The position numbers were made by a program, and so were the translations under genes. The notes below the pieces were generated by a model, which was not told where the DNA came from, ran no database searches, and saw only the letters and a program-made list of their open reading frames with translations. A stretch of DNA of 64,000 nucleotides from Enhydrobacter sp. Lineage in GTDB: Bacteria; Pseudomonadota; Alphaproteobacteria; Reyranellales; Reyranellaceae. Where the stretch lies: contig NZ_CP126889.1 in the NCBI RefSeq assembly GCF_030246845.1, forward strand, positions 3,219,001-3,283,000, read 5' to 3'. The stretch's first letter is position 1, and every line of letters begins with the position of its first letter. This document shows, one piece after another, positions 1 to 64,000 of the stretch.

Positions 1-264
1 AGCCATGCGCCGCGGACCGGGCTCTCGACCAAGTTCCAGGGCCTGCCGCTGTCGGACCTGGCGCGCGATGTGATCGAGATCGCGCATGCCGGCCTGCGGG
101 CGCGCAAGCGGCTCGATGCGGACGGCAACGACGAGACCATCCATCTCGCGCCGCTCGATCGTGCCGTCGCCAGCGGTCTCGCGCCCGCCGACGAGCTGCT
201 GGCCAAGTGGCAGGGCGAATGGCAGGGCTCGTTCGAGCCCTTGTTCCGCGACTACGCCTACTGA
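1..264 (+). CDS. gshA: Glutamate-cysteine ligase, C-terminal end (partial)
   Basis: The frame is open from base 1 to a TGA at 262-264, so this is the 3' end of a gene that starts outside the window. The visible 87 residues read like the C-terminus of the plant/alphaproteobacterial type of glutamate-cysteine ligase: an ARDVIEIAHAGLRAR helix, then a DETIHLAPLD stretch, then a W-G-S-F-x-P-x-F ending that closes in FRDYAY. This enzyme makes gamma-glutamylcysteine, the first step of glutathione synthesis, in the cytoplasm. The ATP-grasp-like catalytic core is not in view, so the call rests on the tail only. The next gene starts 15 nt downstream on the same strand. Confidence 0.75.
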   Translation, partial: SHAPRTGLSTKFQGLPLSDLARDVIEIAHAGLRARKRLDADGNDETIHLAPLDRAVASGLAPADELLAKWQGEWQGSFEPLFRDYAY

Positions 265-278
265 GCTACTGTCCGCCG

Positions 279-1133
279 ATGCTCGACCGTTGCGACCGGG
301 TCCAGATCGCCGTCCACGATGCCGGCAAGGCGGCATTGCGCTACAAGCAATTGCTTGGGTGCGAGATCGCGCGCCGCGACCACAGCCGTCGTTTGAGTGC
401 ACGGCGCACGATCCTCGCCGTCGGCGAAAGCGAGTTCGAACTGTGCGAGCCCGACGGCGCTGGCCGTACGCGCGACTTCCTGGGCGCTCGGGGCGAAGGG
501 CTCATGACAGCCGGCTACTGCACCGCCGACCTCGACGGCATGGCAAGGCGATGGGAGGGGCTCGGCATCGCCTACGAACGCGAAGACGAGCAGCTCTACC
601 TCGGGGCCGATATCACCTTCGGCCTGCCGATGGTCGTCTCGCAAAGCACCTACCGGCCGCGTGTCGGGCCGGTGTCCTTCCTCTACGAGACCACGAACAC
701 ACTGGCGAGCGACTGGCGCCGCGCCGCAGCGCTCTATGCCGGCCTGTTCGGCCTCGATCCCGCGCGCTTCAGCGAGATCGGCAGCGAGCGCTTCGGCTAT
801 GTCGGCACACTGACCCTGTTCGATCCACCCAACAGGCTCGATCGCATCGAGCTCAGCCAGGCGACCGACGATGTCCATGCCATGGGTCGATTCGTGAGAA
901 AGCACGGCGATTCGCTCTACATGTGCTACGTCGAGACGCACGACTGGCCCGCGATCCGCGGCCGGCTTCTCGAAGCCGATGCTCGCTACACGCCGCGCGG
1001 CTCCGATCCGGCGACCGATCCGGACGGCGGATGGGTGCATCCGAAGGAACTGCATGGCCTGCTGCTCGGCGTCTCGCGCACCGGGCTCGCCTGGGAATGG
1101 TCCGGCCGCGAAGACCTGGTGCCGCCTCCATGA
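279..1133 (+). CDS. Two-domain VOC (glyoxalase/bleomycin-resistance fold) protein
   Basis: 284 residues from an ATG at 279, 15 nt after the gshA stop. The N-terminal half opens with a VOC signature (RVQIAVHDAGKAALRYKQLLG) and the C-terminal half has a second module (from about residue 130, with DWRRAAALYAGLFG and later DRIELSQ), so two betaalphabetabetabeta units are joined. Families of this type bind a divalent metal and act as dioxygenases, epimerases or glyoxalase-like lyases. The substrate cannot be read from the sequence. The stop overlaps the next start as ATGA, so the two are probably co-translated. Confidence 0.7.
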   Translation: MLDRCDRVQIAVHDAGKAALRYKQLLGCEIARRDHSRRLSARRTILAVGESEFELCEPDGAGRTRDFLGARGEGLMTAGYCTADLDGMARRWEGLGIAYEREDEQLYLGADITFGLPMVVSQSTYRPRVGPVSFLYETTNTLASDWRRAAALYAGLFGLDPARFSEIGSERFGYVGTLTLFDPPNRLDRIELSQATDDVHAMGRFVRKHGDSLYMCYVETHDWPAIRGRLLEADARYTPRGSDPATDPDGGWVHPKELHGLLLGVSRTGLAWEWSGREDLVPPP

Positions 1134-1669
1134 GGCGGCGCACGCTGATGGTCTTGTTTTCCGCGCTGCCGGTCGCGGCGCGGGCGCAATCGGACGGAGA
1201 ATGGCAGACCATCGTGGCGCCCGATCTGCGTTTTCGGCTCGAGATGCCGGCGCCGGTGGAGAAGAGCGTCGCCGGCCAGAAGGACCCCGGCAACCTCGCG
1301 CCTCGTGTCGCCTGGGAGTCCAGGCGCGCCGACCAGATATTCGACTTCGACTATGTCGACTACGAGCCCGACTGGTTCAGCGGTCACGATACGAAGCAGA
1401 TGGCCCGGAACCTGGGCCGAGGGGATGCCGAGAAGGCGTTCCCCAAGGACAAGTTCAAGTATACGCGCGATCAACTGGTCACGCTGCAGGGCTGGGACGG
1501 CTACGCGCTCGACATCGAAGGCGGCGATGGCGGCTATGTGATGATGCGCACCTACATCGTGAAGGACCGGCTTTATCGCCTGCTGGCCACCGCCAAGAGC
1601 GACATGCGAACCCGCGGCGCGGCCGTCCGCTTCATCGAGTCGCTGCGGTTGGCGGAGACGCGAGAATAG
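1130..1669 (+). CDS. Exported protein of unknown function
   Basis: 179 residues. ATG at 1130 overlaps the preceding stop (ATGA). The start MRRRTLMVLFSALPVAARA-Q is a short Sec signal peptide with a likely signal peptidase I site after ARA, so the mature protein should be periplasmic. The mature part has a globular alpha/beta look (DGEWQTIVAPDLRFRLEMP at the start, a YVMMRTYIVKDRLYRLLA strand-rich stretch near the end) and no recognisable catalytic motif. Similar small secreted proteins occur in alphaproteobacteria but I cannot assign a function. Confidence 0.7.
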   Translation: MRRRTLMVLFSALPVAARAQSDGEWQTIVAPDLRFRLEMPAPVEKSVAGQKDPGNLAPRVAWESRRADQIFDFDYVDYEPDWFSGHDTKQMARNLGRGDAEKAFPKDKFKYTRDQLVTLQGWDGYALDIEGGDGGYVMMRTYIVKDRLYRLLATAKSDMRTRGAAVRFIESLRLAETRE

Positions 1670-1685
1670 GCCGGAGAAGGGAGCG

Positions 1686-2672
1686 ATGCGGATCTGCGTC
1701 TTCGGCGCCGGCGCGATCGGCGGGAACTTTGCGGCGCGGCTCGCCGCGGCCGGCAACGAGGTGTCCGTCGTCGTCCGCGGCGCCCATCTAGAGGCGATCC
1801 GGCGGAATGGGCTCGTCCTGCTGACGGGCGAGCGAAAGATCGTCGCGCCCGTGCGGGCCAGCGACCGGCCGGCCGATCTCGGGCCGCAGGATATCGTCCT
1901 GGTGACGATGAAGGCCTGCGGTCAGGCCGTGCTTGCCGACACCGTCGGGCCGCTGCTCGGCGCCGGGACGTCGGTCGTCTTCGTGCAGAACGGCATTCCC
2001 TGGTGGTATGGCCACGGCCTGTCGGCGAACCGTCCGCCAGCGCCTGACCTGTCGCGACTCGATCCGGGCGGCGCGCTGGCGCGATCGGTCGGCCTCGACC
2101 GCACCATCGGCGCCGTCGTCACCTCCTCGAACCATGTGATCGAACCCGGCGTCGTGCGCAACATCTCGCCCGATCGCAACACGCTCTGGGTCGGCGAGAC
2201 GGACGACCGTCCGAGCGCGCGCATCCGGACCCTGCGCGCGACGCTGAAGGCTGCGGGCATCGCCTCGCCCGAAACCCGCGATATCCGCTACGACATCTGG
2301 CACAAGCTGATGGCCAACCTCACCGGCTCGACGCTCTGCCTGATCCTTGCCCAGCCGACGACCATCCAGAAGACCGAGATGATCAACCGGCTGGCCCGCC
2401 GCGCCCACGCCGAGGCGCTGGCGGTCGCGGCCGCCCACGGTGTCCTGCTCGACGACAGTCCCGACATCCGCTATGGGCCGAAGCGCGTCTACCCGGACCA
2501 TCGACCTTCGATTCTGCAGGACTACGAGATCGGCCGGCCGATGGAGATCGAGGCCATCGTCCGCGCGCCGCTCGCTTTCGCGCGCAGCGCCGGCATCGAC
2601 ACACCGACGCTTGATGCGGTCGAATCGCTCTGCGTCAGCCTCGCCGTGTCCAAGGGCCTTTATGCGCTCTGA
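1686..2672 (+). CDS. 2-dehydropantoate 2-reductase family protein
   Basis: 328 residues, ATG at 1686 with a good ribosome site (GAAGGGAG) just upstream. The N-terminus carries the NAD(P)-binding Rossmann motif GAGAIGG at residues 7-13. The C-terminal half has the helical ApbA/PanE domain with the family hallmark WHKLMANLTGSTLC (about residues 203-216). Family members reduce ketopantoate to pantoate with NADPH for pantothenate/CoA synthesis, but many paralogues act on other 2-oxo acids, so panE itself is not certain. The gene ends 141 nt before tldD, which faces it; a palindromic repeat lies between them. Confidence 0.85.
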   Translation: MRICVFGAGAIGGNFAARLAAAGNEVSVVVRGAHLEAIRRNGLVLLTGERKIVAPVRASDRPADLGPQDIVLVTMKACGQAVLADTVGPLLGAGTSVVFVQNGIPWWYGHGLSANRPPAPDLSRLDPGGALARSVGLDRTIGAVVTSSNHVIEPGVVRNISPDRNTLWVGETDDRPSARIRTLRATLKAAGIASPETRDIRYDIWHKLMANLTGSTLCLILAQPTTIQKTEMINRLARRAHAEALAVAAAHGVLLDDSPDIRYGPKRVYPDHRPSILQDYEIGRPMEIEAIVRAPLAFARSAGIDTPTLDAVESLCVSLAVSKGLYAL

Positions 2673-2726
2673 CCCAGATCGAGATTGCGCGTCACGGGGC
2701 GCGCTACCAACAACTCAACCAGTGTC

Positions 2727-2757
2727 GTGTCATCCCTCGCTGCGCTCGGGATGACAC
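2727..2757. repeat. Palindromic intergenic repeat, copy A
   Basis: A 31-nt element with perfect 10-nt arms, GTGTCATCCC and GGGATGACAC, around an 11-nt centre. It lies between two convergent genes (panE-like and tldD), and related copies occur at 48972, 51631 and 59290. It could fold as a hairpin in RNA from either strand and may end transcription, but it has no T-run and so is not a standard intrinsic terminator. Confidence 0.75.
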
Positions 2758-2813
2758 CGCATTCCCGAGGATCGACGCTGCCGGCGAACGCCGGTGGCGC
2801 ACTCGCGTCGTCG

Positions 2814-4259
2814 CTAGGTCGCCGTGCCGCCGACGGTGAGGGCGTCGATGCGCAATGTCGGCTGGCCCACGCCGACCGGCACACCCTGGCCGTCCTTGCC
2901 GCAGGTGCCGATGCCGGGATCGAGCGCCATGTCGTTGCCGACCATGCCGACGCGCGTCAGCGCCTCGGAACCGGCGCCGATCAGGGTCGCGCCCTTCACG
3001 GGCCGCGTGATCTTGCCGTCCTCGATCAGGTAGCCCTCGGTCACGCTGAACACGAACTTGCCCGACACGATGTCGACCTGCCCGCCACCGAAATTGGCGG
3101 CATAGAGGCCCTTCTTCACCGAGGCGATGATTTCCTTGGGATCCGCGGTCCCGCCCAGCATGAAGGTGTTGGTCATGCGCGGCATCGGCGCATGGGCGTG
3201 ACTCTGGCGTCGGCCGTTGCCGGTCGGCTTCACGCCCATCAGGCGGGCATTCATGCGGTCCTGCATCAAGCCGACCAGCCTGCCGTTCTCGATCAGCACG
3301 TTGCGCCGCGTCGGTGTGCCCTCGTCGTCGATGGTGAGCGAGCCGCGGCGGTCGGCGATCGTGCCGTCATCGACCACGGTGACGCCCGGAGAGGCCACCA
3401 TCTGGCCCATCAGGTGGGTGAACATCGAGGTCTTCTTGCGATGGAAGTCGCCCTCCAGCCCGTGACCGACGGCCTCGTGCCATAGAACGCCCGACCAGCC
3501 GGCGCCCAGGACAACCGGCATCTCGCCGGCCGGCGCATCGACCGATTCGAGATTCACCAGCGCCTGCCGGATCGCTTCGTCGGCCTCCTTCTTCCAGTAG
3601 TCGGGATGGAAGATGTCGCCATAGGCGGCGCGCCGGCCACTGCCGGTGCTGCCGGCCTCGAGGCGCGCGCCTTCGCCGCAGACGACGCTGACGTTGAGCC
3701 GCACCAATGGCCGCACATCGGCGGCGCGCCAGCCGCCGGCGCGCACGATCTCGATCACCTGCCATGAGCCCGAGAGCGAGATCGAGACCTGGCGCGCTTT
3801 CGGCTCCTTGCCGCGCACATAGGCGTCGATCTCCTGCAGGAGCTTGACCTTCTTCTCGAAGCTTTCGCCGTCGATCGGGTTGTCGTCGGCATAGAGCAGC
3901 CGGTTGGTGCCATGCGGCGACTGGTCCGATTTGCCCGATTTGCCCGAACGCACGCCCTTCACCGTGTCGGCGGCACGCCTCATCGCCTTTTCGTCCAGCG
4001 CCGAGGCGTGCGCGAAGCCGGTCGCCTCGCCCGAGACGGCGCGCAGCCCGAAGCCTTGCGTCGTGTCGTAGGAGGCGCTTTTCAGCTTGCCGTCGTCGAA
4101 GCTGAGGCTTTCGCTCTGGACATACTCCAGGAACAGCTCGCCGTCGTCGCAACCCTTCAGCGCCTCGTCGACCGTTTTCTCGGTCTTGCGCTGGTCGAGC
4201 GCGCCTCTGCCGAAAAAAAGGCTGTCGGCGGTGGCGAGATGGTTGATGCCCTGGGCCAT
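2814..4259 (-). CDS. tldD: Metalloprotease TldD
   Basis: 481 residues, the usual length for TldD. The zinc-binding HExxxH motif is seen as HEAVGH at residues 261-266, followed by GLEGD as in the family. The C-terminus has the typical G-T-C-G-K-D-G-Q stretch. TldD works with TldE/PmbA as a heterodimeric zinc protease that degrades unfolded peptides and matures ribosomal peptides such as microcins. No tldE is in view. The ATG at 4259 is used because the N-terminal helix follows directly (MAQGINHLATADSLFF). The gene lies 15 nt downstream of the oxidoreductase on the same strand. Confidence 0.93.
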   Translation of the reverse strand: MAQGINHLATADSLFFGRGALDQRKTEKTVDEALKGCDDGELFLEYVQSESLSFDDGKLKSASYDTTQGFGLRAVSGEATGFAHASALDEKAMRRAADTVKGVRSGKSGKSDQSPHGTNRLLYADDNPIDGESFEKKVKLLQEIDAYVRGKEPKARQVSISLSGSWQVIEIVRAGGWRAADVRPLVRLNVSVVCGEGARLEAGSTGSGRRAAYGDIFHPDYWKKEADEAIRQALVNLESVDAPAGEMPVVLGAGWSGVLWHEAVGHGLEGDFHRKKTSMFTHLMGQMVASPGVTVVDDGTIADRRGSLTIDDEGTPTRRNVLIENGRLVGLMQDRMNARLMGVKPTGNGRRQSHAHAPMPRMTNTFMLGGTADPKEIIASVKKGLYAANFGGGQVDIVSGKFVFSVTEGYLIEDGKITRPVKGATLIGAGSEALTRVGMVGNDMALDPGIGTCGKDGQGVPVGVGQPTLRIDALTVGGTAT

Positions 4260-4274
4260 GGGATACCTGCTGAT

Positions 4275-5246
4275 TCAGACGACGAGGACGATCTTCCCAA
4301 AATGGGCGTTGGCCTTCATGTGCGCAAGCGCCTCGGCCGCCTGGGCGAGCGGGAAGGTGCGATCGATCGGCAGCGAGAGCTTGCCGGCCTCGATCGCGGG
4401 CCAGAGATCCTTGCGGGCGGCCTGCACGATCGCGCGCACCTCCTCGGGCGTTCGCGTGCGGAAGGTGACGCCGATATAGTCGATGCGCTTCAGCGCATGG
4501 AGGTCGAAGTTGAACTCGCCCTTCATGCCGCCCAGCCGGCCGACATTGACGATGCGGCCCAGGATCGCGGCGGCTTCCATGTTCTGGTTGATCACGCCGC
4601 CCGACACCTGATCGACGATCAGGTCGACGCCCTTGCCGCCGGTCGCTTCCTTGACCTTGTCCGGCCATTTCGGATCGCGCGTGTCGAGCGCGAGGTCGCA
4701 GCCGAACTCCTTGAGCCGGGCGCGACGCGAATCGTTGGTGGATGTGCCCATGACGATCGACGCGCCCATGTGCCTGGCGATCTGCATCCCGAGCAGCCCG
4801 ACGCCCGAGCTGGCGCCCTGGATCAGGACCGATTCGCCCTTCTTCAGCCGTCCCGCGCCGACGAGGGCATTGTGCATCGTCTGCACCGCCACCGGCATGC
4901 AGGCCGCCTGCTCGAAGCTCATGTTGTTGGCCGGGATCTTATGGACGCGGCCCGAATCGGCCACGGCATATTCGGCGAAGCCACCAGCCGCCGAGCTCAT
5001 GACGCGGTCGCCCGGCTTGAAGTCCTTCACCTCGCCGCCCACGGTTTCGACCTCGCCCGCGCATTCCAGACCGACGATCGTTCCCGGCCCGCCGACCGCG
5101 CCGTGACGATGGCCGGCCGCGACCGCGAGATCGGCCCGGTTGAGCGAGGCGGCCTTGACCCTGATGAGGATCTCGTTGGCCTTGGGCGAGGGCTTGGGCG
5201 CCTCCTTGACCTGGACGCCCTGCTCGGTGACGACGGCTGCTTTCAT
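4275..5246 (-). CDS. Quinone oxidoreductase-like (zinc-less MDR) protein
   Basis: 323 residues from the ATG at 5246, which has a strong AAAGGAG seven nt upstream. An alternative ATG at 5267 would overlap the stop of the upstream gene but lacks such a site. The sequence is a medium-chain dehydrogenase/reductase: GroES-like N-terminus, then a nucleotide-binding fold with a VLIQGASSGVGLLGMQIAR motif. The structural-zinc cysteine set is absent, as in NADPH:quinone oxidoreductases. It probably reduces quinones or enones with NADPH in the cytoplasm; the substrate is unknown. Confidence 0.85.
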   Translation of the reverse strand: MKAAVVTEQGVQVKEAPKPSPKANEILIRVKAASLNRADLAVAAGHRHGAVGGPGTIVGLECAGEVETVGGEVKDFKPGDRVMSSAAGGFAEYAVADSGRVHKIPANNMSFEQAACMPVAVQTMHNALVGAGRLKKGESVLIQGASSGVGLLGMQIARHMGASIVMGTSTNDSRRARLKEFGCDLALDTRDPKWPDKVKEATGGKGVDLIVDQVSGGVINQNMEAAAILGRIVNVGRLGGMKGEFNFDLHALKRIDYIGVTFRTRTPEEVRAIVQAARKDLWPAIEAGKLSLPIDRTFPLAQAAEALAHMKANAHFGKIVLVV

Positions 5247-5263
5247 CGTGCGCTCCTTTGAAT

Positions 5264-6805
5264 TCATACGATCCTGCTCTCGCGGCCCTGCCAGTAGCGG
5301 TCGCGCAGCAGACGCTTGTAGAGCTTGCCCGTCGGGTGGCGTGGCAACTCGGCCTCGAAATCGATGCTGCGCGGGCATTTGATGGCCGAAAGGTGATCCT
5401 TGCAGTAGGCGATCAGCTCCTCGGCCAGCGCCGGTCCCGCCTGCGCCATGTCGCGCGGCTGCACGACAGCCTTCACCTCCTCGCCGAAGTCGGGATTGGG
5501 CACGCCGAACACCGCGCAGTCCATCACCTTGGGATGGTTGATCAGAAGATTTTCAGCCTCTTGCGGATAGATATTCACCCCGCCCGAGATGATCATGAAG
5601 GCCTTGCGGTCGGTGAGATGCAGGAAGCCGTCGGCATCGACATAGCCCACGTCGCCCAGGGTCGACCATCCCTTCGGATGACGCGACTCGGCGGTCTTCC
5701 CGGGATCGTTGTGATACTCGAAGGCTCGACCCTCGGCGAAATAGATCGTGCCCGGCTGGCCGACCGGAAGTTCGTTTCCCGCATCGTCGCAGATCTTGAG
5801 CTTGCCGACGACCGCGCGGCCGACCGTCCCCTTGTGCGCCAGCCATTCGGCGGAGTTGCACATGGTGAGGCCGTTGCCCTCCGTGCCGCCGTAGTATTCC
5901 CAGATGATGGGCCCCCACCACTCGATCATCTTCTCCTTGACCGGGATAGGGCAGGGCGCGGCGGCATGGATGGCGCATTTGAGCGACGAGACGTCGTACT
6001 TCAGCCGCGCCTCGTCCGGCAGCTTGAGGAAGCGCACGAACATCGTGGGCACGACCTGCGTATGGGTCGCGCGATATGTCTCGATCAGCCGCAGATACTC
6101 CTCGGCATCGAAGTTCTCCATGATGATCGAAGTGCCGCCCAGCCGCATGACGCTCATGTTGAAGCGCAGCGGCGCGGCGTGATAGAGCGGCGCCGGCGAG
6201 AGGTAGACCGTGTTCTCGTCCATGCCGTAGAGCCTGCTGGTGATCTGCAGCAGCGGATTGTCGAAGTCGATCGGCTGCGGCTCGACGACCGGCAGCACGC
6301 CTTTCGGCCGGCCGGTCGTTCCGGACGAATAGAGCATGTCGTGGCCGGCCGTCTCGTCGGCGATGCGCCGTGCCGGCTGGCGGCCGACCGCCGCCTCCCA
6401 GGGATCGTAGCCGGCGAGGGCGCCGTCGATCATGTAGCGGTTGGCCAGGTGACGCAGGAGCGGCGCGAGTTCGGCCGCCTTGTCGGCCAGGTGATGCGAG
6501 GTGACGAAGAGCCGGGCGCCGCAGTCGTTCACGATGTATTCGACCTCTGCCGCGGTCAGTCGCGAGCTGATGGCCGTGTAGATCAGTCCCGACCGCTGAG
6601 CGCCCCAGCAAATCTCGAAGAAGCGCGGGTTGTTCTCGAGGAACAGCGCGATGTGGTCGCCGGCCTTCAGGCCGAGCGAGCGGAAAAGCTGCGCAATGCG
6701 GTTCGATTGCTCGTCGAGTTGCCGATAGGTCACCACCTGGCCACTGCCGGCCATGATGTAAGCCGGCTTGTCGGGGTGTTTTTGGGCGTGGACATAGGGG
6801 TGCAC
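5264..6805 (-). CDS. AMP-dependent acyl-CoA synthetase/ligase
   Basis: 513 residues from a GTG at 6805, chosen because GGAGGA lies nine nt upstream and family members begin HPYVHAQ at this point. The adenylate-forming P-loop YSSGTTGRPKG is at residues 159-169. The EYYGGTEGNG motif (core 5) and the C-terminal PTGKLYKR lysine region are present, so the enzyme looks catalytically complete. It activates a carboxylic acid as an acyl-AMP and transfers it to CoA. The acid cannot be deduced. It probably forms an operon with the downstream oxidoreductase and tldD. Confidence 0.88.
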   Translation of the reverse strand: MHPYVHAQKHPDKPAYIMAGSGQVVTYRQLDEQSNRIAQLFRSLGLKAGDHIALFLENNPRFFEICWGAQRSGLIYTAISSRLTAAEVEYIVNDCGARLFVTSHHLADKAAELAPLLRHLANRYMIDGALAGYDPWEAAVGRQPARRIADETAGHDMLYSSGTTGRPKGVLPVVEPQPIDFDNPLLQITSRLYGMDENTVYLSPAPLYHAAPLRFNMSVMRLGGTSIIMENFDAEEYLRLIETYRATHTQVVPTMFVRFLKLPDEARLKYDVSSLKCAIHAAAPCPIPVKEKMIEWWGPIIWEYYGGTEGNGLTMCNSAEWLAHKGTVGRAVVGKLKICDDAGNELPVGQPGTIYFAEGRAFEYHNDPGKTAESRHPKGWSTLGDVGYVDADGFLHLTDRKAFMIISGGVNIYPQEAENLLINHPKVMDCAVFGVPNPDFGEEVKAVVQPRDMAQAGPALAEELIAYCKDHLSAIKCPRSIDFEAELPRHPTGKLYKRLLRDRYWQGRESRIV

Positions 6806-6984
6806 TTGAACGCTTCCTCCGGGCAGCACTTGCGCAAACGAGGGTCCATAAGACCGGAGCGGAGCAGGACCGGCAAGCAGGTGTCCGTTCGATGTACGAA
6901 AGCGGCCGCAATCCCGGCCGGGGCAGAATATCGACCCATCGAATGTCCAATCGGTGACCAGACGCGGCAGTAGGCCACCGTCAA

Positions 6985-7012
6985 TTGACCCGACCGAAAG
7001 CTCCTTTCTAGG
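6985..7012 (+). promoter_or_regulatory. Candidate sigma70-type promoter
   Basis: A TTGACC box at 6985-6990 is followed after 16 nt by TCTAGG at 7007-7012, about 40 nt upstream of the 7052 gene. The match is partial and rests on spacing and box similarity only. Confidence 0.3.
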
Positions 7013-7051
7013 CTGTCGCGGGACAATTCAAGTTGTGTGGGATTTTTCGCC

Positions 7052-7732
7052 ATGTCGCGCAAGCGACCGTCACGTCATAGCGAGGATCAGTTTGCACTCT
7101 TCCTCGAGCGGATCAGCGACTCTCTGGGCAGCGAGGACGATGCGAAATTCAATGAAGCGGTAAGTAGCCTCATTCGGCGGCGCAAAGGCGACGATCCGAA
7201 GGAGCGCAACGGACGCGACTGCAAGCGCACGACGGGCGAGCAGGCGGCTCGGGACTCGTCGTCGGCGAGACAGACGGTGCGCAGGGCGGTCGGCCGCGAA
7301 TCGCCGATGGCGCGACTCGGTGGGCTGGTCGTCGACTGGGCGAACAACGAAGGCTTGCTGCTGCGCCTCCTGACGCTGCTCCTGGGCACGGATGAGAAGT
7401 CGGCGACCGTCGTCCAGTCCATTCTGAACACCACCCAGGCGCGGCTGGAGCTGGTGCGCCGGCTTGCTCTTCTGAAGGTCGTCGATCCCTCGCTTCGCAG
7501 ATCACTCGAGACGATTCTCGACAGCTTCCGCAAAGCCGACCGCCTGCGTGAAGAGCTCCTCCGGGCCGACATCGCGGACGGACGATTGGTCGACGAAGAT
7601 GGCACGAACCGGCTCGAACGGGGTCTGCAAGAGCTGCGCACTCTGAACCTGGCCCTGTCGGATCTCCTGCCTCAGCTTTGTGAAGCGCTCGCCGCCGCCG
7701 AGCCGGGCGCGCCGGAGCTCGACCGGCATTAG
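7052..7732 (+). CDS. Conserved helical protein of unknown function
   Basis: 226 residues from an ATG at 7052; a GTG at 7037 would add five residues. The first 85 residues are charged, Arg/Ser-rich and probably disordered. From about residue 90 comes a compact helical domain: LVVDWANNEGLLLRLLTLLLGTDEKSA, then an LNTTQARLELVRRLALL helix, then RKADRLREELLRA. This pattern resembles a family of alphaproteobacterial hypothetical proteins whose members share W-A-N-x-E and N-T-T-x-A-R. No enzyme motif is visible. It ends one base before the convergent zinc-ribbon gene. Confidence 0.7.
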   Translation: MSRKRPSRHSEDQFALFLERISDSLGSEDDAKFNEAVSSLIRRRKGDDPKERNGRDCKRTTGEQAARDSSSARQTVRRAVGRESPMARLGGLVVDWANNEGLLLRLLTLLLGTDEKSATVVQSILNTTQARLELVRRLALLKVVDPSLRRSLETILDSFRKADRLREELLRADIADGRLVDEDGTNRLERGLQELRTLNLALSDLLPQLCEALAAAEPGAPELDRH

Positions 7733-7733
7733 A

Positions 7734-8162
7734 TCAGGAATCGGACTGCCAGGGGGGCAGTGTGGCGCTCTGTTCCGCGGCGGCGTCTTCCAGGCGCCGC
7801 AACATCGTTGCCGCGGTCTTGAACGAGACGTTCAAGATGCGTTGCAGATGATGCGGCCGGATGGGCTTCTTGCCGCCTTCGGTCAGGTAGATGGCTTGCA
7901 GCCATTTGTGCAGCGGCACATGGCTCGAGCTGAAGATCGTGCCATGAGTCAGCGAGAAGCTGCGGCGGCAAGCATAGCACTTGTAGGCGCCAAGTCGCGT
8001 CGATGCTCCGTCGAGCTTGCCGATTCGTCCCTGCGCGCCGCACCTCGGGCACGTCGCGCCGTCCGGCCAAAGGATCCCCTCCAGGTAGCGATGCGCACTC
8101 AACTCGTCGGCGAAGCGCGCAAGGCTGTCGCTGCGTGTCGCAGCGCCGTCCTCCGCTTGCAT
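7734..8162 (-). CDS. Stand-alone IS1595/ISXO2-type zinc-ribbon protein
   Basis: 142 residues from the ATG at 8162, which has GGGAAGGA about 11 nt upstream; a GTG at 8183 is the longer alternative. The protein has the N-terminal part of IS1595-family transposases only: a CPRCGA / YKCYACRRSFS zinc ribbon (two CxxC pairs), then the THGTIFSSSHVPLHKWLQAIYL helix-turn-helix-like segment. The DDE catalytic domain that should follow is absent and the protein ends cleanly. No terminal inverted repeats are obvious. It may be a domesticated DNA-binding protein or a remnant. Confidence 0.75.
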   Translation of the reverse strand: MQAEDGAATRSDSLARFADELSAHRYLEGILWPDGATCPRCGAQGRIGKLDGASTRLGAYKCYACRRSFSLTHGTIFSSSHVPLHKWLQAIYLTEGGKKPIRPHHLQRILNVSFKTAATMLRRLEDAAAEQSATLPPWQSDS

Positions 8163-8524
8163 GACCCAGTCGTTCCTTCCCACTCACGCCGCACCCCAAT
8201 GGGCGTGATCCTCTCCGACCCAAGTATAGACAGGTTTCGAGCAGATTCACGCCCGAGTCGTTCTTCTTCCTATTGCCCATGCCGTCCACGACGCTCGGGC
8301 CGAACGTGCCGATCCGCTGCGGACGCATTGCCGAAAGGGCGGCCAAATGCCCGTCCTGGCAGGCGAATCCCCGTGTCCGTCGAATGCTCGGCCGAGCGCG
8401 GACCGACCGGCCGCGTCCGGCACTCGGCCGAGGTCTCTCATTTGTCACGGCTCTCGGCCTCAGAACGGCCGCTCGATTGACCGCGCCCGATCCTTCGGCT
8501 TTATTCCCGGCCGCACGAGCCCGT
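8163..8524. other. Non-coding stretch before tRNA-Leu
   Basis: About 360 nt between the zinc-ribbon gene and the tRNA. Open frames here are GC-rich shadows that run on through the tRNA, and none has a ribosome site or a recognisable product. The tRNA promoter must lie in this segment, but I cannot pick a clear -35/-10 pair. No inverted repeats marking an insertion sequence were seen. Confidence 0.5.
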
Positions 8525-8611
8525 GCCCCCGTGGCGGAATTGGTAGACGCGCCTGACTCAAAATCAGGTTTCCTCACGGAAGTGTTGGTTCGAGTCCGAC
8601 CGGGGGCACCA
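8525..8611 (+). tRNA. tRNA-Leu (anticodon CAA)
   Basis: An 87-nt class II tRNA. The acceptor arms GCCCCCG (8525-8531) and CGGGGGC (8601-8607) pair fully, the anticodon stem CCTGA/TCAGG encloses the loop CTCAAAA with anticodon CAA, a long variable arm follows as in leucine tRNAs, and the T-arm has GGTTCGAGTCC. The 3' CCA is encoded (8609-8611). It reads UUG codons. Confidence 0.95.
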
Positions 8612-8722
8612 TTTTCGGAGGGGAAGGCGTTCCCTTCACGTCGTACCGGTCGACGGCGCACACAACCGGACTCGAGATCGATCGGCAAGCTGGCAGAGGT
8701 GATCGCGCGAGATGGGTGCGGG

Positions 8723-11095
8723 TCAGCGCCGACGTTCGCGGGCAGACCCGCCAGCGCTACCGAATGCACTCCCGCCGAAGCCATTGCGCAGCCCGCCGGC
8801 GCTGCGCTGCCGCTCTCCCGCGAAACGGGCCTGGCGGTCCTGTTCGAGCTGCCGGAACGAGTCGCCGTCCATCCTCTGACCGGTGCCGCCTCTCTGCTGG
8901 CCGGCGCCGGGCGGACTGCTTTGCATGGTGCTGCCCGAGCCGCTTTGCCGCCGATTCTGTTCGTTGGGAGTCGGAGGCGTCACCGGCTGCCATCCGCCAT
9001 TTTCCCATTTCGACCAGCCAGTCGAGCCGTGCTGATAGACATTGCCGTCGTGCCCGGCATAGACATCTCCGCTCTGCGTCTTCACAGCGCCGCCGCTGTT
9101 GCCGGTGACGGCATTGTGATACCCGGCGCCTTCCGCGCCGGTGCTCGACCGGTACGAGCCCGCGGAACCCTGCTCGTTGCTGCGGCTCTGGGTGTTTACC
9201 GTCTGGTTCGGGCCGCTGAACGTGCTCGATCCCCAGCGCGAATATGCATTCCAGTTCTGGTCGGTCGAGCCCGAGATTCCCATTCTCGCATTGTAGTAGC
9301 TGGCGTTTGCCGAACCGCCCGAAGCGTCCCATGCGGCACTGCCATGTGCGTAGCTGCCGTTCGAGGGGTTGTAGTAGGAGAAGGCGCCCGCGCCGCCATT
9401 CGGGCCGTAGATCGCGCCGGCTCCGCCGGTGGCGCCTGTGGCCGGGTTGTAGGACGTGCGGCCGGTCGCTTCGCCGCCGTATGGTCCGTAGATCGTGCCG
9501 CCGCTGTGCCAGGTGCCGTTGCTGGAATTGTACCAGACGCTGCCGGCATAGGAGTAAGGCGCCGCGTAGTAGATCGGCACCACCGGTCCCGCGATCACCA
9601 CCGGCGGATAGTAGTAGCCCGTGCCATAGACCACGACGCCGGCGCTCACGAAGCTCATCGTGTAGCCGGCCGTGTAGCCATAGGTCACCGTCGCCGGCGT
9701 CGCGCCATACACCTTGACGAAGGTGACGTTGTAGAGCGGGCTGCTGGGTGGAATCGCATAGATCGCAGCCGGCACGGTTTCGGCCAGCGTCCAGGGACCG
9801 TCTGGCCTAGTGCCGACGAACCATGCGCCCTGGTAGCAGACATAGAACCGACCGTCGGCCCCGATCACCTCGAACGAGGTGTTGACGGCATAGGTCAGGG
9901 ACGTGCCGGCAATCGGCTTGAACTGCGGCGCGCCGGCATAGACGACCTTGATCTGCGCCGTGCTCTTCTCGAGCGTGGCCTGGCGCGGCACCTGCGCTTG
10001 CTGCACGGCGAGCTCCGCCTGGGCGGTGCCGGGCACCGCAGCAAGCACTTTGCCCTCGGGGCCGGCGGGCGAGATCAGGGCGAAGTCGGGTGGCAGCTTG
10101 TCGGTGGCAAAGCTCCACGGACCGTCGAGTCCCTGCGACGCGAACCAGCGTCCCGATACCAGCAGGAAGAAGCGGCCGCTGGCCGGTTGAAGGAAGAGCA
10201 TGCTGTTGGTGTTTCGCACGACCTGGAGAGTCGTCCCGGCAACCGGCACGAATTGCGGCTGGCCCTGCGTGACGATGATCTCGGCCGGCTTGGTGCTGAC
10301 GAAGATCGCCGGCACGAGGCCCGGCTTGCCCAGCTTGGGCGGAATGGCCTTGCGCACATCGGCGAAGTTCTTGTCTGCCGGCAGCGCATTGAACGCTGGC
10401 GGTAACGCCGTCACTGGCTTGTAGGGGCCGACATAGGCCGGCGCCGCAAGCCACAGCCCATCATTGAGCAGGTACCAGTTCCGGCCATCGCTGAACACAT
10501 CCCAATTCGTGTTCACCGCAAAGGACAGGCCGGATTTGCCGATGGGGGCGAGCACCGGCTCGCCGTCGAAGACGACGAGGCTTGCAGGCGTGCTGCTGTG
10601 GAAGATCACGGGCGGCTCGGTCGCCAACGACACGACGGGAGGCGCATCGTGTCCCTTGAGGCTGAGCAGCACGGCATTGACCGGCACCTGCTTGGTCTCC
10701 AGTCCGGTCAGCAGGGCCGCCTTGATGCGCTCCTCGAGTTGAGCGGCCTGCGCTGTGTCGAGGCTGGGAAAATGCGAGGCCAACAGCTGCGGATCGGACA
10801 ATATCACTTCGCCGCTCGCGGCATCCGTCCGTGTTGCGAGCGAAATATCGACCGTGCCCACAATCGGCGTTTTCGCGCCCTGTGGCGTGATCGCCAATGC
10901 CGCGCGTGCCGTAAGCTTCTCGTGATCGGGCCACGCGATGGCCTGAGGCTGGTAGACGACGGTGCTGGCATTGGGCGTCGTGATCGTATGAGGCCAGGTG
11001 CCTGGTGCGTTTTGCGCCTGACCATCCTGGATCATGCCGACGGACGCGGCTCCGACGAGCCACGCCGCCAGCGCAAGCCGCCATACCGCATTCAT
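8723..11095 (-). CDS. Large exported protein with three tandem ~100-residue units and a Gly/Tyr/Ser-rich tail
   Basis: 790 residues; the ATG at 11095 has GGGAGGA seven nt upstream. A Sec signal peptide (MNAVWRLALAAWLVGAASVG, cleavage probably after GQA at residue 27) sends it out of the cytoplasm. Three related units lie at about residues 160-240, 260-343 and 370-450. Each has a G-x-P-x-x-x-P-I/V-x-G-T/K strand, an N-T core, a W/F-Y-L-L or similar strand, an x-x-G-x-W-F turn and a G-P-W-x-x-A-x-x-L/V-P end. After residue 500 comes a Tyr/Gly/Asn/Ser-rich region with repeated YNP/YNS and YGPxGG elements, then a Gln/Arg-rich end. Similar proteins are sometimes labelled carbohydrate-binding, but I see no catalytic motif; an envelope or surface role is an inference. 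Confidence 0.75.
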   Translation of the reverse strand: MNAVWRLALAAWLVGAASVGMIQDGQAQNAPGTWPHTITTPNASTVVYQPQAIAWPDHEKLTARAALAITPQGAKTPIVGTVDISLATRTDAASGEVILSDPQLLASHFPSLDTAQAAQLEERIKAALLTGLETKQVPVNAVLLSLKGHDAPPVVSLATEPPVIFHSSTPASLVVFDGEPVLAPIGKSGLSFAVNTNWDVFSDGRNWYLLNDGLWLAAPAYVGPYKPVTALPPAFNALPADKNFADVRKAIPPKLGKPGLVPAIFVSTKPAEIIVTQGQPQFVPVAGTTLQVVRNTNSMLFLQPASGRFFLLVSGRWFASQGLDGPWSFATDKLPPDFALISPAGPEGKVLAAVPGTAQAELAVQQAQVPRQATLEKSTAQIKVVYAGAPQFKPIAGTSLTYAVNTSFEVIGADGRFYVCYQGAWFVGTRPDGPWTLAETVPAAIYAIPPSSPLYNVTFVKVYGATPATVTYGYTAGYTMSFVSAGVVVYGTGYYYPPVVIAGPVVPIYYAAPYSYAGSVWYNSSNGTWHSGGTIYGPYGGEATGRTSYNPATGATGGAGAIYGPNGGAGAFSYYNPSNGSYAHGSAAWDASGGSANASYYNARMGISGSTDQNWNAYSRWGSSTFSGPNQTVNTQSRSNEQGSAGSYRSSTGAEGAGYHNAVTGNSGGAVKTQSGDVYAGHDGNVYQHGSTGWSKWENGGWQPVTPPTPNEQNRRQSGSGSTMQSSPPGAGQQRGGTGQRMDGDSFRQLEQDRQARFAGERQRSAGGLRNGFGGSAFGSAGGSARERRR

Positions 11096-11270
11096 CCGAT
11101 GATCCTCCCGGCACGGCCTTGACGCAGCCGGCATCGACATCGAGGCTTTTCGCTCGTCTTGTTTGCATGATGCTAGAAGGGCTGCGTCCACGGCGCAACC
11201 GCTTCCCGGTTTGATGGAGCGGCACAAACACCGTTTTTGGCCCGGCGGACATTTTGCTTAATATGTGCCC

Positions 11271-12710
11271 ATGGACACCGCTCGCCTGAAGCAGTTTGTC
11301 GAGAGCTTCTGGGAAGACTCGATCCTGCCCTCCATCACCGAATACATCCGCATTCCCAACAAGTCGCCGGCATACGACCCGCAGTGGGTCGAGCACGGCT
11401 ACATGGAAGATGCCGTCAAGCTGATGGAGGGATGGGCGCGCCGGCAGCTCGCCGGGTTTGCCGGTGCAAAGCTCGAGGTCGTCCGCCTGCCCGGACGCAC
11501 GCCGCTGCTGTTCATCGATTTGCCGGGCGACAGTGACGACACGGTGCTGCTCTACGGCCATCTCGACAAGCAGCCTGAAATGAGAGGCTGGTCGGAGGGC
11601 TTGGGACCATGGCTGCCGGTCCGCAAGGATGACAAGCTCTACGGGCGCGGCGGCGCCGACGACGGATATGCGATCTATGCCTGTCTTTGTGCGCTGAAAG
11701 CGCTTGGCGAGCAGAATGTAGCTCGGGCTCGCTGCGTGATCATGATCGAGGCGTGTGAGGAGTCCGGCAGCTACGACCTGCCGTTCTATGTCGACTACCT
11801 GATCGACCGTATCGGCAACCCGTCGCTGGTCGTCTGTCTCGACTCGGGCTGCGGCGACTACGACCGTCTGTGGCTCACGACCTCTTTGCGCGGCATTGCG
11901 GCCGGCACCCTCGAGGTGCGGGTGCTGACGGAGGGCGTGCATTCCGGGGATGCCTCCGGCATCGTACCGTCGTCGTTCCGTATCCTGCGCGGGCTGCTCT
12001 CTCGCCTCGAGAACGAGGATAGCGGCGAAATCAAGCTGCCCGAACTGTATGTTCAAATCCCGCCGCAGCGGATCGAGCAGGCCAAGGAGGCCGCCCGCAT
12101 TCTCGGCAGGGAGGTTTACGGCAAGTTTCCCTTCGCGGGGTCGACCCGACCGATGGTGGACGACACGGGCCAGATGGTGCTCAACCGCACCTGGCGACCG
12201 CAGCTCGCGGTCGTGGGCATGGATGGCTATCCGGCGCCCGGCGACGCCGGCAACGTGCTGCTGCCGTACTCGACTGCCAAGCTCAGCCTGCGTACGCCGC
12301 CGACGCTCGACGCCAGGAAGGCGGCCCAGGCGATCAAGCAGGCGCTGGAGGCCGATCCGCCATATGGCGCGGAGGTCACCTTCGAGGGGCGGGAGGGACA
12401 GAGCGGTTGGCATGCGCCGCCGCTCGTACCCTGGCTCGAGACAGCCGTGGCGCAGGCGTCTGAGGAGTCGTTCGGAGCGCCGCCGGCCTACATGGGTGAG
12501 GGAGGTACAATTCCCTTCATGGGCATGCTGGGCGAGAAGTTCCCCCACACACAGTTCGTCATCACCGGCGTGCTGGGCCCGCACTCCAATGCGCATGGCC
12601 CTAACGAATTTCTGCATATTCCCACGGGCAAGCGCGTAACGGCGGCGATGGCGTGCTTGATCGCGGCGCATCATCGTCGGCGGAAACGACCGGAAAGCAG
12701 CGGCGGTTGA
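11271..12710 (+). CDS. M20 family metallopeptidase (dipeptidase-like)
   Basis: 479 residues from the ATG at 11271. The co-catalytic zinc motifs of the M20 family are present: LLYGHLDKQP (about residues 93-102, His and Asp ligands), GRGGADDGYA (Asp ligand), and MIEACEESGS (the catalytic Glu followed by a Glu ligand). The C-terminal metal-ligand His region is HSNAHGPNE. The central lid/dimerisation domain is of the length found in carnosine dipeptidase-like enzymes. It should hydrolyse dipeptides or N-acyl amino acids in the cytoplasm; the substrate is unknown. It is divergently transcribed from the 8723-11095 gene. Confidence 0.88.
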   Translation: MDTARLKQFVESFWEDSILPSITEYIRIPNKSPAYDPQWVEHGYMEDAVKLMEGWARRQLAGFAGAKLEVVRLPGRTPLLFIDLPGDSDDTVLLYGHLDKQPEMRGWSEGLGPWLPVRKDDKLYGRGGADDGYAIYACLCALKALGEQNVARARCVIMIEACEESGSYDLPFYVDYLIDRIGNPSLVVCLDSGCGDYDRLWLTTSLRGIAAGTLEVRVLTEGVHSGDASGIVPSSFRILRGLLSRLENEDSGEIKLPELYVQIPPQRIEQAKEAARILGREVYGKFPFAGSTRPMVDDTGQMVLNRTWRPQLAVVGMDGYPAPGDAGNVLLPYSTAKLSLRTPPTLDARKAAQAIKQALEADPPYGAEVTFEGREGQSGWHAPPLVPWLETAVAQASEESFGAPPAYMGEGGTIPFMGMLGEKFPHTQFVITGVLGPHSNAHGPNEFLHIPTGKRVTAAMACLIAAHHRRRKRPESSGG

Positions 12711-12826
12711 CGGCCGACCGTCTCAGCGGCGACCGAAACCGTACGAAACGGCGAAAACGACGTGCCGACGCCGGCGGCCGGCCGACTCGATCGCACAGGA
12801 CTTAAGACGTGCTCGAGTCGAGCTTT

Positions 12827-14491
12827 CTAATGTGCACCAGCAATCTCGTCTTGCTCGAAGGTATTCGACACGATGGGGCGGCTCAGCGTTGACTTGAGGT
12901 GATCGGCGAGCCGAAGAGCGAGCGCGACGATGGTCAGCGATGGGTTGGCATAGCCGCCGGTCGGAAAGACCGACCCTCCGGCAATATAGAGATTGGCGAT
13001 CTCGTGTACCCGACAGTTCGCGTCCACGACTCCACGAGCAGGGTCTTGGTGCATCCGGGTGGTGCCGAGATGATGCCAGTTGCCGAACACGGCCGGCGGC
13101 TGCTTCCCGGCTCCGATGGTCGAAATGACGGTGCCCACGCCTGCCTGATGGACGGCGTCGCCGAAGATCTCCACGGTCCGCCGGATCGAGTCCCAGTCGA
13201 TGCTCGCCAGCCGCCAGTCGAGAATCGTCACCGGGACGCCAAGTCGATCGCGGCGTCGGCCGAGCCTTACTTGAGAGGCCATCGTGGGCGTCTGCTCGGC
13301 CATCACGTCGATGCCGAACACCTCCGGCGGTCGCCTGGAGCGCCAGGTCAGATAGTGGCGAAGAAGCTGCGGTGCGCCCAGGATGCTTCGCACGGCGTGC
13401 CTCGCCAGCCCGGGTGTCGCGACCCCGTAATGGACCGATCGCCGGACAACCTGGGCCGATTGCACGGCTTCCGTCATGCCGCTGCGGTAGGTGTCTCGCA
13501 GGCGCAGCACGGCGTTGAGCAGCCCCTCCGCTCTCAAGGTAGAATCGCTCAGTCGAAACATGGCTTCGACCGTGAGATTCTCCCCGGCATGCTGGTGCCG
13601 GTACAGCCGGAACGCGCTCGGATCGAGCTCGGGATTGGGAATCAGGTATCCGACCGCGGCGTCCGGATGCTCCATGAAGCAGCGACCCACCAGGCCGTGG
13701 CTGTTTCCGATGCCGGCGGGCCGGCTGTCCCTCGAGACCAGCAGCAGGCGAGCGGTCTCGATCGCACCCGCCGCGATGACGAAGGTCCGGGCGCGGACGC
13801 CGAAACGGCTGCCCCCTACTGTCGCGCAGTCGATCCGGTCCACGCTCCCGTTCCTGTCGGCGAGGTGCACGGCGGTGGCGTGGAGCACGAGGTTGACGTT
13901 TCCGGCCCGCGCGAAATCATCCTCGTACCGGTCGAATTTGCTGTGCCGGCCGAACTTGAAGATCACCGACTCGACGAGCCTGGAATCCAGGGGTAGCGGC
14001 GACCCATAGCCTTGCGCTTCCCATGATCTCGGGTCGTAGGCGAAGGCGCCGAGGCCGCATACCTCTTGGGCCCGTTCGTAGAAGGGATCGAGCTGCGTCC
14101 TGTCGATGGGCCAGCCGTGTTCCGGCAAGCTGTCTCGTGCCTCGAAGTCGATGGCGTCGAGTGGCCGGGCGTGAACGCCGCGATGTTCGTGCCATGCCCG
14201 GGACGAGCCGCCGAACGCGCGCACCCTCGTGAACCGGAGCGGATAGTAGGGTCGCCCGGCGTTCCGGCCGCCGGCCAGTGCCTGTTCACCAAGGGCATGT
14301 CGCCGCAGCACCGTCGGCAGCTTGCGAAGGGACTTCGTGAACCCGAGGCCGCCTCCTTCGAGGAGCACGACGCTCTCGGATCGACCGATGAACTCCCGGG
14401 CGATCGAGATTCCGGCGATGCCCGCGCCGATGATACAGATGTCGGCCTGCAGGATCGAGCCCGCCGCGAGGGATCTGGCATCAGTGAACAC
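12827..14491 (-). CDS. GMC family oxidoreductase
   Basis: 554 residues. An N-terminal FAD-binding motif (ADICIIGAGIAGISIAREF, about residues 16-34) and a C-terminal GMC_oxred_C domain with NWHHLGTTRMHQDP and then the IAGGSVFPTGGYANPSLTIVALALR ending identify a glucose-methanol-choline type flavoenzyme. The active-site His sits in the NWHH motif. Such enzymes oxidise alcohol groups, often on sugars or sterols. Its start overlaps the asparagine-synthase-like gene by 11 nt, so the two are very likely co-translated, and their place at the edge of the polysaccharide locus suggests a role in glycan modification (inference). Confidence 0.87.
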   Translation of the reverse strand: MFTDARSLAAGSILQADICIIGAGIAGISIAREFIGRSESVVLLEGGGLGFTKSLRKLPTVLRRHALGEQALAGGRNAGRPYYPLRFTRVRAFGGSSRAWHEHRGVHARPLDAIDFEARDSLPEHGWPIDRTQLDPFYERAQEVCGLGAFAYDPRSWEAQGYGSPLPLDSRLVESVIFKFGRHSKFDRYEDDFARAGNVNLVLHATAVHLADRNGSVDRIDCATVGGSRFGVRARTFVIAAGAIETARLLLVSRDSRPAGIGNSHGLVGRCFMEHPDAAVGYLIPNPELDPSAFRLYRHQHAGENLTVEAMFRLSDSTLRAEGLLNAVLRLRDTYRSGMTEAVQSAQVVRRSVHYGVATPGLARHAVRSILGAPQLLRHYLTWRSRRPPEVFGIDVMAEQTPTMASQVRLGRRRDRLGVPVTILDWRLASIDWDSIRRTVEIFGDAVHQAGVGTVISTIGAGKQPPAVFGNWHHLGTTRMHQDPARGVVDANCRVHEIANLYIAGGSVFPTGGYANPSLTIVALALRLADHLKSTLSRPIVSNTFEQDEIAGAH

Positions 14492-16484
14492 GCAACGGTC
14501 TCCGATCCTCGACGATGGTGGAGACGTCGGGGCTATGATGCTTCAGCCAGGACCTGAACATGAGCACTGGCCAAAGATAGTCGACGCGATCTCGTTCGCC
14601 GCTGAGGTGTTCGTGCCACTTCATCCGGATCGGGTCCGGGTCCAACAGTCCCTCCTGGCGGATGGAGCTCGGGTCGAGCAGGTCCTCGGCCCACTCCCTC
14701 AGAGGCCCTCTGAGCCAGGTGCTCAACGGCAGATGGAACCCCATCTTGGGTCGCCGATACAAAGCTTCGGGAACGTGTCGGTGGAGTACCCGGCGCAGGA
14801 TGTACTTCCCCGTCTCGCCCCGCACCTTCAGGTCCGGCGGCAGGGTGAAGGCGAACTCGACGACGCGATAGTCCATGAACGGCACGCGCGCCTCGACGCT
14901 CACGGCCATGCTCGCGCGATCGACCTTCTTCAGCTGCGTGTCAACGAAGGTGGTGACGAGCTCATGAACGAGCATACGCTCCAGCAGCTCGAATTCGCCG
15001 TTCAGTCGAACGAATTCAAAATCGGCCGGCGACTGTTCGGGATGGTGGCCGACGACGAGCCGGTCGCCGGGATCCCATCGAGTGGACAGGACGCGGTACA
15101 TCTCTTCCGGGGAGGCGGAGGCGATCCAGCGCGCCAATCGATGGAGCTTGGCCCCGGGAGTTCGCTCGCGCAGCCGTGAGGGAACCACCGGTTCGATGAT
15201 GCCGAAGACCTTGTCCCATGTCGCCGGCGGGATCGCCGTCAGCGCTCGTGCTCCTTGCTCGCGGATCCCGACCGGCAGCCAACCGAGCCGCCGACATACC
15301 CTCGGCAGCCAACGATGGCGATGGTAGCCCGCGAACAACTCGTCGCCGCCGTCGCCGGCCAACACGACGGTCACATGCTGTCCGGCGAGCCGGTACGCGA
15401 CGTGGTTGGATACATAGGACGGATCGGATTGCGGCAGATCGGACATCCGCGCGAGCGAGGGGATCAGCCGGATGATGTCTTCAGGCGCCATGTAGAGCTC
15501 GGTGTGATCGGAGCCGATGTGGGCGGCGATCTTCCGTGCGGCAGGCGCCTCGTCGAGGCCCGAATCGGGGAAGCCGATCGAGAAGCTCCGGATCGTCCTT
15601 GAACTCTCTTGCTGCAGGAGTGCCAGCACCGTCGAGGAATCGATGCCGCCGGACAGCAGGACCCCCAGCGGGACATCGCTGACCGCACGCAGGCGCACCG
15701 CGTCCCTCAACAGGCTGTCCAGCTTCTCGACGGCCTCGGCCTCGCTTCCCGGGAAGCGATCCCGGTGTCCGATCTCGGCCTTCCCGGTCGCCGACCAGTA
15801 GACGCATTCGTGTGCCTGCAGCCTCTGGTCGTACGTCACGTGCGTTCCCGGACGGATGGCACGAATGCCACGGTAGATCGTGTCCTCGCACTCTCCGTGT
15901 ATCTCGCGCAGGTACCGATCCAGCCAGTCGCGGTCGATGGTCAGCGCCGCGTCGGGATAGACCGCGATCGCCTTCAATTCCGAACCGAATACGAGCGCGC
16001 CGTTCAGGCGACCGTAGTAAAGGGGCTTCACGCCCAGTCGGTCTCGCACCAGGCATAGAGTTCGCTCGCGGACATCCCAGAGCGCGAACGCGAACATGCC
16101 GTTGAACGACTCGAGCGCCCTGTCGAGGCCCCAGGCTTCGATGGCTGCGAGCATCACCTCGGTGTCCGAGTGACCGCGCCAGCGGGGCGCCAGGCCTTCC
16201 GCCTCGAGCGTGCGAGCGATTGCCGCCGAGTTGTAGATTTCGCCGTTGTAGGCGATGACGTAGCGCCCCGAGGCGGAATGCATGGGCTGATGGCCCTCGG
16301 GTGACAGATCGATGATCGCCAGCCGTCGGTTTCCGAGTGCGACCCCTGCCGTGGGATCGACCCAGGCCCCCTCGTCGTCGGGTCCGCGGTGCGCGAGGCA
16401 GTTCGTCATAGCGATGACACGCCGGCGCATCGATTCGGGATTGCGATTGCCGCCGGGGTCGAGAAAGCCTGCGATGCCGCACAC
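14481..16484 (-). CDS. Asparagine synthase (glutamine-hydrolysing) family amidotransferase
   Basis: 667 residues starting MCGIAGFLD, so Cys2 becomes the N-terminal glutaminase nucleophile after Met removal. The class II glutaminase domain (LAHRGPDDEGAW, YNGEIYN) is followed by the ATP-pyrophosphatase domain with the PP-loop SGGIDSS at residues 278-284. Family members form amides from carboxylates using glutamine ammonia and ATP. Copies inside exopolysaccharide loci are thought to amidate sugar acids or act on linked peptides rather than make free asparagine. The target here is not known. Co-translated with the GMC oxidoreductase. Confidence 0.9.
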   Translation of the reverse strand: MCGIAGFLDPGGNRNPESMRRRVIAMTNCLAHRGPDDEGAWVDPTAGVALGNRRLAIIDLSPEGHQPMHSASGRYVIAYNGEIYNSAAIARTLEAEGLAPRWRGHSDTEVMLAAIEAWGLDRALESFNGMFAFALWDVRERTLCLVRDRLGVKPLYYGRLNGALVFGSELKAIAVYPDAALTIDRDWLDRYLREIHGECEDTIYRGIRAIRPGTHVTYDQRLQAHECVYWSATGKAEIGHRDRFPGSEAEAVEKLDSLLRDAVRLRAVSDVPLGVLLSGGIDSSTVLALLQQESSRTIRSFSIGFPDSGLDEAPAARKIAAHIGSDHTELYMAPEDIIRLIPSLARMSDLPQSDPSYVSNHVAYRLAGQHVTVVLAGDGGDELFAGYHRHRWLPRVCRRLGWLPVGIREQGARALTAIPPATWDKVFGIIEPVVPSRLRERTPGAKLHRLARWIASASPEEMYRVLSTRWDPGDRLVVGHHPEQSPADFEFVRLNGEFELLERMLVHELVTTFVDTQLKKVDRASMAVSVEARVPFMDYRVVEFAFTLPPDLKVRGETGKYILRRVLHRHVPEALYRRPKMGFHLPLSTWLRGPLREWAEDLLDPSSIRQEGLLDPDPIRMKWHEHLSGERDRVDYLWPVLMFRSWLKHHSPDVSTIVEDRRPLRVH

Positions 16485-16691
16485 GGGAAGCCTTCCACTC
16501 TTGGTTGTCGACGATCCACCGTTCTATCGGCATGCCAGGCGACGCCAGCCGCGCGGACGCCCGGATCGGCGCGACTGATGGTAGTCTGATGGAGGCAGCG
16601 CCGACCCCTGCTTTCTAACAGTGCCCCAACACCGACAAGCAGCGAAATTCTTGGGTACTACCAACGCATGCTCGCGTGGTTCTCCGGACCT

Positions 16692-17480
16692 TTACGGCGC
16701 CTTCCTCGGCCGAGCTCCAGCTGCGGCTGATCTTCTGCTGCCGGTTTTCGTGCAGGGGCCGATCATCGGGAAAGCCCCTTTTGTCCGGCCAAGCAGATGG
16801 TCTGCATCCAGCGGTTCGGCCGCGGACGGCGGGACCGGCACGTTGCGCAGGCGCAGCCCGTCGTCGACCACCTCGAAATAGGGCTTCTCTATACCCCACA
16901 GGATCTGCTCCTGGGTGCGTCGTACATCGTCGGCGATGAAGCTCACGATAAGAAGTCCGGGGCGCAATCGGGGGACGATCGTCTCGGCGCGAAGCACGAC
17001 CTGGTCGAGCCCGTAGCCCGCTACACCGCCATTCAGGACGCGACGATCGAGGAGGTCCTGCAGGTGGGCCGGAAAGGTCTCCTCGTCGGCGACCTCCTCG
17101 CCCATGGCATAGGAATCGCCCATCACCAGAACCGGTGGCGTTACGACGGCGGGCGGCGCGGCCTGGCGGCGATGCACCCGAAGCCCTCGATCATCGAAGG
17201 TCAGAAGCTCCCGACCGCCGTGATTGGTGCCGGAATAGCCGGGGCGCGGTTCCCATCCCAGCAGGGGATGGGGTCGCATGACGTTCCAGCGGCCATCGGC
17301 ACGGGACGGATAGGTGACGAAGTGTTCGAGCTCCCAGCGCTTGGGATCGTCGGACAGGGCACGCACAAGCAGTTCGCCGACAAGCAAGCCAAAAGTGACG
17401 CTGGCCAATACGAGGCCCAATCTGATGCCGGCCTCACGCAGGGACGGTCGGGTGACAGGAGGCATCGGACTCCATGACAT
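16692..17480 (-). CDS. Membrane-anchored SGNH/GDSL-like protein, C-terminally truncated
   Basis: 262 residues with one N-terminal membrane anchor (about residues 17-40) and then an SGNH-type start: VLVMGDSYAMGEEV, with block-I Ser at residue 123 inside G-D-S. Block II Gly (VLNGGVAGYG) and block III (IVSFIADDVRR) can be seen. The family then needs a C-terminal D-x-x-H block V carrying the catalytic Asp and His, usually 80-150 residues further on; here the frame ends in a low-complexity Arg/Ala stretch without it. The gene is therefore probably a non-functional remnant or has lost esterase activity. Full-length relatives near polysaccharide genes act as O-acetyl esterases or transferases. Confidence 0.6.
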   Translation of the reverse strand: MSWSPMPPVTRPSLREAGIRLGLVLASVTFGLLVGELLVRALSDDPKRWELEHFVTYPSRADGRWNVMRPHPLLGWEPRPGYSGTNHGGRELLTFDDRGLRVHRRQAAPPAVVTPPVLVMGDSYAMGEEVADEETFPAHLQDLLDRRVLNGGVAGYGLDQVVLRAETIVPRLRPGLLIVSFIADDVRRTQEQILWGIEKPYFEVVDDGLRLRNVPVPPSAAEPLDADHLLGRTKGAFPMIGPCTKTGSRRSAAAGARPRKAP

Positions 17481-17591
17481 GCGCTCAGTGACAGGTCATG
17501 AACTTTGCGGGGTTCCTTGTCGAAGGAGGAGTCGTCTTCGACAATGGCGGTCGACCGCTCGTCCGGCAAGGTGGGCAAAAGGGGGCAGCAG

Positions 17592-18599
17592 GTGAAGACG
17601 ACTATGTGGAAGGTCGGCCTGGCGGCGCTGGTCTGTTGTGCGCCTCCTCCGATCATGGAGGACGCGGCCGCGGCTGACGGGTTCGACGTCGTCGTCTTGG
17701 GCGCCCTTGGCGGCATCCAGGACGGCAATCTCAGTGCCTACCTCGTTCGGCCGCACGACGACGACCGCGCGGTGACGTGCGACGCCGGAACGCTGGTGAA
17801 CGGCTTGCGCATCGCCGATTCAAATGGCGCTTTCGATGCTGTCGACGTGCCGCGGCAGGCCGGCCAGAGCCGCGTGGGCTATATCCTCACCCACAAGGTC
17901 AAGGGTTACCTGATCAGCCACGCCCATCTCGATCATGTCGCCGGCTTGGTGATCGCCTCGCCCGACGACAGCAACAAGCCGATCTACGCCCTGCCGTCGG
18001 TCGGCAAGGCGCTTGTGGAGAACTATTTCAACTGGCAGGCCTGGCCCAATTTCACCGATCGCGGGAAGCCGCCAAGGCTCGGCAAGTTAGCCATTGCCGA
18101 TCTCGAGCCTGCAGTCCGTACGCCGCTCTCGGACACGAAGATGACGGCAACGGCCTTTCCGCTGAGCCATGGCGGGCTGGAATCGACCGCCTTCCTCTTC
18201 GAGAGCGACGGCGATGCAATGCTCTGCTTCGGCGACACAGGACCGGATGCGGTCGAGAAGACGACGCGCATGAAGGATGTCTGGACGGCCGTCGCCGGCA
18301 AGGTGAAGCAGCGACGCCTCAAGGCCGTCGTGATCGAAGCGTCCTATGCCAACGACCGGCCGGACAAGCTGCTGTTCGGCCATCTCACGCCCAAATGGCT
18401 GTTGGCTTCCCTGCACGACCTGGCCGCGCAGGCGGGCGCGGAATCCCTGACCGGGCTCCCGGTCGTCGTCGGCCATATCAAGTATTCGCTGACCGACGAG
18501 CAGCCGCAGAAGGAAATCCTCGACGAGCTTGAGGCCGGCAACGACCTCGGTCTGCGGTTCATCCTCCCTCGCCAAGGAAGCCATTGGCACTTCAAATGA
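17592..18599 (+). CDS. Exported 3',5'-cyclic-nucleotide phosphodiesterase, class II
   Basis: 335 residues from a GTG at 17592 (AAGGGGG upstream); the ATG at 17604 is an alternative. A signal peptide (WKVGLAALVCC core, likely cut after EDAAAA) predicts a periplasmic protein. The segment HAHLDHVAGLVIASP at residues 110-124 fits the class II cyclic-nucleotide phosphodiesterase signature (H-x-H-L-D-H-[LIVM]-x-[GS]-[LIVMA]-[LIVM]2-x-S-[AP]) at every position; it is the metal site of a beta-lactamase fold. Yeast PDE1 and the periplasmic CpdP of Vibrio fischeri belong here. Expected activity is hydrolysis of cAMP/cGMP in the periplasm. Divergent from the SGNH gene. Confidence 0.85.
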   Translation: MKTTMWKVGLAALVCCAPPPIMEDAAAADGFDVVVLGALGGIQDGNLSAYLVRPHDDDRAVTCDAGTLVNGLRIADSNGAFDAVDVPRQAGQSRVGYILTHKVKGYLISHAHLDHVAGLVIASPDDSNKPIYALPSVGKALVENYFNWQAWPNFTDRGKPPRLGKLAIADLEPAVRTPLSDTKMTATAFPLSHGGLESTAFLFESDGDAMLCFGDTGPDAVEKTTRMKDVWTAVAGKVKQRRLKAVVIEASYANDRPDKLLFGHLTPKWLLASLHDLAAQAGAESLTGLPVVVGHIKYSLTDEQPQKEILDELEAGNDLGLRFILPRQGSHWHFK

Positions 18600-18686
18600 T
18601 CGCCGCGCACCGTACGGCGGGCGGGCTTCCCCGGCACCATGGGCGAGACGGGCATCTTCGACCGCCGCCTGTCCCGCCTCGTCACC

Positions 18687-19553
18687 TCACAGTATGGAAG
18701 CGCCGTTGGAGATGGTGACATCCTTGGGCGATCCACCCTTCATCTCGTCGCCGGGATAGCCGTGCTCCAGCGCCCAGATCGCCGCCTGCGTCCGGTTGGC
18801 CACCCGGATCTTGCGCAGGATCGACTTCATGTGGACCTTGACCGTCGCCTCCGTGATGTCGCAGGTCCGGGCAATCACCTTGTTGGCATGTCCCTTGACC
18901 AGGCCATCGAGGATCTGGGCTTCGCGCTCCGACAGCCTCGGCAGATCCCTGGACGCGGGCGACGACGGAAGCGGATCGCTGCCGTTGGCCGATGCCTGCG
19001 GCGCGACCTCGACGCCGATGCGGGGCATCGGTGTCAGGGGCAGCAGCGCGGCAGGCATCATCTGAGGCTGCATCCCGCTCGCCTGGAGCTTGTCCGTTCC
19101 GGCTTCCGGTCCCGGCGCGTCTTCCGAGCCCGGCGCCGAAAGGGCGGGACGCTTTGCGTCGGCCACCACCATGACCCGGACATCCCTCGCCATGATCAGG
19201 TCGAGAGTGCTGATGAGCGTCTCGGGCGACACCGACAGCGGAACGCAGCCGTCGACCTGCGACGCCAGCAGCTTCTGGAAGTCGAGAAGCGAGGCCTGCT
19301 CGAAGAGCAGAATGACCTTGCAGTCGGACCACAACTTGCGGATCCCGACCGCCTCCGCGACCACGTTGTCGGTCGATTGGGCGCCGAGGATTGCAAGCTT
19401 GGGCGCTTCGGCGAGAATCGACGCACCTGCGATTTCCGAGGTCGATCCAACGCCGCAAACGACCCGATACGAATGCTGCGCCATCAGCGATTCGAGAGCT
19501 TCGCGGACAAGTAAACGCGGTTCGACGATGATCGTCGCTACCCGTGTCGCCAT
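18687..19553 (-). CDS. LuxR/NarL-type regulator with a degenerate receiver domain
   Basis: 288 residues from an ATG at 19553 with GGGGGTGG upstream; a GTG at 19568 is possible. Residues 206-265 form a classic LuxR helix-turn-helix (LSEREAQILDGLVKGHANKVIA... ending in NRTQAAIWALEHG). Residues 1-130 have the order and spacing of a response-regulator receiver, but the acidic pair is EP instead of DD, the phospho-acceptor Asp after strand 3 is replaced (LAILGAQ), and the conserved Thr and Lys are missing. A 75-residue Pro/Ala-rich linker joins the domains. It should bind DNA without ordinary phosphorylation. It is divergent from the initiating glycosyltransferase and is a good candidate regulator of the polysaccharide locus (inference). 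Confidence 0.85.
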   Translation of the reverse strand: MATRVATIIVEPRLLVREALESLMAQHSYRVVCGVGSTSEIAGASILAEAPKLAILGAQSTDNVVAEAVGIRKLWSDCKVILLFEQASLLDFQKLLASQVDGCVPLSVSPETLISTLDLIMARDVRVMVVADAKRPALSAPGSEDAPGPEAGTDKLQASGMQPQMMPAALLPLTPMPRIGVEVAPQASANGSDPLPSSPASRDLPRLSEREAQILDGLVKGHANKVIARTCDITEATVKVHMKSILRKIRVANRTQAAIWALEHGYPGDEMKGGSPKDVTISNGASIL

Positions 19554-19994
19554 GATTGCCACCCCCACACTTGCGGCATCGACTTTGGGCCCGGCGAATC
19601 AATAGAGAGGTAGGCCCTGCGGGAAATTAACCGGTGATAAGCCCGGGCTTCACTTCCGCGTTACCGACAACCGGGCCGCCAAGCCGTCGGCAAGGGGTAC
19701 CTCCAGCTGGCAAGCCGCCAGGCGCAGCCGGGCAGTCGTTCGTGACCGGGCAGAAAGGCGGCCGCTCTGCCTCGCGGCCCGCAGCCGCCCTCCCTGGACC
19801 CGGATTACTCCTTCGTTGCGCTTGAGGGCAAAGCAACCGGCCGTAACGTAGCGGCATCGATGCAAAGCGTCTGCGGAGGGAGCGACGAACGTGGTGAAGG
19901 TCCGGTCGAGGAGCGAAGAGGGCCGATCGGGTCGACATCCGGGACGGGGCGACGAGGCGCAACCGTACGCCGCCGACGGTGCGGGCTGAAATCC
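19554..19994. promoter_or_regulatory. Divergent control region between the LuxR regulator and the initiating glycosyltransferase
   Basis: 441 nt without a supported gene. It must hold promoters for both flanking genes. A perfect 12-nt palindrome AAGCCCGGGCTT lies at 19639-19650, 86 nt upstream of the LuxR start, and is a possible operator. The in-frame extension upstream of 19995 is Arg/Gly low complexity and has no ribosome site, so I do not count it as coding. No clear -35/-10 pair was identified. Confidence 0.4.
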
Positions 19995-21521
19995 ATGTCG
20001 AACATCGAAGCACGCTTCGGCCCCGCCTTGCCGCCGCCCGGACACGGGCCGCCTCTCGGACTTCACGACCAGGTTCTCCGTGCACCGGCTGTCGCACGGA
20101 GGGCGAGGTCGGACCGGTCTCTCGCCCTGGGGCTTCTCGCCGGAGACATGGTATCCGGAGCGATTGCGATCACGATCGCCTTCTCGGCGGCGGTCGCCAT
20201 TTGGCCGACCAGTCATGTCGACTTCGCGGACTGGCTGTTGAGCGAGATGTCGGCGCTGCTGCCATTGCTGGCCGGCATTTCGGCCATCCTGGGTGTCTAT
20301 CGGCCGACCACCAAGAGCCTGATGGAGCGCTTCCGCAACCGGGCGTCGGCGACCTTGATCTTCATGCTGGCGGCGGTCGTGATGTGCGCCCGGGAAGATC
20401 CTTCCCTTGTGCTCGTCGTCGTGCCGCTCATCGGGGCATTCACGCTTGTCCTTGGATCGTGGGCGGAGCACCTCATCGTCGTCCGGTTTGCGCGGTCCGG
20501 GGCATGGGGCATGCCGACCGCGATCCTCGGGGCCGGCGCCCGGGGGCAGGCGTTCGCACGGCTCCTGCTCGACCAGCCCGCTTGGGGCCTGAGGCCGGTC
20601 GGCTTCATCGACGACGGGATGTCGGACGCCGCGGCCGAGAGGGCTCCAGGCGGAGAAGAAGGCGATACCGCCGGTGCGCTCCCACGGCTCGGTACCATCG
20701 ACGAGTGGGGGGTCGGCGCCGGGATCGAGGTCGTGGTCGTGCCGGACGGCCATGACCTGCCACCCGATCCGGACGCGCTGTATCGGCTGGGCGTTCGCAA
20801 GATCCTGGTGGTAAGCCAACTGGGCGATCTCGCCTCCTTTGGCCTGCAGGTTCGCCATTTCGATCGATATGTGGCCCTCGAGCTGGGCGGCCGGCCTTCC
20901 TCTCTCGGTCGCGTCCAGAAGCGGGCGATCGATCTCGCCCTGGCGTTGCCGCTGGCGGTGCTGACGTGGCCGATGGTCGCCTGTCTCGCCCTGATGATAA
21001 AGGTCGTGGATCCCGGGTCGGCGTTCTATCGCCAGCAGCGCGTCGGGCGCGACGGCAAGCCGATTTACGTGCTGAAGCTGCGCACGATGTACCGGGATGC
21101 GGAGCAGCGGCTCGAACAGGTGCTCGCCACGGACGAGGCCCTGCGCGAGCAGTGGCAGCGCTATTTCAAGCTGACGAAGGACCCGCGGATTCTGCCGCAT
21201 ATCGGCGATTTCCTGCGGCGCACCAGCCTCGACGAGCTGCCGCAGCTCTGGAATGTGATCCGCGGCGATATGAGCCTCGTCGGCCCGCGACCGTTCCCCG
21301 CCTATCATATCGATGCCTTCGATCGCGAATTCCAGGCGCTGCGGGCGACCGTGACGCCCGGCCTCACCGGCCTGTGGCAGATCTCGGCGCGCAGCAGCGG
21401 CGATCTCGGCGTCCAGCGGGCGCAGGACTGCTTCTACATTCGCAACCGGTCGCTCTGGCTCGATCTCTATATCCTCATTGCGACGCTGCCGGCGGTGATC
21501 GTCGGCCATGGGGCGAAGTAA
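19995..21521 (+). CDS. Initiating polyprenyl-phosphate phosphoglycosyltransferase (WbaP/ExoY-like)
   Basis: 508 residues from the ATG at 19995 (weak ribosome site). The N-terminal third has four or five hydrophobic membrane segments, the middle is a CoA-binding-like Rossmann module ([17 protein letters not shown]), and the C-terminus is a complete bacterial sugar-transferase domain with [18 protein letters not shown], a [12 protein letters not shown] block, [10 protein letters not shown] and TPGLTGLWQ. Such monotopic enzymes move a sugar-1-phosphate from a nucleotide sugar onto undecaprenyl phosphate at the inner face of the membrane, starting each repeat unit. It is the committed step of the surface polysaccharide made by this locus. 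Confidence 0.93.
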
Positions 21522-21585
21522 CGCCCAAAAGGAGCGATGCGGACGGTGATGCGGCCTTTTCGCCTTTGCTTGCGAGCCAAGGGTC

Positions 21586-22476
21586 ATGAAAAGCAAGTTG
21601 TCGCCACGCAGCAGGGCTCCGAGGATTACCCTCTTGGGGGTAGCAATGTTTGGTTCAGTCGGTGCACTCCGCCGTGACGGAGCTGAGGCGCTCATCCGGA
21701 GGTTCAGGGGTCTGGGGGTGGATCGCGAGGAGGAGCTGCAGGCGCTCCTGGCGCTGGTTAGAGCCAAGCGCTGCGTGGGGCGTGGCGAGGACATCGTTCG
21801 GGGCGGCGATTCGCCAAGCTGTCTGGCCATTCTGTTGGAAGGCCTGGCCTGTCGCTACCGGATGATCGAGAACGGCCGCCGGCAGATTTTCACCTTTCAA
21901 TATCCCGGCGATCTTTGCGACTTCGACCGCTACATCTTGCCGGAAGGCGAAGACGCGGTGGCGGCGTTGACCGTCTGCTCGGTCGGCATCATCTCCCATG
22001 AGGATATCGGACGTGTCACTGCGGAGTATCCGCGGCTCGGCCTTGCCTTGTGGCGTGCGACGATGATCGAGGCGGGCATCTTCCGTGAAAGGTTGCTGAA
22101 TGTCGCCCAGCGGCCGGCGCTGCCGCGCATCGCCAACCTCCTGTCCGAGCAAATGGTCCGGCTGGAGGCAATCGGCATAAGCGGGACGGTCATTCCGATG
22201 ACGCAAGTGGATCTGGCCGACGCCGCGAGTCTTTCCACTGTCCACATGAACCGCACCATACAGGATCTGCGGGAGCTCGGCGTGCTGTCGAAGAATACTC
22301 ATGCGATCGAGGTCGCTCACAGGGAACGATTGATGGACCTCGGCAAGTTCGACGGACGCTACCTGAATACCTCTAAAGCGGAGACAATTGCGCACCCGGC
22401 CGCGAATTGCGCACACTGGCATCGACGTCCAGGGACAACGGGCTGGGACGCGGCGAGCTGGCCAGGAGGTCCTTGA
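21586..22476 (+). CDS. Crp/Fnr family transcriptional regulator
   Basis: 296 residues from the ATG at 21586 (AAGGGTC upstream); the ATG at 21646, with GGGGGT before it, is an equally possible start. An N-terminal cyclic-nucleotide-binding-like beta roll (SCLAILLEGLACRYRMIENGRRQIFTF) is followed by a dimerisation helix and a winged helix (MTQVDLADAASLSTVHMNRTIQDLRELGVL). The phosphate-binding R-S-A motif of cAMP receptors and the N-terminal Fe-S cysteines of FNR are both absent, so the signal is unknown. The last 34 codons overlap the convergent oxidoreductase gene. It sits inside the polysaccharide locus, just after the initiating transferase, and probably regulates it. Confidence 0.85.
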   Translation: MKSKLSPRSRAPRITLLGVAMFGSVGALRRDGAEALIRRFRGLGVDREEELQALLALVRAKRCVGRGEDIVRGGDSPSCLAILLEGLACRYRMIENGRRQIFTFQYPGDLCDFDRYILPEGEDAVAALTVCSVGIISHEDIGRVTAEYPRLGLALWRATMIEAGIFRERLLNVAQRPALPRIANLLSEQMVRLEAIGISGTVIPMTQVDLADAASLSTVHMNRTIQDLRELGVLSKNTHAIEVAHRERLMDLGKFDGRYLNTSKAETIAHPAANCAHWHRRPGTTGWDAASWPGGP

Positions 22477-23773
22477 GCCAGGTCTCGCCACGGAACCTTT
22501 GATACTGCTCCCCGCGCAGCCGGTCCGCCAGGCGGCCAGCCGGTAGCACGACGTCGCCGTAGGTGATCACGGAATCCTTGGCGATGTCGTTCGTCAGCCG
22601 ACAGCCTTCCACGAGGCCTTCCGGCAGATAGCGGCCGCTGCTCATCTCCTCGACATTCACCGCCTCGCCGTAGGTCATGTACATGCCATAGTCGTCGAGA
22701 ATCTCGCCGGCCTTGAGATCGCGCTTGGCCACCGCGCAAACCTCGACAACGGGCCCTCCAAGCGGCTTGATGACTGGATCGCGGAACAGAACCGCGCGGG
22801 CGATCGCGTTCGGCACCTCGAAATGCACCAGATGGTAGGGCAGGAAGAACGAATAGAGCGGTCCCGGTCCCATCTTGTAGAGGTTGAGATAGTGCTGCTG
22901 CTTGGGGTCCGGATGTTCGGCCAGACAGAATACCTTGGTCAGCGGCGTCCCGACGACGTAGTCCATCGCGCCGCCGAGCCGGCGCAGCTCTTCGAGGTCG
23001 TAGAGCTCGCCGATCTTCATGACGTCGCCGGTGTACTCGACGCCGCGCGACATGCCGCGTGTGAGGACCCTGAAGCCGGTCGCATTCCCCACGGCGGACT
23101 GCTCGAAGCTGATCTTGGAGCCGTCGGCGAAGCTCGTCACCATCGTGGCGTTCTGGCCCCAGCGCTCGGCGAAGCCTTTCTGGGTCGTCGGGTTGCGGTA
23201 GCGGTCCTGCAGGCCCTTCACGTTGCCCAGCAGGCGCGGTGTCAGGCCGAGTCCCTTGACCCAGCGGAAGAGGTTCATCTGCAGGCCGGGCTCATCCCCT
23301 TCGCAGCCGGTCAGGATCACGCCGTGCCTCTCGGCGTAGGTCTGCAGGATGGGCCCGATCGTGGCGTCGAGCTCGGCGTTCATCAGGACGACGTCCTTGC
23401 CGTGCCGGAAGGCCTCGAGCACGACGTGGGCGCCGAATTCGACCGAGCCGGTGACATCGACGAGCACGTCGATATGCTCCGAACGGGCGAGCAGCATCGC
23501 GTCCTCGGTGACGACCGGCCGCAGGCGAAAGGCGGCGTCATCGAGCTCCCGTTGCGTGCTGGCGAACGCGACATCCTCATGCCCGGCGTACCTGAACACG
23601 CCGGCGGCCCGCTCGACCTTTCGGTTGGAGATGGCCACAACGCGCATACCCGGCACGCTATGGGTGATCTGGTTGGTCAGGCCCTGGCACATGAAGCCGG
23701 CACCCACGATGCCGACGCGAACGGGCTTGAGTTGCTCCTCGCGGGCCTTCAGCGCTGTATCGACGATCCACAT
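22373..23773 (-). CDS. NAD(P)-binding oxidoreductase with C-terminal SAF domain (homoserine-dehydrogenase-like)
   Basis: 466 residues, ATG at 23773 with AGGAG seven nt upstream. An N-terminal Rossmann fold (RVGIVGAGFMCQGL) is followed by an oxidoreductase middle and a C-terminal SAF domain (AVAKRDLKAGEILDDYGMYMTYGEA, then VVLPAGRLADRLRGEQ). This arrangement matches predicted homoserine-dehydrogenase-like proteins often found in nucleotide-sugar clusters. SAF domains also occur in sialic-acid synthases and sugar dehydratases. It is the last gene of the sugar block that starts at 28018 and probably acts on a sugar or sugar-linked acid. The true reaction is unknown. Confidence 0.8.
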   Translation of the reverse strand: MWIVDTALKAREEQLKPVRVGIVGAGFMCQGLTNQITHSVPGMRVVAISNRKVERAAGVFRYAGHEDVAFASTQRELDDAAFRLRPVVTEDAMLLARSEHIDVLVDVTGSVEFGAHVVLEAFRHGKDVVLMNAELDATIGPILQTYAERHGVILTGCEGDEPGLQMNLFRWVKGLGLTPRLLGNVKGLQDRYRNPTTQKGFAERWGQNATMVTSFADGSKISFEQSAVGNATGFRVLTRGMSRGVEYTGDVMKIGELYDLEELRRLGGAMDYVVGTPLTKVFCLAEHPDPKQQHYLNLYKMGPGPLYSFFLPYHLVHFEVPNAIARAVLFRDPVIKPLGGPVVEVCAVAKRDLKAGEILDDYGMYMTYGEAVNVEEMSSGRYLPEGLVEGCRLTNDIAKDSVITYGDVVLPAGRLADRLRGEQYQRFRGETWLKDLLASSPRPSPLSLDVDASVRNSRPGAQLSPL

Positions 23774-23831
23774 GGCGGTGCTCCTGTATCATTCACAATG
23801 GCAGCCGCGGCCGCCTGCACGCTCTGCCTCG

Positions 23832-24410
23832 TCACGCGGGGACGAGCGCGAGGGACATCTTGCGTTTCAGTTCCCCCTCGATGTCATGCAGCGGGGCGAA
23901 AGCCTGATCCTTCGGCGAGACCACGGACACCGGCAACGGCCACTCCAGACCGAGCTTGGGATCGTCGTACCGCAGACCACCCTCCGTATCGGGCGCATAG
24001 AACTCGCCGACCTGGTAGCTGGTGTCGGTGTCGTCGCGCAGCGCCTGATAGCCGTGCGCGAAGCGCTCCGGCACATAGAGAGCCCGCATGTTCTCCTCGG
24101 TCAGCTCGACGGCAACGTGCTGCAGGTAGGTCGGGCTCTCGGGCCGAAGGTCGACGATGATGTCGAGGATGGCGCCCCGCGTGCATCGCACCAGCTTGGT
24201 TTCGGCCTTCGGCGGATACTGGAAATGCATGCCCCGTAGCGTGCCTTTCCGGCGATTCGAGGCAATGTTGGCCTGGGCGATGACGGGTTTCAGGCCATGG
24301 TCGCGGAACTCATGCTGACAGAAGGCCCGGGCGAAGAAGCCACGTTCGTCGACCTTGCGATCGAGATCGATGATGAAGGCGCCCTTGAGCCTGGTTTCGG
24401 TGAAGATCAC
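23832..24410 (-). CDS. dTDP-4-dehydrorhamnose 3,5-epimerase (RmlC)-like cupin
   Basis: 192 residues from a GTG at 24410 with AGGAAGG five nt upstream. RmlC hallmarks are in order: DERGFFARAFC, then QANIASNRRKGTLRGMHFQ (catalytic His in RGMHFQ), VRCTRGAILDIIVDLRP (the D of the catalytic dyad), and YVPERFAHGYQAL. The enzyme epimerises C3 and/or C5 of a 4-keto nucleotide sugar. No rmlA, B or D is in the window, and the neighbours are a cytidylyltransferase-like gene and an SDR, so the substrate may be CDP-linked rather than dTDP-linked (inference). Confidence 0.88.
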   Translation of the reverse strand: MIFTETRLKGAFIIDLDRKVDERGFFARAFCQHEFRDHGLKPVIAQANIASNRRKGTLRGMHFQYPPKAETKLVRCTRGAILDIIVDLRPESPTYLQHVAVELTEENMRALYVPERFAHGYQALRDDTDTSYQVGEFYAPDTEGGLRYDDPKLGLEWPLPVSVVSPKDQAFAPLHDIEGELKRKMSLALVPA

Positions 24411-24424
24411 GTTCGCCTTCCTGT

Positions 24425-25498
24425 CTAGCTGGCCGCTGTTGCAACGTGCTCGAGGGTGTCGCCGGTCGCGTGGCGGTGCCTGAGGTCTTCCGCGAGGATG
24501 CCCTCGGCGATCAGCTTCTGGATGTGGCTGATGCGCTGGTAGCGCGGCCCCTCGAACTCCTCGAGCGTGAGATTCGATTGGCGGTAGGCGGCGTAGAGCT
24601 GCTCCGCACCGCGCCGCGCATCGTACTGCGGCCTGAAGGCGGGCAGCACGCGCGCGATCTTGTCGAAGTTGACACGATAGGAGCGCGTGTCGGGGCTGGC
24701 GCCCGGCGCGAACTCGAGCCGGCATCCCGGGACGACGTCGGCGACGATCTCGGCGATGTCGCGGATGCGGTAGTTGTGGCCCGTCTGGCCGACATTGAAG
24801 GCTTGATTGCGCACCAGGTCCTCGGGGGCCTCGAGAGCGGCAATGAACGCCCGCGAGATGTCCTCGATATGGACGATCGGCCGCCATGGCGACCCGTCGG
24901 ATTTGAGGTAGATCTTCCCCGTGGTGACTGCCCAGGCCACGAGGTTGTTGAGCACGATGTCGAAGCGAATCCGCGGCGAAACGCCATAGGCGGTCGCCGG
25001 ACGCATGAAGGTCGGGCAGAAGCTGCCATCCGCCAGGGGAGAAATGTCGCGCTCCGATCGGACCTTGGATTCGCCGTAGGCCGTGACCGGGTTGAGCGCG
25101 CCGGTTTCGTCGAGCATCGCTTCGCCGGCCTGCCCGTAGTTGCTGCACGAGGACGCCATCAGGAAGCGCCGGACGCCGGCCTGCTTGGCGAGCGTGGCCA
25201 AGCGCACGCTGGCGCGATGATTGATCTCGTAGGTGAGCTCGGGCCGGAAATTGCCCAAGGGATCGTTCGACAGCGCGGCGAGATGGATGATCGCATCGAG
25301 TCCATCGAGGTCGCGTAGCTCGACGTCGCGAGTGTCCCTGCGAATGTGCGGCACCTCTACGATGCGGCCGCCCGCGGCGAACGTGCAGCGTTCGTAGAGA
25401 TTGCTGTCGAGGCCGATCACGTCGTGCCCCGCCTGCTGCAACATCGGGACCATGACGGTTCCGATGTAGCCCAAATGTCCCGTCACCAGTACACGCAT
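24425..25498 (-). CDS. NAD-dependent nucleotide-sugar epimerase/dehydratase (extended SDR)
   Basis: 357 residues. The extended-SDR glycine motif GHLGYIG (residues 7-13), the active-site SSCSNYG stretch and YGESK (the YxxxK catalytic pair) are all visible, with the C-terminal substrate domain ([17 protein letters not shown]) of the epimerase/dehydratase group. It probably oxidises or epimerises a nucleotide-linked hexose. It sits between PIG-L and the RmlC-like gene on the same strand with short gaps, indicating one operon. Confidence 0.88.
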
Positions 25499-25531
25499 CG
25501 CCGTCTTGCTCCTGTCATGCGCTGTCGCGCG

Positions 25532-26185
25532 TCATTGCACCGTAAGCTTTCGGGCATGGAAGGCCTCCGCGAAGCCGTCTGCCGCACGGCATTCCATCCC
25601 GCGCAGGCGGGCGAGCCCCATGAATATTTCACCGTCGAACCAGCCCTTCGAGCGCTGCGAGCCGAAATGGTCATTCAGCAATTTCGCCTTGCGCTCCATC
25701 AGTGCCCGGCTGGCGGGGATATAGACGTTCGGCTGGCCGATGTCGCCGTCCCACTTCGGAATCTCGTACTCGAGGATCACGTGGTCGCGGAACGTGTTCC
25801 ATGTCAGCTCGGAGACCTGCCGGTGGTCCTGATGCGCATCGCCGCGCCAGTGGCACAGGATCACGTCCGGTGACGTGCGCGTCTTGAGTGTCTCGAACCA
25901 GTCCTTGATCTCGCTCCCCTGGTGCGGGAAGAATCCGTCCCTGAACTTCGCCAGGTCGATGACGGCGCGCTCTGCTTTTGCGAGAAACGCCTGTGCGGAC
26001 GCATGCGCCTCGTCGGCACGCGCGCCCTGGGCACTCAGCACCGACCAGTGCACATCGAGGCGGACGCCGCGCTCGATCCAGCCGAGGATCGTCGCGCCGG
26101 CGCCGATCTCGATATCGTCCGAATGAGCACCGATGCACAGTACGGAAAGGCGCTCACCCCAGCCGGTGAGCTCGAGATGCTTCAT
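25532..26185 (-). CDS. PIG-L family deacetylase (LmbE-like)
   Basis: 217 residues; the ATG at 26185 overlaps the stop of the nucleotidyltransferase (ATGA). The zinc site of the LmbE/PIG-L fold is seen as IGAHSDDIEIGAGAT (residues 18-32) and later HWRGDAHQDHRQV (about 112-124). Members remove N-acetyl groups from amino sugars such as GlcNAc-PI and GlcNAc-Ins. In this operon it would deacetylate a sugar of the surface polysaccharide or its precursor (inference). Confidence 0.88.
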   Translation of the reverse strand: MKHLELTGWGERLSVLCIGAHSDDIEIGAGATILGWIERGVRLDVHWSVLSAQGARADEAHASAQAFLAKAERAVIDLAKFRDGFFPHQGSEIKDWFETLKTRTSPDVILCHWRGDAHQDHRQVSELTWNTFRDHVILEYEIPKWDGDIGQPNVYIPASRALMERKAKLLNDHFGSQRSKGWFDGEIFMGLARLRGMECRAADGFAEAFHARKLTVQ

Positions 26186-26997
26186 CCCGCCTTCCTTTCC
26201 GCGTCGCCCGGAAGTCCGCCGAGGGGACCGTTGAGCCGCCAGGGCATCGTACCCTTGTCGACCAGGTCCTCGAGCACCTGTTTGTCCTTCAGCGTGTCCA
26301 TGGGGCGCCAGAATCCTTCGTGCCGGAAGGCCATGAGCTGGTCGGCATCGATCAGCCGCTGGAACGGCGCCTCGACCAGCTCGTCGCCCGGTTGCATGTA
26401 GTCGAAGATCGCCGAGCGGAAGATGAAAAAGCCGCCATTGATCCAGAGATTGGCGTCCTGGCTGGCGCGAATGCGCTGAACCTTTCCGCTCGGCCGCATA
26501 TCGACCAGGTGCAGGCTGAACGATGGCCGGACGGCGATGAAGCAGGCGAGCTTGCCGCTCGCGCGGAACGTCTCGGTCATCTCGTCCAGATTGACGTCGC
26601 AAAGGCCGTCGCTGTAGTTGGCGTAGAACATCTCCTCGCCCGCGACGTGCTCGCGCACCGCCCACAGCCGTTGACCGATATTGCGCCAGATGCCGGTGTC
26701 GATCATGGCGATGCGCCAGTCCTGCTGCGGATCGCCCAGGATCTCGACGTTCTTGCCGAAGCCCGTGACGATGCAGTCGGCGTAGGTTTGCGGCTTGTGG
26801 TTCAGGAAGAATTCCTTGATCACGTTCGCCTTGTAGCCGAGGCACAGGATGAAGTCCTTGTGGCCGAACTGGCTGTAGTAGTGCATCAAATGCCACAGGA
26901 TCGGCTTGTCGCCGATCGGGATCATCGGCTTCGGTATGCTTTCGGCGACATCCCGAATACGGGTGCCGAGACCGCCGCAGAAGAGGATCGTCTTCAT
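26182..26997 (-). CDS. Glucose-1-phosphate cytidylyltransferase-like nucleotidyltransferase
   Basis: 271 residues. The nucleotidyltransferase signature FCGGLGTRIRD, the KPMIPIGDKPILWHLMHYYSQFG segment and the RfbF-like ending FWRPMDTLKDK are present, as is NGGFFIF in the middle. RfbF makes CDP-glucose from CTP and glucose-1-phosphate. The usual partner, CDP-glucose 4,6-dehydratase (RfbG), is not in the window, so the classic 3,6-dideoxyhexose route is incomplete here. Overlaps PIG-L downstream by 4 nt and follows GT2 by one base. Confidence 0.87.
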   Translation of the reverse strand: MKTILFCGGLGTRIRDVAESIPKPMIPIGDKPILWHLMHYYSQFGHKDFILCLGYKANVIKEFFLNHKPQTYADCIVTGFGKNVEILGDPQQDWRIAMIDTGIWRNIGQRLWAVREHVAGEEMFYANYSDGLCDVNLDEMTETFRASGKLACFIAVRPSFSLHLVDMRPSGKVQRIRASQDANLWINGGFFIFRSAIFDYMQPGDELVEAPFQRLIDADQLMAFRHEGFWRPMDTLKDKQVLEDLVDKGTMPWRLNGPLGGLPGDAERKAG

Positions 26998-26998
26998 C

Positions 26999-28018
26999 TT
27001 AATGCCGTCCTTCGGATAGCGCGGGATGCGTATTGTCTGTGCCTGAGGTGACTCGAGCGCGATCCGCCGGCCCGGTCCAAGTGGCGTCCGGCGTCCCGTT
27101 GCGCACGTCCTTGCCCGTGAGGGCGTCCGTCACGGCCCTGACGCAAACGCCGGCGACCAGGGCAGTGCACATCGCCTTGGTCATGATTCCGACCGGCTTG
27201 CCGGCGGCCGCACCGAAAAAGGCTCTGATCTGGCGTGCGCGCCGCGAATAGGCCTGCCCGTCCGTGCTCAGGTAGTTCTTTATCTCGTGATAGCCGAGCG
27301 CCCAGGACGAGCCGGCATGGATTCGCCTGAGGTAGAGGCGTTCGGGGACCGATCGAAAGCGGCCAAGCAACGCCAGCTCGGCAAGCATGGCGCGATCGCT
27401 GCTGGCGAAGTTCAGCAGGAGCTGTGTCCGGGCCAGGGCTTGGCGCCGGACGACGCCGTACATATGGCTCCCCCAGCGTGCGTGGAAAAGCACCTGCCGG
27501 AAGCGTTCGACCGCGACGGCACTGTCTCCGATCGTATGGCTGTCCGGCATGTGTCGAGCGCCGGTTTCGGGATCGATATACGTTCCGGTGCCGGAATCGA
27601 AAGCGAACGCCTGCCCGTCGTCGTCGATGAACGTCGTCCCACTATGGGCCAGGACGACAGTCGGATCATCGGCGAGTATCCGGACACAGGTTTCGAGATA
27701 GGTCCTTTGGTAGAGGTCGTCGTGGGCGGCCCATTTGAAAAGCGGGGCAGCCGACAACTCGTAGGTTCGGTTGTAGTTGGGGTTTGCGCCGATATTTCTG
27801 TCGTTGCGGACATAGCGAATACGGGCGTCGCGTCCGGCATACTCGCGGCAGATTTGCGCGGTGCGGTCGGTCGATGCGTTGTCGCAGATGACGAGCTCGA
27901 AGTCCGTGAAGGTCTGCGCCAGGAGATGGTCGAGCGCCTGCGCCAGGAGCTTCTCGCCGTTGTAGACCGGCAAGCCGATCGACAGCTTCGGCATGGGCCT
28001 GTTGGGTGAGCGAGCCAT
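26999..28018 (-). CDS. Family 2 glycosyltransferase
   Basis: 339 residues from the ATG at 28018 (GTG at 28045 and ATG at 27994 are alternatives). GT-A fold landmarks: LSIGLPVYNGEKLLAQALDHLLAQTF at the start, VICDNASTDRTAQIC, and a metal-binding-type acidic pair at KWAAHDDLY. The C-terminal part has a short hydrophobic stretch that may touch the membrane. It should add a sugar to the lipid-linked repeat unit at the cytoplasmic face. It is the first gene of the leftward sugar operon and is divergent from the flippase. Confidence 0.88.
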   Translation of the reverse strand: MARSPNRPMPKLSIGLPVYNGEKLLAQALDHLLAQTFTDFELVICDNASTDRTAQICREYAGRDARIRYVRNDRNIGANPNYNRTYELSAAPLFKWAAHDDLYQRTYLETCVRILADDPTVVLAHSGTTFIDDDGQAFAFDSGTGTYIDPETGARHMPDSHTIGDSAVAVERFRQVLFHARWGSHMYGVVRRQALARTQLLLNFASSDRAMLAELALLGRFRSVPERLYLRRIHAGSSWALGYHEIKNYLSTDGQAYSRRARQIRAFFGAAAGKPVGIMTKAMCTALVAGVCVRAVTDALTGKDVRNGTPDATWTGPADRARVTSGTDNTHPALSEGRH

Positions 28019-28259
28019 TTCCTTCCCACTCCGCCTTCTGCTCACGCGGGATGACGTGTCGCTCGGCCGGATGCAGGGAAGCGTGTCGATGCGGTTATGT
28101 TAAGTCAACGAACCGCCGAGGTTACTCCCACCGGAGGACGCCTCTTCGTCGATATCCGCGGTGCTTGTCGGTACCTCTTTCGGGCTACTCCGACTTGAGG
28201 GGCGGCTGCCGTCCAAAGCGCCGCCCGCGCCATGCTCCGATCGATGTATTCAGTTAAGG

Positions 28260-29693
28260 ATGAGCGTCCTCAAGTTCGGCGAGGAGAGGCGACCTCCGCG
28301 TGCCTTGGCGCGGGCCGCGACGGAAGACCGAGCCCGCGAGAAGATCGGCGGCGTCGCGCGTCGCATCGCCTGGTCGGGGGCGAAAATCGCCAACGGCATG
28401 TCGACGAGCGTCAGGCGTGTCGTCGATCGTGCCTCCTGGACCCTTTTCGACCAGTGCACCGTGAGCGCCGGCAACTTCGTACTCAACGTCCTGCTCGCCC
28501 GGGCGCTCGGACAGGACGAGTACGGCAAGTTCGCGCTCTTCCTCGGAGCCATCTTCATCCTGCGGGTGGTCGACTATGCGATGATCTCCTATCCGCTGTC
28601 GTTGCGTCTGCCCGTCGCCAAGGAGCAGGACCATGCCGGACTGCTCGGATTCACGGTCCTGCTTGCCGCAGCCCTCAGCCTCGTCCTCGTCACCGTGATG
28701 GGGCTGGGGGTCGCATTGCTGGGCGCCATCGATCTCCTGCTGCCGGCCTGTCTCTGCTACCTCTGCTGGCAGGCGCAGGAGACCGCGCGGCGCTGCCTGC
28801 TGGCCGAATTCCGATATCGCGAGGCGATGCCGGGCGACGCCATCGCCTATGTCGGACAGGCGATCCTGGTCCTGGTACTGCTGCGTCTCACGACGGTCAC
28901 GCTGTCGACCACCCTCTATGCCATGTCCGCGGCGTTCGCTTTTGGCGCGGCCGTGCATGCCTCGAAGCTGCGCTTTGCCTGGCCGAGGTCCGCCGGGATC
29001 GGCCGGTTGATCCTCGACTACTTCTCGGTGGGCAAGTGGTCGCTCGTCGTCTATCTGCTCCAGTTGCTGCGCGTGCAGCTCCTTCCGTGGCTGCTGGCGA
29101 CACTGTCGGGCACTGCGTCGACGGCATCGCTGCAGGCCAGCTTCAACATCGCCAACATGATGAACCCCGTCGTTCTGGGCATGGGAAACGCGGTGCCGCA
29201 GATTGCCGCCCATGCACATCGGTCCGCCGGCATTCGGGGCGCGGTCCGCGCGGCATCTGGTTACCTGCTTTTCGGCCTGGCCCCGATCCTGGTCATATGC
29301 TTCGCCGGCGTGCTGCTTCCGCATTCCCTCCTGCGGGCGGCCTACGGTCCCTCCTCGCCCTATCTTGCGGTCGCGCTTTGCCTGCAGCTTCTCATGGTTG
29401 CCGGCGTGCTCGACTATGTCGCCGAGATGATCAGCAAGACGCTGCTCGGCGTTCAGGCCGGCAAGCCCGCCTTCCTCGTCAATGTCGTGTCGGTGGCGAC
29501 CGTCCTGGCGCTGGCCGTGCTGCTTATCGGACCATTGGGCGTGACGGGCGCCTGTCTCGCCCTGCTGGCGGCCAGTCTGGTGCGGATGGTCGGCGCGGCC
29601 ATCTCGATGGCCTGGTTGATCAGGCGGGACGAATCCCATGCGGCGGTCGACGGTGACCGCCCGATTGGCAGAGGGGCCTCCGGGCCGGAATGA
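28260..29693 (+). CDS. Oligosaccharide flippase (Wzx-like)
   Basis: 477 residues from the ATG at 28260. The start is uncertain; an ATG near 28396, directly before the first membrane helix, is also plausible. After a charged N-terminus there are about 12 to 14 membrane segments. The first, ASWTLFDQCTVSAGNFVLNVLLARALG, with the following G-x-x-x-F-A-L-F-L, is typical of the polysaccharide-biosynthesis (MOP) family. Wzx moves undecaprenyl-linked repeat units across the inner membrane. The stop overlaps the next start (ATGA). Confidence 0.85.
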   Translation: MSVLKFGEERRPPRALARAATEDRAREKIGGVARRIAWSGAKIANGMSTSVRRVVDRASWTLFDQCTVSAGNFVLNVLLARALGQDEYGKFALFLGAIFILRVVDYAMISYPLSLRLPVAKEQDHAGLLGFTVLLAAALSLVLVTVMGLGVALLGAIDLLLPACLCYLCWQAQETARRCLLAEFRYREAMPGDAIAYVGQAILVLVLLRLTTVTLSTTLYAMSAAFAFGAAVHASKLRFAWPRSAGIGRLILDYFSVGKWSLVVYLLQLLRVQLLPWLLATLSGTASTASLQASFNIANMMNPVVLGMGNAVPQIAAHAHRSAGIRGAVRAASGYLLFGLAPILVICFAGVLLPHSLLRAAYGPSSPYLAVALCLQLLMVAGVLDYVAEMISKTLLGVQAGKPAFLVNVVSVATVLALAVLLIGPLGVTGACLALLAASLVRMVGAAISMAWLIRRDESHAAVDGDRPIGRGASGPE

Positions 29694-31060
29694 CCATGTT
29701 GAGCACGCTCGAATACGAGTCGCGACGCGTGCCGACTGTCGGCGATCGATATCTGGGGCTGCTGGCCGCCGTGCTGCTGGGCTATGCCCTGATGGGGAAG
29801 GGTTTCGCCTATATCGGTCTACCTCCCCTCTACATAGGGGAGATCGCCTACCTCATCGGGGTCCTCGTCCTGGCGAGGTCGGGCGCCTGCCTTGCCATGC
29901 TCGCCACGCTGCCGAGCCTCGTTCTCGCCGTACTGATGATCTGGGCCGTTGCCCGGACAGTGCCGTTCCTGGACGTATATGGCGTCGATGCGCTGCGCGA
30001 CAGCGTCCTCGTGCTCTATGGCGGCTTCGCCTTCATCGTTATCGGGCTTCTGCTTGAGGACGCGCGCCGCATCGATGTCGTGGTCCGCTACTACAGCTTC
30101 TTCGTCGGGACGTTTCCCATAATGCTGGTCGGATATGCCGCCACGCGATTTTGGCAGGACTACATACCGAGCTTCTACGGGCCGAACATCCCGATCCTGG
30201 ACATCCAGGCGACCGCCGTGGGGATGCATCTGGCTGGCGCCGCGGTCTTCGTCCTGGCCGGCTACCGGAAGGCGTCACCGCTCTGGCTCGCGACCTGGCT
30301 CGCCCTGTTCTCGCTTGTCGGGACGATCAATCGCGGCGCCCTGCTTTCGGTCTTCGTGCCGGTCGTGCTTGCGATGCTTGTGCTCGGTCGCCTGCGGCTG
30401 ATGCTGGCGGCCGCCGCCACCGTCGTCGCCCTGATCGGCGTGGCGTACACGCTCGAGGCCACCTATTCCCACTTTCACGAAGCCGAAGAGTCGAGCGAGC
30501 GGCCGGTGAGCGCGCACCAAGTCGTGGACAATATCAAGGGCATCTTCGGCGAAGGTGGAGAACAACTTAGGGGGACGAAACAGTGGCGCCTCGACTGGTG
30601 GGACGTCATCATCGAGAAGACGTTCCATGGCTCGAACTTCTGGACGGGCAGGGGTTTCGGGGTAGATCTGGCGCGGGCCGACGGCTTCGAGACGCCGCCC
30701 GATCCCAGCGATCCCCGTCCCCCGCCGCCGTCGCGCAGCCCGCATAGTGCGCACCTGAACCTTTTGGCCCGGACCGGCATGCCAGGCCTCGCGCTGTGGT
30801 TGCTTCTGCTCGTTTCCTGGGGCGTCATGATGCTCAGGGCGATCTTCGCTGCCCGATCCCGGGGGCACGAGCAGTGGGTCGGCCTCTTCCTGTTCGTCAG
30901 TTGCTATGTTCTGTCCATCATCATCAACGCGTCGTTCGACGTCGTGCTCGAAGGACCGATGCAGGGCATCTGGTTCTGGTGCCTGTTCGGCTTGGGCATC
31001 GCATCGGTGATGGTCTATCGAAGCCATGTCGCCGCCGAAGAGCCGAGTCCGGACCAATGA
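29690..31060 (+). CDS. O-antigen polymerase/ligase family membrane protein (Wzy/WaaL-like)
   Basis: 456 residues, ATG at 29690 overlapping the flippase stop. About ten hydrophobic segments with one large periplasmic loop (roughly residues 255-365) that holds GRGFGVD and SPHSAHLNLLARTGMPG, the latter with the H-x-x-x-L-x-x-x-x-x-x-G pattern of the O-antigen ligase domain. Such proteins polymerise repeat units (Wzy) or join them to an acceptor (WaaL). Next to a flippase, Wzy is the more likely role. The stop overlaps the next start (ATGA). Confidence 0.83.
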   Translation: MTMLSTLEYESRRVPTVGDRYLGLLAAVLLGYALMGKGFAYIGLPPLYIGEIAYLIGVLVLARSGACLAMLATLPSLVLAVLMIWAVARTVPFLDVYGVDALRDSVLVLYGGFAFIVIGLLLEDARRIDVVVRYYSFFVGTFPIMLVGYAATRFWQDYIPSFYGPNIPILDIQATAVGMHLAGAAVFVLAGYRKASPLWLATWLALFSLVGTINRGALLSVFVPVVLAMLVLGRLRLMLAAAATVVALIGVAYTLEATYSHFHEAEESSERPVSAHQVVDNIKGIFGEGGEQLRGTKQWRLDWWDVIIEKTFHGSNFWTGRGFGVDLARADGFETPPDPSDPRPPPPSRSPHSAHLNLLARTGMPGLALWLLLLVSWGVMMLRAIFAARSRGHEQWVGLFLFVSCYVLSIIINASFDVVLEGPMQGIWFWCLFGLGIASVMVYRSHVAAEEPSPDQ

Positions 31061-32511
31061 CGGAAAGCAGGACGACATGGATTTGCTTGCTGCTGGCCTT
31101 TGCCCTTCTGATTGCGGGTGGGCCGTCAGTGGCGTGGGCCGGTGAAGCGCCGTGCCCGGCTGGAGCGATCGCCATCGAGCCCGGCGCCTCGATTCAGGCG
31201 GCGGTGGATCGCGCCGGCGATGGCGCTGTGTTCTGCCTGAAGAACGGGATTCACAGGGCGCAGTCGATTCGGCCCCGAACGGGACAGCGCTTCTTCGGCG
31301 AAGGCCGTACGGTGCTTGATGGCAGCCGTCCCGTGAGCGGCTTCCGGCGCGAGCAGCGCTACTGGGTGGCGACCAACCCGTTCCAGCCGACCGCGGCGCA
31401 CGGCGAATGCCTGCCGAGTGCGCCGACCTGCGACCGGCCCCAGATTCTGTTCATCGACGATCGGCCGCTCATCAAGGCAGCCAGCAAGCGCGCGGTCGGG
31501 AAGGGCCAGTTCTACATCGACTATGACGGCGGAAAGATCTATCTCGCCGACGATCCGACCGACCGCCGGGTCGAGGCGACGGCGGCCCCGTTCGCCTTCA
31601 AAGGTCCGGCTGCGGACGTCACGATCGGCAACATCACGGTCGAAAAGTACAGGAATGCCGCGCAGGACGGCGCCATCGACGCGCGCGAGGGCACCGGCTG
31701 GATCATCGAGAACTGCGAGGTGCGCCTGAACAGCGGCACCGGCATCAGCGCCGGACCCGGCAGCCGCGTGCAACATTGCGCCATCCATCACAACGGTCAG
31801 ATGGGAATCGGCGGCAACGGCAACAACATGCTTATCGAGGACAATCGCATCTGGTCGAACAATATCTACGGCTTCGACCCGGACTGGGAAGCCGGCGGCG
31901 TGAAGATCGCCGAGAGCGACGGCGTCACGTTCCGCCGCAACCACGTCTACGACAACAACGGTCCTGGGCTGTGGTGCGACATCGACTGCCACAACGTCCT
32001 CTATGAGGACAATCTGATCGAGAACAACCGGTACATGGGCATCCACCACGAGATCTCGTTCCGCGCGGTCATCCGCAACAACGTCGTGCGGCACAACGGA
32101 AGCGGAAAGAGGAGCTGGTTCTGGGGCGCGGATATCGATGTCGCGGCATCCGAGGGGGTCGAGGTGACCGGCAACAAGCTGACGGTCGACGCGGGGGGCT
32201 GCGGTATCGTGTTGATCGACCAGGGCCGCCGGTCGGACAGCGGCAGGGAATACAAGACCCGCAACAACGTCGTCCATGACAACGAGATCACGTTCGAGGG
32301 CGCTCCCTGCGCCGGCGGGGTCTCCGACACCATGCCCGGCGACGCGAATTTCGACATCATCGCCAAGGGCAACAATCGGTTCGACGGCAATACCTACCGC
32401 GTCCGTCGCGGCAGCGGAGCGGGCCGCTTCGTCTGGGGGCGGGAGGTCACCGACTGGGACGGCTTCCGGCGGAAGGGCCTCGAAGGCAGTGGCCGCATGG
32501 TCCTGTTCTGA
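31057..32511 (+). CDS. Exported right-handed parallel beta-helix protein
   Basis: 484 residues with a signal peptide (CLLLAFALLIAGGPSVAWA, cut probably before GEAP). The mature part is a run of short beta-helix coils: repeated N-G/N-N turns with V-x-I-x-x-N patterns, such as DGVTFRRNHVYDNNGPG, NVLYEDNLIENNRYMG and AVIRNNVVRHNGSG. This fold is shared by pectate lyases, alginate lyases and C5-epimerases. The catalytic residues are not obvious. Co-transcribed with wzx/wzy-like genes by ATGA overlaps, so it likely trims or modifies the exported polysaccharide in the periplasm (inference). Confidence 0.82.
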   Translation: MTESRTTWICLLLAFALLIAGGPSVAWAGEAPCPAGAIAIEPGASIQAAVDRAGDGAVFCLKNGIHRAQSIRPRTGQRFFGEGRTVLDGSRPVSGFRREQRYWVATNPFQPTAAHGECLPSAPTCDRPQILFIDDRPLIKAASKRAVGKGQFYIDYDGGKIYLADDPTDRRVEATAAPFAFKGPAADVTIGNITVEKYRNAAQDGAIDAREGTGWIIENCEVRLNSGTGISAGPGSRVQHCAIHHNGQMGIGGNGNNMLIEDNRIWSNNIYGFDPDWEAGGVKIAESDGVTFRRNHVYDNNGPGLWCDIDCHNVLYEDNLIENNRYMGIHHEISFRAVIRNNVVRHNGSGKRSWFWGADIDVAASEGVEVTGNKLTVDAGGCGIVLIDQGRRSDSGREYKTRNNVVHDNEITFEGAPCAGGVSDTMPGDANFDIIAKGNNRFDGNTYRVRRGSGAGRFVWGREVTDWDGFRRKGLEGSGRMVLF

Positions 32512-32514
32512 CGA

Positions 32515-33315
32515 CTACTTCCGGCGCAGCAAGTCCTTCAACGCGGCCTGGATGACGTAGAACACGAACAGGGAATTGTAGCGGAGGTAGCGCGGCCCCA
32601 GGCGAAGCGGGTCCTTGCAAAGCCGATAGAACCAGGTGAGTCCGAGCCGTTGCATCCACTTGGGGGCGAACTGCTGGCGCCCGCTCAGCAGCGTGAACGC
32701 ATCGCCGACCGCGAGAAAGACGCCCCCTCGATAGCGTCCCTGATTGGCGATGATCCAGCGCTCCATGCGCACGCCGGGCAACGCCACCCATACGAAGTCG
32801 GGCCGGGCGGCGTTTATGGTGTCGGCGAAGCCTTGCTCGTCCGCTTCGGTCCAGGGTCGGAAAGGGGGGCTGAGCATGCCGGCCATATCGATGTCCGGCT
32901 GCAGCTGGTGCAGTGCCTGCTGCAGTCCGAGCAGGCACTCCTCCGTGTCGCCGAATAGGAAATGCCGCCATGGGCGGGGGGTGTTCCGTATGACATGCCG
33001 CATCAGGTACGGACCGTAGACGCGGTCGGCGAGCCGCGCGCCGCGAGCGTTCAAGGTCCAGACGATCGGCATGCCGTCGGGCAGGACCAGGTCGAACGCG
33101 TCGATGGTCTTCCTGAAGCCGGGATCGTGCCTCGCTTCGGCAATGATGTGAGTGTTGGCAGGGCAGACGGCCGTCGGCCTGCCCTGCTTGGCGAGCGCCT
33201 TCACCCTCTCGAGGGCGCTGTCGTAGGTCGCGCAGGCAACCGGGGTGCCGAGCACGTCGATCGAAGGCGGCGAGCTCGGCGCCTGAAATCCCATTTCCGA
33301 CTTGGCAAGCGTCAT
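32515..33315 (-). CDS. WecB/TagA/CpsF (GT26) family glycosyltransferase
   Basis: 266 residues. GT26 landmarks are in order: IDVLGTPVACATYDSAL, VCPANTHIIAEARHDPGFR (the T-x-N/H motif), LVLPDGMPIVW (catalytic-type Asp in PDG), HFLFGDTEECL, FVWVALPGVRMERWI and a C-terminal RLCKDPLRLGPRYL amphipathic end. TagA and WecG add N-acetylmannosamine or related sugars to lipid-linked acceptors at the membrane surface. It faces the beta-helix gene, with stops 3 nt apart, and lies downstream of the duplicated-domain gene on the same strand. Confidence 0.9.
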   Translation of the reverse strand: MTLAKSEMGFQAPSSPPSIDVLGTPVACATYDSALERVKALAKQGRPTAVCPANTHIIAEARHDPGFRKTIDAFDLVLPDGMPIVWTLNARGARLADRVYGPYLMRHVIRNTPRPWRHFLFGDTEECLLGLQQALHQLQPDIDMAGMLSPPFRPWTEADEQGFADTINAARPDFVWVALPGVRMERWIIANQGRYRGGVFLAVGDAFTLLSGRQQFAPKWMQRLGLTWFYRLCKDPLRLGPRYLRYNSLFVFYVIQAALKDLLRRK

Positions 33316-33365
33316 TGGTACCTACGTCTTCGCGAAGCAACTCGGCCGCATCCTGCAGACCTGCA

Positions 33366-34448
33366 CTAGTCGGCGGCCTCCCTGTGCGGTGTCGCGCAAC
33401 CACCCGCCAGCGTGGGTTGAGGCGCCTGCACGGAAGCTTCCACGGAAACGCGCTCGAGCCAGATCTCACGGCACCACAGATGGATCGCGCGCGGACAAAA
33501 CATCCGGCGGCCGCTGTAGAGTGACTTGCAGACGACACCGTCCAGGATGACGGCTGGCGTCTTCATCCGCCGCATGCGCCCGCTGCGCTCGTCGACGAAG
33601 CGCTCGATCCGGGCACCGACGCGGAAGACCTTGCCGCAGTAGGGCACGAGCTCGGCGTCGAAATAGAGGCCCCGGTTGTAGAACCGCGTGTCCAGCGTGG
33701 CGCGAATCTCCTCGTGGCTCTTGACCCGCACCAGATCGCCCGGCTTGAGGTCCAGATCGTCTCTGGGCGTGAGCTGCCCCGCGGGAATCTTCCCCTCGGC
33801 GCGCGGAAACGGAATGCCCCCCGTGACGGCCTGGAACCTGTTGTACAGCCAGCGGGCCGGCCGGCCCCATCGCTCGCTGAAGGCCAGCGTTCCGTAGTAG
33901 TAGAGGAGATACCAGAGCCCGCGACCGACTTGCGGGAGCGTTCTGTTGCCCGAGGTGTAAGCCTCGACATATTGCCGCGCATCCCACCACTTGAGCGGCC
34001 TCGTATAGTTCAGCAATTCGGTGGCTTGGCAGGAGTATATTGTCTCGCCATCGGTGCCCTGGTGTTGGACCGCCTGCCGAACGTCCGCCTCGGTGCAACC
34101 ATCATCGGCGCGCGAATGGGCCAAAGCGCGCGCGGCATCCGCATCGCCGATCGGCTTGAGCCACGCATTCTTCCAGAACAGCAGGCAGCCTGCCTGACAG
34201 CCGCCATGTGCAAGCCCATCGCATCGGATGTCGAGATGCACCGCATCCGGCAGATGGAGACCGCCATAGTCGCCGCTCACCGTATCGCAGGTCTTGTATG
34301 CGTTCGCCTGGACACGGAATCGCTGCCCGCAGTAGTTGAACATCTGCGGCATGAAGGGCAGCCCATCCAGGCGGCCTTCCTTGTCGAGGGTGCGGAGGAT
34401 TTCCTCTTTGCTCCGCACCTCGACCCAGTCGCCGGTACGCACTTTCAT
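33366..34448 (-). CDS. Uncharacterised cysteine-rich protein with an internal duplication
   Basis: 360 residues from the ATG at 34448 (AAAGGG upstream). Two related units can be aligned by eye. Unit 1 (residues 3-98) has GDWVEVRSKEEILRTLD, then YCGQRFRV, then a C-x7-C-x3-C group. Unit 2 (234-334) has GDLVRVKSHEEIRATLD, then YCGKVFRV, then CPRAIHLWCREIWLERV. Conserved Cys are C40, C54, C76, C84 and C88 in the first and C271, C307, C318 and C326 in the second, suggesting a metal or Fe-S site. I do not recognise a function. Its place at the end of the polysaccharide locus suggests a modifying or assembly role. Confidence 0.75.
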   Translation of the reverse strand: MKVRTGDWVEVRSKEEILRTLDKEGRLDGLPFMPQMFNYCGQRFRVQANAYKTCDTVSGDYGGLHLPDAVHLDIRCDGLAHGGCQAGCLLFWKNAWLKPIGDADAARALAHSRADDGCTEADVRQAVQHQGTDGETIYSCQATELLNYTRPLKWWDARQYVEAYTSGNRTLPQVGRGLWYLLYYYGTLAFSERWGRPARWLYNRFQAVTGGIPFPRAEGKIPAGQLTPRDDLDLKPGDLVRVKSHEEIRATLDTRFYNRGLYFDAELVPYCGKVFRVGARIERFVDERSGRMRRMKTPAVILDGVVCKSLYSGRRMFCPRAIHLWCREIWLERVSVEASVQAPQPTLAGGCATPHREAAD

Positions 34449-34646
34449 TTCATATATCGCCCTTTCGGACGCGAAGCTTAAGATCCGAGGGCATGTTAGG
34501 CGCATGCCTTCGCTGCGGCTGCGTTCAAAAGGAGCGGCGGACCTCTTCTTGAGGGGTAACCCCGGCGGGAGCGTCGAGATGCGCGCGGCACGGAAGGCGG
34601 CTAACTTGCGACGTCTCGCAGCCGAAGCATCGACATGGAGGAAGGA

Positions 34647-35150
34647 ATGGACAACGACGCCAAGAAGACGGTCCTGCGCATGATCCCCTACGGGATCTAT
34701 GTCCTGACGGCCGCCGACGGGAAGGACAAGATCGCGGCGGCCACGGTGAACTGGGTGACGCAGTCGGCCTTTGCCCCGCCGCTGGTCGTGGTCGGCGTCA
34801 AAACCGATTCGGGCGCCTACCAGATCGTGAAGTCAGCCAAGACCTTCGCCCTGAACATGCTGGGCAAGGACCAGAAGGGACTCGCCTTCACCTTCTTCAA
34901 GCCGGCCAGCGTGGCCGACGGCAAGATCAGCGGGCAGGCGTATCGCACCGGCACGACCGGGGCGCCTATCCTCACCGACGCCCCGGGCGCCGTCGAATGC
35001 CGGGTCACGAGCATTGTCGAGCAGGGCGACCATCACATCGTGGTCGGCGAGGTGGTGGAGGCCCATCTCCAGAAGCCGCCGACCGGACGTCCCGATGCCG
35101 CGATCCTCGAAATGAAGGATCTCGGCGACACCGTCTTCTACGGCGGATAG
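34647..35150 (+). CDS. Flavin reductase-like (FMN-binding split barrel) protein
   Basis: 167 residues from the ATG at 34647, which follows GGAGGAAGGA; the earlier ATG at 34635 lies within that ribosome-site region, so I reject it. The fold is that of the flavin reductase-like domain: IPYGIYVLTA, then ATVNWVTQSAFAPPLVVVGVK, AKTFALNMLG and HHIVVGEVVEA. Members bind FMN and either reduce it with NAD(P)H for a partner monooxygenase or act alone. No partner monooxygenase is adjacent; the LLM enzyme at 41.5 kb is a possible one (inference). Confidence 0.83.
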   Translation: MDNDAKKTVLRMIPYGIYVLTAADGKDKIAAATVNWVTQSAFAPPLVVVGVKTDSGAYQIVKSAKTFALNMLGKDQKGLAFTFFKPASVADGKISGQAYRTGTTGAPILTDAPGAVECRVTSIVEQGDHHIVVGEVVEAHLQKPPTGRPDAAILEMKDLGDTVFYGG

Positions 35151-35159
35151 CCCGAGGCC

Positions 35160-35914
35160 TCAGGCCCTGTCCTGGCCGCCGAGATAGGCGTCGCGGATAC
35201 GCGGATCGGATCGCAGCTCGGCGGCCGGGCCGTCGAGCACGATCCGCCCGGTCTGCAGCACATAGGCGTGATGGGCGATCTCGAGCGCGAGGCTCGCGTT
35301 CTGCTCGACCATGAAGACCGTCGCGCCCTCGCGGTTGATCGCGGCGATCAGGTCGAGCACACGGTCGACCCAGAGCGGCGACAGGCCCATGGTGGGCTCG
35401 TCCATGCAGATGAGCTTCGGCCGGCCCATCAGCGCCCGCGCCATCGCGACCATCTGCTGCTCGCCGCCCGACAGCGTGCCGGCCCGCTGGCCCAGCCGCC
35501 CGGCGAGCTTGGGAAAGAGGTCGAGGATTCGATCGAGGTCCTGGCCGATGGCGCGTTCGTCTTTTCGGGCGAAGGCGCCCATCAGCAGGTTCTCGCGGAC
35601 CGTCATTTCGCCGAACAGACGGCGCGCTTCGGGCACCGATCCGATGCCCCGGCGCACGATCTGCGGTGTCGGCAGGCCGGTGATCGGCTCGCCGCCGAGG
35701 CGCACGATGCCGGAGGCAGGTTTCACCAGGCCCAGGATGATCTTCATCGTCGTCGACTTGCCGCTGGCATTGCCGCCCAGCAGGCAGACGATATGGCCGC
35801 GGCCGACGGTCAGGCCGAGGTCGAAATGGACCTGCACCGGGCCGTAGAACGTATTGATGCCTTCGAGCGTCAGCAGCGGCTCGACGGGCTTGGGCGCGAT
35901 GGCTGTGGCGGCGG

Positions 35915-35918
<4 letters not shown>
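35160..35918 (-). CDS. livF: Branched-chain amino acid-type ABC transporter ATP-binding protein (LivF-like)
   Basis: 252 residues. Walker A is GGNASGKST, the signature is LSGGEQQMVAMARAL and Walker B is KLICMDEPTMGLSP, followed by the switch His region. It resembles LivF, the second ATPase of branched-chain amino acid and amide importers. The ATG at 35918 overlaps the LivG stop. Last gene of the SBP-permease-LivG-LivF operon. Confidence 0.9.
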
Positions 35919-36783
<865 letters not shown>

Positions 36784-36787
<4 letters not shown>

Positions 36788-38607
36788 ACCGTCCCCAGCA
36801 GCCCTTGCGGGCGGAAGCGGATCAGGAGCAACAGCACCAGGCCGTAGATCAGCATGCGGTACTCGGCGGCAATGCGGAAAACCTCCGGCAGGCCGACCAG
36901 CAGCACCGAGCCCACGATCGCTCCCGCGACATTGCCCATGCCGCCCAAGATGACAATGGTGAGGGCCAGGATGGAAAGCTGGCTGTTGAAGGTCTCGTGG
37001 TTGATGTACGAGTAGAGGTGCGAGGTGATGCCGCCGCTGATGCCGGCGGCGAAGCTCCCGACGGCGAAGGCGAGTGCCTTGTAGCGGTCGAGGCCGATGC
37101 CATAGGAGCGCGCCGCGATGTCGTCGTCGCGGACGGCGCGCAAAACGCGGCCGAGATGCGAGCCGAGCAGCCGCAATTGCAGCGCCGCCAGCACGACCAG
37201 GACGGCGAGTGCGAACCAGTAGACCGACCGGTTGCTGTCGAGCTCGATGCCGAAGATGGAAAGCGGCGGAATGCCCGAGATGCCGATCGGCCCGCGCGTC
37301 AAGCCTTCCCAGTTGAGGATCACTAGCGACACGATCTCGCCGATCGCCAGCGTGGCGATCGAAAGATAGTGGCCGCGCAGGCGGAAGGACGGGAAAACGA
37401 GGGCCGTGCCGATCGCCGCCGCGATCAGGCCGGCGCAGAGCAGGGAAACGCCGACCGGCACTCCGAGATTGATCGACAGCAGCGCGGAGGCATAGCCGCC
37501 GATCGCCAGCAGTGCGGCGTGGCCCAGCGAGATGAGGCCGACCGTTCCGGCGATCAGCGTCAGGCTGAGGCCGAGCAGACCATAGAGCCAGGCGTTGGTA
37601 AGCGTCTGCAGGACGTAAGGATCGGGCAGCACGACCGGCAGCAGCGCCGCAGCCAGCGCGAGCGCGATCAGGACGCGATGGGGGACACGTACCGGCCTGC
37701 TCGGGGCGATAAAGGTGCCGGTCATCGGCTCGGGCGGCGTCTGTCGCCCCGAGGCGAACAGGCCGTTGGGCCGCAGCACCAGCACGGCGACCAGCAGGAT
37801 GAAGGCGAACAGATTGCGGTAGCTGGTGCCGAACAGGGCGATGCCGTAGCTCTCGACCAGCCCCAGCAGCAGGCTGCCGGCGATGGCGCCCGGCACGTTG
37901 CCGACGCCGCCCACCACCTGGGCGACGACGCCCTTCAGCGTCGCCTGGAAGCTCATCGAGGGATCGATGTAGTTGTAGTACATGCCGACCAGCAGCCCGC
38001 TCAGGGCGCCGAGGCCGGAGGCGATGGCGAAGACGGTACGGTTAATCGCGTCGACGTTGACGCCCATCTGCTGCGCGGCGTCGCGATCCTGCGCCGTGGC
38101 GCGCACCGCCCAGCCGAGCCTGGTGAAGCGCAGGAAGCTGTAGAGCAGGCCGGCGCTGGCGAGCCCGATGGCGGCGATCAGGATGTCGAGCGCACCGATC
38201 GTGCCCGAGCCGACCTGGAAGCGGCTCTGCAGGAGCTCGCTCGGCACGGCGCGCGGATCGGGCGAGAAGGTGAGCTGAACGAGCTGATCGAGCACGAAAC
38301 TGATGCCGATGGTCGCCAGGAGCGGCGCGATATGGGCGTAGCCCTGCAGCGGTCTCAGGCCGAACCGTTCGATGCCGAGGCCCAGCAGCGCGCCCACCGC
38401 CACGGCGATCAGGATGGTGAGCGGCAGCGGCGTGCCGAACTGCGTCACCGCCACGAAGCCCGCATAGGCGCCGACGACATAGACCGAGCCATGCGCGAAG
38501 TTGATCAGGCGGGCGACGCCGAAGATCAGGGCAAGCCCCACCGCCAGCAACGCATAGATGTTGCCGATGATGATGCCGTTCAGCGTGTAGTCGAACCAGG
38601 AGGACAC
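36784..38607 (-). CDS. livHM: Fused LivH-LivM permease of a branched-chain amino acid-type ABC transporter
   Basis: 607 residues from a GTG at 38607, 11 nt after the binding-protein stop. The N-terminal ~290 residues are a full LivH ([24 protein letters not shown] start, then the [28 protein letters not shown]-like loop and the VLRPNGLF end). A ~40-residue linker leads into a full LivM ([37 protein letters not shown], a [15 protein letters not shown] helix, and the [19 protein letters not shown] loop). The two are normally separate genes of about 290-320 codons. There is no stop or frameshift between them. The pair forms the membrane channel of the importer. Confidence 0.92.
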
Positions 38608-38617
38608 GGGACAGGCT

Positions 38618-39781
38618 TCAGCGGATGGCCGACCCGCCCTCATAGATCGCGAACCTGCCGTTCTTGACGACAAGGTCGACATTCATCGCGCCGCGGACCC
38701 GGCGCGTGTTGGGATCGAACGTCGCCTTGCCGAAGATGACGCTCGGCACGTCCTTCACTCTGGCGAGGCCGTCGTGGATCGCTTTGCGGTCGGTGCCCGA
38801 CTCGCGCATCACCTGCGCCATCAGGATCATGGTGTCGTAGGCATAGGCGTTGAAGGCGTCCGGCTCCTTGTCGTACCTGGCCTTGAACTTGGCGATGAAG
38901 GCGCGCACCTCCGGCCGCGGATCGTCCGGGAAATAACGCGACGCCGTGAAGATGCCCTCGACGGCGTCGCCGCCCAGCTCGATGAACTTGGGCGAATAGA
39001 CCGAGCTCGCCGCGACTGTCGGCAGCTTGACTCCGACCTGCTGGAGCTGGCGCGCGATCAGTGCCGCATCGGAGTAGTAGGAGATCAGCATCAGCCCGTC
39101 GGGCTTGGCGTCTCGCACCCGCACGATGGTGGAGCGGAAGTCCTTCTCGTCGGGCATGTAGCCTTCGGTGGCGACCACCTCCGCACCGTCCTCCTTGGCC
39201 GCCTTCACGAAGATGTCCTTGCTGGTGCGGCCCCAGTCGGTGTTGAGATGCAGCACCGCGATCCGCTTCAGGCCGAGCCGCTTCACGGCAAGCGCGGCGC
39301 TGAGCGGCTGCTCGTCGGCCTGGCTGACCGAGTTGCTCCACATGTAGTCGCCGCCCTTGGTGAAATCGGGGTGCGAGTTGGTGAAGCCGAACTGCACGAG
39401 CTTGGCGCGCTGGTAGATCGGCGATGCGGCCATCGAGGCCGGGCTCGAGAAGTCGCCCAGCTCGGCCACGATCCGCTTGTCGGCGACGAACTTCTGGGCG
39501 ACGGCGACCGACTGGCGAGGATCGCTCTGGCTGTCCTCGAAGATATAGGCCAGCGGCCGGCCGTCGATGCCACCCGACCCGTTGATCTCGTCGAGCGCGA
39601 GATCGAAGCCCTGCTTCCACTGGGCGCCGTACTGGGCGTTGGGCCCGGTGAGCGGCCCGCTGACGCCGAGATAGACGGGATCGCCCTTGGCCGGACCCGC
39701 TCGCGTGCCTGCGGGCGCGATGGCGAGGCCAGCGAGCGCGGCGGCGCCGGCCAACAGGTGACGACGGGGGAGGGTGAGCAT
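38618..39781 (-). CDS. Branched-chain amino acid-type ABC transporter substrate-binding protein
   Basis: 387 residues with an RR-x-L-L-A-G type leader ([20 protein letters not shown]) that could use Tat or Sec; cleavage probably after TRA. The mature protein is a type I periplasmic binding protein ([29 protein letters not shown], then [18 protein letters not shown] and [13 protein letters not shown]). Members bind amino acids, amides or aromatic acids, so leucine is not certain. First gene of the importer operon; divergent from two RraA-family genes, which hints that the imported compound is broken down by an aldol or decarboxylation step (inference). Confidence 0.88.
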
Positions 39782-40022
39782 GCAGGCCTCTCGGCAGGAC
39801 TTGGTGACGGACAGGAGGCCGCGAACCTGTCAGCGGCACCGGCGTGGGGAAAGAGAATGTTCGCGTCGAAAAGCAGCCGACCGCCACCACATCCTCTTCC
39901 GCCATGCCGCCGTGGCAGCAAGATCTGTGCAAAGACCATCGTCAACGATCGAGCTTTTCGCGCGCAAGCGGAAAAGCCTTGCGCTAGAAGGGATGGACGA
40001 AACCGATAGGGATACGCGCCTG

Positions 40023-40745
40023 ATGACCGATGATCTCTTTGCCGAGCTGCGCAAGATCGACACGCCCACCATCACCAACGTGGTGGCGACCTATCCGAAG
40101 AATCCGCTGTGCCTCGGCCTTTACAATCCCTGGACCGAGAACTGGTACACGGATACCTCCATCCGCTGCATCTACCCCGAGCTGGGCGCCACCATCGGCT
40201 ATGCCGTCACCTGCGTCTATGGCCTGCCCGACCCCAACTTCTCCGGCAGGCTGAGCTTCATGGATGTGGTCGACGCGCTCGACGCCATGAAGAAGCCGAC
40301 CGTTCTCGTGATCCAGCAGAAATGGCCGCCTGAGCTGCACAACAAGGCCGGGCTCGCCGGCGAGATGATGGTGAGCTCGATGATGGCCGTGGGCTGTGTC
40401 GGCCTCCTGTCCAACGGACCGTCGCGCGATGTCGATGCGATCCGCAAGCTCAGGTTCCAGCTCCTGCTGGGAGGCGTGACGGCCGGGCACGGCGAAATGG
40501 CCGTGCAGGCGGTCAACGTTCCCGTGTCGGTGGGCGGCATGGACGTGGCGCCGGGCGATCTCGTTCACATGGACGAGAACGGGGCGGTGAAGTTTCCCGT
40601 GCAGCATGCCGAGGCGGTGCTGAAGAATGCCCGCGCCATGCTCGACGACGAGGCGCGCCGCCTGGTGCAGATCCGCAAGGCCCGGACCGCCGCCGAGGTC
40701 CGCGCCGCCAATTCCGGCGGCGCCTATACGCAAAAGAAGGGGTAG
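40023..40745 (+). CDS. RraA/HMG-aldolase family protein, first of a pair
   Basis: 240 residues from the ATG at 40023; an ATG at 39993 would add ten residues. The RraA fold shows as LRKIDTPTITNVVA at the start, GEMMVSSMMAVGCVGLLSNGPSRD in the middle (the R-D pair that binds substrate and metal) and VSVGGMDVAPGDLVHMDENG near the end. Family members are 4-hydroxy-4-methyl-2-oxoglutarate aldolases/oxaloacetate decarboxylases or RNase E regulators. Catalytic members need a metal-binding Asp after the G-x-x-R-D loop, which is there. It is followed 5 nt later by a second family member of the same length but divergent sequence. Confidence 0.8.
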   Translation: MTDDLFAELRKIDTPTITNVVATYPKNPLCLGLYNPWTENWYTDTSIRCIYPELGATIGYAVTCVYGLPDPNFSGRLSFMDVVDALDAMKKPTVLVIQQKWPPELHNKAGLAGEMMVSSMMAVGCVGLLSNGPSRDVDAIRKLRFQLLLGGVTAGHGEMAVQAVNVPVSVGGMDVAPGDLVHMDENGAVKFPVQHAEAVLKNARAMLDDEARRLVQIRKARTAAEVRAANSGGAYTQKKG

Positions 40746-40750
40746 CAAAC

Positions 40751-41473
40751 ATGGCCGAGCTTTCCAGGGATCTCCGCGCGGCGCTGGCGCGGGTCGGCAC
40801 CTCGACCCTCACCGGCGTCCTGAACCGTCGCGGCTTGCGCAGCATGACCCTGTTCGATGTCTGGCCGCTCAGGCCCGAGCAGCCGGCCATGGTGGGTATC
40901 GCCTACACCATGCGTTTCATTCCGTCGCGCGAGGACATGGACGGCCCGACCTCGACCAACCGCTCCCGGATCCAGCCGCAGGCGATGGAGGAATGCCCGC
41001 CGGGCCACGTGCTGATGATCGATTCGCGGGGCGATTCGCGGGCGGCGTCCGCCGGCGACCTCTATGTCGGGCGGCTGAAGGCGCGCGGCGCGGCCGGCAT
41101 CGTCACCGACGGCGGCTTCCGCGACACCAACGGCATCTTCAAGACCGGATTGCCGGCCTACCACCGGAGGCCCTCGTCGCCGCCCAGCCCGATCGCCCAC
41201 CGCCCGGTCGACCTGCAGCTTCCGATCGCCTGTGGCGGCGTCGCCGTCTATCCCGGCGACATCGTCGTCGGCGATCGCGATGCGGTCCTCGTGATCCCGC
41301 CCGACATTGTCGAGGCGGTCGCCGAGGAGGCGGTGAAGAACTACGAGTACGAGGAATTCGCCGAGCTCGAGGTGGCGCGCGGCCGTTCGCTCAAGGGCCT
41401 GTTTCCGGTGGCAAGCGAGGAGGCCAAGCGCGACTACGAGGAATGGAAGAAGAAGGGCGGCAAGAAGAAGTAG
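40751..41473 (+). CDS. RraA/HMG-aldolase family protein, second of a pair
   Basis: 240 residues. It has VGTSTLTGVLNRRGLRSMTLF at the start, GDLYVGRLKARGAAGIVTDGGFRDTNGI (close to the family consensus) and IACGGVAVYPGDIVVGDRDAVLVIPP. The C-terminus has a Lys-rich tail (EEWKKKGGKKK). As a 4-hydroxy-4-methyl-2-oxoglutarate aldolase-type enzyme it would split a hydroxy-oxo-dicarboxylate to pyruvate or decarboxylate oxaloacetate. With its partner it may form a mixed ring; such proteins are trimers or hexamers (inference). Confidence 0.85.
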   Translation: MAELSRDLRAALARVGTSTLTGVLNRRGLRSMTLFDVWPLRPEQPAMVGIAYTMRFIPSREDMDGPTSTNRSRIQPQAMEECPPGHVLMIDSRGDSRAASAGDLYVGRLKARGAAGIVTDGGFRDTNGIFKTGLPAYHRRPSSPPSPIAHRPVDLQLPIACGGVAVYPGDIVVGDRDAVLVIPPDIVEAVAEEAVKNYEYEEFAELEVARGRSLKGLFPVASEEAKRDYEEWKKKGGKKK

Positions 41474-41482
41474 GCGAAGGCG

Positions 41483-42436
41483 TCAGACCTTCGCCATCAC
41501 CTCGCCGGTGAAGCGTTTCATTTCTTCCAGCATCGCCGCGACGCTATCGCCGCCGAAGCTGAGATCGATGGCGCCGACGCCGAGCGTCGCCAGCGCCCGG
41601 ATGTCGCCGGCGATGGCGGCAGCCGCACCGGAGAAAAGACGGCGCTCGCCGTCGCCAGCCTTGTCCGGCAGCGCCGCGCCGTAGCGCGGGAAACGGAAGG
41701 CAAGTCCGATCGACCGGGGATCGCGGCCCGCCTCGGCGGCGAGCCTGCGCAGCTTTTCGACGCCCGCCTGGAAGCGCGCCAGGCTGTCGAGCGGGAAGGC
41801 GGGATTGCTGCCGATGGGATACCAGGCATCGCCCAGCCGTGCGGTGCGGCGCAGTGCCGGTCCCGACTCGCCGCCCACCCAGATCGGGATGCCCGCCTTC
41901 TGCGCGGGCTTGGGCGCGAAGACGACGTTGTCGAAGCGCACGAACTCGCCGGAGAACTTCGGTCGCTCCTTGGTCCAGAGCTCGCGGAAAGCGGCCACGT
42001 ACTCGTCTGTGACCTTGCCGCGCCGGTCGAAATCGGGTGCATCGATCGCCTCGAATTCCTCCCGCATCCAGCCGGCGCCGATGCCGAGCGTCAGGCGTCC
42101 GCCCGACAGCACGTCGATGGTCGCGAGCTGCTTGGCCGCCAGCACGGCCGGTCGGTGGGGCACCACCATGACCGAGGTCACGAGCCTGAGCCTGGAGGTG
42201 CGGGCGGCGACAAAGGCGAGCTCGATCAACTGCTCGTTGCGCTCGCCATTGCCCGCGGTACTGAACTCGCCGCTCTCGCTGTAGGGATAGCGCGCCTCGA
42301 TGTCGGTCGGGATCACGACATGGTCGCTGAAGGTGGCGTAGTGATAGCCGAGGTCCTCGGCACCGGTCGCGAGCCGCGTCAGATTGTCGGCACTCGCGAG
42401 CGGGCCGGCGGTGGGCGCGCTGAATCCGATCTGCAT
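41483..42436 (-). CDS. LLM class flavin-dependent oxidoreductase
   Basis: 317 residues, ATG at 42436 with GAGGAGGAAA upstream. It belongs to the luciferase-like/F420 group: MQIGFSAPTAGPLASADNLTRLATGAEDLGYHYATFSDHVVIP at the N-terminus, then the SGGRLTLGIGAGWMREEFEA cofactor loop and PIWVGGESGPALRRTARLGDAWYP. The cofactor is FMN or F420. The substrate is unknown. It is followed upstream by an OsmC gene on the same strand, 10 nt away. Confidence 0.88.
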   Translation of the reverse strand: MQIGFSAPTAGPLASADNLTRLATGAEDLGYHYATFSDHVVIPTDIEARYPYSESGEFSTAGNGERNEQLIELAFVAARTSRLRLVTSVMVVPHRPAVLAAKQLATIDVLSGGRLTLGIGAGWMREEFEAIDAPDFDRRGKVTDEYVAAFRELWTKERPKFSGEFVRFDNVVFAPKPAQKAGIPIWVGGESGPALRRTARLGDAWYPIGSNPAFPLDSLARFQAGVEKLRRLAAEAGRDPRSIGLAFRFPRYGAALPDKAGDGERRLFSGAAAAIAGDIRALATLGVGAIDLSFGGDSVAAMLEEMKRFTGEVMAKV

Positions 42437-42446
42437 CGTTTCCTCC

Positions 42447-42833
42447 TCAGGCCAGCGAGGTGCGGATCTCGAGGCCGCGCTTCAAGGTAAGCGTGACCGG
42501 CGTGCGCTCGGCGATCTCGGCCATGCGCTTCCTTTGCTCCTCGTCCACCTTGCCTTCGATCCGCAGCCGGCGATCGATTCTCTGATTGTCGCCCTCGCGC
42601 ACGAAATGCACGTCGGCATGGACCGCCTCGACCGGCCAGTGCTTGCGCTCGGCATACATGCGCAGCGTGATCACCGTGCAGGCTCCCAGCGCCGAGGCCA
42701 GCAGGTCGTACGGCCCCGGGCCAGAGTCCTTGCCGCCCAGCGCGGGTCCTTCGTCGGCATTGAGCCGATGACGACCCGACGTGATGGTCGTTTCGTAGTT
42801 GGTCGTGCCGATGCTCGCCGTCGCGTGGGCCAT
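42447..42833 (-). CDS. OsmC family protein
   Basis: 128 residues from the ATG at 42833 with GGAGAGGA seven nt upstream. The first family Cys lies in GPGPYDLLASALGACTVITLRMYAERK and is the peroxidatic-type Cys in OsmC. I do not see the second Cys of classical OsmC/Ohr, since the later region reads KVDEEQRKRMAEIAERTPVTLTL. It may therefore act as a one-Cys hydroperoxide reductase or have another role. Probably co-transcribed with the LLM gene. Confidence 0.83.
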   Translation of the reverse strand: MAHATASIGTTNYETTITSGRHRLNADEGPALGGKDSGPGPYDLLASALGACTVITLRMYAERKHWPVEAVHADVHFVREGDNQRIDRRLRIEGKVDEEQRKRMAEIAERTPVTLTLKRGLEIRTSLA

Positions 42834-42927
42834 GCCGCGGTCCTCTCCGTCAGTTTGCCGCGGCGGCCAGTCTAGCGGCATCGGCCAAATCCCGCTTCCC
42901 GCTCGGGGGGGCTCTGGCGTGGTCGCC

Positions 42928-42975
42928 AAAAATATCGTATTATCAGCAAATTATTTGATATTCTTTTAGTTATTT
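42928..42975 (+). promoter_or_regulatory. AT-rich control region with a CAAAT-T-ATTTG palindrome
   Basis: This 48-nt stretch is mostly A+T in a GC-rich genome and lies just upstream of the 42987 gene. It contains the 11-nt palindrome CAAATTATTTG at 42947-42957 and the inverted pair AATATC (42931-42936) and GATATT (42957-42962). It probably holds the promoter and an operator. No regulator can be named. Confidence 0.5.
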
Positions 42976-42986
42976 CGGAGCTTTCC

Positions 42987-44483
42987 ATGGCCGTTGCTTC
43001 CGGCCTTTCCCTCTCCCCCGATATTCAGGCCAAGCCCACACGTCCCCTCTGGACGCCGTCCTGGCCGTTGCTGATGGGGCTTGCCGCGTTCGCCTGGCTC
43101 GCCGCCTGCAAGGGCGGGCCTCTGCTGGCCGATCCGGACACCCACTGGCATATCACCGTCGGCAACTGGATCCTGCAACACGGCACTGTTCCCCGGGTCG
43201 ACATCTATTCCTTCACCTTTGCCGGGCAGCCATGGATTGCCAAGGAATGGCTGTCCCAGGTGGTGCTTGCCGCAGCCTACGATCTCGGCGGCTGGGGTGG
43301 CGTGGTCGCCTTGGCTGCCGCCGCTATTGGGGTGACGTTCGCTCTGCTGCTGCGCCTGCTGCTGCGCGATCTGACAGCCTTTCCGGCCGTCCTGTTCACG
43401 GTCGCGGCTTTCGCGATGACGAGCGTGCACTTCCTGGCCCGCCCGCATGTGCTCGCCTTTCCGTTCATGCTGTGGTGGGTGGCGGGCCTGGTGCGCGCGG
43501 TGGAGGAGCGGCGCGCTCCGAAGCCGTTGCTGCTGGTCGCCATGCTGTTCTGGGCCAACCTTCATGGCGGCTTCACTCTGGGGCTGCTGCTGGCGGGCGC
43601 CATGGCACTCGATGCGCTGGTCGGCGCGAAGGACGGCGCCGAGCGGCGTGCTTTGCTCATCGCGTGGGCGAAGTTCGGTGTGGCGGCCGTCCTGGTGGCC
43701 TGCATGACGCCGTACGGGCCGGAATCGATGCTGGTCACGCTGCGCATCTTCGGCCTCGGCGACGCGCTGGCGACGATCTCGGAATGGAAGCCGCCCAACT
43801 TCCAGCAGCAGCCGATCCAGGAGCTCGTCCTGCTGATCGCGCTCTATCTCGTCCTGTCGCGGGGGTTGAAGCTGCCGTTGATCCGTCTGCTGATCGTGAT
43901 CGGTCTGGCGCACCTCTTCCTGCGCTATGTCCGCAATGTCGAGCTGCTGGCGATGCTGACCCCGCTCGTGATCGCGCCAGTGCTGGCACGGCAATGGCCG
44001 TCGCTGCGGCCGACCGCCAGCGCGACGGGTCGGCTGGCTGCGCTGGCGCGGCCGGCCGGTCATGGCGTCGTTGCCGTATGCCTCTCCCTGACCGCGCTGC
44101 TGGCCGTGGGGCTGACGCGGCCCGGGTTGGTGACCGCCTCGAAGGCGACGACACCATCGGCCGCGCTCGAGTTCGCGCGCGAAGCCGGTCTCAAGGGACA
44201 TGTGTTCAATCACTACGGCTATGGCGGATATCTGATCGAGTCCGGCGTCCCGACCTTCATCGATGGTCGCGGCGAACTGTTCGGCGGCGACTTCATCAAG
44301 CGCTATGTCGGCGCCGTGAACCTGCACGGCGATGTGTCGCTGGAAAGCATCCTCGATCAGTACAAGATCGAGTGGACCCTCCTCGCCAAGGACCTGCCCG
44401 CCAACAAGCTGCTGGCGCTTCTGCCCGGCTGGCGTCTGGCCTACAGCGACGATCAGGCGACGATCTACGTCCGCGACCGCTAG
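42987..44483 (+). CDS. Multi-spanning membrane protein, GT-C glycosyltransferase-like
   Basis: 498 residues; GGAG six nt upstream of the ATG. About nine hydrophobic segments. After the first, a conserved-looking loop reads ADPDTHWHITVGNWILQHGTVPRVDIYSFTFAGQPWIAKEWLSQV; the D-x-D-x-x-W-H pattern and its position after helix 1 resemble GT-C enzymes such as PMT/ArnT. The soluble C-terminal ~100 residues (EAGLKGHVFNHYGYGGYLIESGVPTFIDGRGELFG) form an alpha/beta domain that is typical of this uncharacterised family. It may transfer sugars from a lipid carrier. It shares the bases CTAG for its stop with the facing gene. Confidence 0.7.
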   Translation: MAVASGLSLSPDIQAKPTRPLWTPSWPLLMGLAAFAWLAACKGGPLLADPDTHWHITVGNWILQHGTVPRVDIYSFTFAGQPWIAKEWLSQVVLAAAYDLGGWGGVVALAAAAIGVTFALLLRLLLRDLTAFPAVLFTVAAFAMTSVHFLARPHVLAFPFMLWWVAGLVRAVEERRAPKPLLLVAMLFWANLHGGFTLGLLLAGAMALDALVGAKDGAERRALLIAWAKFGVAAVLVACMTPYGPESMLVTLRIFGLGDALATISEWKPPNFQQQPIQELVLLIALYLVLSRGLKLPLIRLLIVIGLAHLFLRYVRNVELLAMLTPLVIAPVLARQWPSLRPTASATGRLAALARPAGHGVVAVCLSLTALLAVGLTRPGLVTASKATTPSAALEFAREAGLKGHVFNHYGYGGYLIESGVPTFIDGRGELFGGDFIKRYVGAVNLHGDVSLESILDQYKIEWTLLAKDLPANKLLALLPGWRLAYSDDQATIYVRDR

Positions 44484-45196
44484 TCCCTCAGCAGGATCCA
44501 GGTGCAGTGGCCGAGGGCGCAAAGTCGGCCGCTCTCGGTATAGAGGGCGGTTCCTGAATAAAGCTTGCGGCCTTCGGCGCCGAGCTTCCAGCCGACCACC
44601 GCGCAGCGTTCGCCGACGCGCGGCGGGTCGATGATCCTGGCGGTCATGCGGCCGGTGAGCGCTGGCCGCCAGTCGTCCGGGTCCTGCACCGCCCATGCGC
44701 CGGGGCAGTCGAGCGTTCCCCAGACGAACTCCCGCCGGATCCGGCCGTCGCCGTCGGCATGGGCGGCGTGCGGCACGTAGCAGGAGAGCGACCGGCCGGT
44801 GTCGGGTCCCGATGTGCCGAGCACGCGCAGGCCGTCGCCGACGGCACGGCCGCGTCCGCAGACGATGCAATAGTGGAAGTCGCTGTCCTCGAAGCTGCCG
44901 CCGTCGTGCTCGCGCTGCATCACGTCGGTCCAGTCGCTCGGCGCGGGCGGCGGAGAGAGGTGATCGACGGAACCGGCACGCGCCTCGCAGATCAGCGTCT
45001 CGCCGTCGCGAAGCTGCAGACTGCCGTTCGACCTGTGCAACGCCAGCGGGCGTTCGAGGGGAATCGGTGCTCGAAAAGTGACCTCGACCGCGCTGTCGGG
45101 CGCAAAGCGCCGGGCAAGCAAGCCTCCGACATAGCCACCGTTTCCCGACAGGCGCGGCCCGTTGAAGCCGCGTTCGACAATCAGCGTTTCGTTCAC
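44480..45196 (-). CDS. Hotdog-fold thioesterase-like protein
   Basis: 238 residues from a GTG at 45196 (GGAGGG just upstream, short spacing). The N-terminal half is a hotdog-like domain (GPRLSGNGGYVGGLLARR, then VTFRAPIPLERPL) and the second half begins with a C-I-V-C-G motif (HYCIVCGRGRAVGDGLRV) as in PaaI-like thioesterases. It ends with AVVGWKLGAEGRKLYSGTALY, a second hotdog core strand set. Expected activity is hydrolysis of an acyl-CoA, substrate unknown. Divergent from the MFS transporter. Confidence 0.75.
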   Translation of the reverse strand: MNETLIVERGFNGPRLSGNGGYVGGLLARRFAPDSAVEVTFRAPIPLERPLALHRSNGSLQLRDGETLICEARAGSVDHLSPPPAPSDWTDVMQREHDGGSFEDSDFHYCIVCGRGRAVGDGLRVLGTSGPDTGRSLSCYVPHAAHADGDGRIRREFVWGTLDCPGAWAVQDPDDWRPALTGRMTARIIDPPRVGERCAVVGWKLGAEGRKLYSGTALYTESGRLCALGHCTWILLRD

Positions 45197-45301
45197 GATC
45201 CCTCCGCGGCGCGGAACGTGGCGCGCGCATGTCGCAATTGCAAGCCTGCCGGTCGGCAAAGCGCTTGCACGATGGCCGCCGCGTCGCCATGGCTGAAGAA
45301 G

Positions 45302-46513
45302 ATGAGCCGATTCGTGCCCTGGTCACTGGTGGCGCTGTGCTTCGCCCTCGGTGTGGCCAGCCGGTCGATCAGCGACTCCTTCGCCGTGTTCGTGCCATCG
45401 CTGCAGGGCGCCTTCGCGGCGAGCCGCAGCTCCGTGACGATCATCTACAGCTTCGCGCTGCTGGTCGGCGGAACCGGCGCGCCGCTGGCCGGCTGGATCG
45501 TCGACCGTTTCGGCCTGCGAGCGATCACGGTCATTGGCATGTCGGCCGCCGCGCTCGCGACGGCCAGCGCCTCGCAGGCGACGCAGCTCTGGCAGCTCTA
45601 TCTCGGGCTTGGAGTCGTCATGGGGTTCGGCGGCGCCTCGCTTTCCGGAGTCTTGAGCTCGTCGGTGCTCGGCCGCTGGTTCCCCGCCCACCGGCTGGGC
45701 GTGGCGCTTGCGGTCGCCTGGTCGGCCTCGGGCGTCGGCGCCATCGTCATCCTGCCGCTGGCCGAACACATCATCGCGACTGCTGGCTGGCGGCAGGCCT
45801 ATTTCGTCTTCGCCTGCATCAGCGCGGCGTTCATTCCGCTGCTGCTCGCGCTGCCTTGGCGTCGCATTGCCGCGGGGGCACCGACGCTGGCACGCGCGAA
45901 AGCCTCGGTTGGCGCCGGGATGACGGTGGGGCAGGCGGTGCGCGAATGGCCGTTCTGGGCGCTGACCTTTTCCTTCGGCTTCACCTCGCTCGGCATCTTC
46001 GCCATCGCGCCGCAGGCCATGGTCTACCTGCTGGAGCGCGGGATGGACGGTGGCTATGCGGCGCGGGCGCTCGCCGTGGCCGGCGTGCTGACGCCGCTCG
46101 GTATGGTGGGCTTCAGTTGGCTGTCCGACCGCGGTGGCCGCAAGCTCGCGGCGATCCTCGCCTATGCCTGCTCGATCGCGGGTGTGGCCATGCTCGCCAT
46201 GGTCCGCGGCCCGGATGACGATCTCTGGCTGTGGCTCTACGTGCTGCTGTTCGGCGGCAGCCAGGGCTCGCGAGGACCGATGATCTCGACCCTCGCGACG
46301 CTGCGCTACCATGGCGCCAATTTCGGCCGTATCTACGGCCTCATCAGCATGGGCATGGGATTCGGCGGCTTTCTCGGTGCCTGGATCGGCGGCTTGCTGC
46401 ACGATCTCACCGGCGACTACGTGGCGGTGATGATCTTCTCGGTGTGTGCACTTGCGCTCGCCGCCACTTCGTTGGGAGCGGAGGCGGGAGCACGCGAGCG
46501 TCTCAACCGTTGA
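45302..46513 (+). CDS. MFS transporter
   Basis: 403 residues from the ATG at 45302; an ATG at 45272 in the same frame would add ten residues. Twelve membrane segments are visible. The loop between helices 2 and 3 reads GWIVDRFGLRAITVIG, the G-x-x-x-D-R-x-G-x-R/K-x MFS signature, and a second copy (WLSDRGGRKLAA) follows helix 8. It looks like the monocarboxylate/oxalate-formate branch. Substrate unknown. Confidence 0.87.
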   Translation: MSRFVPWSLVALCFALGVASRSISDSFAVFVPSLQGAFAASRSSVTIIYSFALLVGGTGAPLAGWIVDRFGLRAITVIGMSAAALATASASQATQLWQLYLGLGVVMGFGGASLSGVLSSSVLGRWFPAHRLGVALAVAWSASGVGAIVILPLAEHIIATAGWRQAYFVFACISAAFIPLLLALPWRRIAAGAPTLARAKASVGAGMTVGQAVREWPFWALTFSFGFTSLGIFAIAPQAMVYLLERGMDGGYAARALAVAGVLTPLGMVGFSWLSDRGGRKLAAILAYACSIAGVAMLAMVRGPDDDLWLWLYVLLFGGSQGSRGPMISTLATLRYHGANFGRIYGLISMGMGFGGFLGAWIGGLLHDLTGDYVAVMIFSVCALALAATSLGAEAGARERLNR

Positions 46514-46679
46514 TGCGGGAACGGCGTCGGTTCGGGTAATCCTTCCTGACATCGTGCCGACCTTGATGTCGACATATTGTGTTTCCAAAAAAGCTTGCCA
46601 CAATGCGCGCTATGTCCCACCGACTTGTCGACCACCTCGACTTTCGGAGTAGTCCCGCTCAACGGCGGCGGGCCTAGCC

Positions 46680-47243
46680 GTGACGCCGGGCCTTGAGTCC
46701 TGCCACGCGCTTGTGCTCAACGCCGATTTCCGGCCGCTGTCCTACTTTCCTCTGTCGATCTGGTCGTGGCAGGATGCCGTGAAAGCGGTGTTCCTCGACC
46801 GTGTCAGCGTGATCTCCGAGTACGACCGCAAGATCCACAGCCCGTCCTTCGAGATGCGGCTGCCGAGCGTGATCGCCCTCAAGGAGTATGTGCCGGCGGC
46901 GCGGCGGCCGGCCTTCACCCGGTTCAATGTCTTCCTGCGCGACCGCTTCAACTGCCAGTATTGCGGCGGCGACTTCGCGACCCACGAGCTCACTTTCGAC
47001 CATGTGGTGCCGAAGTCACGCGGCGGCCGCACGGTCTGGAGCAACGTGGTCACGGCCTGCAGCCCTTGTAATCTGCGGAAGGGGAACCGCCTGCTGCGCG
47101 AGAGCGGCATGCTCCTGCAGCGCGCGCCGGTCGAGCCGACGACGGCGGAGCTGCAGGACAACGGCCGGGCTTTTCCGCCCGGCTACCTGCACGAGAGCTG
47201 GCGCGACTTCCTGTACTGGGACAGCGAGCTGGATCAGACCTGA
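46680..47243 (+). CDS. HNH endonuclease family protein
   Basis: 187 residues from a GTG at 46680. The C-terminal half has a full HNH motif with zinc-binding Cys pairs: NCQYCGG, then [13 protein letters not shown] (His), then [16 protein letters not shown] (Asn and CxxC). An N-terminal ~70-residue region ([32 protein letters not shown]) is typical of a widespread bacterial HNH family of unknown biological role. No phage or restriction genes are near. Confidence 0.87.
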
Positions 47244-47291
47244 TTGCCGGTGGCGCGCCGCTCCGGTGGCGCAATATTCATCGATCCCGTG

Positions 47292-47855
47292 TCAGATCCT
47301 CGTCGACAGCCAGATTGCGAGCCGGGAGCCCGTCTTGATGGCCTGCGTCAGCAGCTCATAGCCCGGTGTCTGCTCGGCGCCCGACGCGAGCGCCTCGTCG
47401 CGGTGGGCGATCTCCTCGGCCCGGAACTTCTCGACAGTGGCGCGAAGCTCGGCCTCGTCGTCGCCCAGGACAGCGGCCTGACCCGCGTAGTGCTCGTCGA
47501 TCGTCTCCTCGATAGCGACGGTGCAGGCCATCGCCGCCTTGTCGCCCATCAGGGCCGTCGCGGCGCCGAGCGCAAAGCCGGCGAGATTCCAGATCGGCGA
47601 CAGCGCTGTCGGCCGCACGCGACGCCCGGTCAGCAGGCGGTCGAAAGTGGCGCGATGCTCGCGTTCCGTGCGCGCCATCGCGGCGATCTTGCGGCCGGCC
47701 TCGCTGTTGGTGCGCCCCTTCCAGCGTAGGGCGGCGAGCTGGCCTTCGTAGATGCGCACCGCGCCGAATTCGCCGGCCTGGTCGACGCGGATCACGCGCT
47801 CGACCATCTGGCGCGGCTCGAGATCGCCGGGATCGCGCCCTTCGCCGGTCTTCAT
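47292..47855 (-). CDS. coq7: Demethoxyubiquinone hydroxylase (Coq7)
   Basis: 187 residues, ATG at 47855 with AAGGAG five nt upstream. The di-iron site of the Coq7 family is clear: VDQAGEFGAVRIYEGQLAA (first Glu), ARTEREHRATFDRLL (E-x-x-H), a VAIEETIDEHYAGQ helix (E then E-x-x-H) and FRAEEIAHRDEAL (E-x-x-H). It hydroxylates the C6 position of demethoxyubiquinone in ubiquinone synthesis. It is last in a yqaA-dsbB-coq7 operon, overlapping dsbB by ATGA. Confidence 0.95.
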   Translation of the reverse strand: MKTGEGRDPGDLEPRQMVERVIRVDQAGEFGAVRIYEGQLAALRWKGRTNSEAGRKIAAMARTEREHRATFDRLLTGRRVRPTALSPIWNLAGFALGAATALMGDKAAMACTVAIEETIDEHYAGQAAVLGDDEAELRATVEKFRAEEIAHRDEALASGAEQTPGYELLTQAIKTGSRLAIWLSTRI

Positions 47856-48367
47856 GGATGCTCCTTGAGGTATCGACCGACACTCAGCGAAAGCACGATG
47901 GCAACGCCGCCCGAAAGGATCGCGTTCCAGCCCGCCATCGAGATGCCCCACAACGACCAGGCCGCCTGGTCGCAGCGCACCATCTTGGCCGAGAAAAGGT
48001 ACTTCTTGAGCTCGGCCGGCGACAGGCCGCTCGGGATCTGGCCCGAGCAGGCCTGCGGTCCTAGCCACCAATGCTGCTCGACGCCGACATGGAAGACCCC
48101 GATGCCGGCGGTGACGAACAAGGCGGCGATGGCCGCAAGCGCGAAAACATAGGCAGGGCGCGGAGCGGCGAGCGACGCCACAGCGGCGAGACCCAGCACG
48201 ATCGAGGCGATGTGCGGATAGCGCTGCCAGTGGCAGAGATCGCAAGGTGGCAGGCCGACGACGTACTGGAAGTAGAGGGCGCCCGCCAGCAGGGCGATGC
48301 TGGTGAGCGCAGCCGCCAGGCCGATCTGGCTCGGGAAGGGAAGCGGCTTGAGTCGATCGAAGCTCAT
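47852..48367 (-). CDS. dsbB: Disulfide bond formation protein DsbB
   Basis: 171 residues, four membrane segments. The first periplasmic loop has GLPPCDLCHWQRYP with the quinone-side CxxC. The second loop has the other pair in ACSGQ and VRCDQAAW. DsbB reoxidises DsbA and passes electrons to ubiquinone, which fits its link with coq7. No dsbA is in view. Its start lies 8 nt after the yqaA stop. Confidence 0.92.
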   Translation of the reverse strand: MSFDRLKPLPFPSQIGLAAALTSIALLAGALYFQYVVGLPPCDLCHWQRYPHIASIVLGLAAVASLAAPRPAYVFALAAIAALFVTAGIGVFHVGVEQHWWLGPQACSGQIPSGLSPAELKKYLFSAKMVRCDQAAWSLWGISMAGWNAILSGGVAIVLSLSVGRYLKEHP

Positions 48368-48375
48368 CGACGGTC

Positions 48376-48957
48376 TCAGAAGAGATAGCGGAAGGCGACG
48401 AACCCGCCCACCAGCGCCACCAGGAAGGACCATGTCACGAACGTCAGTCGTTCCTCGATGAAGCTGCGGATCGGCTCGCCGAACTTCCACAGCAAGGCTG
48501 CCACGATAAAGAACCGCAGGCCACGCGTCACGATGGACGCCCACACGAAAGTGAAAAGGTCGAAATGCGCCGCGCCCGAGGCGATCGTCACGAGCTTGTA
48601 AGGAATGGGCGTCAGGCCCTTGATCAGGATGATCCAGGTGCCCCATTCGGCGAAGCCGGCGCGGAACTTCTCGAGGCCGTCCTGCAGGCCGTAGGTCCTG
48701 ACCAGCCAGTCGCCGACCGTCTCGAAGAAATAGAAGCCGATCGCATAGCCCAGCAGCCCGCCCAGCACGGAGCAGACGGTGCAGACCAGCGCGATCCTGA
48801 ACGCCTTGGTGCGGTTGGCCAGCACCATCGGGATCAGCATCACGTCGGGCGGAATGGGAAAGAACGAGCTTTCGGCGAACGCCACGGCGCCCATGGCGAC
48901 GATGGCTTTGGGGTGACGGGAAAGCCGGATCACCCAATCATAGAGGCGGCGCAGCAT
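48376..48957 (-). CDS. YqaA/DedA-type (VTT domain) membrane protein
   Basis: 193 residues. A VTT domain typical of the YqaA family: AVAFAESSFFPIPPDVMLIPMVLANR at the first re-entrant helix, then LGYAIGFYFFE, then IILIKGLTPIPYKLVTIASGAAH with the G-x-x-P-x-P motif. DedA-type proteins move lipid carriers or phospholipids and keep membrane balance. First gene of the dsbB-coq7 operon. Confidence 0.87.
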   Translation of the reverse strand: MLRRLYDWVIRLSRHPKAIVAMGAVAFAESSFFPIPPDVMLIPMVLANRTKAFRIALVCTVCSVLGGLLGYAIGFYFFETVGDWLVRTYGLQDGLEKFRAGFAEWGTWIILIKGLTPIPYKLVTIASGAAHFDLFTFVWASIVTRGLRFFIVAALLWKFGEPIRSFIEERLTFVTWSFLVALVGGFVAFRYLF

Positions 48958-48971
48958 GACACGCTATTAGC

Positions 48972-49039
48972 GTGTCATCCCGAGCGCAGCGAGGGATCTT
49001 TCTTCGCCTGTCGGATCCCTCGCAAAGGCTCGGGATGAC
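48972..49039. repeat. Palindromic intergenic repeat, copy B
   Basis: Two arms, GTCATCCCGAGC-gca-GCGAGGGATC and GATCCCTCGC-aaag-GCTCGGGATGAC, around a 17-nt loop, give a long imperfect hairpin. It lies between the nitronate monooxygenase stop and the yqaA start, both on the minus strand. It belongs to the same family as copies at 2727, 51631 and 59290. Confidence 0.75.
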
Positions 49040-49051
49040 GGCCGCGGGCCG

Positions 49052-50053
49052 TCACTCCGCCGCCTGCCTGAAGCTCGTCGGCACCGTCTCGCCGGCGAAC
49101 AGCGCGGCCCGTGCAGCTTCATACTCCGCCTTCAGCCGCGCCACGATCTCGCCCGCCGGCGGGGCATCGTGGATCTGGCCAACGCCCTGGCCCGCGCCCC
49201 AGATGTCTCGCCAGGCCTTGGTCTTCATGTTGCCGCCCGAGCCGAAGTTCATCTTGCTCTTGTCGGCTTCCGGCAGGGCGTCCGGGTCGAGCCCGGCGGC
49301 GGCGATGCTGCGCTTCAGGTAGTTGCCGTGCACGCCGGTGAAGAGGTTGGTGTAGACGATCTCCTCGCCGCTCGACTCGATGATGCACTGCTTGTTCTCC
49401 GGCGATGCCGCGGCTTCCTTGCTGGCGATGAAGCGCGTGCCGATATAGGCGAGGTCGGCGCCGATCGCCTGGGCGGCCAGCACCGAGGCGCCATTGGCGA
49501 TCGAGCCCGAGAGCAGCAGGCAGCCGTCGTAGAACTGGCGCACTTCCGCCACCAGCGCGAAGGGCGACAGCCGCCCGGCATGGCCGCCGGCGCCGGCGCA
49601 GACGAGGATCAGGCCGTCGACGCCCGCCTGCAGCGCGCGCTTGGCGTGCGCCACATTGGTCACGTCGTGGAACACCAGGCAGCCGTAGCGCCGCGCCGAC
49701 TTCACGACATCGTCCGGCGCGCGCAGCGAGGTGATTTGGATCGGCACCTTGTACTTCTCGCAGAGCTCGACGTCGTGCTGCAGCCGGTCGTTGGAGCTGT
49801 GCACGATCTGGTTCACCGCAAACGGCGCGACCTTGCGGTCAGGATGCCTGGCCTTGTAGTCGCCGAGCTCGCCGGTGATCCGCTTCAGCCACTCTTCCAG
49901 CATCTCCTTCGGCCGGGCATTCAATGCCGGGAAAGCTCCCACGATGCCCGCCTTGCACTGCTCGATCACGAGATCGGGGCTGGAGACGATGAAAAGCGGC
50001 GCGCCCACGACGGGAATGGAAAGCGAATTGCGCAACAATGCCGGAAGAGCCAT
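49052..50053 (-). CDS. Nitronate monooxygenase (2-nitropropane dioxygenase) family protein
   Basis: 333 residues. TIM-barrel FMN enzyme with PVVGAPLFIVSSPDLVIEQCKAGIVGAFPALN at the start, HDVTNVAHAKRALQAGVDGLILVCAGAGGHAG (the GGHAG flavin loop) and LLSGSIANGASVLAAQAIGADLAYIGTRFIAS. It oxidises alkyl nitronates to carbonyl compounds and nitrite. The usual length is 320-360 residues, so it is complete. Confidence 0.9.
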   Translation of the reverse strand: MALPALLRNSLSIPVVGAPLFIVSSPDLVIEQCKAGIVGAFPALNARPKEMLEEWLKRITGELGDYKARHPDRKVAPFAVNQIVHSSNDRLQHDVELCEKYKVPIQITSLRAPDDVVKSARRYGCLVFHDVTNVAHAKRALQAGVDGLILVCAGAGGHAGRLSPFALVAEVRQFYDGCLLLSGSIANGASVLAAQAIGADLAYIGTRFIASKEAAASPENKQCIIESSGEEIVYTNLFTGVHGNYLKRSIAAAGLDPDALPEADKSKMNFGSGGNMKTKAWRDIWGAGQGVGQIHDAPPAGEIVARLKAEYEAARAALFAGETVPTSFRQAAE

Positions 50054-50088
50054 GAACCTTTGACCTCGTCGATTTTGGGCAATCTGCC

Positions 50089-51519
50089 TCAGAGCGGCCC
50101 GGGGCGCCAGTTGCCGTGGAAGCCGGCGGGAACGCGGCTCGACAGATGCGCGAGCGCGATCGGACCCTTGGCGAGGTCTGTCGCTTCGAACACGGCGAGG
50201 TCGCTGCGGCCTTCCTCGGCGCGGAAGACCACGCTCAACAGCCAGCCGTCGCCCTCGTCGGCGGCGTCCGATCGCGGCACGAAGATCGGCTCGCCGAAGC
50301 GGTCGTTCGGGCCGTCGTTCCAGGTGACGTTCCGGCCGCTCGCGAGATCGTAGTGGGTGATGCCCTCGTGGCGCGGCGTGCCGGCCGCCGCCACGTTGCC
50401 CGATACGATCCAGCCGTGCCGGTAGTCGCTCATGCAGAAGCGCTCGTCGAAGCGCGGGAACTCGCCGGCGCGGTCGTCGAGCTGCTCCTCCTTGAAGGTA
50501 TTGCCGTGGCCTTCGAGGTCGAAGCTCCAGCGGAACAGCCGCGCCGGCGGCGTTTCCTTCGTCGAAGGCGACCCGTCGGGCAGGGGGAAGAGCGGCGCCA
50601 CGTCGTACTTCATGACGTCGATCACCACCTTGCCGTCCGCCGTCTCGAAATGGTTCATCGGATGGAAGACGTAGCAGGGCGGTGCGGCGACCCATCTGGC
50701 CTCGGCGACGGTGCCGGTGCGGGGAATGAAGGCGATATGCGTGCCCTTGTCCGGCTCCCAGGCGAACGGCGGCTTGCCGTTCATTGCTCGCTCCATCGAG
50801 CTCGTGAGCGGGAAGACGGGCACGACGATCCAGTTCCGGGTCACGGCGAAGTCGTGGATCATCGACGGGAAGGGGCCGTCGAGGATCTCGGCGCGCGTGA
50901 CCTCGCCGTCGGCGGTGACGGTCTGCACGCTCACGTCCCTGGTGAAGCGGCCCTTGGCCGAATAGCCGAAGAACACCATCTCGCCGGTCTTCGGATCGAG
51001 CTTGGGATGCGCGGTGAACGGTCCGCAGAGCTTGTCACCCCAGGTCTCGTAGCCATCCTTGGGCCCGACCGGCATCAGGCTCGCCGGATCGAGCGAGAAA
51101 GGTGCGTGCGCCTCCTCGAGCGCCAGAAGCTTGCCGCCGTGCCAGACGATGTTGGTGTTGGCGATGGTCGAGCCGAGCGCCAGCACGCGCGGATCGGTGT
51201 ACATGGGATTGCCGAAAGTGCCCGACAGGCCCTCGCCCTCCTTGTTCTCCAGCTCCCACTTGGGCGTGCGCACCCAGCGGTTTTTGTAGGAGACGTTGCC
51301 GTTTTCGATGTGGAAGGCGTGGATCATGCCGTCGCCGCCGAACCAGTGGTACGGCCCGCGCGGCGCGAACTGCGGATTGGGGCCGTTGCGGTAGAGCGTG
51401 CCGCAGAGCTCCTTCGGCATCTCGCCGGTGATGTGCAGATGGCCGGCATCGGCTTCGGTGTTCACCGGCGCGTAGTAGCCCTTGAGGAACGGGTTGTCGG
51501 TCGGAAAGGCCTTGGCCAT
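50089..51519 (-). CDS. Carotenoid oxygenase family protein
   Basis: 476 residues, ATG at 51519 with AGGAG six nt upstream. The four Fe(II)-binding His of the beta-propeller can be placed: FTAHPKLD, SMIHDFAVT, YVFHPMNHFE and the C-terminal GFHGNW. N-terminal GTLYRNGPNPQF is the family hallmark. It cleaves a double bond of a carotenoid, retinoid or stilbene-like compound such as lignostilbene with oxygen. No carotenoid synthesis genes lie near, so a lignin-derived or diet-derived substrate is possible. Confidence 0.92.
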   Translation of the reverse strand: MAKAFPTDNPFLKGYYAPVNTEADAGHLHITGEMPKELCGTLYRNGPNPQFAPRGPYHWFGGDGMIHAFHIENGNVSYKNRWVRTPKWELENKEGEGLSGTFGNPMYTDPRVLALGSTIANTNIVWHGGKLLALEEAHAPFSLDPASLMPVGPKDGYETWGDKLCGPFTAHPKLDPKTGEMVFFGYSAKGRFTRDVSVQTVTADGEVTRAEILDGPFPSMIHDFAVTRNWIVVPVFPLTSSMERAMNGKPPFAWEPDKGTHIAFIPRTGTVAEARWVAAPPCYVFHPMNHFETADGKVVIDVMKYDVAPLFPLPDGSPSTKETPPARLFRWSFDLEGHGNTFKEEQLDDRAGEFPRFDERFCMSDYRHGWIVSGNVAAAGTPRHEGITHYDLASGRNVTWNDGPNDRFGEPIFVPRSDAADEGDGWLLSVVFRAEEGRSDLAVFEATDLAKGPIALAHLSSRVPAGFHGNWRPGPL

Positions 51520-51555
51520 GGCGCGCTCCTGCTTACCGGAGATAAGGGTAACGCT

Positions 51556-51583
51556 GTGTACCTAACTGACGCTATCAATACAC
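51556..51583. promoter_or_regulatory. Inverted repeat upstream of the carotenoid oxygenase gene
   Basis: GTGTA and TACAC lie 18 nt apart, 37 nt upstream of the 51519 start, in the only A+T-rich part of this gap. It may be an operator. Nothing in the window names the regulator. Confidence 0.3.
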
Positions 51584-51630
51584 GCCGTTCCCCGCAAGAG
51601 GCGTTTTTTAGTCTTTCATACCGGGAATTG

Positions 51631-51705
51631 GTGCCATCCCGAGCATAGCGAGGGATCCTTGATTGGCGTCGCAAAAAGATCCTTCGCTTCGCTCAGGATG
51701 ACACC
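51631..51705. repeat. Palindromic intergenic repeat, copy C (degenerate)
   Basis: Arms GTGCCATCCCGAGC / GCTCAGGATGACAC and inner AGCGAGGGATCC / GATCCTTCGCTTCG give an imperfect hairpin with several mismatches compared with copies A, B and D. It lies after the serine-hydrolase stop and before the carotenoid oxygenase promoter. Confidence 0.7.
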
Positions 51706-51754
51706 GCCCTGCAATTGGCGTTTTGCCTGAACGATAGCCGGCTTCGGGGCGGCG

Positions 51755-52975
51755 TCACCTGGCCCAGACGCCGGCGTCCTTGTTCTTGTAGCCGAGCGAG
51801 AGGTAAGCGGCGTCGACCAGCGACTGGCCGCGCTCGTTCATCAGCAGGCCGGGACCCATCTGGTTCATCGTGTAGCCGAAGGAGAGGCCGGCGGCGGGGT
51901 CGGCGAAGCCCAGCGAGCCGCCCGCGCCGACATGGCCGAAGGCGGCGCTGCCCAGGATCGCGCTGTCGACATCCGGCCCGAAGATCCGGGCGCCCACGCT
52001 GCGCTTGCGATTGTCCATCGATTTCATGAAGCCGAGCGCAAAGCGGGTCGGAATGCGCAAGGTGGCGTCGTCGTGCGTCGCCATCGAGACCTCGCCCATG
52101 CGCGCGAGCGTCCTGGCATCGACCAGCTTGCCGCCGCCCACCGCGAGCGGGGCATACATGCCGGCGAGCCCGCGTGCATTGGTGATGCCGTTGGCCGCGC
52201 CGATCTCGGCGGTGTGGCCGGCGCGCGTATTGGCGCCGCCGACCCGCCAGGCGCCGACATTGAAGAAGAAGAGGGCGGCGATCGACTGGCGATCGGCGAG
52301 ATCGCGCAGGAACGGCGTCACCGCCTGCTCGCGCTTGTAGGCATAGGGAAAGATCGGCGCCACGCGCGGCTCGATCGCCTCGGGCAGGCCGATCCAGAAG
52401 TCGAGGCCGAGCGGCTTGGCGATCTCGTCCTGGAAAAATACGCCCAGCGATCTGCCCGAGGCGCGCCGCACCATCTCGCCCACCGTCCAGCCGAAGGTGA
52501 AGCCGTGATAGCCGTTGCGCGTGCCGGGCACCCAGAACGGCTCCTCCGCGGCAAGACGCTCGGTCATGTAGGGCCAGTCGTAAGGGCCGTCGTCCTTCAC
52601 CTTCTCACGCAGCGCCGGCACCGCCGACGAGTGATCGAGCATCATGCGCGTGGTGACATGCTCCTTGCCGCGCTGGCCGAACTCCGGCCAGAGCTCGGCC
52701 ACCGGCGCGTCGATATCGAGCTGGCCGCGGCTTGCGAGCACATGGGCGCAGAGCGCGGTCGCCCCCTTGGTGCAGGAGAAGACGATGCCGACCGTATCGC
52801 GCGTCCATGGCGCCCCGGTCCTGGGATCGGCCGTGCCGCCCCACAGATCGACCACCGTCTCGCCGCCGACCGTCAGGCAGACGGAGGCGCCCACCTCGCC
52901 GTGCTCGGCGAAGTTCTTCTGGAAGGCTTCGGCGACCCGCTCGAAGCCTTTCTTGCACGTTCCTTCGACAGTCAT
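51755..52975 (-). CDS. Serine hydrolase, beta-lactamase/esterase (EstB-like) family
   Basis: 406 residues. The S-x-x-K catalytic motif is FSCTKG (Ser at about residue 67), the Tyr-x-Asn/Ser-type second motif is probably NGYHGFTFGW, and the C-terminal FGHVGAGGSLGFADPAAGLSFGYTMN matches the H/W-x-G region of class C-like esterases. Members hydrolyse esters or act on peptides rather than lactams. It begins one base after the upstream carboxylesterase stop. Confidence 0.88.
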   Translation of the reverse strand: MTVEGTCKKGFERVAEAFQKNFAEHGEVGASVCLTVGGETVVDLWGGTADPRTGAPWTRDTVGIVFSCTKGATALCAHVLASRGQLDIDAPVAELWPEFGQRGKEHVTTRMMLDHSSAVPALREKVKDDGPYDWPYMTERLAAEEPFWVPGTRNGYHGFTFGWTVGEMVRRASGRSLGVFFQDEIAKPLGLDFWIGLPEAIEPRVAPIFPYAYKREQAVTPFLRDLADRQSIAALFFFNVGAWRVGGANTRAGHTAEIGAANGITNARGLAGMYAPLAVGGGKLVDARTLARMGEVSMATHDDATLRIPTRFALGFMKSMDNRKRSVGARIFGPDVDSAILGSAAFGHVGAGGSLGFADPAAGLSFGYTMNQMGPGLLMNERGQSLVDAAYLSLGYKNKDAGVWAR

Positions 52976-52976
52976 A

Positions 52977-53651
52977 TCAGCGTCCTTGTTGAGGCAGCGG
53001 CAGCTTGAGGGCGTCGAGCAGGAAGACGGCGGCCTGCGAGAGGCCGGTCTGGTCGATGCCATGCCCGACGCCGCGCGCAATATGCACGCGCACCGGCACA
53101 CCGTTCTGGCGCAACGCGTCCGCCGCCCGCTCGGTCAGCATATGCGGCAGCATCTCGTCGCTGTCGCCGTGCAGCAGCAGCACCGGCGGCCGCGTCCTGA
53201 TCTCCGCGCCCAGCGCGTCGGGCGCGGCCAGCATGCCGGAGAAGCCGACGATGCCCGCGAGCTGCCTGGCTCGACGCAGGCCGACATGCAGCGCCATCAT
53301 CGTTCCCTGGCTGAAGCCCACCAGCGCCGTCTTGCTCTCGTCGAGCCCGTACGTCGCCATCGTCTCGTCGAGGAAGGCATCGACGAAGGGCGCGGCGGCC
53401 CGCACGCCGGCCGCCGCGATCTGTGGATCGAGCCGGGAAATGCCGAACCACTGGTAGCCCATCGGATTGCCCTCGCAGCGATAGGGCGCATTGGGCGCAT
53501 GGAAGACCGCGTCGGGCATCAAGGGCGCGAGCACTGGCGCCAGCCCGATCAGGTCGTTGCCGTCGGCGCCATAGCCGTGCAGCAGCACGACCAGATGGCC
53601 GGGCTTGCCACCGGCTTCCGGCCCGTGGCTCGGCCCGTCGAGCTTGATCAT
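52977..53651 (-). CDS. Alpha/beta hydrolase, phospholipase/carboxylesterase family
   Basis: 224 residues. HLVVLLHGYGADGNDLIGLAP (oxyanion loop), the nucleophile elbow VGFSQGTMMAL (Ser in GFSQG), LLLHGDSDEMLP (Asp) and GVGHGID (His) complete the triad. This is the family of E. coli YpfH and acyl-protein thioesterase-like enzymes. The ATG overlaps the AlkA stop (ATGA), so the three genes 54355-51755 form a tight operon. Confidence 0.9.
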   Translation of the reverse strand: MIKLDGPSHGPEAGGKPGHLVVLLHGYGADGNDLIGLAPVLAPLMPDAVFHAPNAPYRCEGNPMGYQWFGISRLDPQIAAAGVRAAAPFVDAFLDETMATYGLDESKTALVGFSQGTMMALHVGLRRARQLAGIVGFSGMLAAPDALGAEIRTRPPVLLLHGDSDEMLPHMLTERAADALRQNGVPVRVHIARGVGHGIDQTGLSQAAVFLLDALKLPLPQQGR

Positions 53652-54355
53652 GCGGCCTCCACTTGCTTGCGAGCAGGCCTCGCGGGCTTGGTTTGCGGCT
53701 TGGTGAGCGCCTTGGGTTCTCTGGCGCTCCAATCGGGCATGTTGCGGCGGTAGTGCCAGAGCAGCAGCGCCGCCGCGCTGCGCCACGGGCGCCAGGCCTC
53801 GGCCATCTTGATCAGCCGCTTCGCATCGGGCCGCTTGCGCAGCTTCTTGAGATGCTGCGCCGCCACCACCAGGCCGAGGTCGAGGCCGGGCATGATGTCG
53901 GGCCGGCCGTGCGCGAACATCAGATAGATCTCCGCCGTCCAGCGGCCGATTCCCTTGGCTTGCGTGAGCATGGCGATAGCCGCCTCGTCTTCCAGCTCGT
54001 TCAGGGCCGCGAAGTCGATGCGGCCCTCGACGATGTCGGTGGCGAGGCTGCGGCCGTATCTCATCTTGGCGGCAGAGAGGCCGACAGCGCGCAACTGCTC
54101 GTCGCCGAGCGCGAGGAAGTCGGCGGGCTCCATCGACGGCACCGCCGCCTCGAGCCGCAGCCAGATGCTGCGCGCGGCGTGGACCGACACCTGCTGCCCC
54201 ACGATCGAGCGCATCAATCCGCCGAAGCCCGTCGGCACCTCCCGCAACTGGGGATGCCCCACTTCCTTCAGCGCGCGCGCGAAGTCGGGATCGATCTTGG
54301 CGAGGTGCCGCATCGCCTTCCTGAGGTTCGCGGCATCGAGGATTACCTGAGCCAT
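53648..54355 (-). CDS. DNA-3-methyladenine glycosylase II (AlkA-type)
   Basis: 235 residues. The HhH-GPD fold shows as GGLMRSIVGQQVSVHAARSIWLRL at the start, the hairpin LTQAKGIGRWTAEIYLMFAHGRPD and the following PGLDLGL, whose Asp is the catalytic one in this superfamily. It removes alkylated purines from DNA. A basic Lys/Pro tail (KPQTKPARPARKQ) is an unusual extension. First gene of the operon; divergent from gluQ. Confidence 0.9.
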   Translation of the reverse strand: MAQVILDAANLRKAMRHLAKIDPDFARALKEVGHPQLREVPTGFGGLMRSIVGQQVSVHAARSIWLRLEAAVPSMEPADFLALGDEQLRAVGLSAAKMRYGRSLATDIVEGRIDFAALNELEDEAAIAMLTQAKGIGRWTAEIYLMFAHGRPDIMPGLDLGLVVAAQHLKKLRKRPDAKRLIKMAEAWRPWRSAAALLLWHYRRNMPDWSAREPKALTKPQTKPARPARKQVEAA

Positions 54356-54400
54356 CCTCTCCGCATAGCACGACGCACGACCCGGCTGTAACGTCCGATC

Positions 54401-55261
54401 ATGGAGATCGTCACGCGCTTTGCCCCCAGCCCGACCGGCGAGCTGCATCTCGGTTCGGCCTACTCCGCCTGGATCGGCTGGCACCGGGCGCGCGAGGCCG
54501 GGGGGCGCTTCCTGGTGCGCATCGAGGATATCGACATCCGTCGCTGCCGGCGCGACTACGAGCGCTCGATCCTCGCCGACCTCGAATGGCTGGGCCTTCG
54601 CTGGGACGGCGCGGTGCGGCGCCAGTCGGAGCATTTCGCGGACTATGGCCGCGTGCTCGACAAGCTCGATGCCCAGGGGCTCATCTATCCCTGCTTCTGC
54701 TCCCGTGCCGACATCGCGCGCGAGCTGGCGGCGTCGGCGGCGGCACCGCACGCCTCATCCCATGGACCGGACGGCCCTCTCTATCCCGGCACCTGCCGCC
54801 ACTTGAGCGCACCGGAACGACGATCCCGATTGGCAGCGGGCGAAGAGCATTGCCTGCGGCTCGACGCGGCGAAGGCGGGGTCGCTGGTCGGCCACTACCA
54901 CTTCATCGACGAGACGCGCGGTCGCCTCGAAGGCCGGCCGCTGCTGCTGGGCGACTTTGTCATCGCCCGCAAGGACACGCCGACCAGCTACCACCTTGCC
55001 GTCACGGTCGACGATCATCTGCAGGGCATCACGCTGGTGACCCGCGGCGAGGACGTGCTGCCCTCGACGCACGTCCATGTCCTGCTGCAGAAACTCCTGG
55101 GGTACGAGACGCCGCTCTACGCCCATCACAAGCTCCTGACCGACGCGAGCGGCCGCCGGTTTGCCAAGCGCGATCGCGACATGACGATCCGGGCCATGCG
55201 CGAAGCCGGACTGACGCCGCAACAGGTGATCGACGGGGCGCGCCGCGCCGCCGGTTCCTAG
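54401..55261 (+). CDS. gluQ: Glutamyl-Q tRNA(Asp) synthetase
   Basis: 286 residues, the length of GluQ-RS rather than of full GluRS. The class I signature is FAPSPTGELHLGSAY (HIGH-like HLGS), a zinc-type cluster C-x-C-x(n)-Y-x(n)-C is seen at YPCFCSRADIA and YPGTCRH, and the KMSKS-like site is HKLLTDASGRRFAKRD. The anticodon-binding domain is missing. It attaches glutamate to queuosine in tRNA(Asp). Its TAG stop shares the bases CTAG with the stop of the facing cyclase gene. Confidence 0.93.
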   Translation: MEIVTRFAPSPTGELHLGSAYSAWIGWHRAREAGGRFLVRIEDIDIRRCRRDYERSILADLEWLGLRWDGAVRRQSEHFADYGRVLDKLDAQGLIYPCFCSRADIARELAASAAAPHASSHGPDGPLYPGTCRHLSAPERRSRLAAGEEHCLRLDAAKAGSLVGHYHFIDETRGRLEGRPLLLGDFVIARKDTPTSYHLAVTVDDHLQGITLVTRGEDVLPSTHVHVLLQKLLGYETPLYAHHKLLTDASGRRFAKRDRDMTIRAMREAGLTPQQVIDGARRAAGS

Positions 55262-56835
55262 GCGGCGGGCGGCCGCGAGCGTCGGTCGAGGGCGATGATC
55301 GCATCCTGCAGGAGACCGCGAATGCGCCCGGCCGCGGCGGCATCGACGGCGCTCGGATCGAGGTAGAAATCGAGGCCGGCCGTGTGATCGCTGAATTTCT
55401 CGATCTCGGTGCCGGTCGCATCGACCATGGCGTCGATCGTGTAGGGCATGATCTGGCGGTGAATGCCCTTCATTGCGATCGGCGGCAGGGCATGGGCGGT
55501 CACCATGTCGCGCACCAGCGTGTAGGTCTCGTAGCTCAGAACGATGTGACCCGGCTCGGCGATCGATTGAAGGCGCTGCGCAAGATTCGCCTCGGCGCCT
55601 ATGATCGTGTAGTCCATGCGATCCTGGCTGCCGAAATTCCCGACGTCGCAGTAGCCGGTGTTGATGCCCATGCGGATCCGGAACGGCTGCTCGATGCCGC
55701 GCCGGCGCCACTCGGCGTTCAGCTCGGCCATGCGCCGCTGCATATCGATCGCCATGGCAAGGCACGCCTTGGCGTCGTCGGCCGTTCCCCTGGTCTCGGG
55801 ATCGCCGAAGAAGATCAGGATCGCGTCGCCGACGAACTTGTTGAGGGTGCCGCCGTGCCTGGCGGCGATGGCCGACATCTCGGTGAAATACTCGTTCAGG
55901 AGGCCGGTGATCTCCTCCGGCTGCAGGCGCTCCGTGGTGGCGGTGAAGTCCTTGATGTCGGAGAAGAAGATGGTGAGCTTCTTGCGCTCGGTCTGGACCG
56001 TCACGTCCTTTCGGCCGCTGAAGATGCTCGAACAGACCTGGGGTGCGAGGTAACGCGAAATCTTGCCCGCCACGTTGGCCAACGCCTCGTTGGCGGTCTC
56101 GAGCCTGTGGTTCATGCCCTCGATGGTGAAGATGAGCCGCCGCTGCATGGCGATGAAGCCCATTCCCAATGCGGCCATGAGGACGAAGTAGCCCAGCAGG
56201 TACTTGAACGCGAAGATATTCGACGCCATCGACGCGTCGATGACGACCTCCTGGATGCCGCGCACATCGCCGACCATCCAATCGCGCTTCGGACTCTGGG
56301 GATGGCTGTTGTGGCAGGCCACGCAGGGCTCGTCCATGACGACAGGTGAGACGAGTCGTACCCTGCCGCTCAAACCGGACCACGAGACATCGCTGATGGT
56401 CTGTTCGGGATTGCGGCGCAGGCTCAGGAGCGCTGCTTTCTCGAAGGCATCGAGTTCGTGTGGCGGACGCTCCCGAAACGGGTAGTCGGACACGAAGCGA
56501 TACGAGATGTTCGACTGCTGCTCACCGATGACACGCCCGAGTTCGAGCGAAAGCGTCGGCGGGCTGGGAATCGCGCCGGGAATGTCCCGGTAGTTGTGCA
56601 CCACCGCGCTGTGCCCGGGCGTTTCCAGGACGCGGGCGACCACATTGTTGGCATAGTAGGCGCGCACGCTGGTGATGACCGAGTTGAGGTCACCCGCCTG
56701 CAGGCGCAGCGCGCGTTCGGAGAGGTTCCTCAGATCGAGCCAGACGGCCAATGGCAGGCCGGCCAGGAGGAGGGCGACCAGCGGCACGAGCGCCAGCCCC
56801 TGCAGTCTCGCGGTCCGAGGAACGGTGTCTGCCAT
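55258..56835 (-). CDS. Membrane adenylate/guanylate cyclase with a periplasmic haem-c type Tll0287-like sensor
   Basis: 525 residues. Membrane helices at about 13-34 and 211-231 enclose a periplasmic domain of ~175 residues of the DUF3365/Tll0287 type, which ends in a CVACH haem-c attachment site (residues 171-175) and a following NSHP. The C-terminus is a class III cyclase domain: the metal-binding Asp are D293 (FFSDIKDFT) and D337 (KFVGDAILIFF), with DYTIIGAEANLAQRLQ as the substrate segment. It should sense redox, O2 or NO by a covalent haem outside the inner membrane and make cAMP or cGMP inside. Convergent with gluQ. Confidence 0.88.
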   Translation of the reverse strand: MADTVPRTARLQGLALVPLVALLLAGLPLAVWLDLRNLSERALRLQAGDLNSVITSVRAYYANNVVARVLETPGHSAVVHNYRDIPGAIPSPPTLSLELGRVIGEQQSNISYRFVSDYPFRERPPHELDAFEKAALLSLRRNPEQTISDVSWSGLSGRVRLVSPVVMDEPCVACHNSHPQSPKRDWMVGDVRGIQEVVIDASMASNIFAFKYLLGYFVLMAALGMGFIAMQRRLIFTIEGMNHRLETANEALANVAGKISRYLAPQVCSSIFSGRKDVTVQTERKKLTIFFSDIKDFTATTERLQPEEITGLLNEYFTEMSAIAARHGGTLNKFVGDAILIFFGDPETRGTADDAKACLAMAIDMQRRMAELNAEWRRRGIEQPFRIRMGINTGYCDVGNFGSQDRMDYTIIGAEANLAQRLQSIAEPGHIVLSYETYTLVRDMVTAHALPPIAMKGIHRQIMPYTIDAMVDATGTEIEKFSDHTAGLDFYLDPSAVDAAAAGRIRGLLQDAIIALDRRSRPPAA

Positions 56836-56950
56836 GGCGACCTTCCCGACGCCGAGCGGCGCGAACCCAAAAATTATACTCCTGTTTCCGGGCCTCGGGG
56901 ATGGTCAGCCCGGTCTTGGCGCTCCAGAGGGCAGGGCTTAGACTTTCGCC

Positions 56951-58108
56951 ATGGACCGCAAGGAAGAACTGGCCGTCGGGCGGCGGCTGCTCGGCCATAT
57001 CGACGGCCGTACGACCGATCTGGCGGACGATCTGTTCCGCAACAAGGTGATCGCCTATTCCTGCCGCGAGCGCGCCAGGCTCGAGCGCGAGCGGCTGTTT
57101 CGCGACCACCCGATCTTCATGGCGCTCGGCACCCGGCTCGCCAGGCCCGGCGACTATCTCACCGAGGATCTGGCCGGCCTTCCCGTGCTGCTGGCGCGGG
57201 GAACGGACGGCACGGTGAGGGCCTTCGCCAATATCTGTCGTCATCGCGGCGCGCCGGTGGCGCAGGGCTGCGGCAACGCGCGGGCCTTCGCCTGCCCCTA
57301 TCACGGCTGGACCTACGACCTCACCGGCAGGCTGCTGGGCACCACCGACAAGGTGGCGTTCGCCGGACTCGATCTCGCAAGCCACGGGCTCGTCCCGCTG
57401 CCTGCAGCCGAGAAGCACGGCATGATCTTCGTGCGACCGAAGCCTCCCCGGCCGGGCGAGGTCGGGGCCATCGATGTGGATGCGACGCTGGGCGTCATGG
57501 CCGCCGACATGGATGCGCTCGAGCTCGACAGCTACCCGATATTCTCGGTCGACCGCATCACGCCGCGCATCAACTGGAAGTTCGCCATCGACACCTTCCT
57601 CGAGGGCTATCACATCCCGCATCTGCACCGTAAGACGATCGGCCCGTACTTCATCGGCAATTGCGGGACCTTCGACGCCGCCGGCGCCAACGGTCGCATG
57701 TGCGTGGCCCGGACGTCGATCGACGCCGTGCGGACGCTGCCCGAGGCGGAGCGCAACTACCGGCCGCACGTCATTTCGGTCTACCAGCTCTTCCCCAACA
57801 CCATCGTGATCTGGCAAGTGGATCACATCGAGATCTGGCGCGCTTTCCCGCATCGCGACGATCCGGGCCGCTGCGACGTCGAGATGACGATCTACAAGCC
57901 CGCCGACTCGGACCGGCCCGATTCCTACTGGGAGAAGAATCGCGACATCGCGATCCGCACGGTGATGGAGGAGGACTTCCCTTTGGGCGAGCGCATGCAG
58001 GTCGGCTTCGAATCGGGGGCGACCGACGAGGTGATCTACGGCCGCAACGAGCCGTCGCTGGTCCATTTCCATCGTTCGATCCGGGCGGCGCTCGGCGTCG
58101 CGGCCTGA
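56951..58108 (+). CDS. Rieske non-haem iron aromatic ring-hydroxylating oxygenase, alpha subunit
   Basis: 385 residues, ATG at 56951 with only a weak ribosome site. The Rieske centre has C96-x-H98 (NICRHRG) and C115-x2-H118 (CPYHGW). The mononuclear iron site is in WKFAIDTFLEGYHIPHLH (two His) with a later Asp. The enzyme inserts oxygen into an aromatic ring or demethylates a substrate. No reductase, ferredoxin or beta subunit is adjacent, so the electron donor must be encoded elsewhere. A stem-rich element and a MetE-like gene follow. Confidence 0.9.
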   Translation: MDRKEELAVGRRLLGHIDGRTTDLADDLFRNKVIAYSCRERARLERERLFRDHPIFMALGTRLARPGDYLTEDLAGLPVLLARGTDGTVRAFANICRHRGAPVAQGCGNARAFACPYHGWTYDLTGRLLGTTDKVAFAGLDLASHGLVPLPAAEKHGMIFVRPKPPRPGEVGAIDVDATLGVMAADMDALELDSYPIFSVDRITPRINWKFAIDTFLEGYHIPHLHRKTIGPYFIGNCGTFDAAGANGRMCVARTSIDAVRTLPEAERNYRPHVISVYQLFPNTIVIWQVDHIEIWRAFPHRDDPGRCDVEMTIYKPADSDRPDSYWEKNRDIAIRTVMEEDFPLGERMQVGFESGATDEVIYGRNEPSLVHFHRSIRAALGVAA

Positions 58109-58115
58109 TGTCGTC

Positions 58116-58165
58116 GGACCGCGGGCTTCCAGCCCGCTCATGAGCGCGCAAGATGCGCGCGGTCC
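58116..58165. repeat. 50-nt element predicted to fold as a three-way junction
   Basis: Outer arms GGACC (58116-58120) and GGTCC (58161-58165) pair. Inside are two perfect hairpins with 7-bp stems and 3-nt loops: GCGGGCT-tcc-AGCCCGC (58121-58137) and GCGCGCA-aga-TGCGCGC (58144-58160), joined by TCATGA, itself a palindrome. It lies between the Rieske gene and the MetE-like gene on the same strand. Confidence 0.75.
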
Positions 58166-58181
58166 ACAAGAGGGGAAAGAC

Positions 58182-59285
58182 ATGCAACGCAGCAAACCGC
58201 CGTTCCGCGCCGACCAGGTCGGCAGTCTTCTGCGCAGCGCACCCGTCAAGGAGGCGCGCACCAGGAAGCTGGCCGGGGAGATCACGGCGGCGGAGCTGAA
58301 GGCGGTCGAGGACGTCGAGATCCGGAAGCTGGTCGCCAAGCAGGAAGCAATCGGCCTGCAGGGCATCACCGACGGCGAGTTCCGTCGTTCCTGGTGGCAT
58401 TACGATTTCCTCGCGGGGCTGCAGGGTGTCGAGCTGGTGAGCGTGGCGCAGGGCCTCCAGTTCAAGGGCACGCAGACCAAGGCCGAGGGGCTGCATGTGC
58501 ACGGCAAGATCGACTTTCCGAACGATCATCCCATGCTCGATCACTTCAGGTTCCTGAAGTCGACGGTCACGCAAACGCCCAAGATGACCATCCCGTCGCC
58601 CACCGCGCTGCATTATCGCGGCGGCCGGCAGGCGATCGAGAAGGCCGTCTATCCCGAGATGGAGCCGTTCTTCGAGGATCTCGGCAAAGCCTATGGCAAG
58701 GCCGTGCGCGCCTTCGGCGAGGCCGGCTGCACCTACCTCCAGCTCGACGAGGTGTTCGTCGCCTACCTCTGCGATCCCGCGCAACGCGACTATCTGCGCG
58801 GCCGCGGCGACGACCCCGATCGATTGCTGCACGTCTATGCCGATCTCGTGAATGCGGCCTGCGCCGGCCGGACGCCGGGCATGACGATCTCGATGCATCT
58901 CTGCCGCGGCAATTTCCGCTCCACCTGGATGGCGCAGGGCGGTTACGAGCCGGTGGCCGACATCCTGTTCAACAGGATGAATGTCGATGCCTACTTCATG
59001 GAGTACGACACCGAGCGCGCCGGGGGATTCGAGCCGCTGCGCCTGCTGCCGAAGAACAAGCACGTGGTGCTGGGCGTCATGACCTCCAAGACCGGCGCCC
59101 TGGAAAGCAAGGAGCAGCTCGAGCGCCGCATCGACGAGGCGGCGAAGTTCGCGCCGCTCGACCAGCTCTGCCTCTCGCCGCAATGCGGCTTCGCCAGCAC
59201 CGAGGAGGGCAACCTGCTGGCCGAGGACGAGCAGTGGGCCAAGCTCGCCCGATGCGTCGAGGTGGCGGAAGAGGTGTGGAGCTGA
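58182..59285 (+). CDS. MetE-like (cobalamin-independent methionine synthase C-terminal) methyltransferase
   Basis: 367 residues, ATG at 58182 with AGAGGGGAAAG before it. Only the C-terminal barrel of MetE is present. Zinc-ligand motifs are MHLCRGN (His and Cys) and LSPQCGFAS (Cys), and YLQLDEVFV holds the family acidic residues. Such proteins without the N-terminal half methylate homocysteine or other thiols from various donors, or demethylate sulfur or O-methyl compounds; next to a Rieske oxygenase a role in demethylation is possible (inference). Confidence 0.87.
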   Translation: MQRSKPPFRADQVGSLLRSAPVKEARTRKLAGEITAAELKAVEDVEIRKLVAKQEAIGLQGITDGEFRRSWWHYDFLAGLQGVELVSVAQGLQFKGTQTKAEGLHVHGKIDFPNDHPMLDHFRFLKSTVTQTPKMTIPSPTALHYRGGRQAIEKAVYPEMEPFFEDLGKAYGKAVRAFGEAGCTYLQLDEVFVAYLCDPAQRDYLRGRGDDPDRLLHVYADLVNAACAGRTPGMTISMHLCRGNFRSTWMAQGGYEPVADILFNRMNVDAYFMEYDTERAGGFEPLRLLPKNKHVVLGVMTSKTGALESKEQLERRIDEAAKFAPLDQLCLSPQCGFASTEEGNLLAEDEQWAKLARCVEVAEEVWS

Positions 59286-59289
59286 CGCA

Positions 59290-59370
59290 CGAAAGATCCC
59301 CCGCGTTCGGGATGACACCAAATTTTGAATCGAACTGGTGTCATCCCGAGCGTAGCGAGGGATCTTTCGG
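59290..59370. repeat. Palindromic intergenic repeat, copy D (longest hairpin)
   Basis: Arms CGAAAGATCCC-ccgcgt-TCGGGATGACACCA and TGGTGTCATCCCGA-gcgtagcg-AGGGATCTTTCG around a loop of about 15 nt. It is the longest copy of the family and lies between two convergent genes (MetE-like and racemase), where a bidirectional transcription stop would be useful. Confidence 0.8.
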
Positions 59371-59387
59371 CTTCGATGGGGCGCCGA

Positions 59388-60101
59388 CTACGCCGCTTCT
59401 TTCTGCTCTTGGATCGCGCGGCGGATGGCGGCGCGCGCCAGCAGCCTGGTCGAATCGAGGGTCGGCAGGGGCTAGTTGGCGTCGTTCAGGATCAGCGGGA
59501 TCTCGGTGCAGCCCAGGACGACCGCGTCGCAGTCTTCCTCCGCCTTCAGGCGACCGATCACCTTCTGGAAATAGGCCACCCCCTCGGGCTTGAAGACGCC
59601 GCGCACCAGCTCGTCCATGATGATGCGGTTGATCTCCTCGCGCTCGCCGACCGCGGGGCGCACCCATTCCAGCCCGCGTGCGGAAAGCTTCTGCGGATAG
59701 ACCTCGCTGTCGGTCAGCCAGCGCGTGCCGGTGATGGCGATGCGCCGGAAGCCGCGATCGACGGCCTCGGCCGCCACGCCGTCGGCAATGTGGAGCCACG
59801 GAATCGGCGACCGCGGTTCCACGAAGGGCAGCGCCTGATGGATGGTGTTGTCGGGGCAAATCACGAAAGCGGCGCCCATCCGGGCAAGCTTCTCGGCCGA
59901 GGCCAGCATGAGCTCGCCGACGGCCGGCCAGTCGCCGCGATAGATACGATTCATGTAATCGTCGAGGGAAGGCGTATGCATGGTCACCTCGGGGTGGCCA
60001 TGGCCGCCCAGCAGGGCCGGCGCCTCGGTGCAGATCGTGCGATAGCAAAGCGCCGCGCCTTCGGCGGAGCAGGCGGCGATTCCGATATGAAGCGGTGTCA
60101 T
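59388..60101 (-). pseudogene. Aspartate/glutamate racemase with an in-frame amber stop near the 3' end
   Basis: From the ATG at 60101 the frame reads 209 residues and then a TAG (59472-59474). The two catalytic Cys of the racemase family are visible before it: C82 (VICPDNT) and C198 (VLGCTE). After the TAG the same frame continues for 27 sense codons, PLPTLDSTRLLARAAIRRAI then QEQKEAA, to a proper stop at 59388-59390. The PLPTLDSTRLLARAA segment is the typical family C-terminus, so the amber codon is a recent nonsense change (a serine codon TCG to TAG is likely) or a sequencing error. The shortened product keeps both Cys but loses a helix; activity is uncertain. Confidence 0.8.
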
Positions 60102-60422
60102 GCCGCCAGTGTCGCCGAAGAGGAGGCGAACGTCACCCGTCCTCGGCAATTCCTGCTACCGCGAGGGGCGCCTGTGAACGGGGATGGCGCGGGCGACGTT
60201 GCCGCGCAACTTGTCGTCCCGGAAGGATGTTCGGCAGGAGGCTTGATTCCTGGCTGGGGTATCACCACCTATCGGCGTCGCCGGACCGGTACCACATGCA
60301 AATGGCATTCCCACCTGCATCCCATCTCCACCTGCATCCGACGTATTCCAGCGGGCCCCACAGAATCCCCGACTGCGTCTGCTAATTCCTGAAACTCCAC
60401 TCGCTGCAACGGAAAGACGCTC
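60102..60422. other. Divergent gap between the racemase and the ion channel genes
   Basis: 321 nt without a supported gene. It holds promoters for both sides. A 12-nt direct repeat CCACCTGCATCC lies at 60311-60322 and again at 60328-60339 (17-nt period), upstream of the channel gene. No clear -35/-10 pair was identified. Confidence 0.4.
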
Positions 60423-61271
60423 GTGCTCGTCCGACTGCAAAGGCTCGTCAACGATCCGAGCCTGGAACGCGTCATTACCGCGCTGATCGTCGTCAATGCG
60501 CTTACCCTCGGACTGGAGACGATCCCTGCGGTCTCCCGGACGTACGGACGGATTCTGTGGGCCATCGACCATGTCATCCTGGCAGTCTTTGCTGTCGAGA
60601 TTGCCGCACGGATCGTGGCGAACCGGCTTGCTTTCCTTCGTGATCCCTGGAGCCTGTTCGATTTTGCGGTGGTCGGAATGGCGCTTGTGCCCGCCACCGA
60701 AAGCTTTTCGGTGCTGCGTTCCTTGCGCGTGCTGCGGGTCCTGCGTCTGGTCTCACGTGTGCCGTCCCTGAAGCGGGTAGTCGGAGGCCTGATCGCTGCC
60801 CTGCCTGGCATGGGCTCGATCATCCTGCTGTTGGCGCTCCTGTTCTACGTGTTCGGGGTGATGGCGACCAAGCTCTACGGCCAGGCCTTTCCCGACCTGT
60901 TCGGAACGCTCGGCCATTCGCTGTTCACTCTCTTCACGATCATGACGCTCGAAGGCTGGGTCGAGGGCGTGGTCAAGCCGGTCTCGGAACGATTCCCCTC
61001 CGCCACGTTCTTCTTCATCCCGTTCATCATAGGAACCACTTTCACGGTGCTGAACCTATTCATCGGCATCATCGTGAACGCCATGCAAGCCGAACATGAG
61101 AAAGTGGAAGCGGCACGGCGCGAAGCGGAGCGGGACGCGTTTGGAGCAGAAACGGAGCCGCTGCTCTCCGAGCTCAAGCACCTCCGGGCGGAACTTGCAG
61201 CACTGCGCAGCGAGGTGGCCGGGCCGGAGGCTCGAACGGCTGCCGATATGAAGCAAACGACTCCGGGTTAG
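60423..61271 (+). CDS. Voltage-gated cation channel (bacterial NaV/CaV-like, single domain)
   Basis: 282 residues from a GTG at 60423. One six-helix ion-transport domain: S4 carries Arg at 99, 102, 105, 108 and 112, spaced by three (RSLRVLRVLR). The pore loop has TLEGWVE at residues 175-181, in the place of TLESW in NaChBac-type sodium channels. S6 ends NLFIGIIVNAMQAEHEK and a charged coiled coil (from about 223) should form the tetramer bundle. The Gly after the filter Glu is unusual among bacterial NaV and may favour Ca2+ (see findings). TerC follows 48 nt later. Confidence 0.9.
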   Translation: MLVRLQRLVNDPSLERVITALIVVNALTLGLETIPAVSRTYGRILWAIDHVILAVFAVEIAARIVANRLAFLRDPWSLFDFAVVGMALVPATESFSVLRSLRVLRVLRLVSRVPSLKRVVGGLIAALPGMGSIILLLALLFYVFGVMATKLYGQAFPDLFGTLGHSLFTLFTIMTLEGWVEGVVKPVSERFPSATFFFIPFIIGTTFTVLNLFIGIIVNAMQAEHEKVEAARREAERDAFGAETEPLLSELKHLRAELAALRSEVAGPEARTAADMKQTTPG

Positions 61272-61319
61272 GCTGCCGCCAGTCGAGGCAGCGCATTATC
61301 AGGGGCATTGGGAGATACG

Positions 61320-62105
61320 ATGAACGATCTGCTCCAGCTCGCTGTCGAGCCGGCCGCCTGGGCTGCGCTGGCGACCTTGATCGCGATGGAAGTGGTGCTC
61401 GGGATCGACAACCTGATTTTCATCTCGATCCTCACCAACAGGCTTCCGGCGGAACACCGAAGCAGGGTAAGGCGGATCGGGATCGGCGGCGCGGTCGTGC
61501 TCCGGCTGGCGTTGCTGGGGACGGTCGCGTTCATCGTGACGCTGACGCAACCAATCTTCACCGCATTCGGGCACGGCTTTTCCTGGCGTGATCTGATCCT
61601 GATCGGGGGCGGGCTGTTTCTCGTCTGGAAAGCAACCAAGGAAATTCATCAGAAGCTCGATCCCGAGCCTGACACCCTGTTTTCCACGCCGGCCAACAAG
61701 GTTCTCGACGCAGCATCGGTAATCGGCCAGGTCCTTGTGCTCGATCTTGTCTTCTCGATCGACAGCATCATTACGGCGGTCGGCATGACCGACGAATTGG
61801 CCATCATGGTCGTTGCCGTGCTCGTGGCTGTCACGCTGATGCTGTGTGCAGCCGAGCCATTGGCGAAGTTCATCGAGGCGAATCCAACCGTCGTGATGCT
61901 GGCCCTGGCGTTCCTCCTCATGATCGGGATGACGCTGATCGCGGAGGGATTTGGAGTGCACGTACCGAAGGGCTACATCTACGCAGCTATGGCCTTCTCG
62001 GCCGGCGTGGAAGCGCTGAACCTTCTTTCGCGAAGAGGTTTGAAAGGCAGCTCGAAGCAGCCGTTCCGCAAGAGCGCGCAATCTCACGAGAGAGATTCTA
62101 CATGA
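61320..62105 (+). CDS. TerC family membrane protein
   Basis: 261 residues, ATG at 61320 with GGGAG five nt upstream; a TTG at 61308 is the only longer start. Seven to eight membrane helices. The paired motifs of TerC are clear: [15 protein letters not shown] in the first helices and [16 protein letters not shown] in the middle, with the acidic residues expected to bind metal. TerC proteins are linked to Mn2+ export, tellurite resistance and metal loading of exoenzymes. Same strand as and close to the channel gene. Confidence 0.92.
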
Positions 62106-62275
62106 ATCAACAATGTCCGGTTGTATTCGCGTGCCGATCGATCTGGACAGGTGCCGCGGAACCAAGATCGACATAGTTCGCGGCACTGGCAACATGGCCG
62201 GCAACTTGCCGTCGCGGAAGGGCGTTGATGGGAGACGACTTCTTTACTTTCTCCAACAGGAACAGAGAGGCGGCC

Positions 62276-62641
62276 ATGACCGACGTCACCAAGATCACGA
62301 GCGGTTCCCTGATCGCGGCCGACAAGGTGAACGGCACCACCGTCTACAACACCGCCGGCGAGAAGCTGGGCAGTGTCGACGACATCATGCTCGACAAGAA
62401 GAGCGGCCGTGCGATCTATGCCGTGATGTCGTTCGGCGGCTTCCTGGGCATGGGCGAGAAGCAGCACCCCTTGCCCTGGTCGGCCCTGACATACGACGAA
62501 AACAAGGGCGGGTTCGTCGTCAATCTCGACAAGCAGAAGCTCGAGAGTGCGCCGACGATCGACGACTACGAGGATTTCGAGTGGACGCCCGATTACGGCC
62601 GTGCCGTCGACAAGTACTACGGCGCGCCGACCTACTGGTAG
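62276..62641 (+). CDS. PRC-barrel domain protein
   Basis: 121 residues from the ATG at 62276, with GAGAGG five nt upstream. The PRC-barrel signature is ADKVNGTTVYNTAGEKLGSVDDIMLDKKSGRAIYAVMSFGGFLGMG, close to copies that are common as small stress-linked proteins in Hyphomicrobiales. The rest (KQHPLPWSALTYDEN, then DYEDFEWTPDYGR) is typical. These barrels bind proteins or RNA; no partner can be named. Confidence 0.88.
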   Translation: MTDVTKITSGSLIAADKVNGTTVYNTAGEKLGSVDDIMLDKKSGRAIYAVMSFGGFLGMGEKQHPLPWSALTYDENKGGFVVNLDKQKLESAPTIDDYEDFEWTPDYGRAVDKYYGAPTYW

Positions 62642-62658
62642 GCGCAGCGCAATGCCGA

Positions 62659-63207
62659 TTATTTCTGTTCCAACTGCGGGTTGATCCAGTCCTGCACCGG
62701 ATCGGCCTCGAGGAAGCGGCGGGCGATGCGACGGAGCTTGTCGTCGGCGACGTTGCCGACGGCAAGCGCCACGATCAGATGGCAGCGATAGGAAACGGCG
62801 ATCGCCTCGGCAAGCCGCGCAGGCTCGCGTGACGGCAGCTTGTAGAGCCGGCTGCGGCCAACGAGGTCCGTGATCCGGATGCGCTGCCCCGGTGCGAGCG
62901 GCTCGAAAAGTGGGTCGATCAGGTCGAGATCGGCCGCGCGGTCGATCGTCGAGTCATCGGTCACACGGGCATCGCAGTTCAGGAAAAAATCGAGCTTGGG
63001 CCGTACGTACAGGTCGAGCCCGTGACCACGCCAGGCTTGCCCCTCGCCCCAGTGGTCGGGCGGAAATGGCCACGCCGTGCGCCGCCAGCCGTCATATTCG
63101 TGCGGCCGGTGCGCTATCTCCCAGCGCACATAGGCCGAGACGGCCGCGATCGCGACCACGAAGAGGGCGGCAAGGCATGCGTAGAAGAGCGTGCGCCGGC
63201 TCAGCAT
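62659..63207 (-). CDS. Membrane-anchored protein of unknown function
   Basis: 182 residues. One N-terminal hydrophobic segment (about residues 8-26) anchors a periplasmic domain with RPHEYDGWRRTAWPFPPDHWGEGQAWRG and LDLYVRPKLDFFLNCDARV. I do not recognise the family. The single Cys pair (C79 and C142 by count) could form a disulfide outside the cell membrane. Divergent from the small 63305 gene. Confidence 0.65.
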   Translation of the reverse strand: MLSRRTLFYACLAALFVVAIAAVSAYVRWEIAHRPHEYDGWRRTAWPFPPDHWGEGQAWRGHGLDLYVRPKLDFFLNCDARVTDDSTIDRAADLDLIDPLFEPLAPGQRIRITDLVGRSRLYKLPSREPARLAEAIAVSYRCHLIVALAVGNVADDKLRRIARRFLEADPVQDWINPQLEQK

Positions 63208-63304
63208 TGCTCACGATCGGAGAAGATTAGTGTCGCTGTCGGCTTCGGCAACCCGGCGGCGTCGGGTGCCGTTGCCGTTCGACGTCAGGAATGCGGAGGA
63301 CCGA

Positions 63305-63538
63305 ATGGACAAGGGCGAACGCGACCGGCTCGACCGCCTGAACCGGGAGGCCGAAGCCGAGAAGGGACCGCACGATCTGAAAGCGGTGGAACCGCGCAAC
63401 GTATGGCCGTTGATCGCCTGGCTCGGCATCGCCGTCGTGATCGCGATCGGCCTCATTGGCCTGATGTACGGGCGCAGCCACAACGGCATACCCTCTGAAC
63501 CCCTGTCACAGCAGGAGGCTCGGACTCCGAGGCAGTGA
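63305..63538 (+). CDS. Small single-pass membrane protein
   Basis: 77 residues, ATG at 63305 with GGAGGA four nt upstream. A charged N-terminus (KGERDRLDRLNREAEAEKG), then one membrane helix (WPLIAWLGIAVVIAIGLIGLMYG) and a short tail. The charged part first and a strong ribosome site make it a likely real gene. Function unknown. Confidence 0.65.
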   Translation: MDKGERDRLDRLNREAEAEKGPHDLKAVEPRNVWPLIAWLGIAVVIAIGLIGLMYGRSHNGIPSEPLSQQEARTPRQ

Positions 63539-63580
63539 TGCCGCCCTTTTGTCGGGAGGCCTGCCTACGGTCGCTGCCCA

Positions 63581-64000
63581 TCACCGCCGAGGCGGTGAAG
63601 GCGGCGATGAAGGCGTAGCCCGAAGCTTCAGGGCGGGAGAGACGCCCGGGCCCGCGCCCGGTCGTGCCGCCGACAGGCGCTCGAGGAGCAGCGCGGGTAT
63701 CGCCAGCAGGGCGATGCCCGTGACGGCGATCAGCGTCTTCGTGACCTCGTCGAACGGCCCCCAGTCGTGATCGACCGCCCTCAGGAGGTAGACGACGATC
63801 ACATGCCAGGCATAGACCTGCAGCGAGTGACGACCGAGCAACCGCAGGAAGGAAAGGTTGAAGAGGCTGCTCAGCAGGCCGGCCAGCCGTCGCAGCAGGG
63901 CGCTCGTTGTTGCAGGCCCGACGCGGATCACCCAGGTCATGGCATAGGCCGCCGCCGCGAAGTTCAGCAGATAAACGATGCCGAACTCACCGCGGTTGGC
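63581..64000 (-). CDS. OpgC-like acyltransferase, C-terminal part (partial)
   Basis: The gene enters from beyond base 64000 and ends at 63581; 139 residues are visible. Three or four hydrophobic helices include FLRLLGRHSLQVYAWHVIVVYLL, a hallmark of OpgC-type membrane acyltransferases that succinylate osmoregulated periplasmic glucans or acylate other surface glycans. The tail is Pro/Ala/Arg-rich. The catalytic N-terminal part is outside the window. Confidence 0.75.
   Translation of the reverse strand, partial: ANRGEFGIVYLLNFAAAAYAMTWVIRVGPATTSALLRRLAGLLSSLFNLSFLRLLGRHSLQVYAWHVIVVYLLRAVDHDWGPFDEVTKTLIAVTGIALLAIPALLLERLSAARPGAGPGVSPALKLRATPSSPPSPPRR

Follow-up and report, generated by a model that had tools for sequence, protein, structure and literature searches.

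A parallel to the channel reported here is CavMr of Meiothermus ruber, a native prokaryotic Ca2+ channel with the selectivity filter 183-TLEGWVD-189. Its preference for Ca2+ hinges on a glycine at the fourth position of the filter (Gly4), and the G4S mutation lowers PCa/PNa to 11.9; Val6 is required for full Ca2+ selectivity, which is reduced by V6T, and Asp7 is dispensable (PMC7041947). CavMr and NavPp belong to the AnclNav group (PMC7041947), and CavMr has an extended, disulfide-bridged L6 loop (PMC10120453). When the whole CavMr filter was placed in NavAb, no current was obtained (PMC7041947). In NavAb itself, Met181, which is networked with Gln172, excludes Ca2+, and M181A variants show PCa/PNa of 0.36-0.47; S178G (LivAb) widens the filter mouth and exposes Glu177, and the double mutant S178G/M181A is Ca2+-permeable but not Ca2+-selective (PMC12919392). 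A structure of NavAb N49K/S178G is available as PDB 9UC3 (PMC12919392). Canonical BacNavs were stated to lack the combination of Gly4 with a polar or acidic position 7 (PMC7041947), and a 2026 paper described Ser178 as highly conserved and CavMr as the sole prokaryotic Ca2+ channel identified (PMC12919392).

The channel gene and its surroundings

In the window, the whole 64,000-nucleotide stretch of DNA that was analysed, an open reading frame runs on the plus strand from a GTG at 60423 to a stop codon ending at 61271. The following features were assigned.

60411 to 60416, plus strand: GGAAAG, a purine-rich, probable ribosome-binding site ahead of the GTG at 60423, as read from the sequence
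60423 to 61271, plus strand: coding sequence of a single-domain 6TM voltage-gated cation channel (BacNav, NavAb/NavMs-type), 282 aa, GTG start
60456 to 60758, plus strand: voltage-sensor domain S1-S4, residues about 12-112, from alignment with NavAb, NavMs and NaChBac and from AlphaFold2 (AF2) helices
within 60456 to 60758, plus strand: N25, E32, D49, F56, E59 and D80, conserved sensor positions, by alignment
60717 to 60758, plus strand: S4 charges R99, R102, R105 and R108 (gating arginines R1-R4) and R112, by alignment
60936 to 60938, plus strand: T172, end of pore helix P1, by alignment
60945 to 60965, plus strand: selectivity filter TLEGWVE, residues 175-181, by sequence reading and alignment
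60945 to 60980, plus strand: filter-to-P2 stretch TLEGWVEGVVKP, 12 residues, T175 to P186
60996 to 61217, plus strand: S6 and cytoplasmic helix, residues 192-265, with conserved pore-lining T206 and N211, by alignment and AF2

The original prediction of a voltage-gated channel with a TLEGWVE filter was borne out: the filter reads exactly so at T175-E181 (residue numbers that coincide with NavAb numbering), and voltage gating is supported by the S4 arginines and a match to the Ion_trans family (PF00520, 142.8 bits, E=1.3e-41; Pfam). The phmmer scores against NavMs and NavAb were 230 and 225 bits. The features that mark the BacNav superfamily are all present, namely a single Ion_trans domain, S1-S6, a P1-filter-P2 arrangement, at least four spaced S4 arginines and S2/S3 counter-charges. 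R99, R102, R105 and R108 fall at the positions that the gating arginines occupy in NavAb, NavMs and NaChBac, and alignment identified D49, F56, E59 and D80 as the counter-charge and constriction residues. Five S4 arginines had been counted and five are literally there, but the fifth, R112, lies at the S4/S4-S5 boundary and is variable among relatives, being present in the TLESWSM relative L004. The protein contains no cysteine. An AF2 monomer model built from 20 relatives (mean pLDDT 79.6), which cannot show a tetrameric filter and was used for secondary structure and fold neighbours, contained S1-S6, P1 at 163-174, P2 at 179-190 and a long S6-cytoplasmic helix, and its top PDB fold matches were NavAb, NavMs and CavAb. 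Against four relatives, pN/pS was about 0.4. A sigma-70 promoter scan gave no match.

The host is an alphaproteobacterium with a genome of 5.44 Mb in one contig, in which there is one BacNav-type channel and one other Ion_trans protein. The latter (L002; G000:C1:3989440-3990108, minus strand) spans a 415-aa frame; its filter, TTTGYGD, is of the potassium type, and towards the C terminus there is a stretch that, read by eye, appears cyclic-nucleotide-binding-like. Beginning 36 bp past the channel gene on the same strand is a TerC-family membrane protein (61308 to 62105, plus strand; PF03741, 154.7 bits), which scored below the curated cut-offs of the YkoY, YjbE and Alx subfamilies. Within the flanks compared, neither this gene, nor the upstream Asp/Glu racemase gene, nor the methionine-synthase-like gene was found beside the channels of relatives, so the neighbourhood was dropped as a functional clue. 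An O-succinylhomoserine sulfhydrylase (metZ-like) look-alike lies beside the channel in 33 of the 82 loci compared, many of them in Hyphomicrobiales and that of the relative L010 included; the window's channel is without this neighbour, which suggests relocation or transfer.

Placement among the bacterial channels

About 280 relatives made up the comparison set. Scanning 84,980 species genomes yielded 98 relatives, and 80 of these were kept; MTLEGWVE was among the seeds, biasing the scan towards that filter, and still the majority of the kept relatives read TLESWSM, with TLEGWVE confined to L010 and two Roseomonas channels (L085, L086). Profile-type searches of 386 genomes of the class and 398 of the phylum provided a sample not seeded on the filter. 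Within the host's family a close homologue is present in only 3 of 75 genomes, the host's own and two others, both of which have the Na+ filter TLESWSM. The window's triplet of Gly4, Val6 and Glu7, which stands where the nearest relatives have Ser4, Ser6 and Met7, also occurs in L010 (66% identical, from the Bradyrhizobiaceae MAG FeB_22) and is thus not a sequencing error.

With the filter omitted, core identity was 66.8%, 64.8% and 63.4% to the TLESWSM channels L004, L011 and L009, 49.8% to NavMs, 44.6% to NavAb and 39% to NaChBac (the last three reference sequences being letter-perfect against PDB chains), and 32-37% to AnclNav-type rows of the alignment. These rows (TLEDWTD/TFEDWTD) were recognised by the NavPp-type filter signature in PMC7041947, and stand in for CavMr and NavPp, which are not themselves among the rows. 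In a careful ML tree of 76 rows, from which the filter columns had been removed, the window's channel (P0001) paired with L010 (support 96/93), and the pair grouped with L004, L009 and L011 (100/94). The AnclNav-type rows fell apart from the window's channel in both this tree and a quicker one. The stretch from filter to P2 is 12 residues long in the window's channel, NavAb, NavMs and NaChBac and 11 in AnclNav-type rows (L251, L255). By identity, tree neighbours and filter-P2 length, the sequence thus places the window's channel with the canonical NavAb/NavMs-type BacNavs; its filter departs from the canonical Na+ form (TLESW, with Ser4 and Met or Ser at position 7), and we regard it as an atypical member, a filter variant of the canonical group.

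The channel shares with NavMs (Magnetococcus marinus) and NavAb (Arcobacter butzleri) the 6TM plan, four S4 arginines, counter-charges, 12-residue spacing and T206/N211; it differs from them in TLEGWVE for TLESWSM, Q172T, the added R112 and, in S6, D219N, which is common to the TLESWSM relatives. The glycine determinant that the original prediction ascribed to a Meiothermus channel was correct, and the parallel with CavMr holds for the filter, which has the same Gly4 and Val6 and differs by one residue; the remainder of the protein is of the canonical type, however, and CavMr cannot simply be extrapolated to it. The disulfide-bridged L6 loop of CavMr, for example, has no counterpart in the Cys-less channel of the window. 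The filters of Cav3 domain I and of CatSper3/4 likewise combine Gly4 with an acidic position 7 (in phmmer alignments, TLEGWVD in Cav3.1/3.2 domain I and TLEGWVE in Cav3.3), but these are eukaryotic heteromeric or 24TM channels, distant in sequence.

That the channel is a true member of the CavMr/AnclNav type, orthologous to CavMr, appears very improbable. The near identity of TLEGWVE and TLEGWVD would fit such an origin, and an AU test did not reject placing five very distant AnclNav-type rows on the branch leading to P0001 and L010 (p=0.47; p=0.41 with NaChBac added), whereas the 63-67% identity to TLESWSM relatives as against 32-37% to AnclNav-type rows, a filter-P2 stretch of 12 residues where AnclNav-type rows have 11, the lack of Cys and the 100/94 support with TLESWSM neighbours all speak for the canonical group. 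Orthology was rejected for want of support from identity, filter-P2 length and tree neighbours, and on the evidence here the CavMr-like filter would represent convergence, not kinship. Because the AU test does not reject AnclNav-type rows at this point, a Ser-to-Gly direction on the branch rests on parsimony and is the parsimonious reading rather than a proven one.

Recurrence of Gly4 and the residues that change with it

Gly4 arises recurrently inside the canonical BacNav group. Of 139 alphaproteobacterial genome-search rows in which the filter Trp was aligned, 29 had Gly4, in filters that included TLEGWVE, TLEGWSD, TLEGWPD, TLEGWAD, TLDGWSG and TLEGWSQ. Seventeen changes involving Gly4 were counted on the careful tree, at least 8 of them forced by well-supported branches, and 22 on the quick tree of 185 rows. 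A single Gly4 clade was rejected (AU p=2e-6), ruling out one old lineage of Gly4 channels, as was a single clade of all TLEGWVE channels (AU p=0.005), so the window and Roseomonas TLEGWVE filters are separate arrivals. Gly4 accompanied by a polar or acidic position 7 does occur in canonical BacNavs, repeatedly, in Alphaproteobacteria, contrary to the statement in PMC7041947; a search of the open-access literature found no description of Gly4 canonical BacNavs.

Gly4 is coupled to the loss of Met7, which was found in 0 of 44 Gly4 rows and in 177 of 191 Ser4 rows; 31 of the 44 have Asp or Glu at position 7. Such row counts exaggerate independence, and a better figure is given by phylogenetically independent pairs, which linked Gly4 with Met7 loss in a ratio of about 7:0 (sign test p about 0.016). 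At residue 172 every one of the 183 canonical Ser4 rows has Gln; the window's channel, L010 and L178 have Thr there, and four other Gly4 rows have Lys. Val6 was seen in five Gly4 rows and no Ser4 row. In the window's channel Q172T, S178G, S180V and M181E have changed jointly on a NavAb-like backbone.

Several other loci were noted in the course of these searches. L127 (G769), whose sisters are the two Roseomonas TLEGWVE channels, combines an acidic position 7 with a retained Ser4 in the filter TLESWAE and is a possible Ser4/Glu7 intermediate of the filter switch. Genome G159 carries three BacNavs (L172, L176, L202), of which two read TLESWSM and the third TLEGWVE, so that a single cell may hold filters of both the Na+ and the Ca2+ type. 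Co-directional adjacent BacNav pairs were found in three genomes of the host's phylum but of another class (G482, G556, G517; L285 597-2345, L286 499-2308, L287 557-2297 on the minus strand); their partners are 44-57% identical, with unlike filters (TMEGWPD or TSEGWPD beside TTEGWPT or TTEGWPS), and may be subunits of a heteromeric bacterial channel. A tandem pair whose members are 55-59% identical and both read TLESWSM (L289 421-2400, L290 500-2380, L291 388-2340) is present in three genomes that belong to a single alphaproteobacterial genus. Adjacent channel genes with filters TFDDWIE and TLEGWAE occur at G304:C198:3970-5587 (L206, L207; L288) in a small alphaproteobacterial genome, and L206 and L207 both lie on very long branches. 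A connection of Gly4 with low-sodium habitats was rejected, as neither ectoine synthase (3 of 29 Gly4 and 9 of 51 Ser4 genomes) nor nqrB (1 of 29 and 4 of 51) differed significantly.

Ion preference

Judged from its conserved anatomy, the channel is predicted to be a voltage-gated homotetramer in which depolarisation would move the four S4 arginines and open the S6 gate. The explanation we favour, and consider rather probable, is that this is a canonical channel in which the Na+-type filter TLESWSM was swapped for TLEGWVE along with Q172T in the pore helix, making it Ca2+-permeable and probably Ca2+-preferring, and that this condition was reached independently of CavMr. Replacement of Met181 would have taken away the residue that bars divalent ions in NavAb; Gly178 would remove the Ser hydroxyls, widen the mouth and expose the Glu177 ring; and Val180 with Thr172 may adapt the packing of P1 against P2. 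Both CavMr-type determinants, Gly4 and Val6, are present in the filter. The original prediction had relied on the added negative charge of E181, an argument that proved weak because the selectivity of CavMr persists without that charge (CavMr-D7M, TLEGWVM, retained PCa/PNa 144; PMC7041947), and the loss of Met181 would be the stronger argument for Ca2+ entry. Taken separately, permeability to Ca2+ appears distinctly likely, while strong preference for Ca2+ is a tentative suggestion. A search of the open-access literature found no electrophysiology for any Gly4 canonical channel, the window's included.

NsvBa is a non-selective cation channel. The window's channel might be another, if the loss of Met181 and Ser178 admits Na+, Li+ and Ca2+ with little preference, and NavAb S178G/M181A, with PCa/PNa 0.47 and PLi/PNa about 1 (PMC12919392), behaves in just this way; relatives with TLDGWSG, TLEGWSQ and TLDGWSN also look as if constraint had been relaxed. 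We nevertheless think this somewhat unlikely, as an acidic residue at position 7 in 31 of 44 Gly4 rows suggests selection over drift, and the second CavMr determinant, Val6, is in the window's filter as well. It is improbable that the channel still conducts monovalent ions, Na+ or Li+, with a NavAb-type backbone setting selectivity and Gly178 merely tolerated. NavAb S178G alone does prefer Li+, with PCa/PNa <0.01 (PMC12919392), but it retains Met181 and Gln172, both of which are altered in the window's channel, and loss of Met181 alone admits Ca2+. The NavAb mutants share with the window's channel the backbone type and Gly178, and the double mutant also lacks Met181, but they have Ser180, Gln172 and no acidic residue at 181, and are Li+-preferring or merely Ca2+-permeable. 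None of the laboratory swaps had S178G, M181E, S180V and Q172T jointly. Weighing against the favoured explanation are the double mutant, which admits Ca2+ without selecting for it, the lack of current from NavAb with the CavMr filter, and the missing counterpart of the CavMr L6 loop. A decaying or non-conducting relic would agree with the patchy distribution (3 of 75 family genomes with a close homologue); we give this very little credence, given an open frame, sensor and gate positions that are all kept, pN/pS of about 0.4 and the same filter in L010.

Returning to the favoured reading of a canonical channel made Ca2+-permeable, we put forward more guardedly the wider proposal that nature repeatedly turned canonical Na+ channels into Ca2+ channels, independently of CavMr, through coupled Met7 loss and Ser4-to-Gly change (here also S180V and Q172T), and so may have solved the problem on which transfer of the CavMr filter to NavAb failed. 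If the channel conducts Ca2+, sibling pairs such as the window's TLEGWVE channel and the TLESWSM channel L011, which are 65% identical, would be natural experiments, showing how few pore changes suffice to turn Na+ channels into Ca2+ channels within a backbone known from crystal structures, and would broaden the case that bacteria admit Ca2+ through voltage-gated channels.
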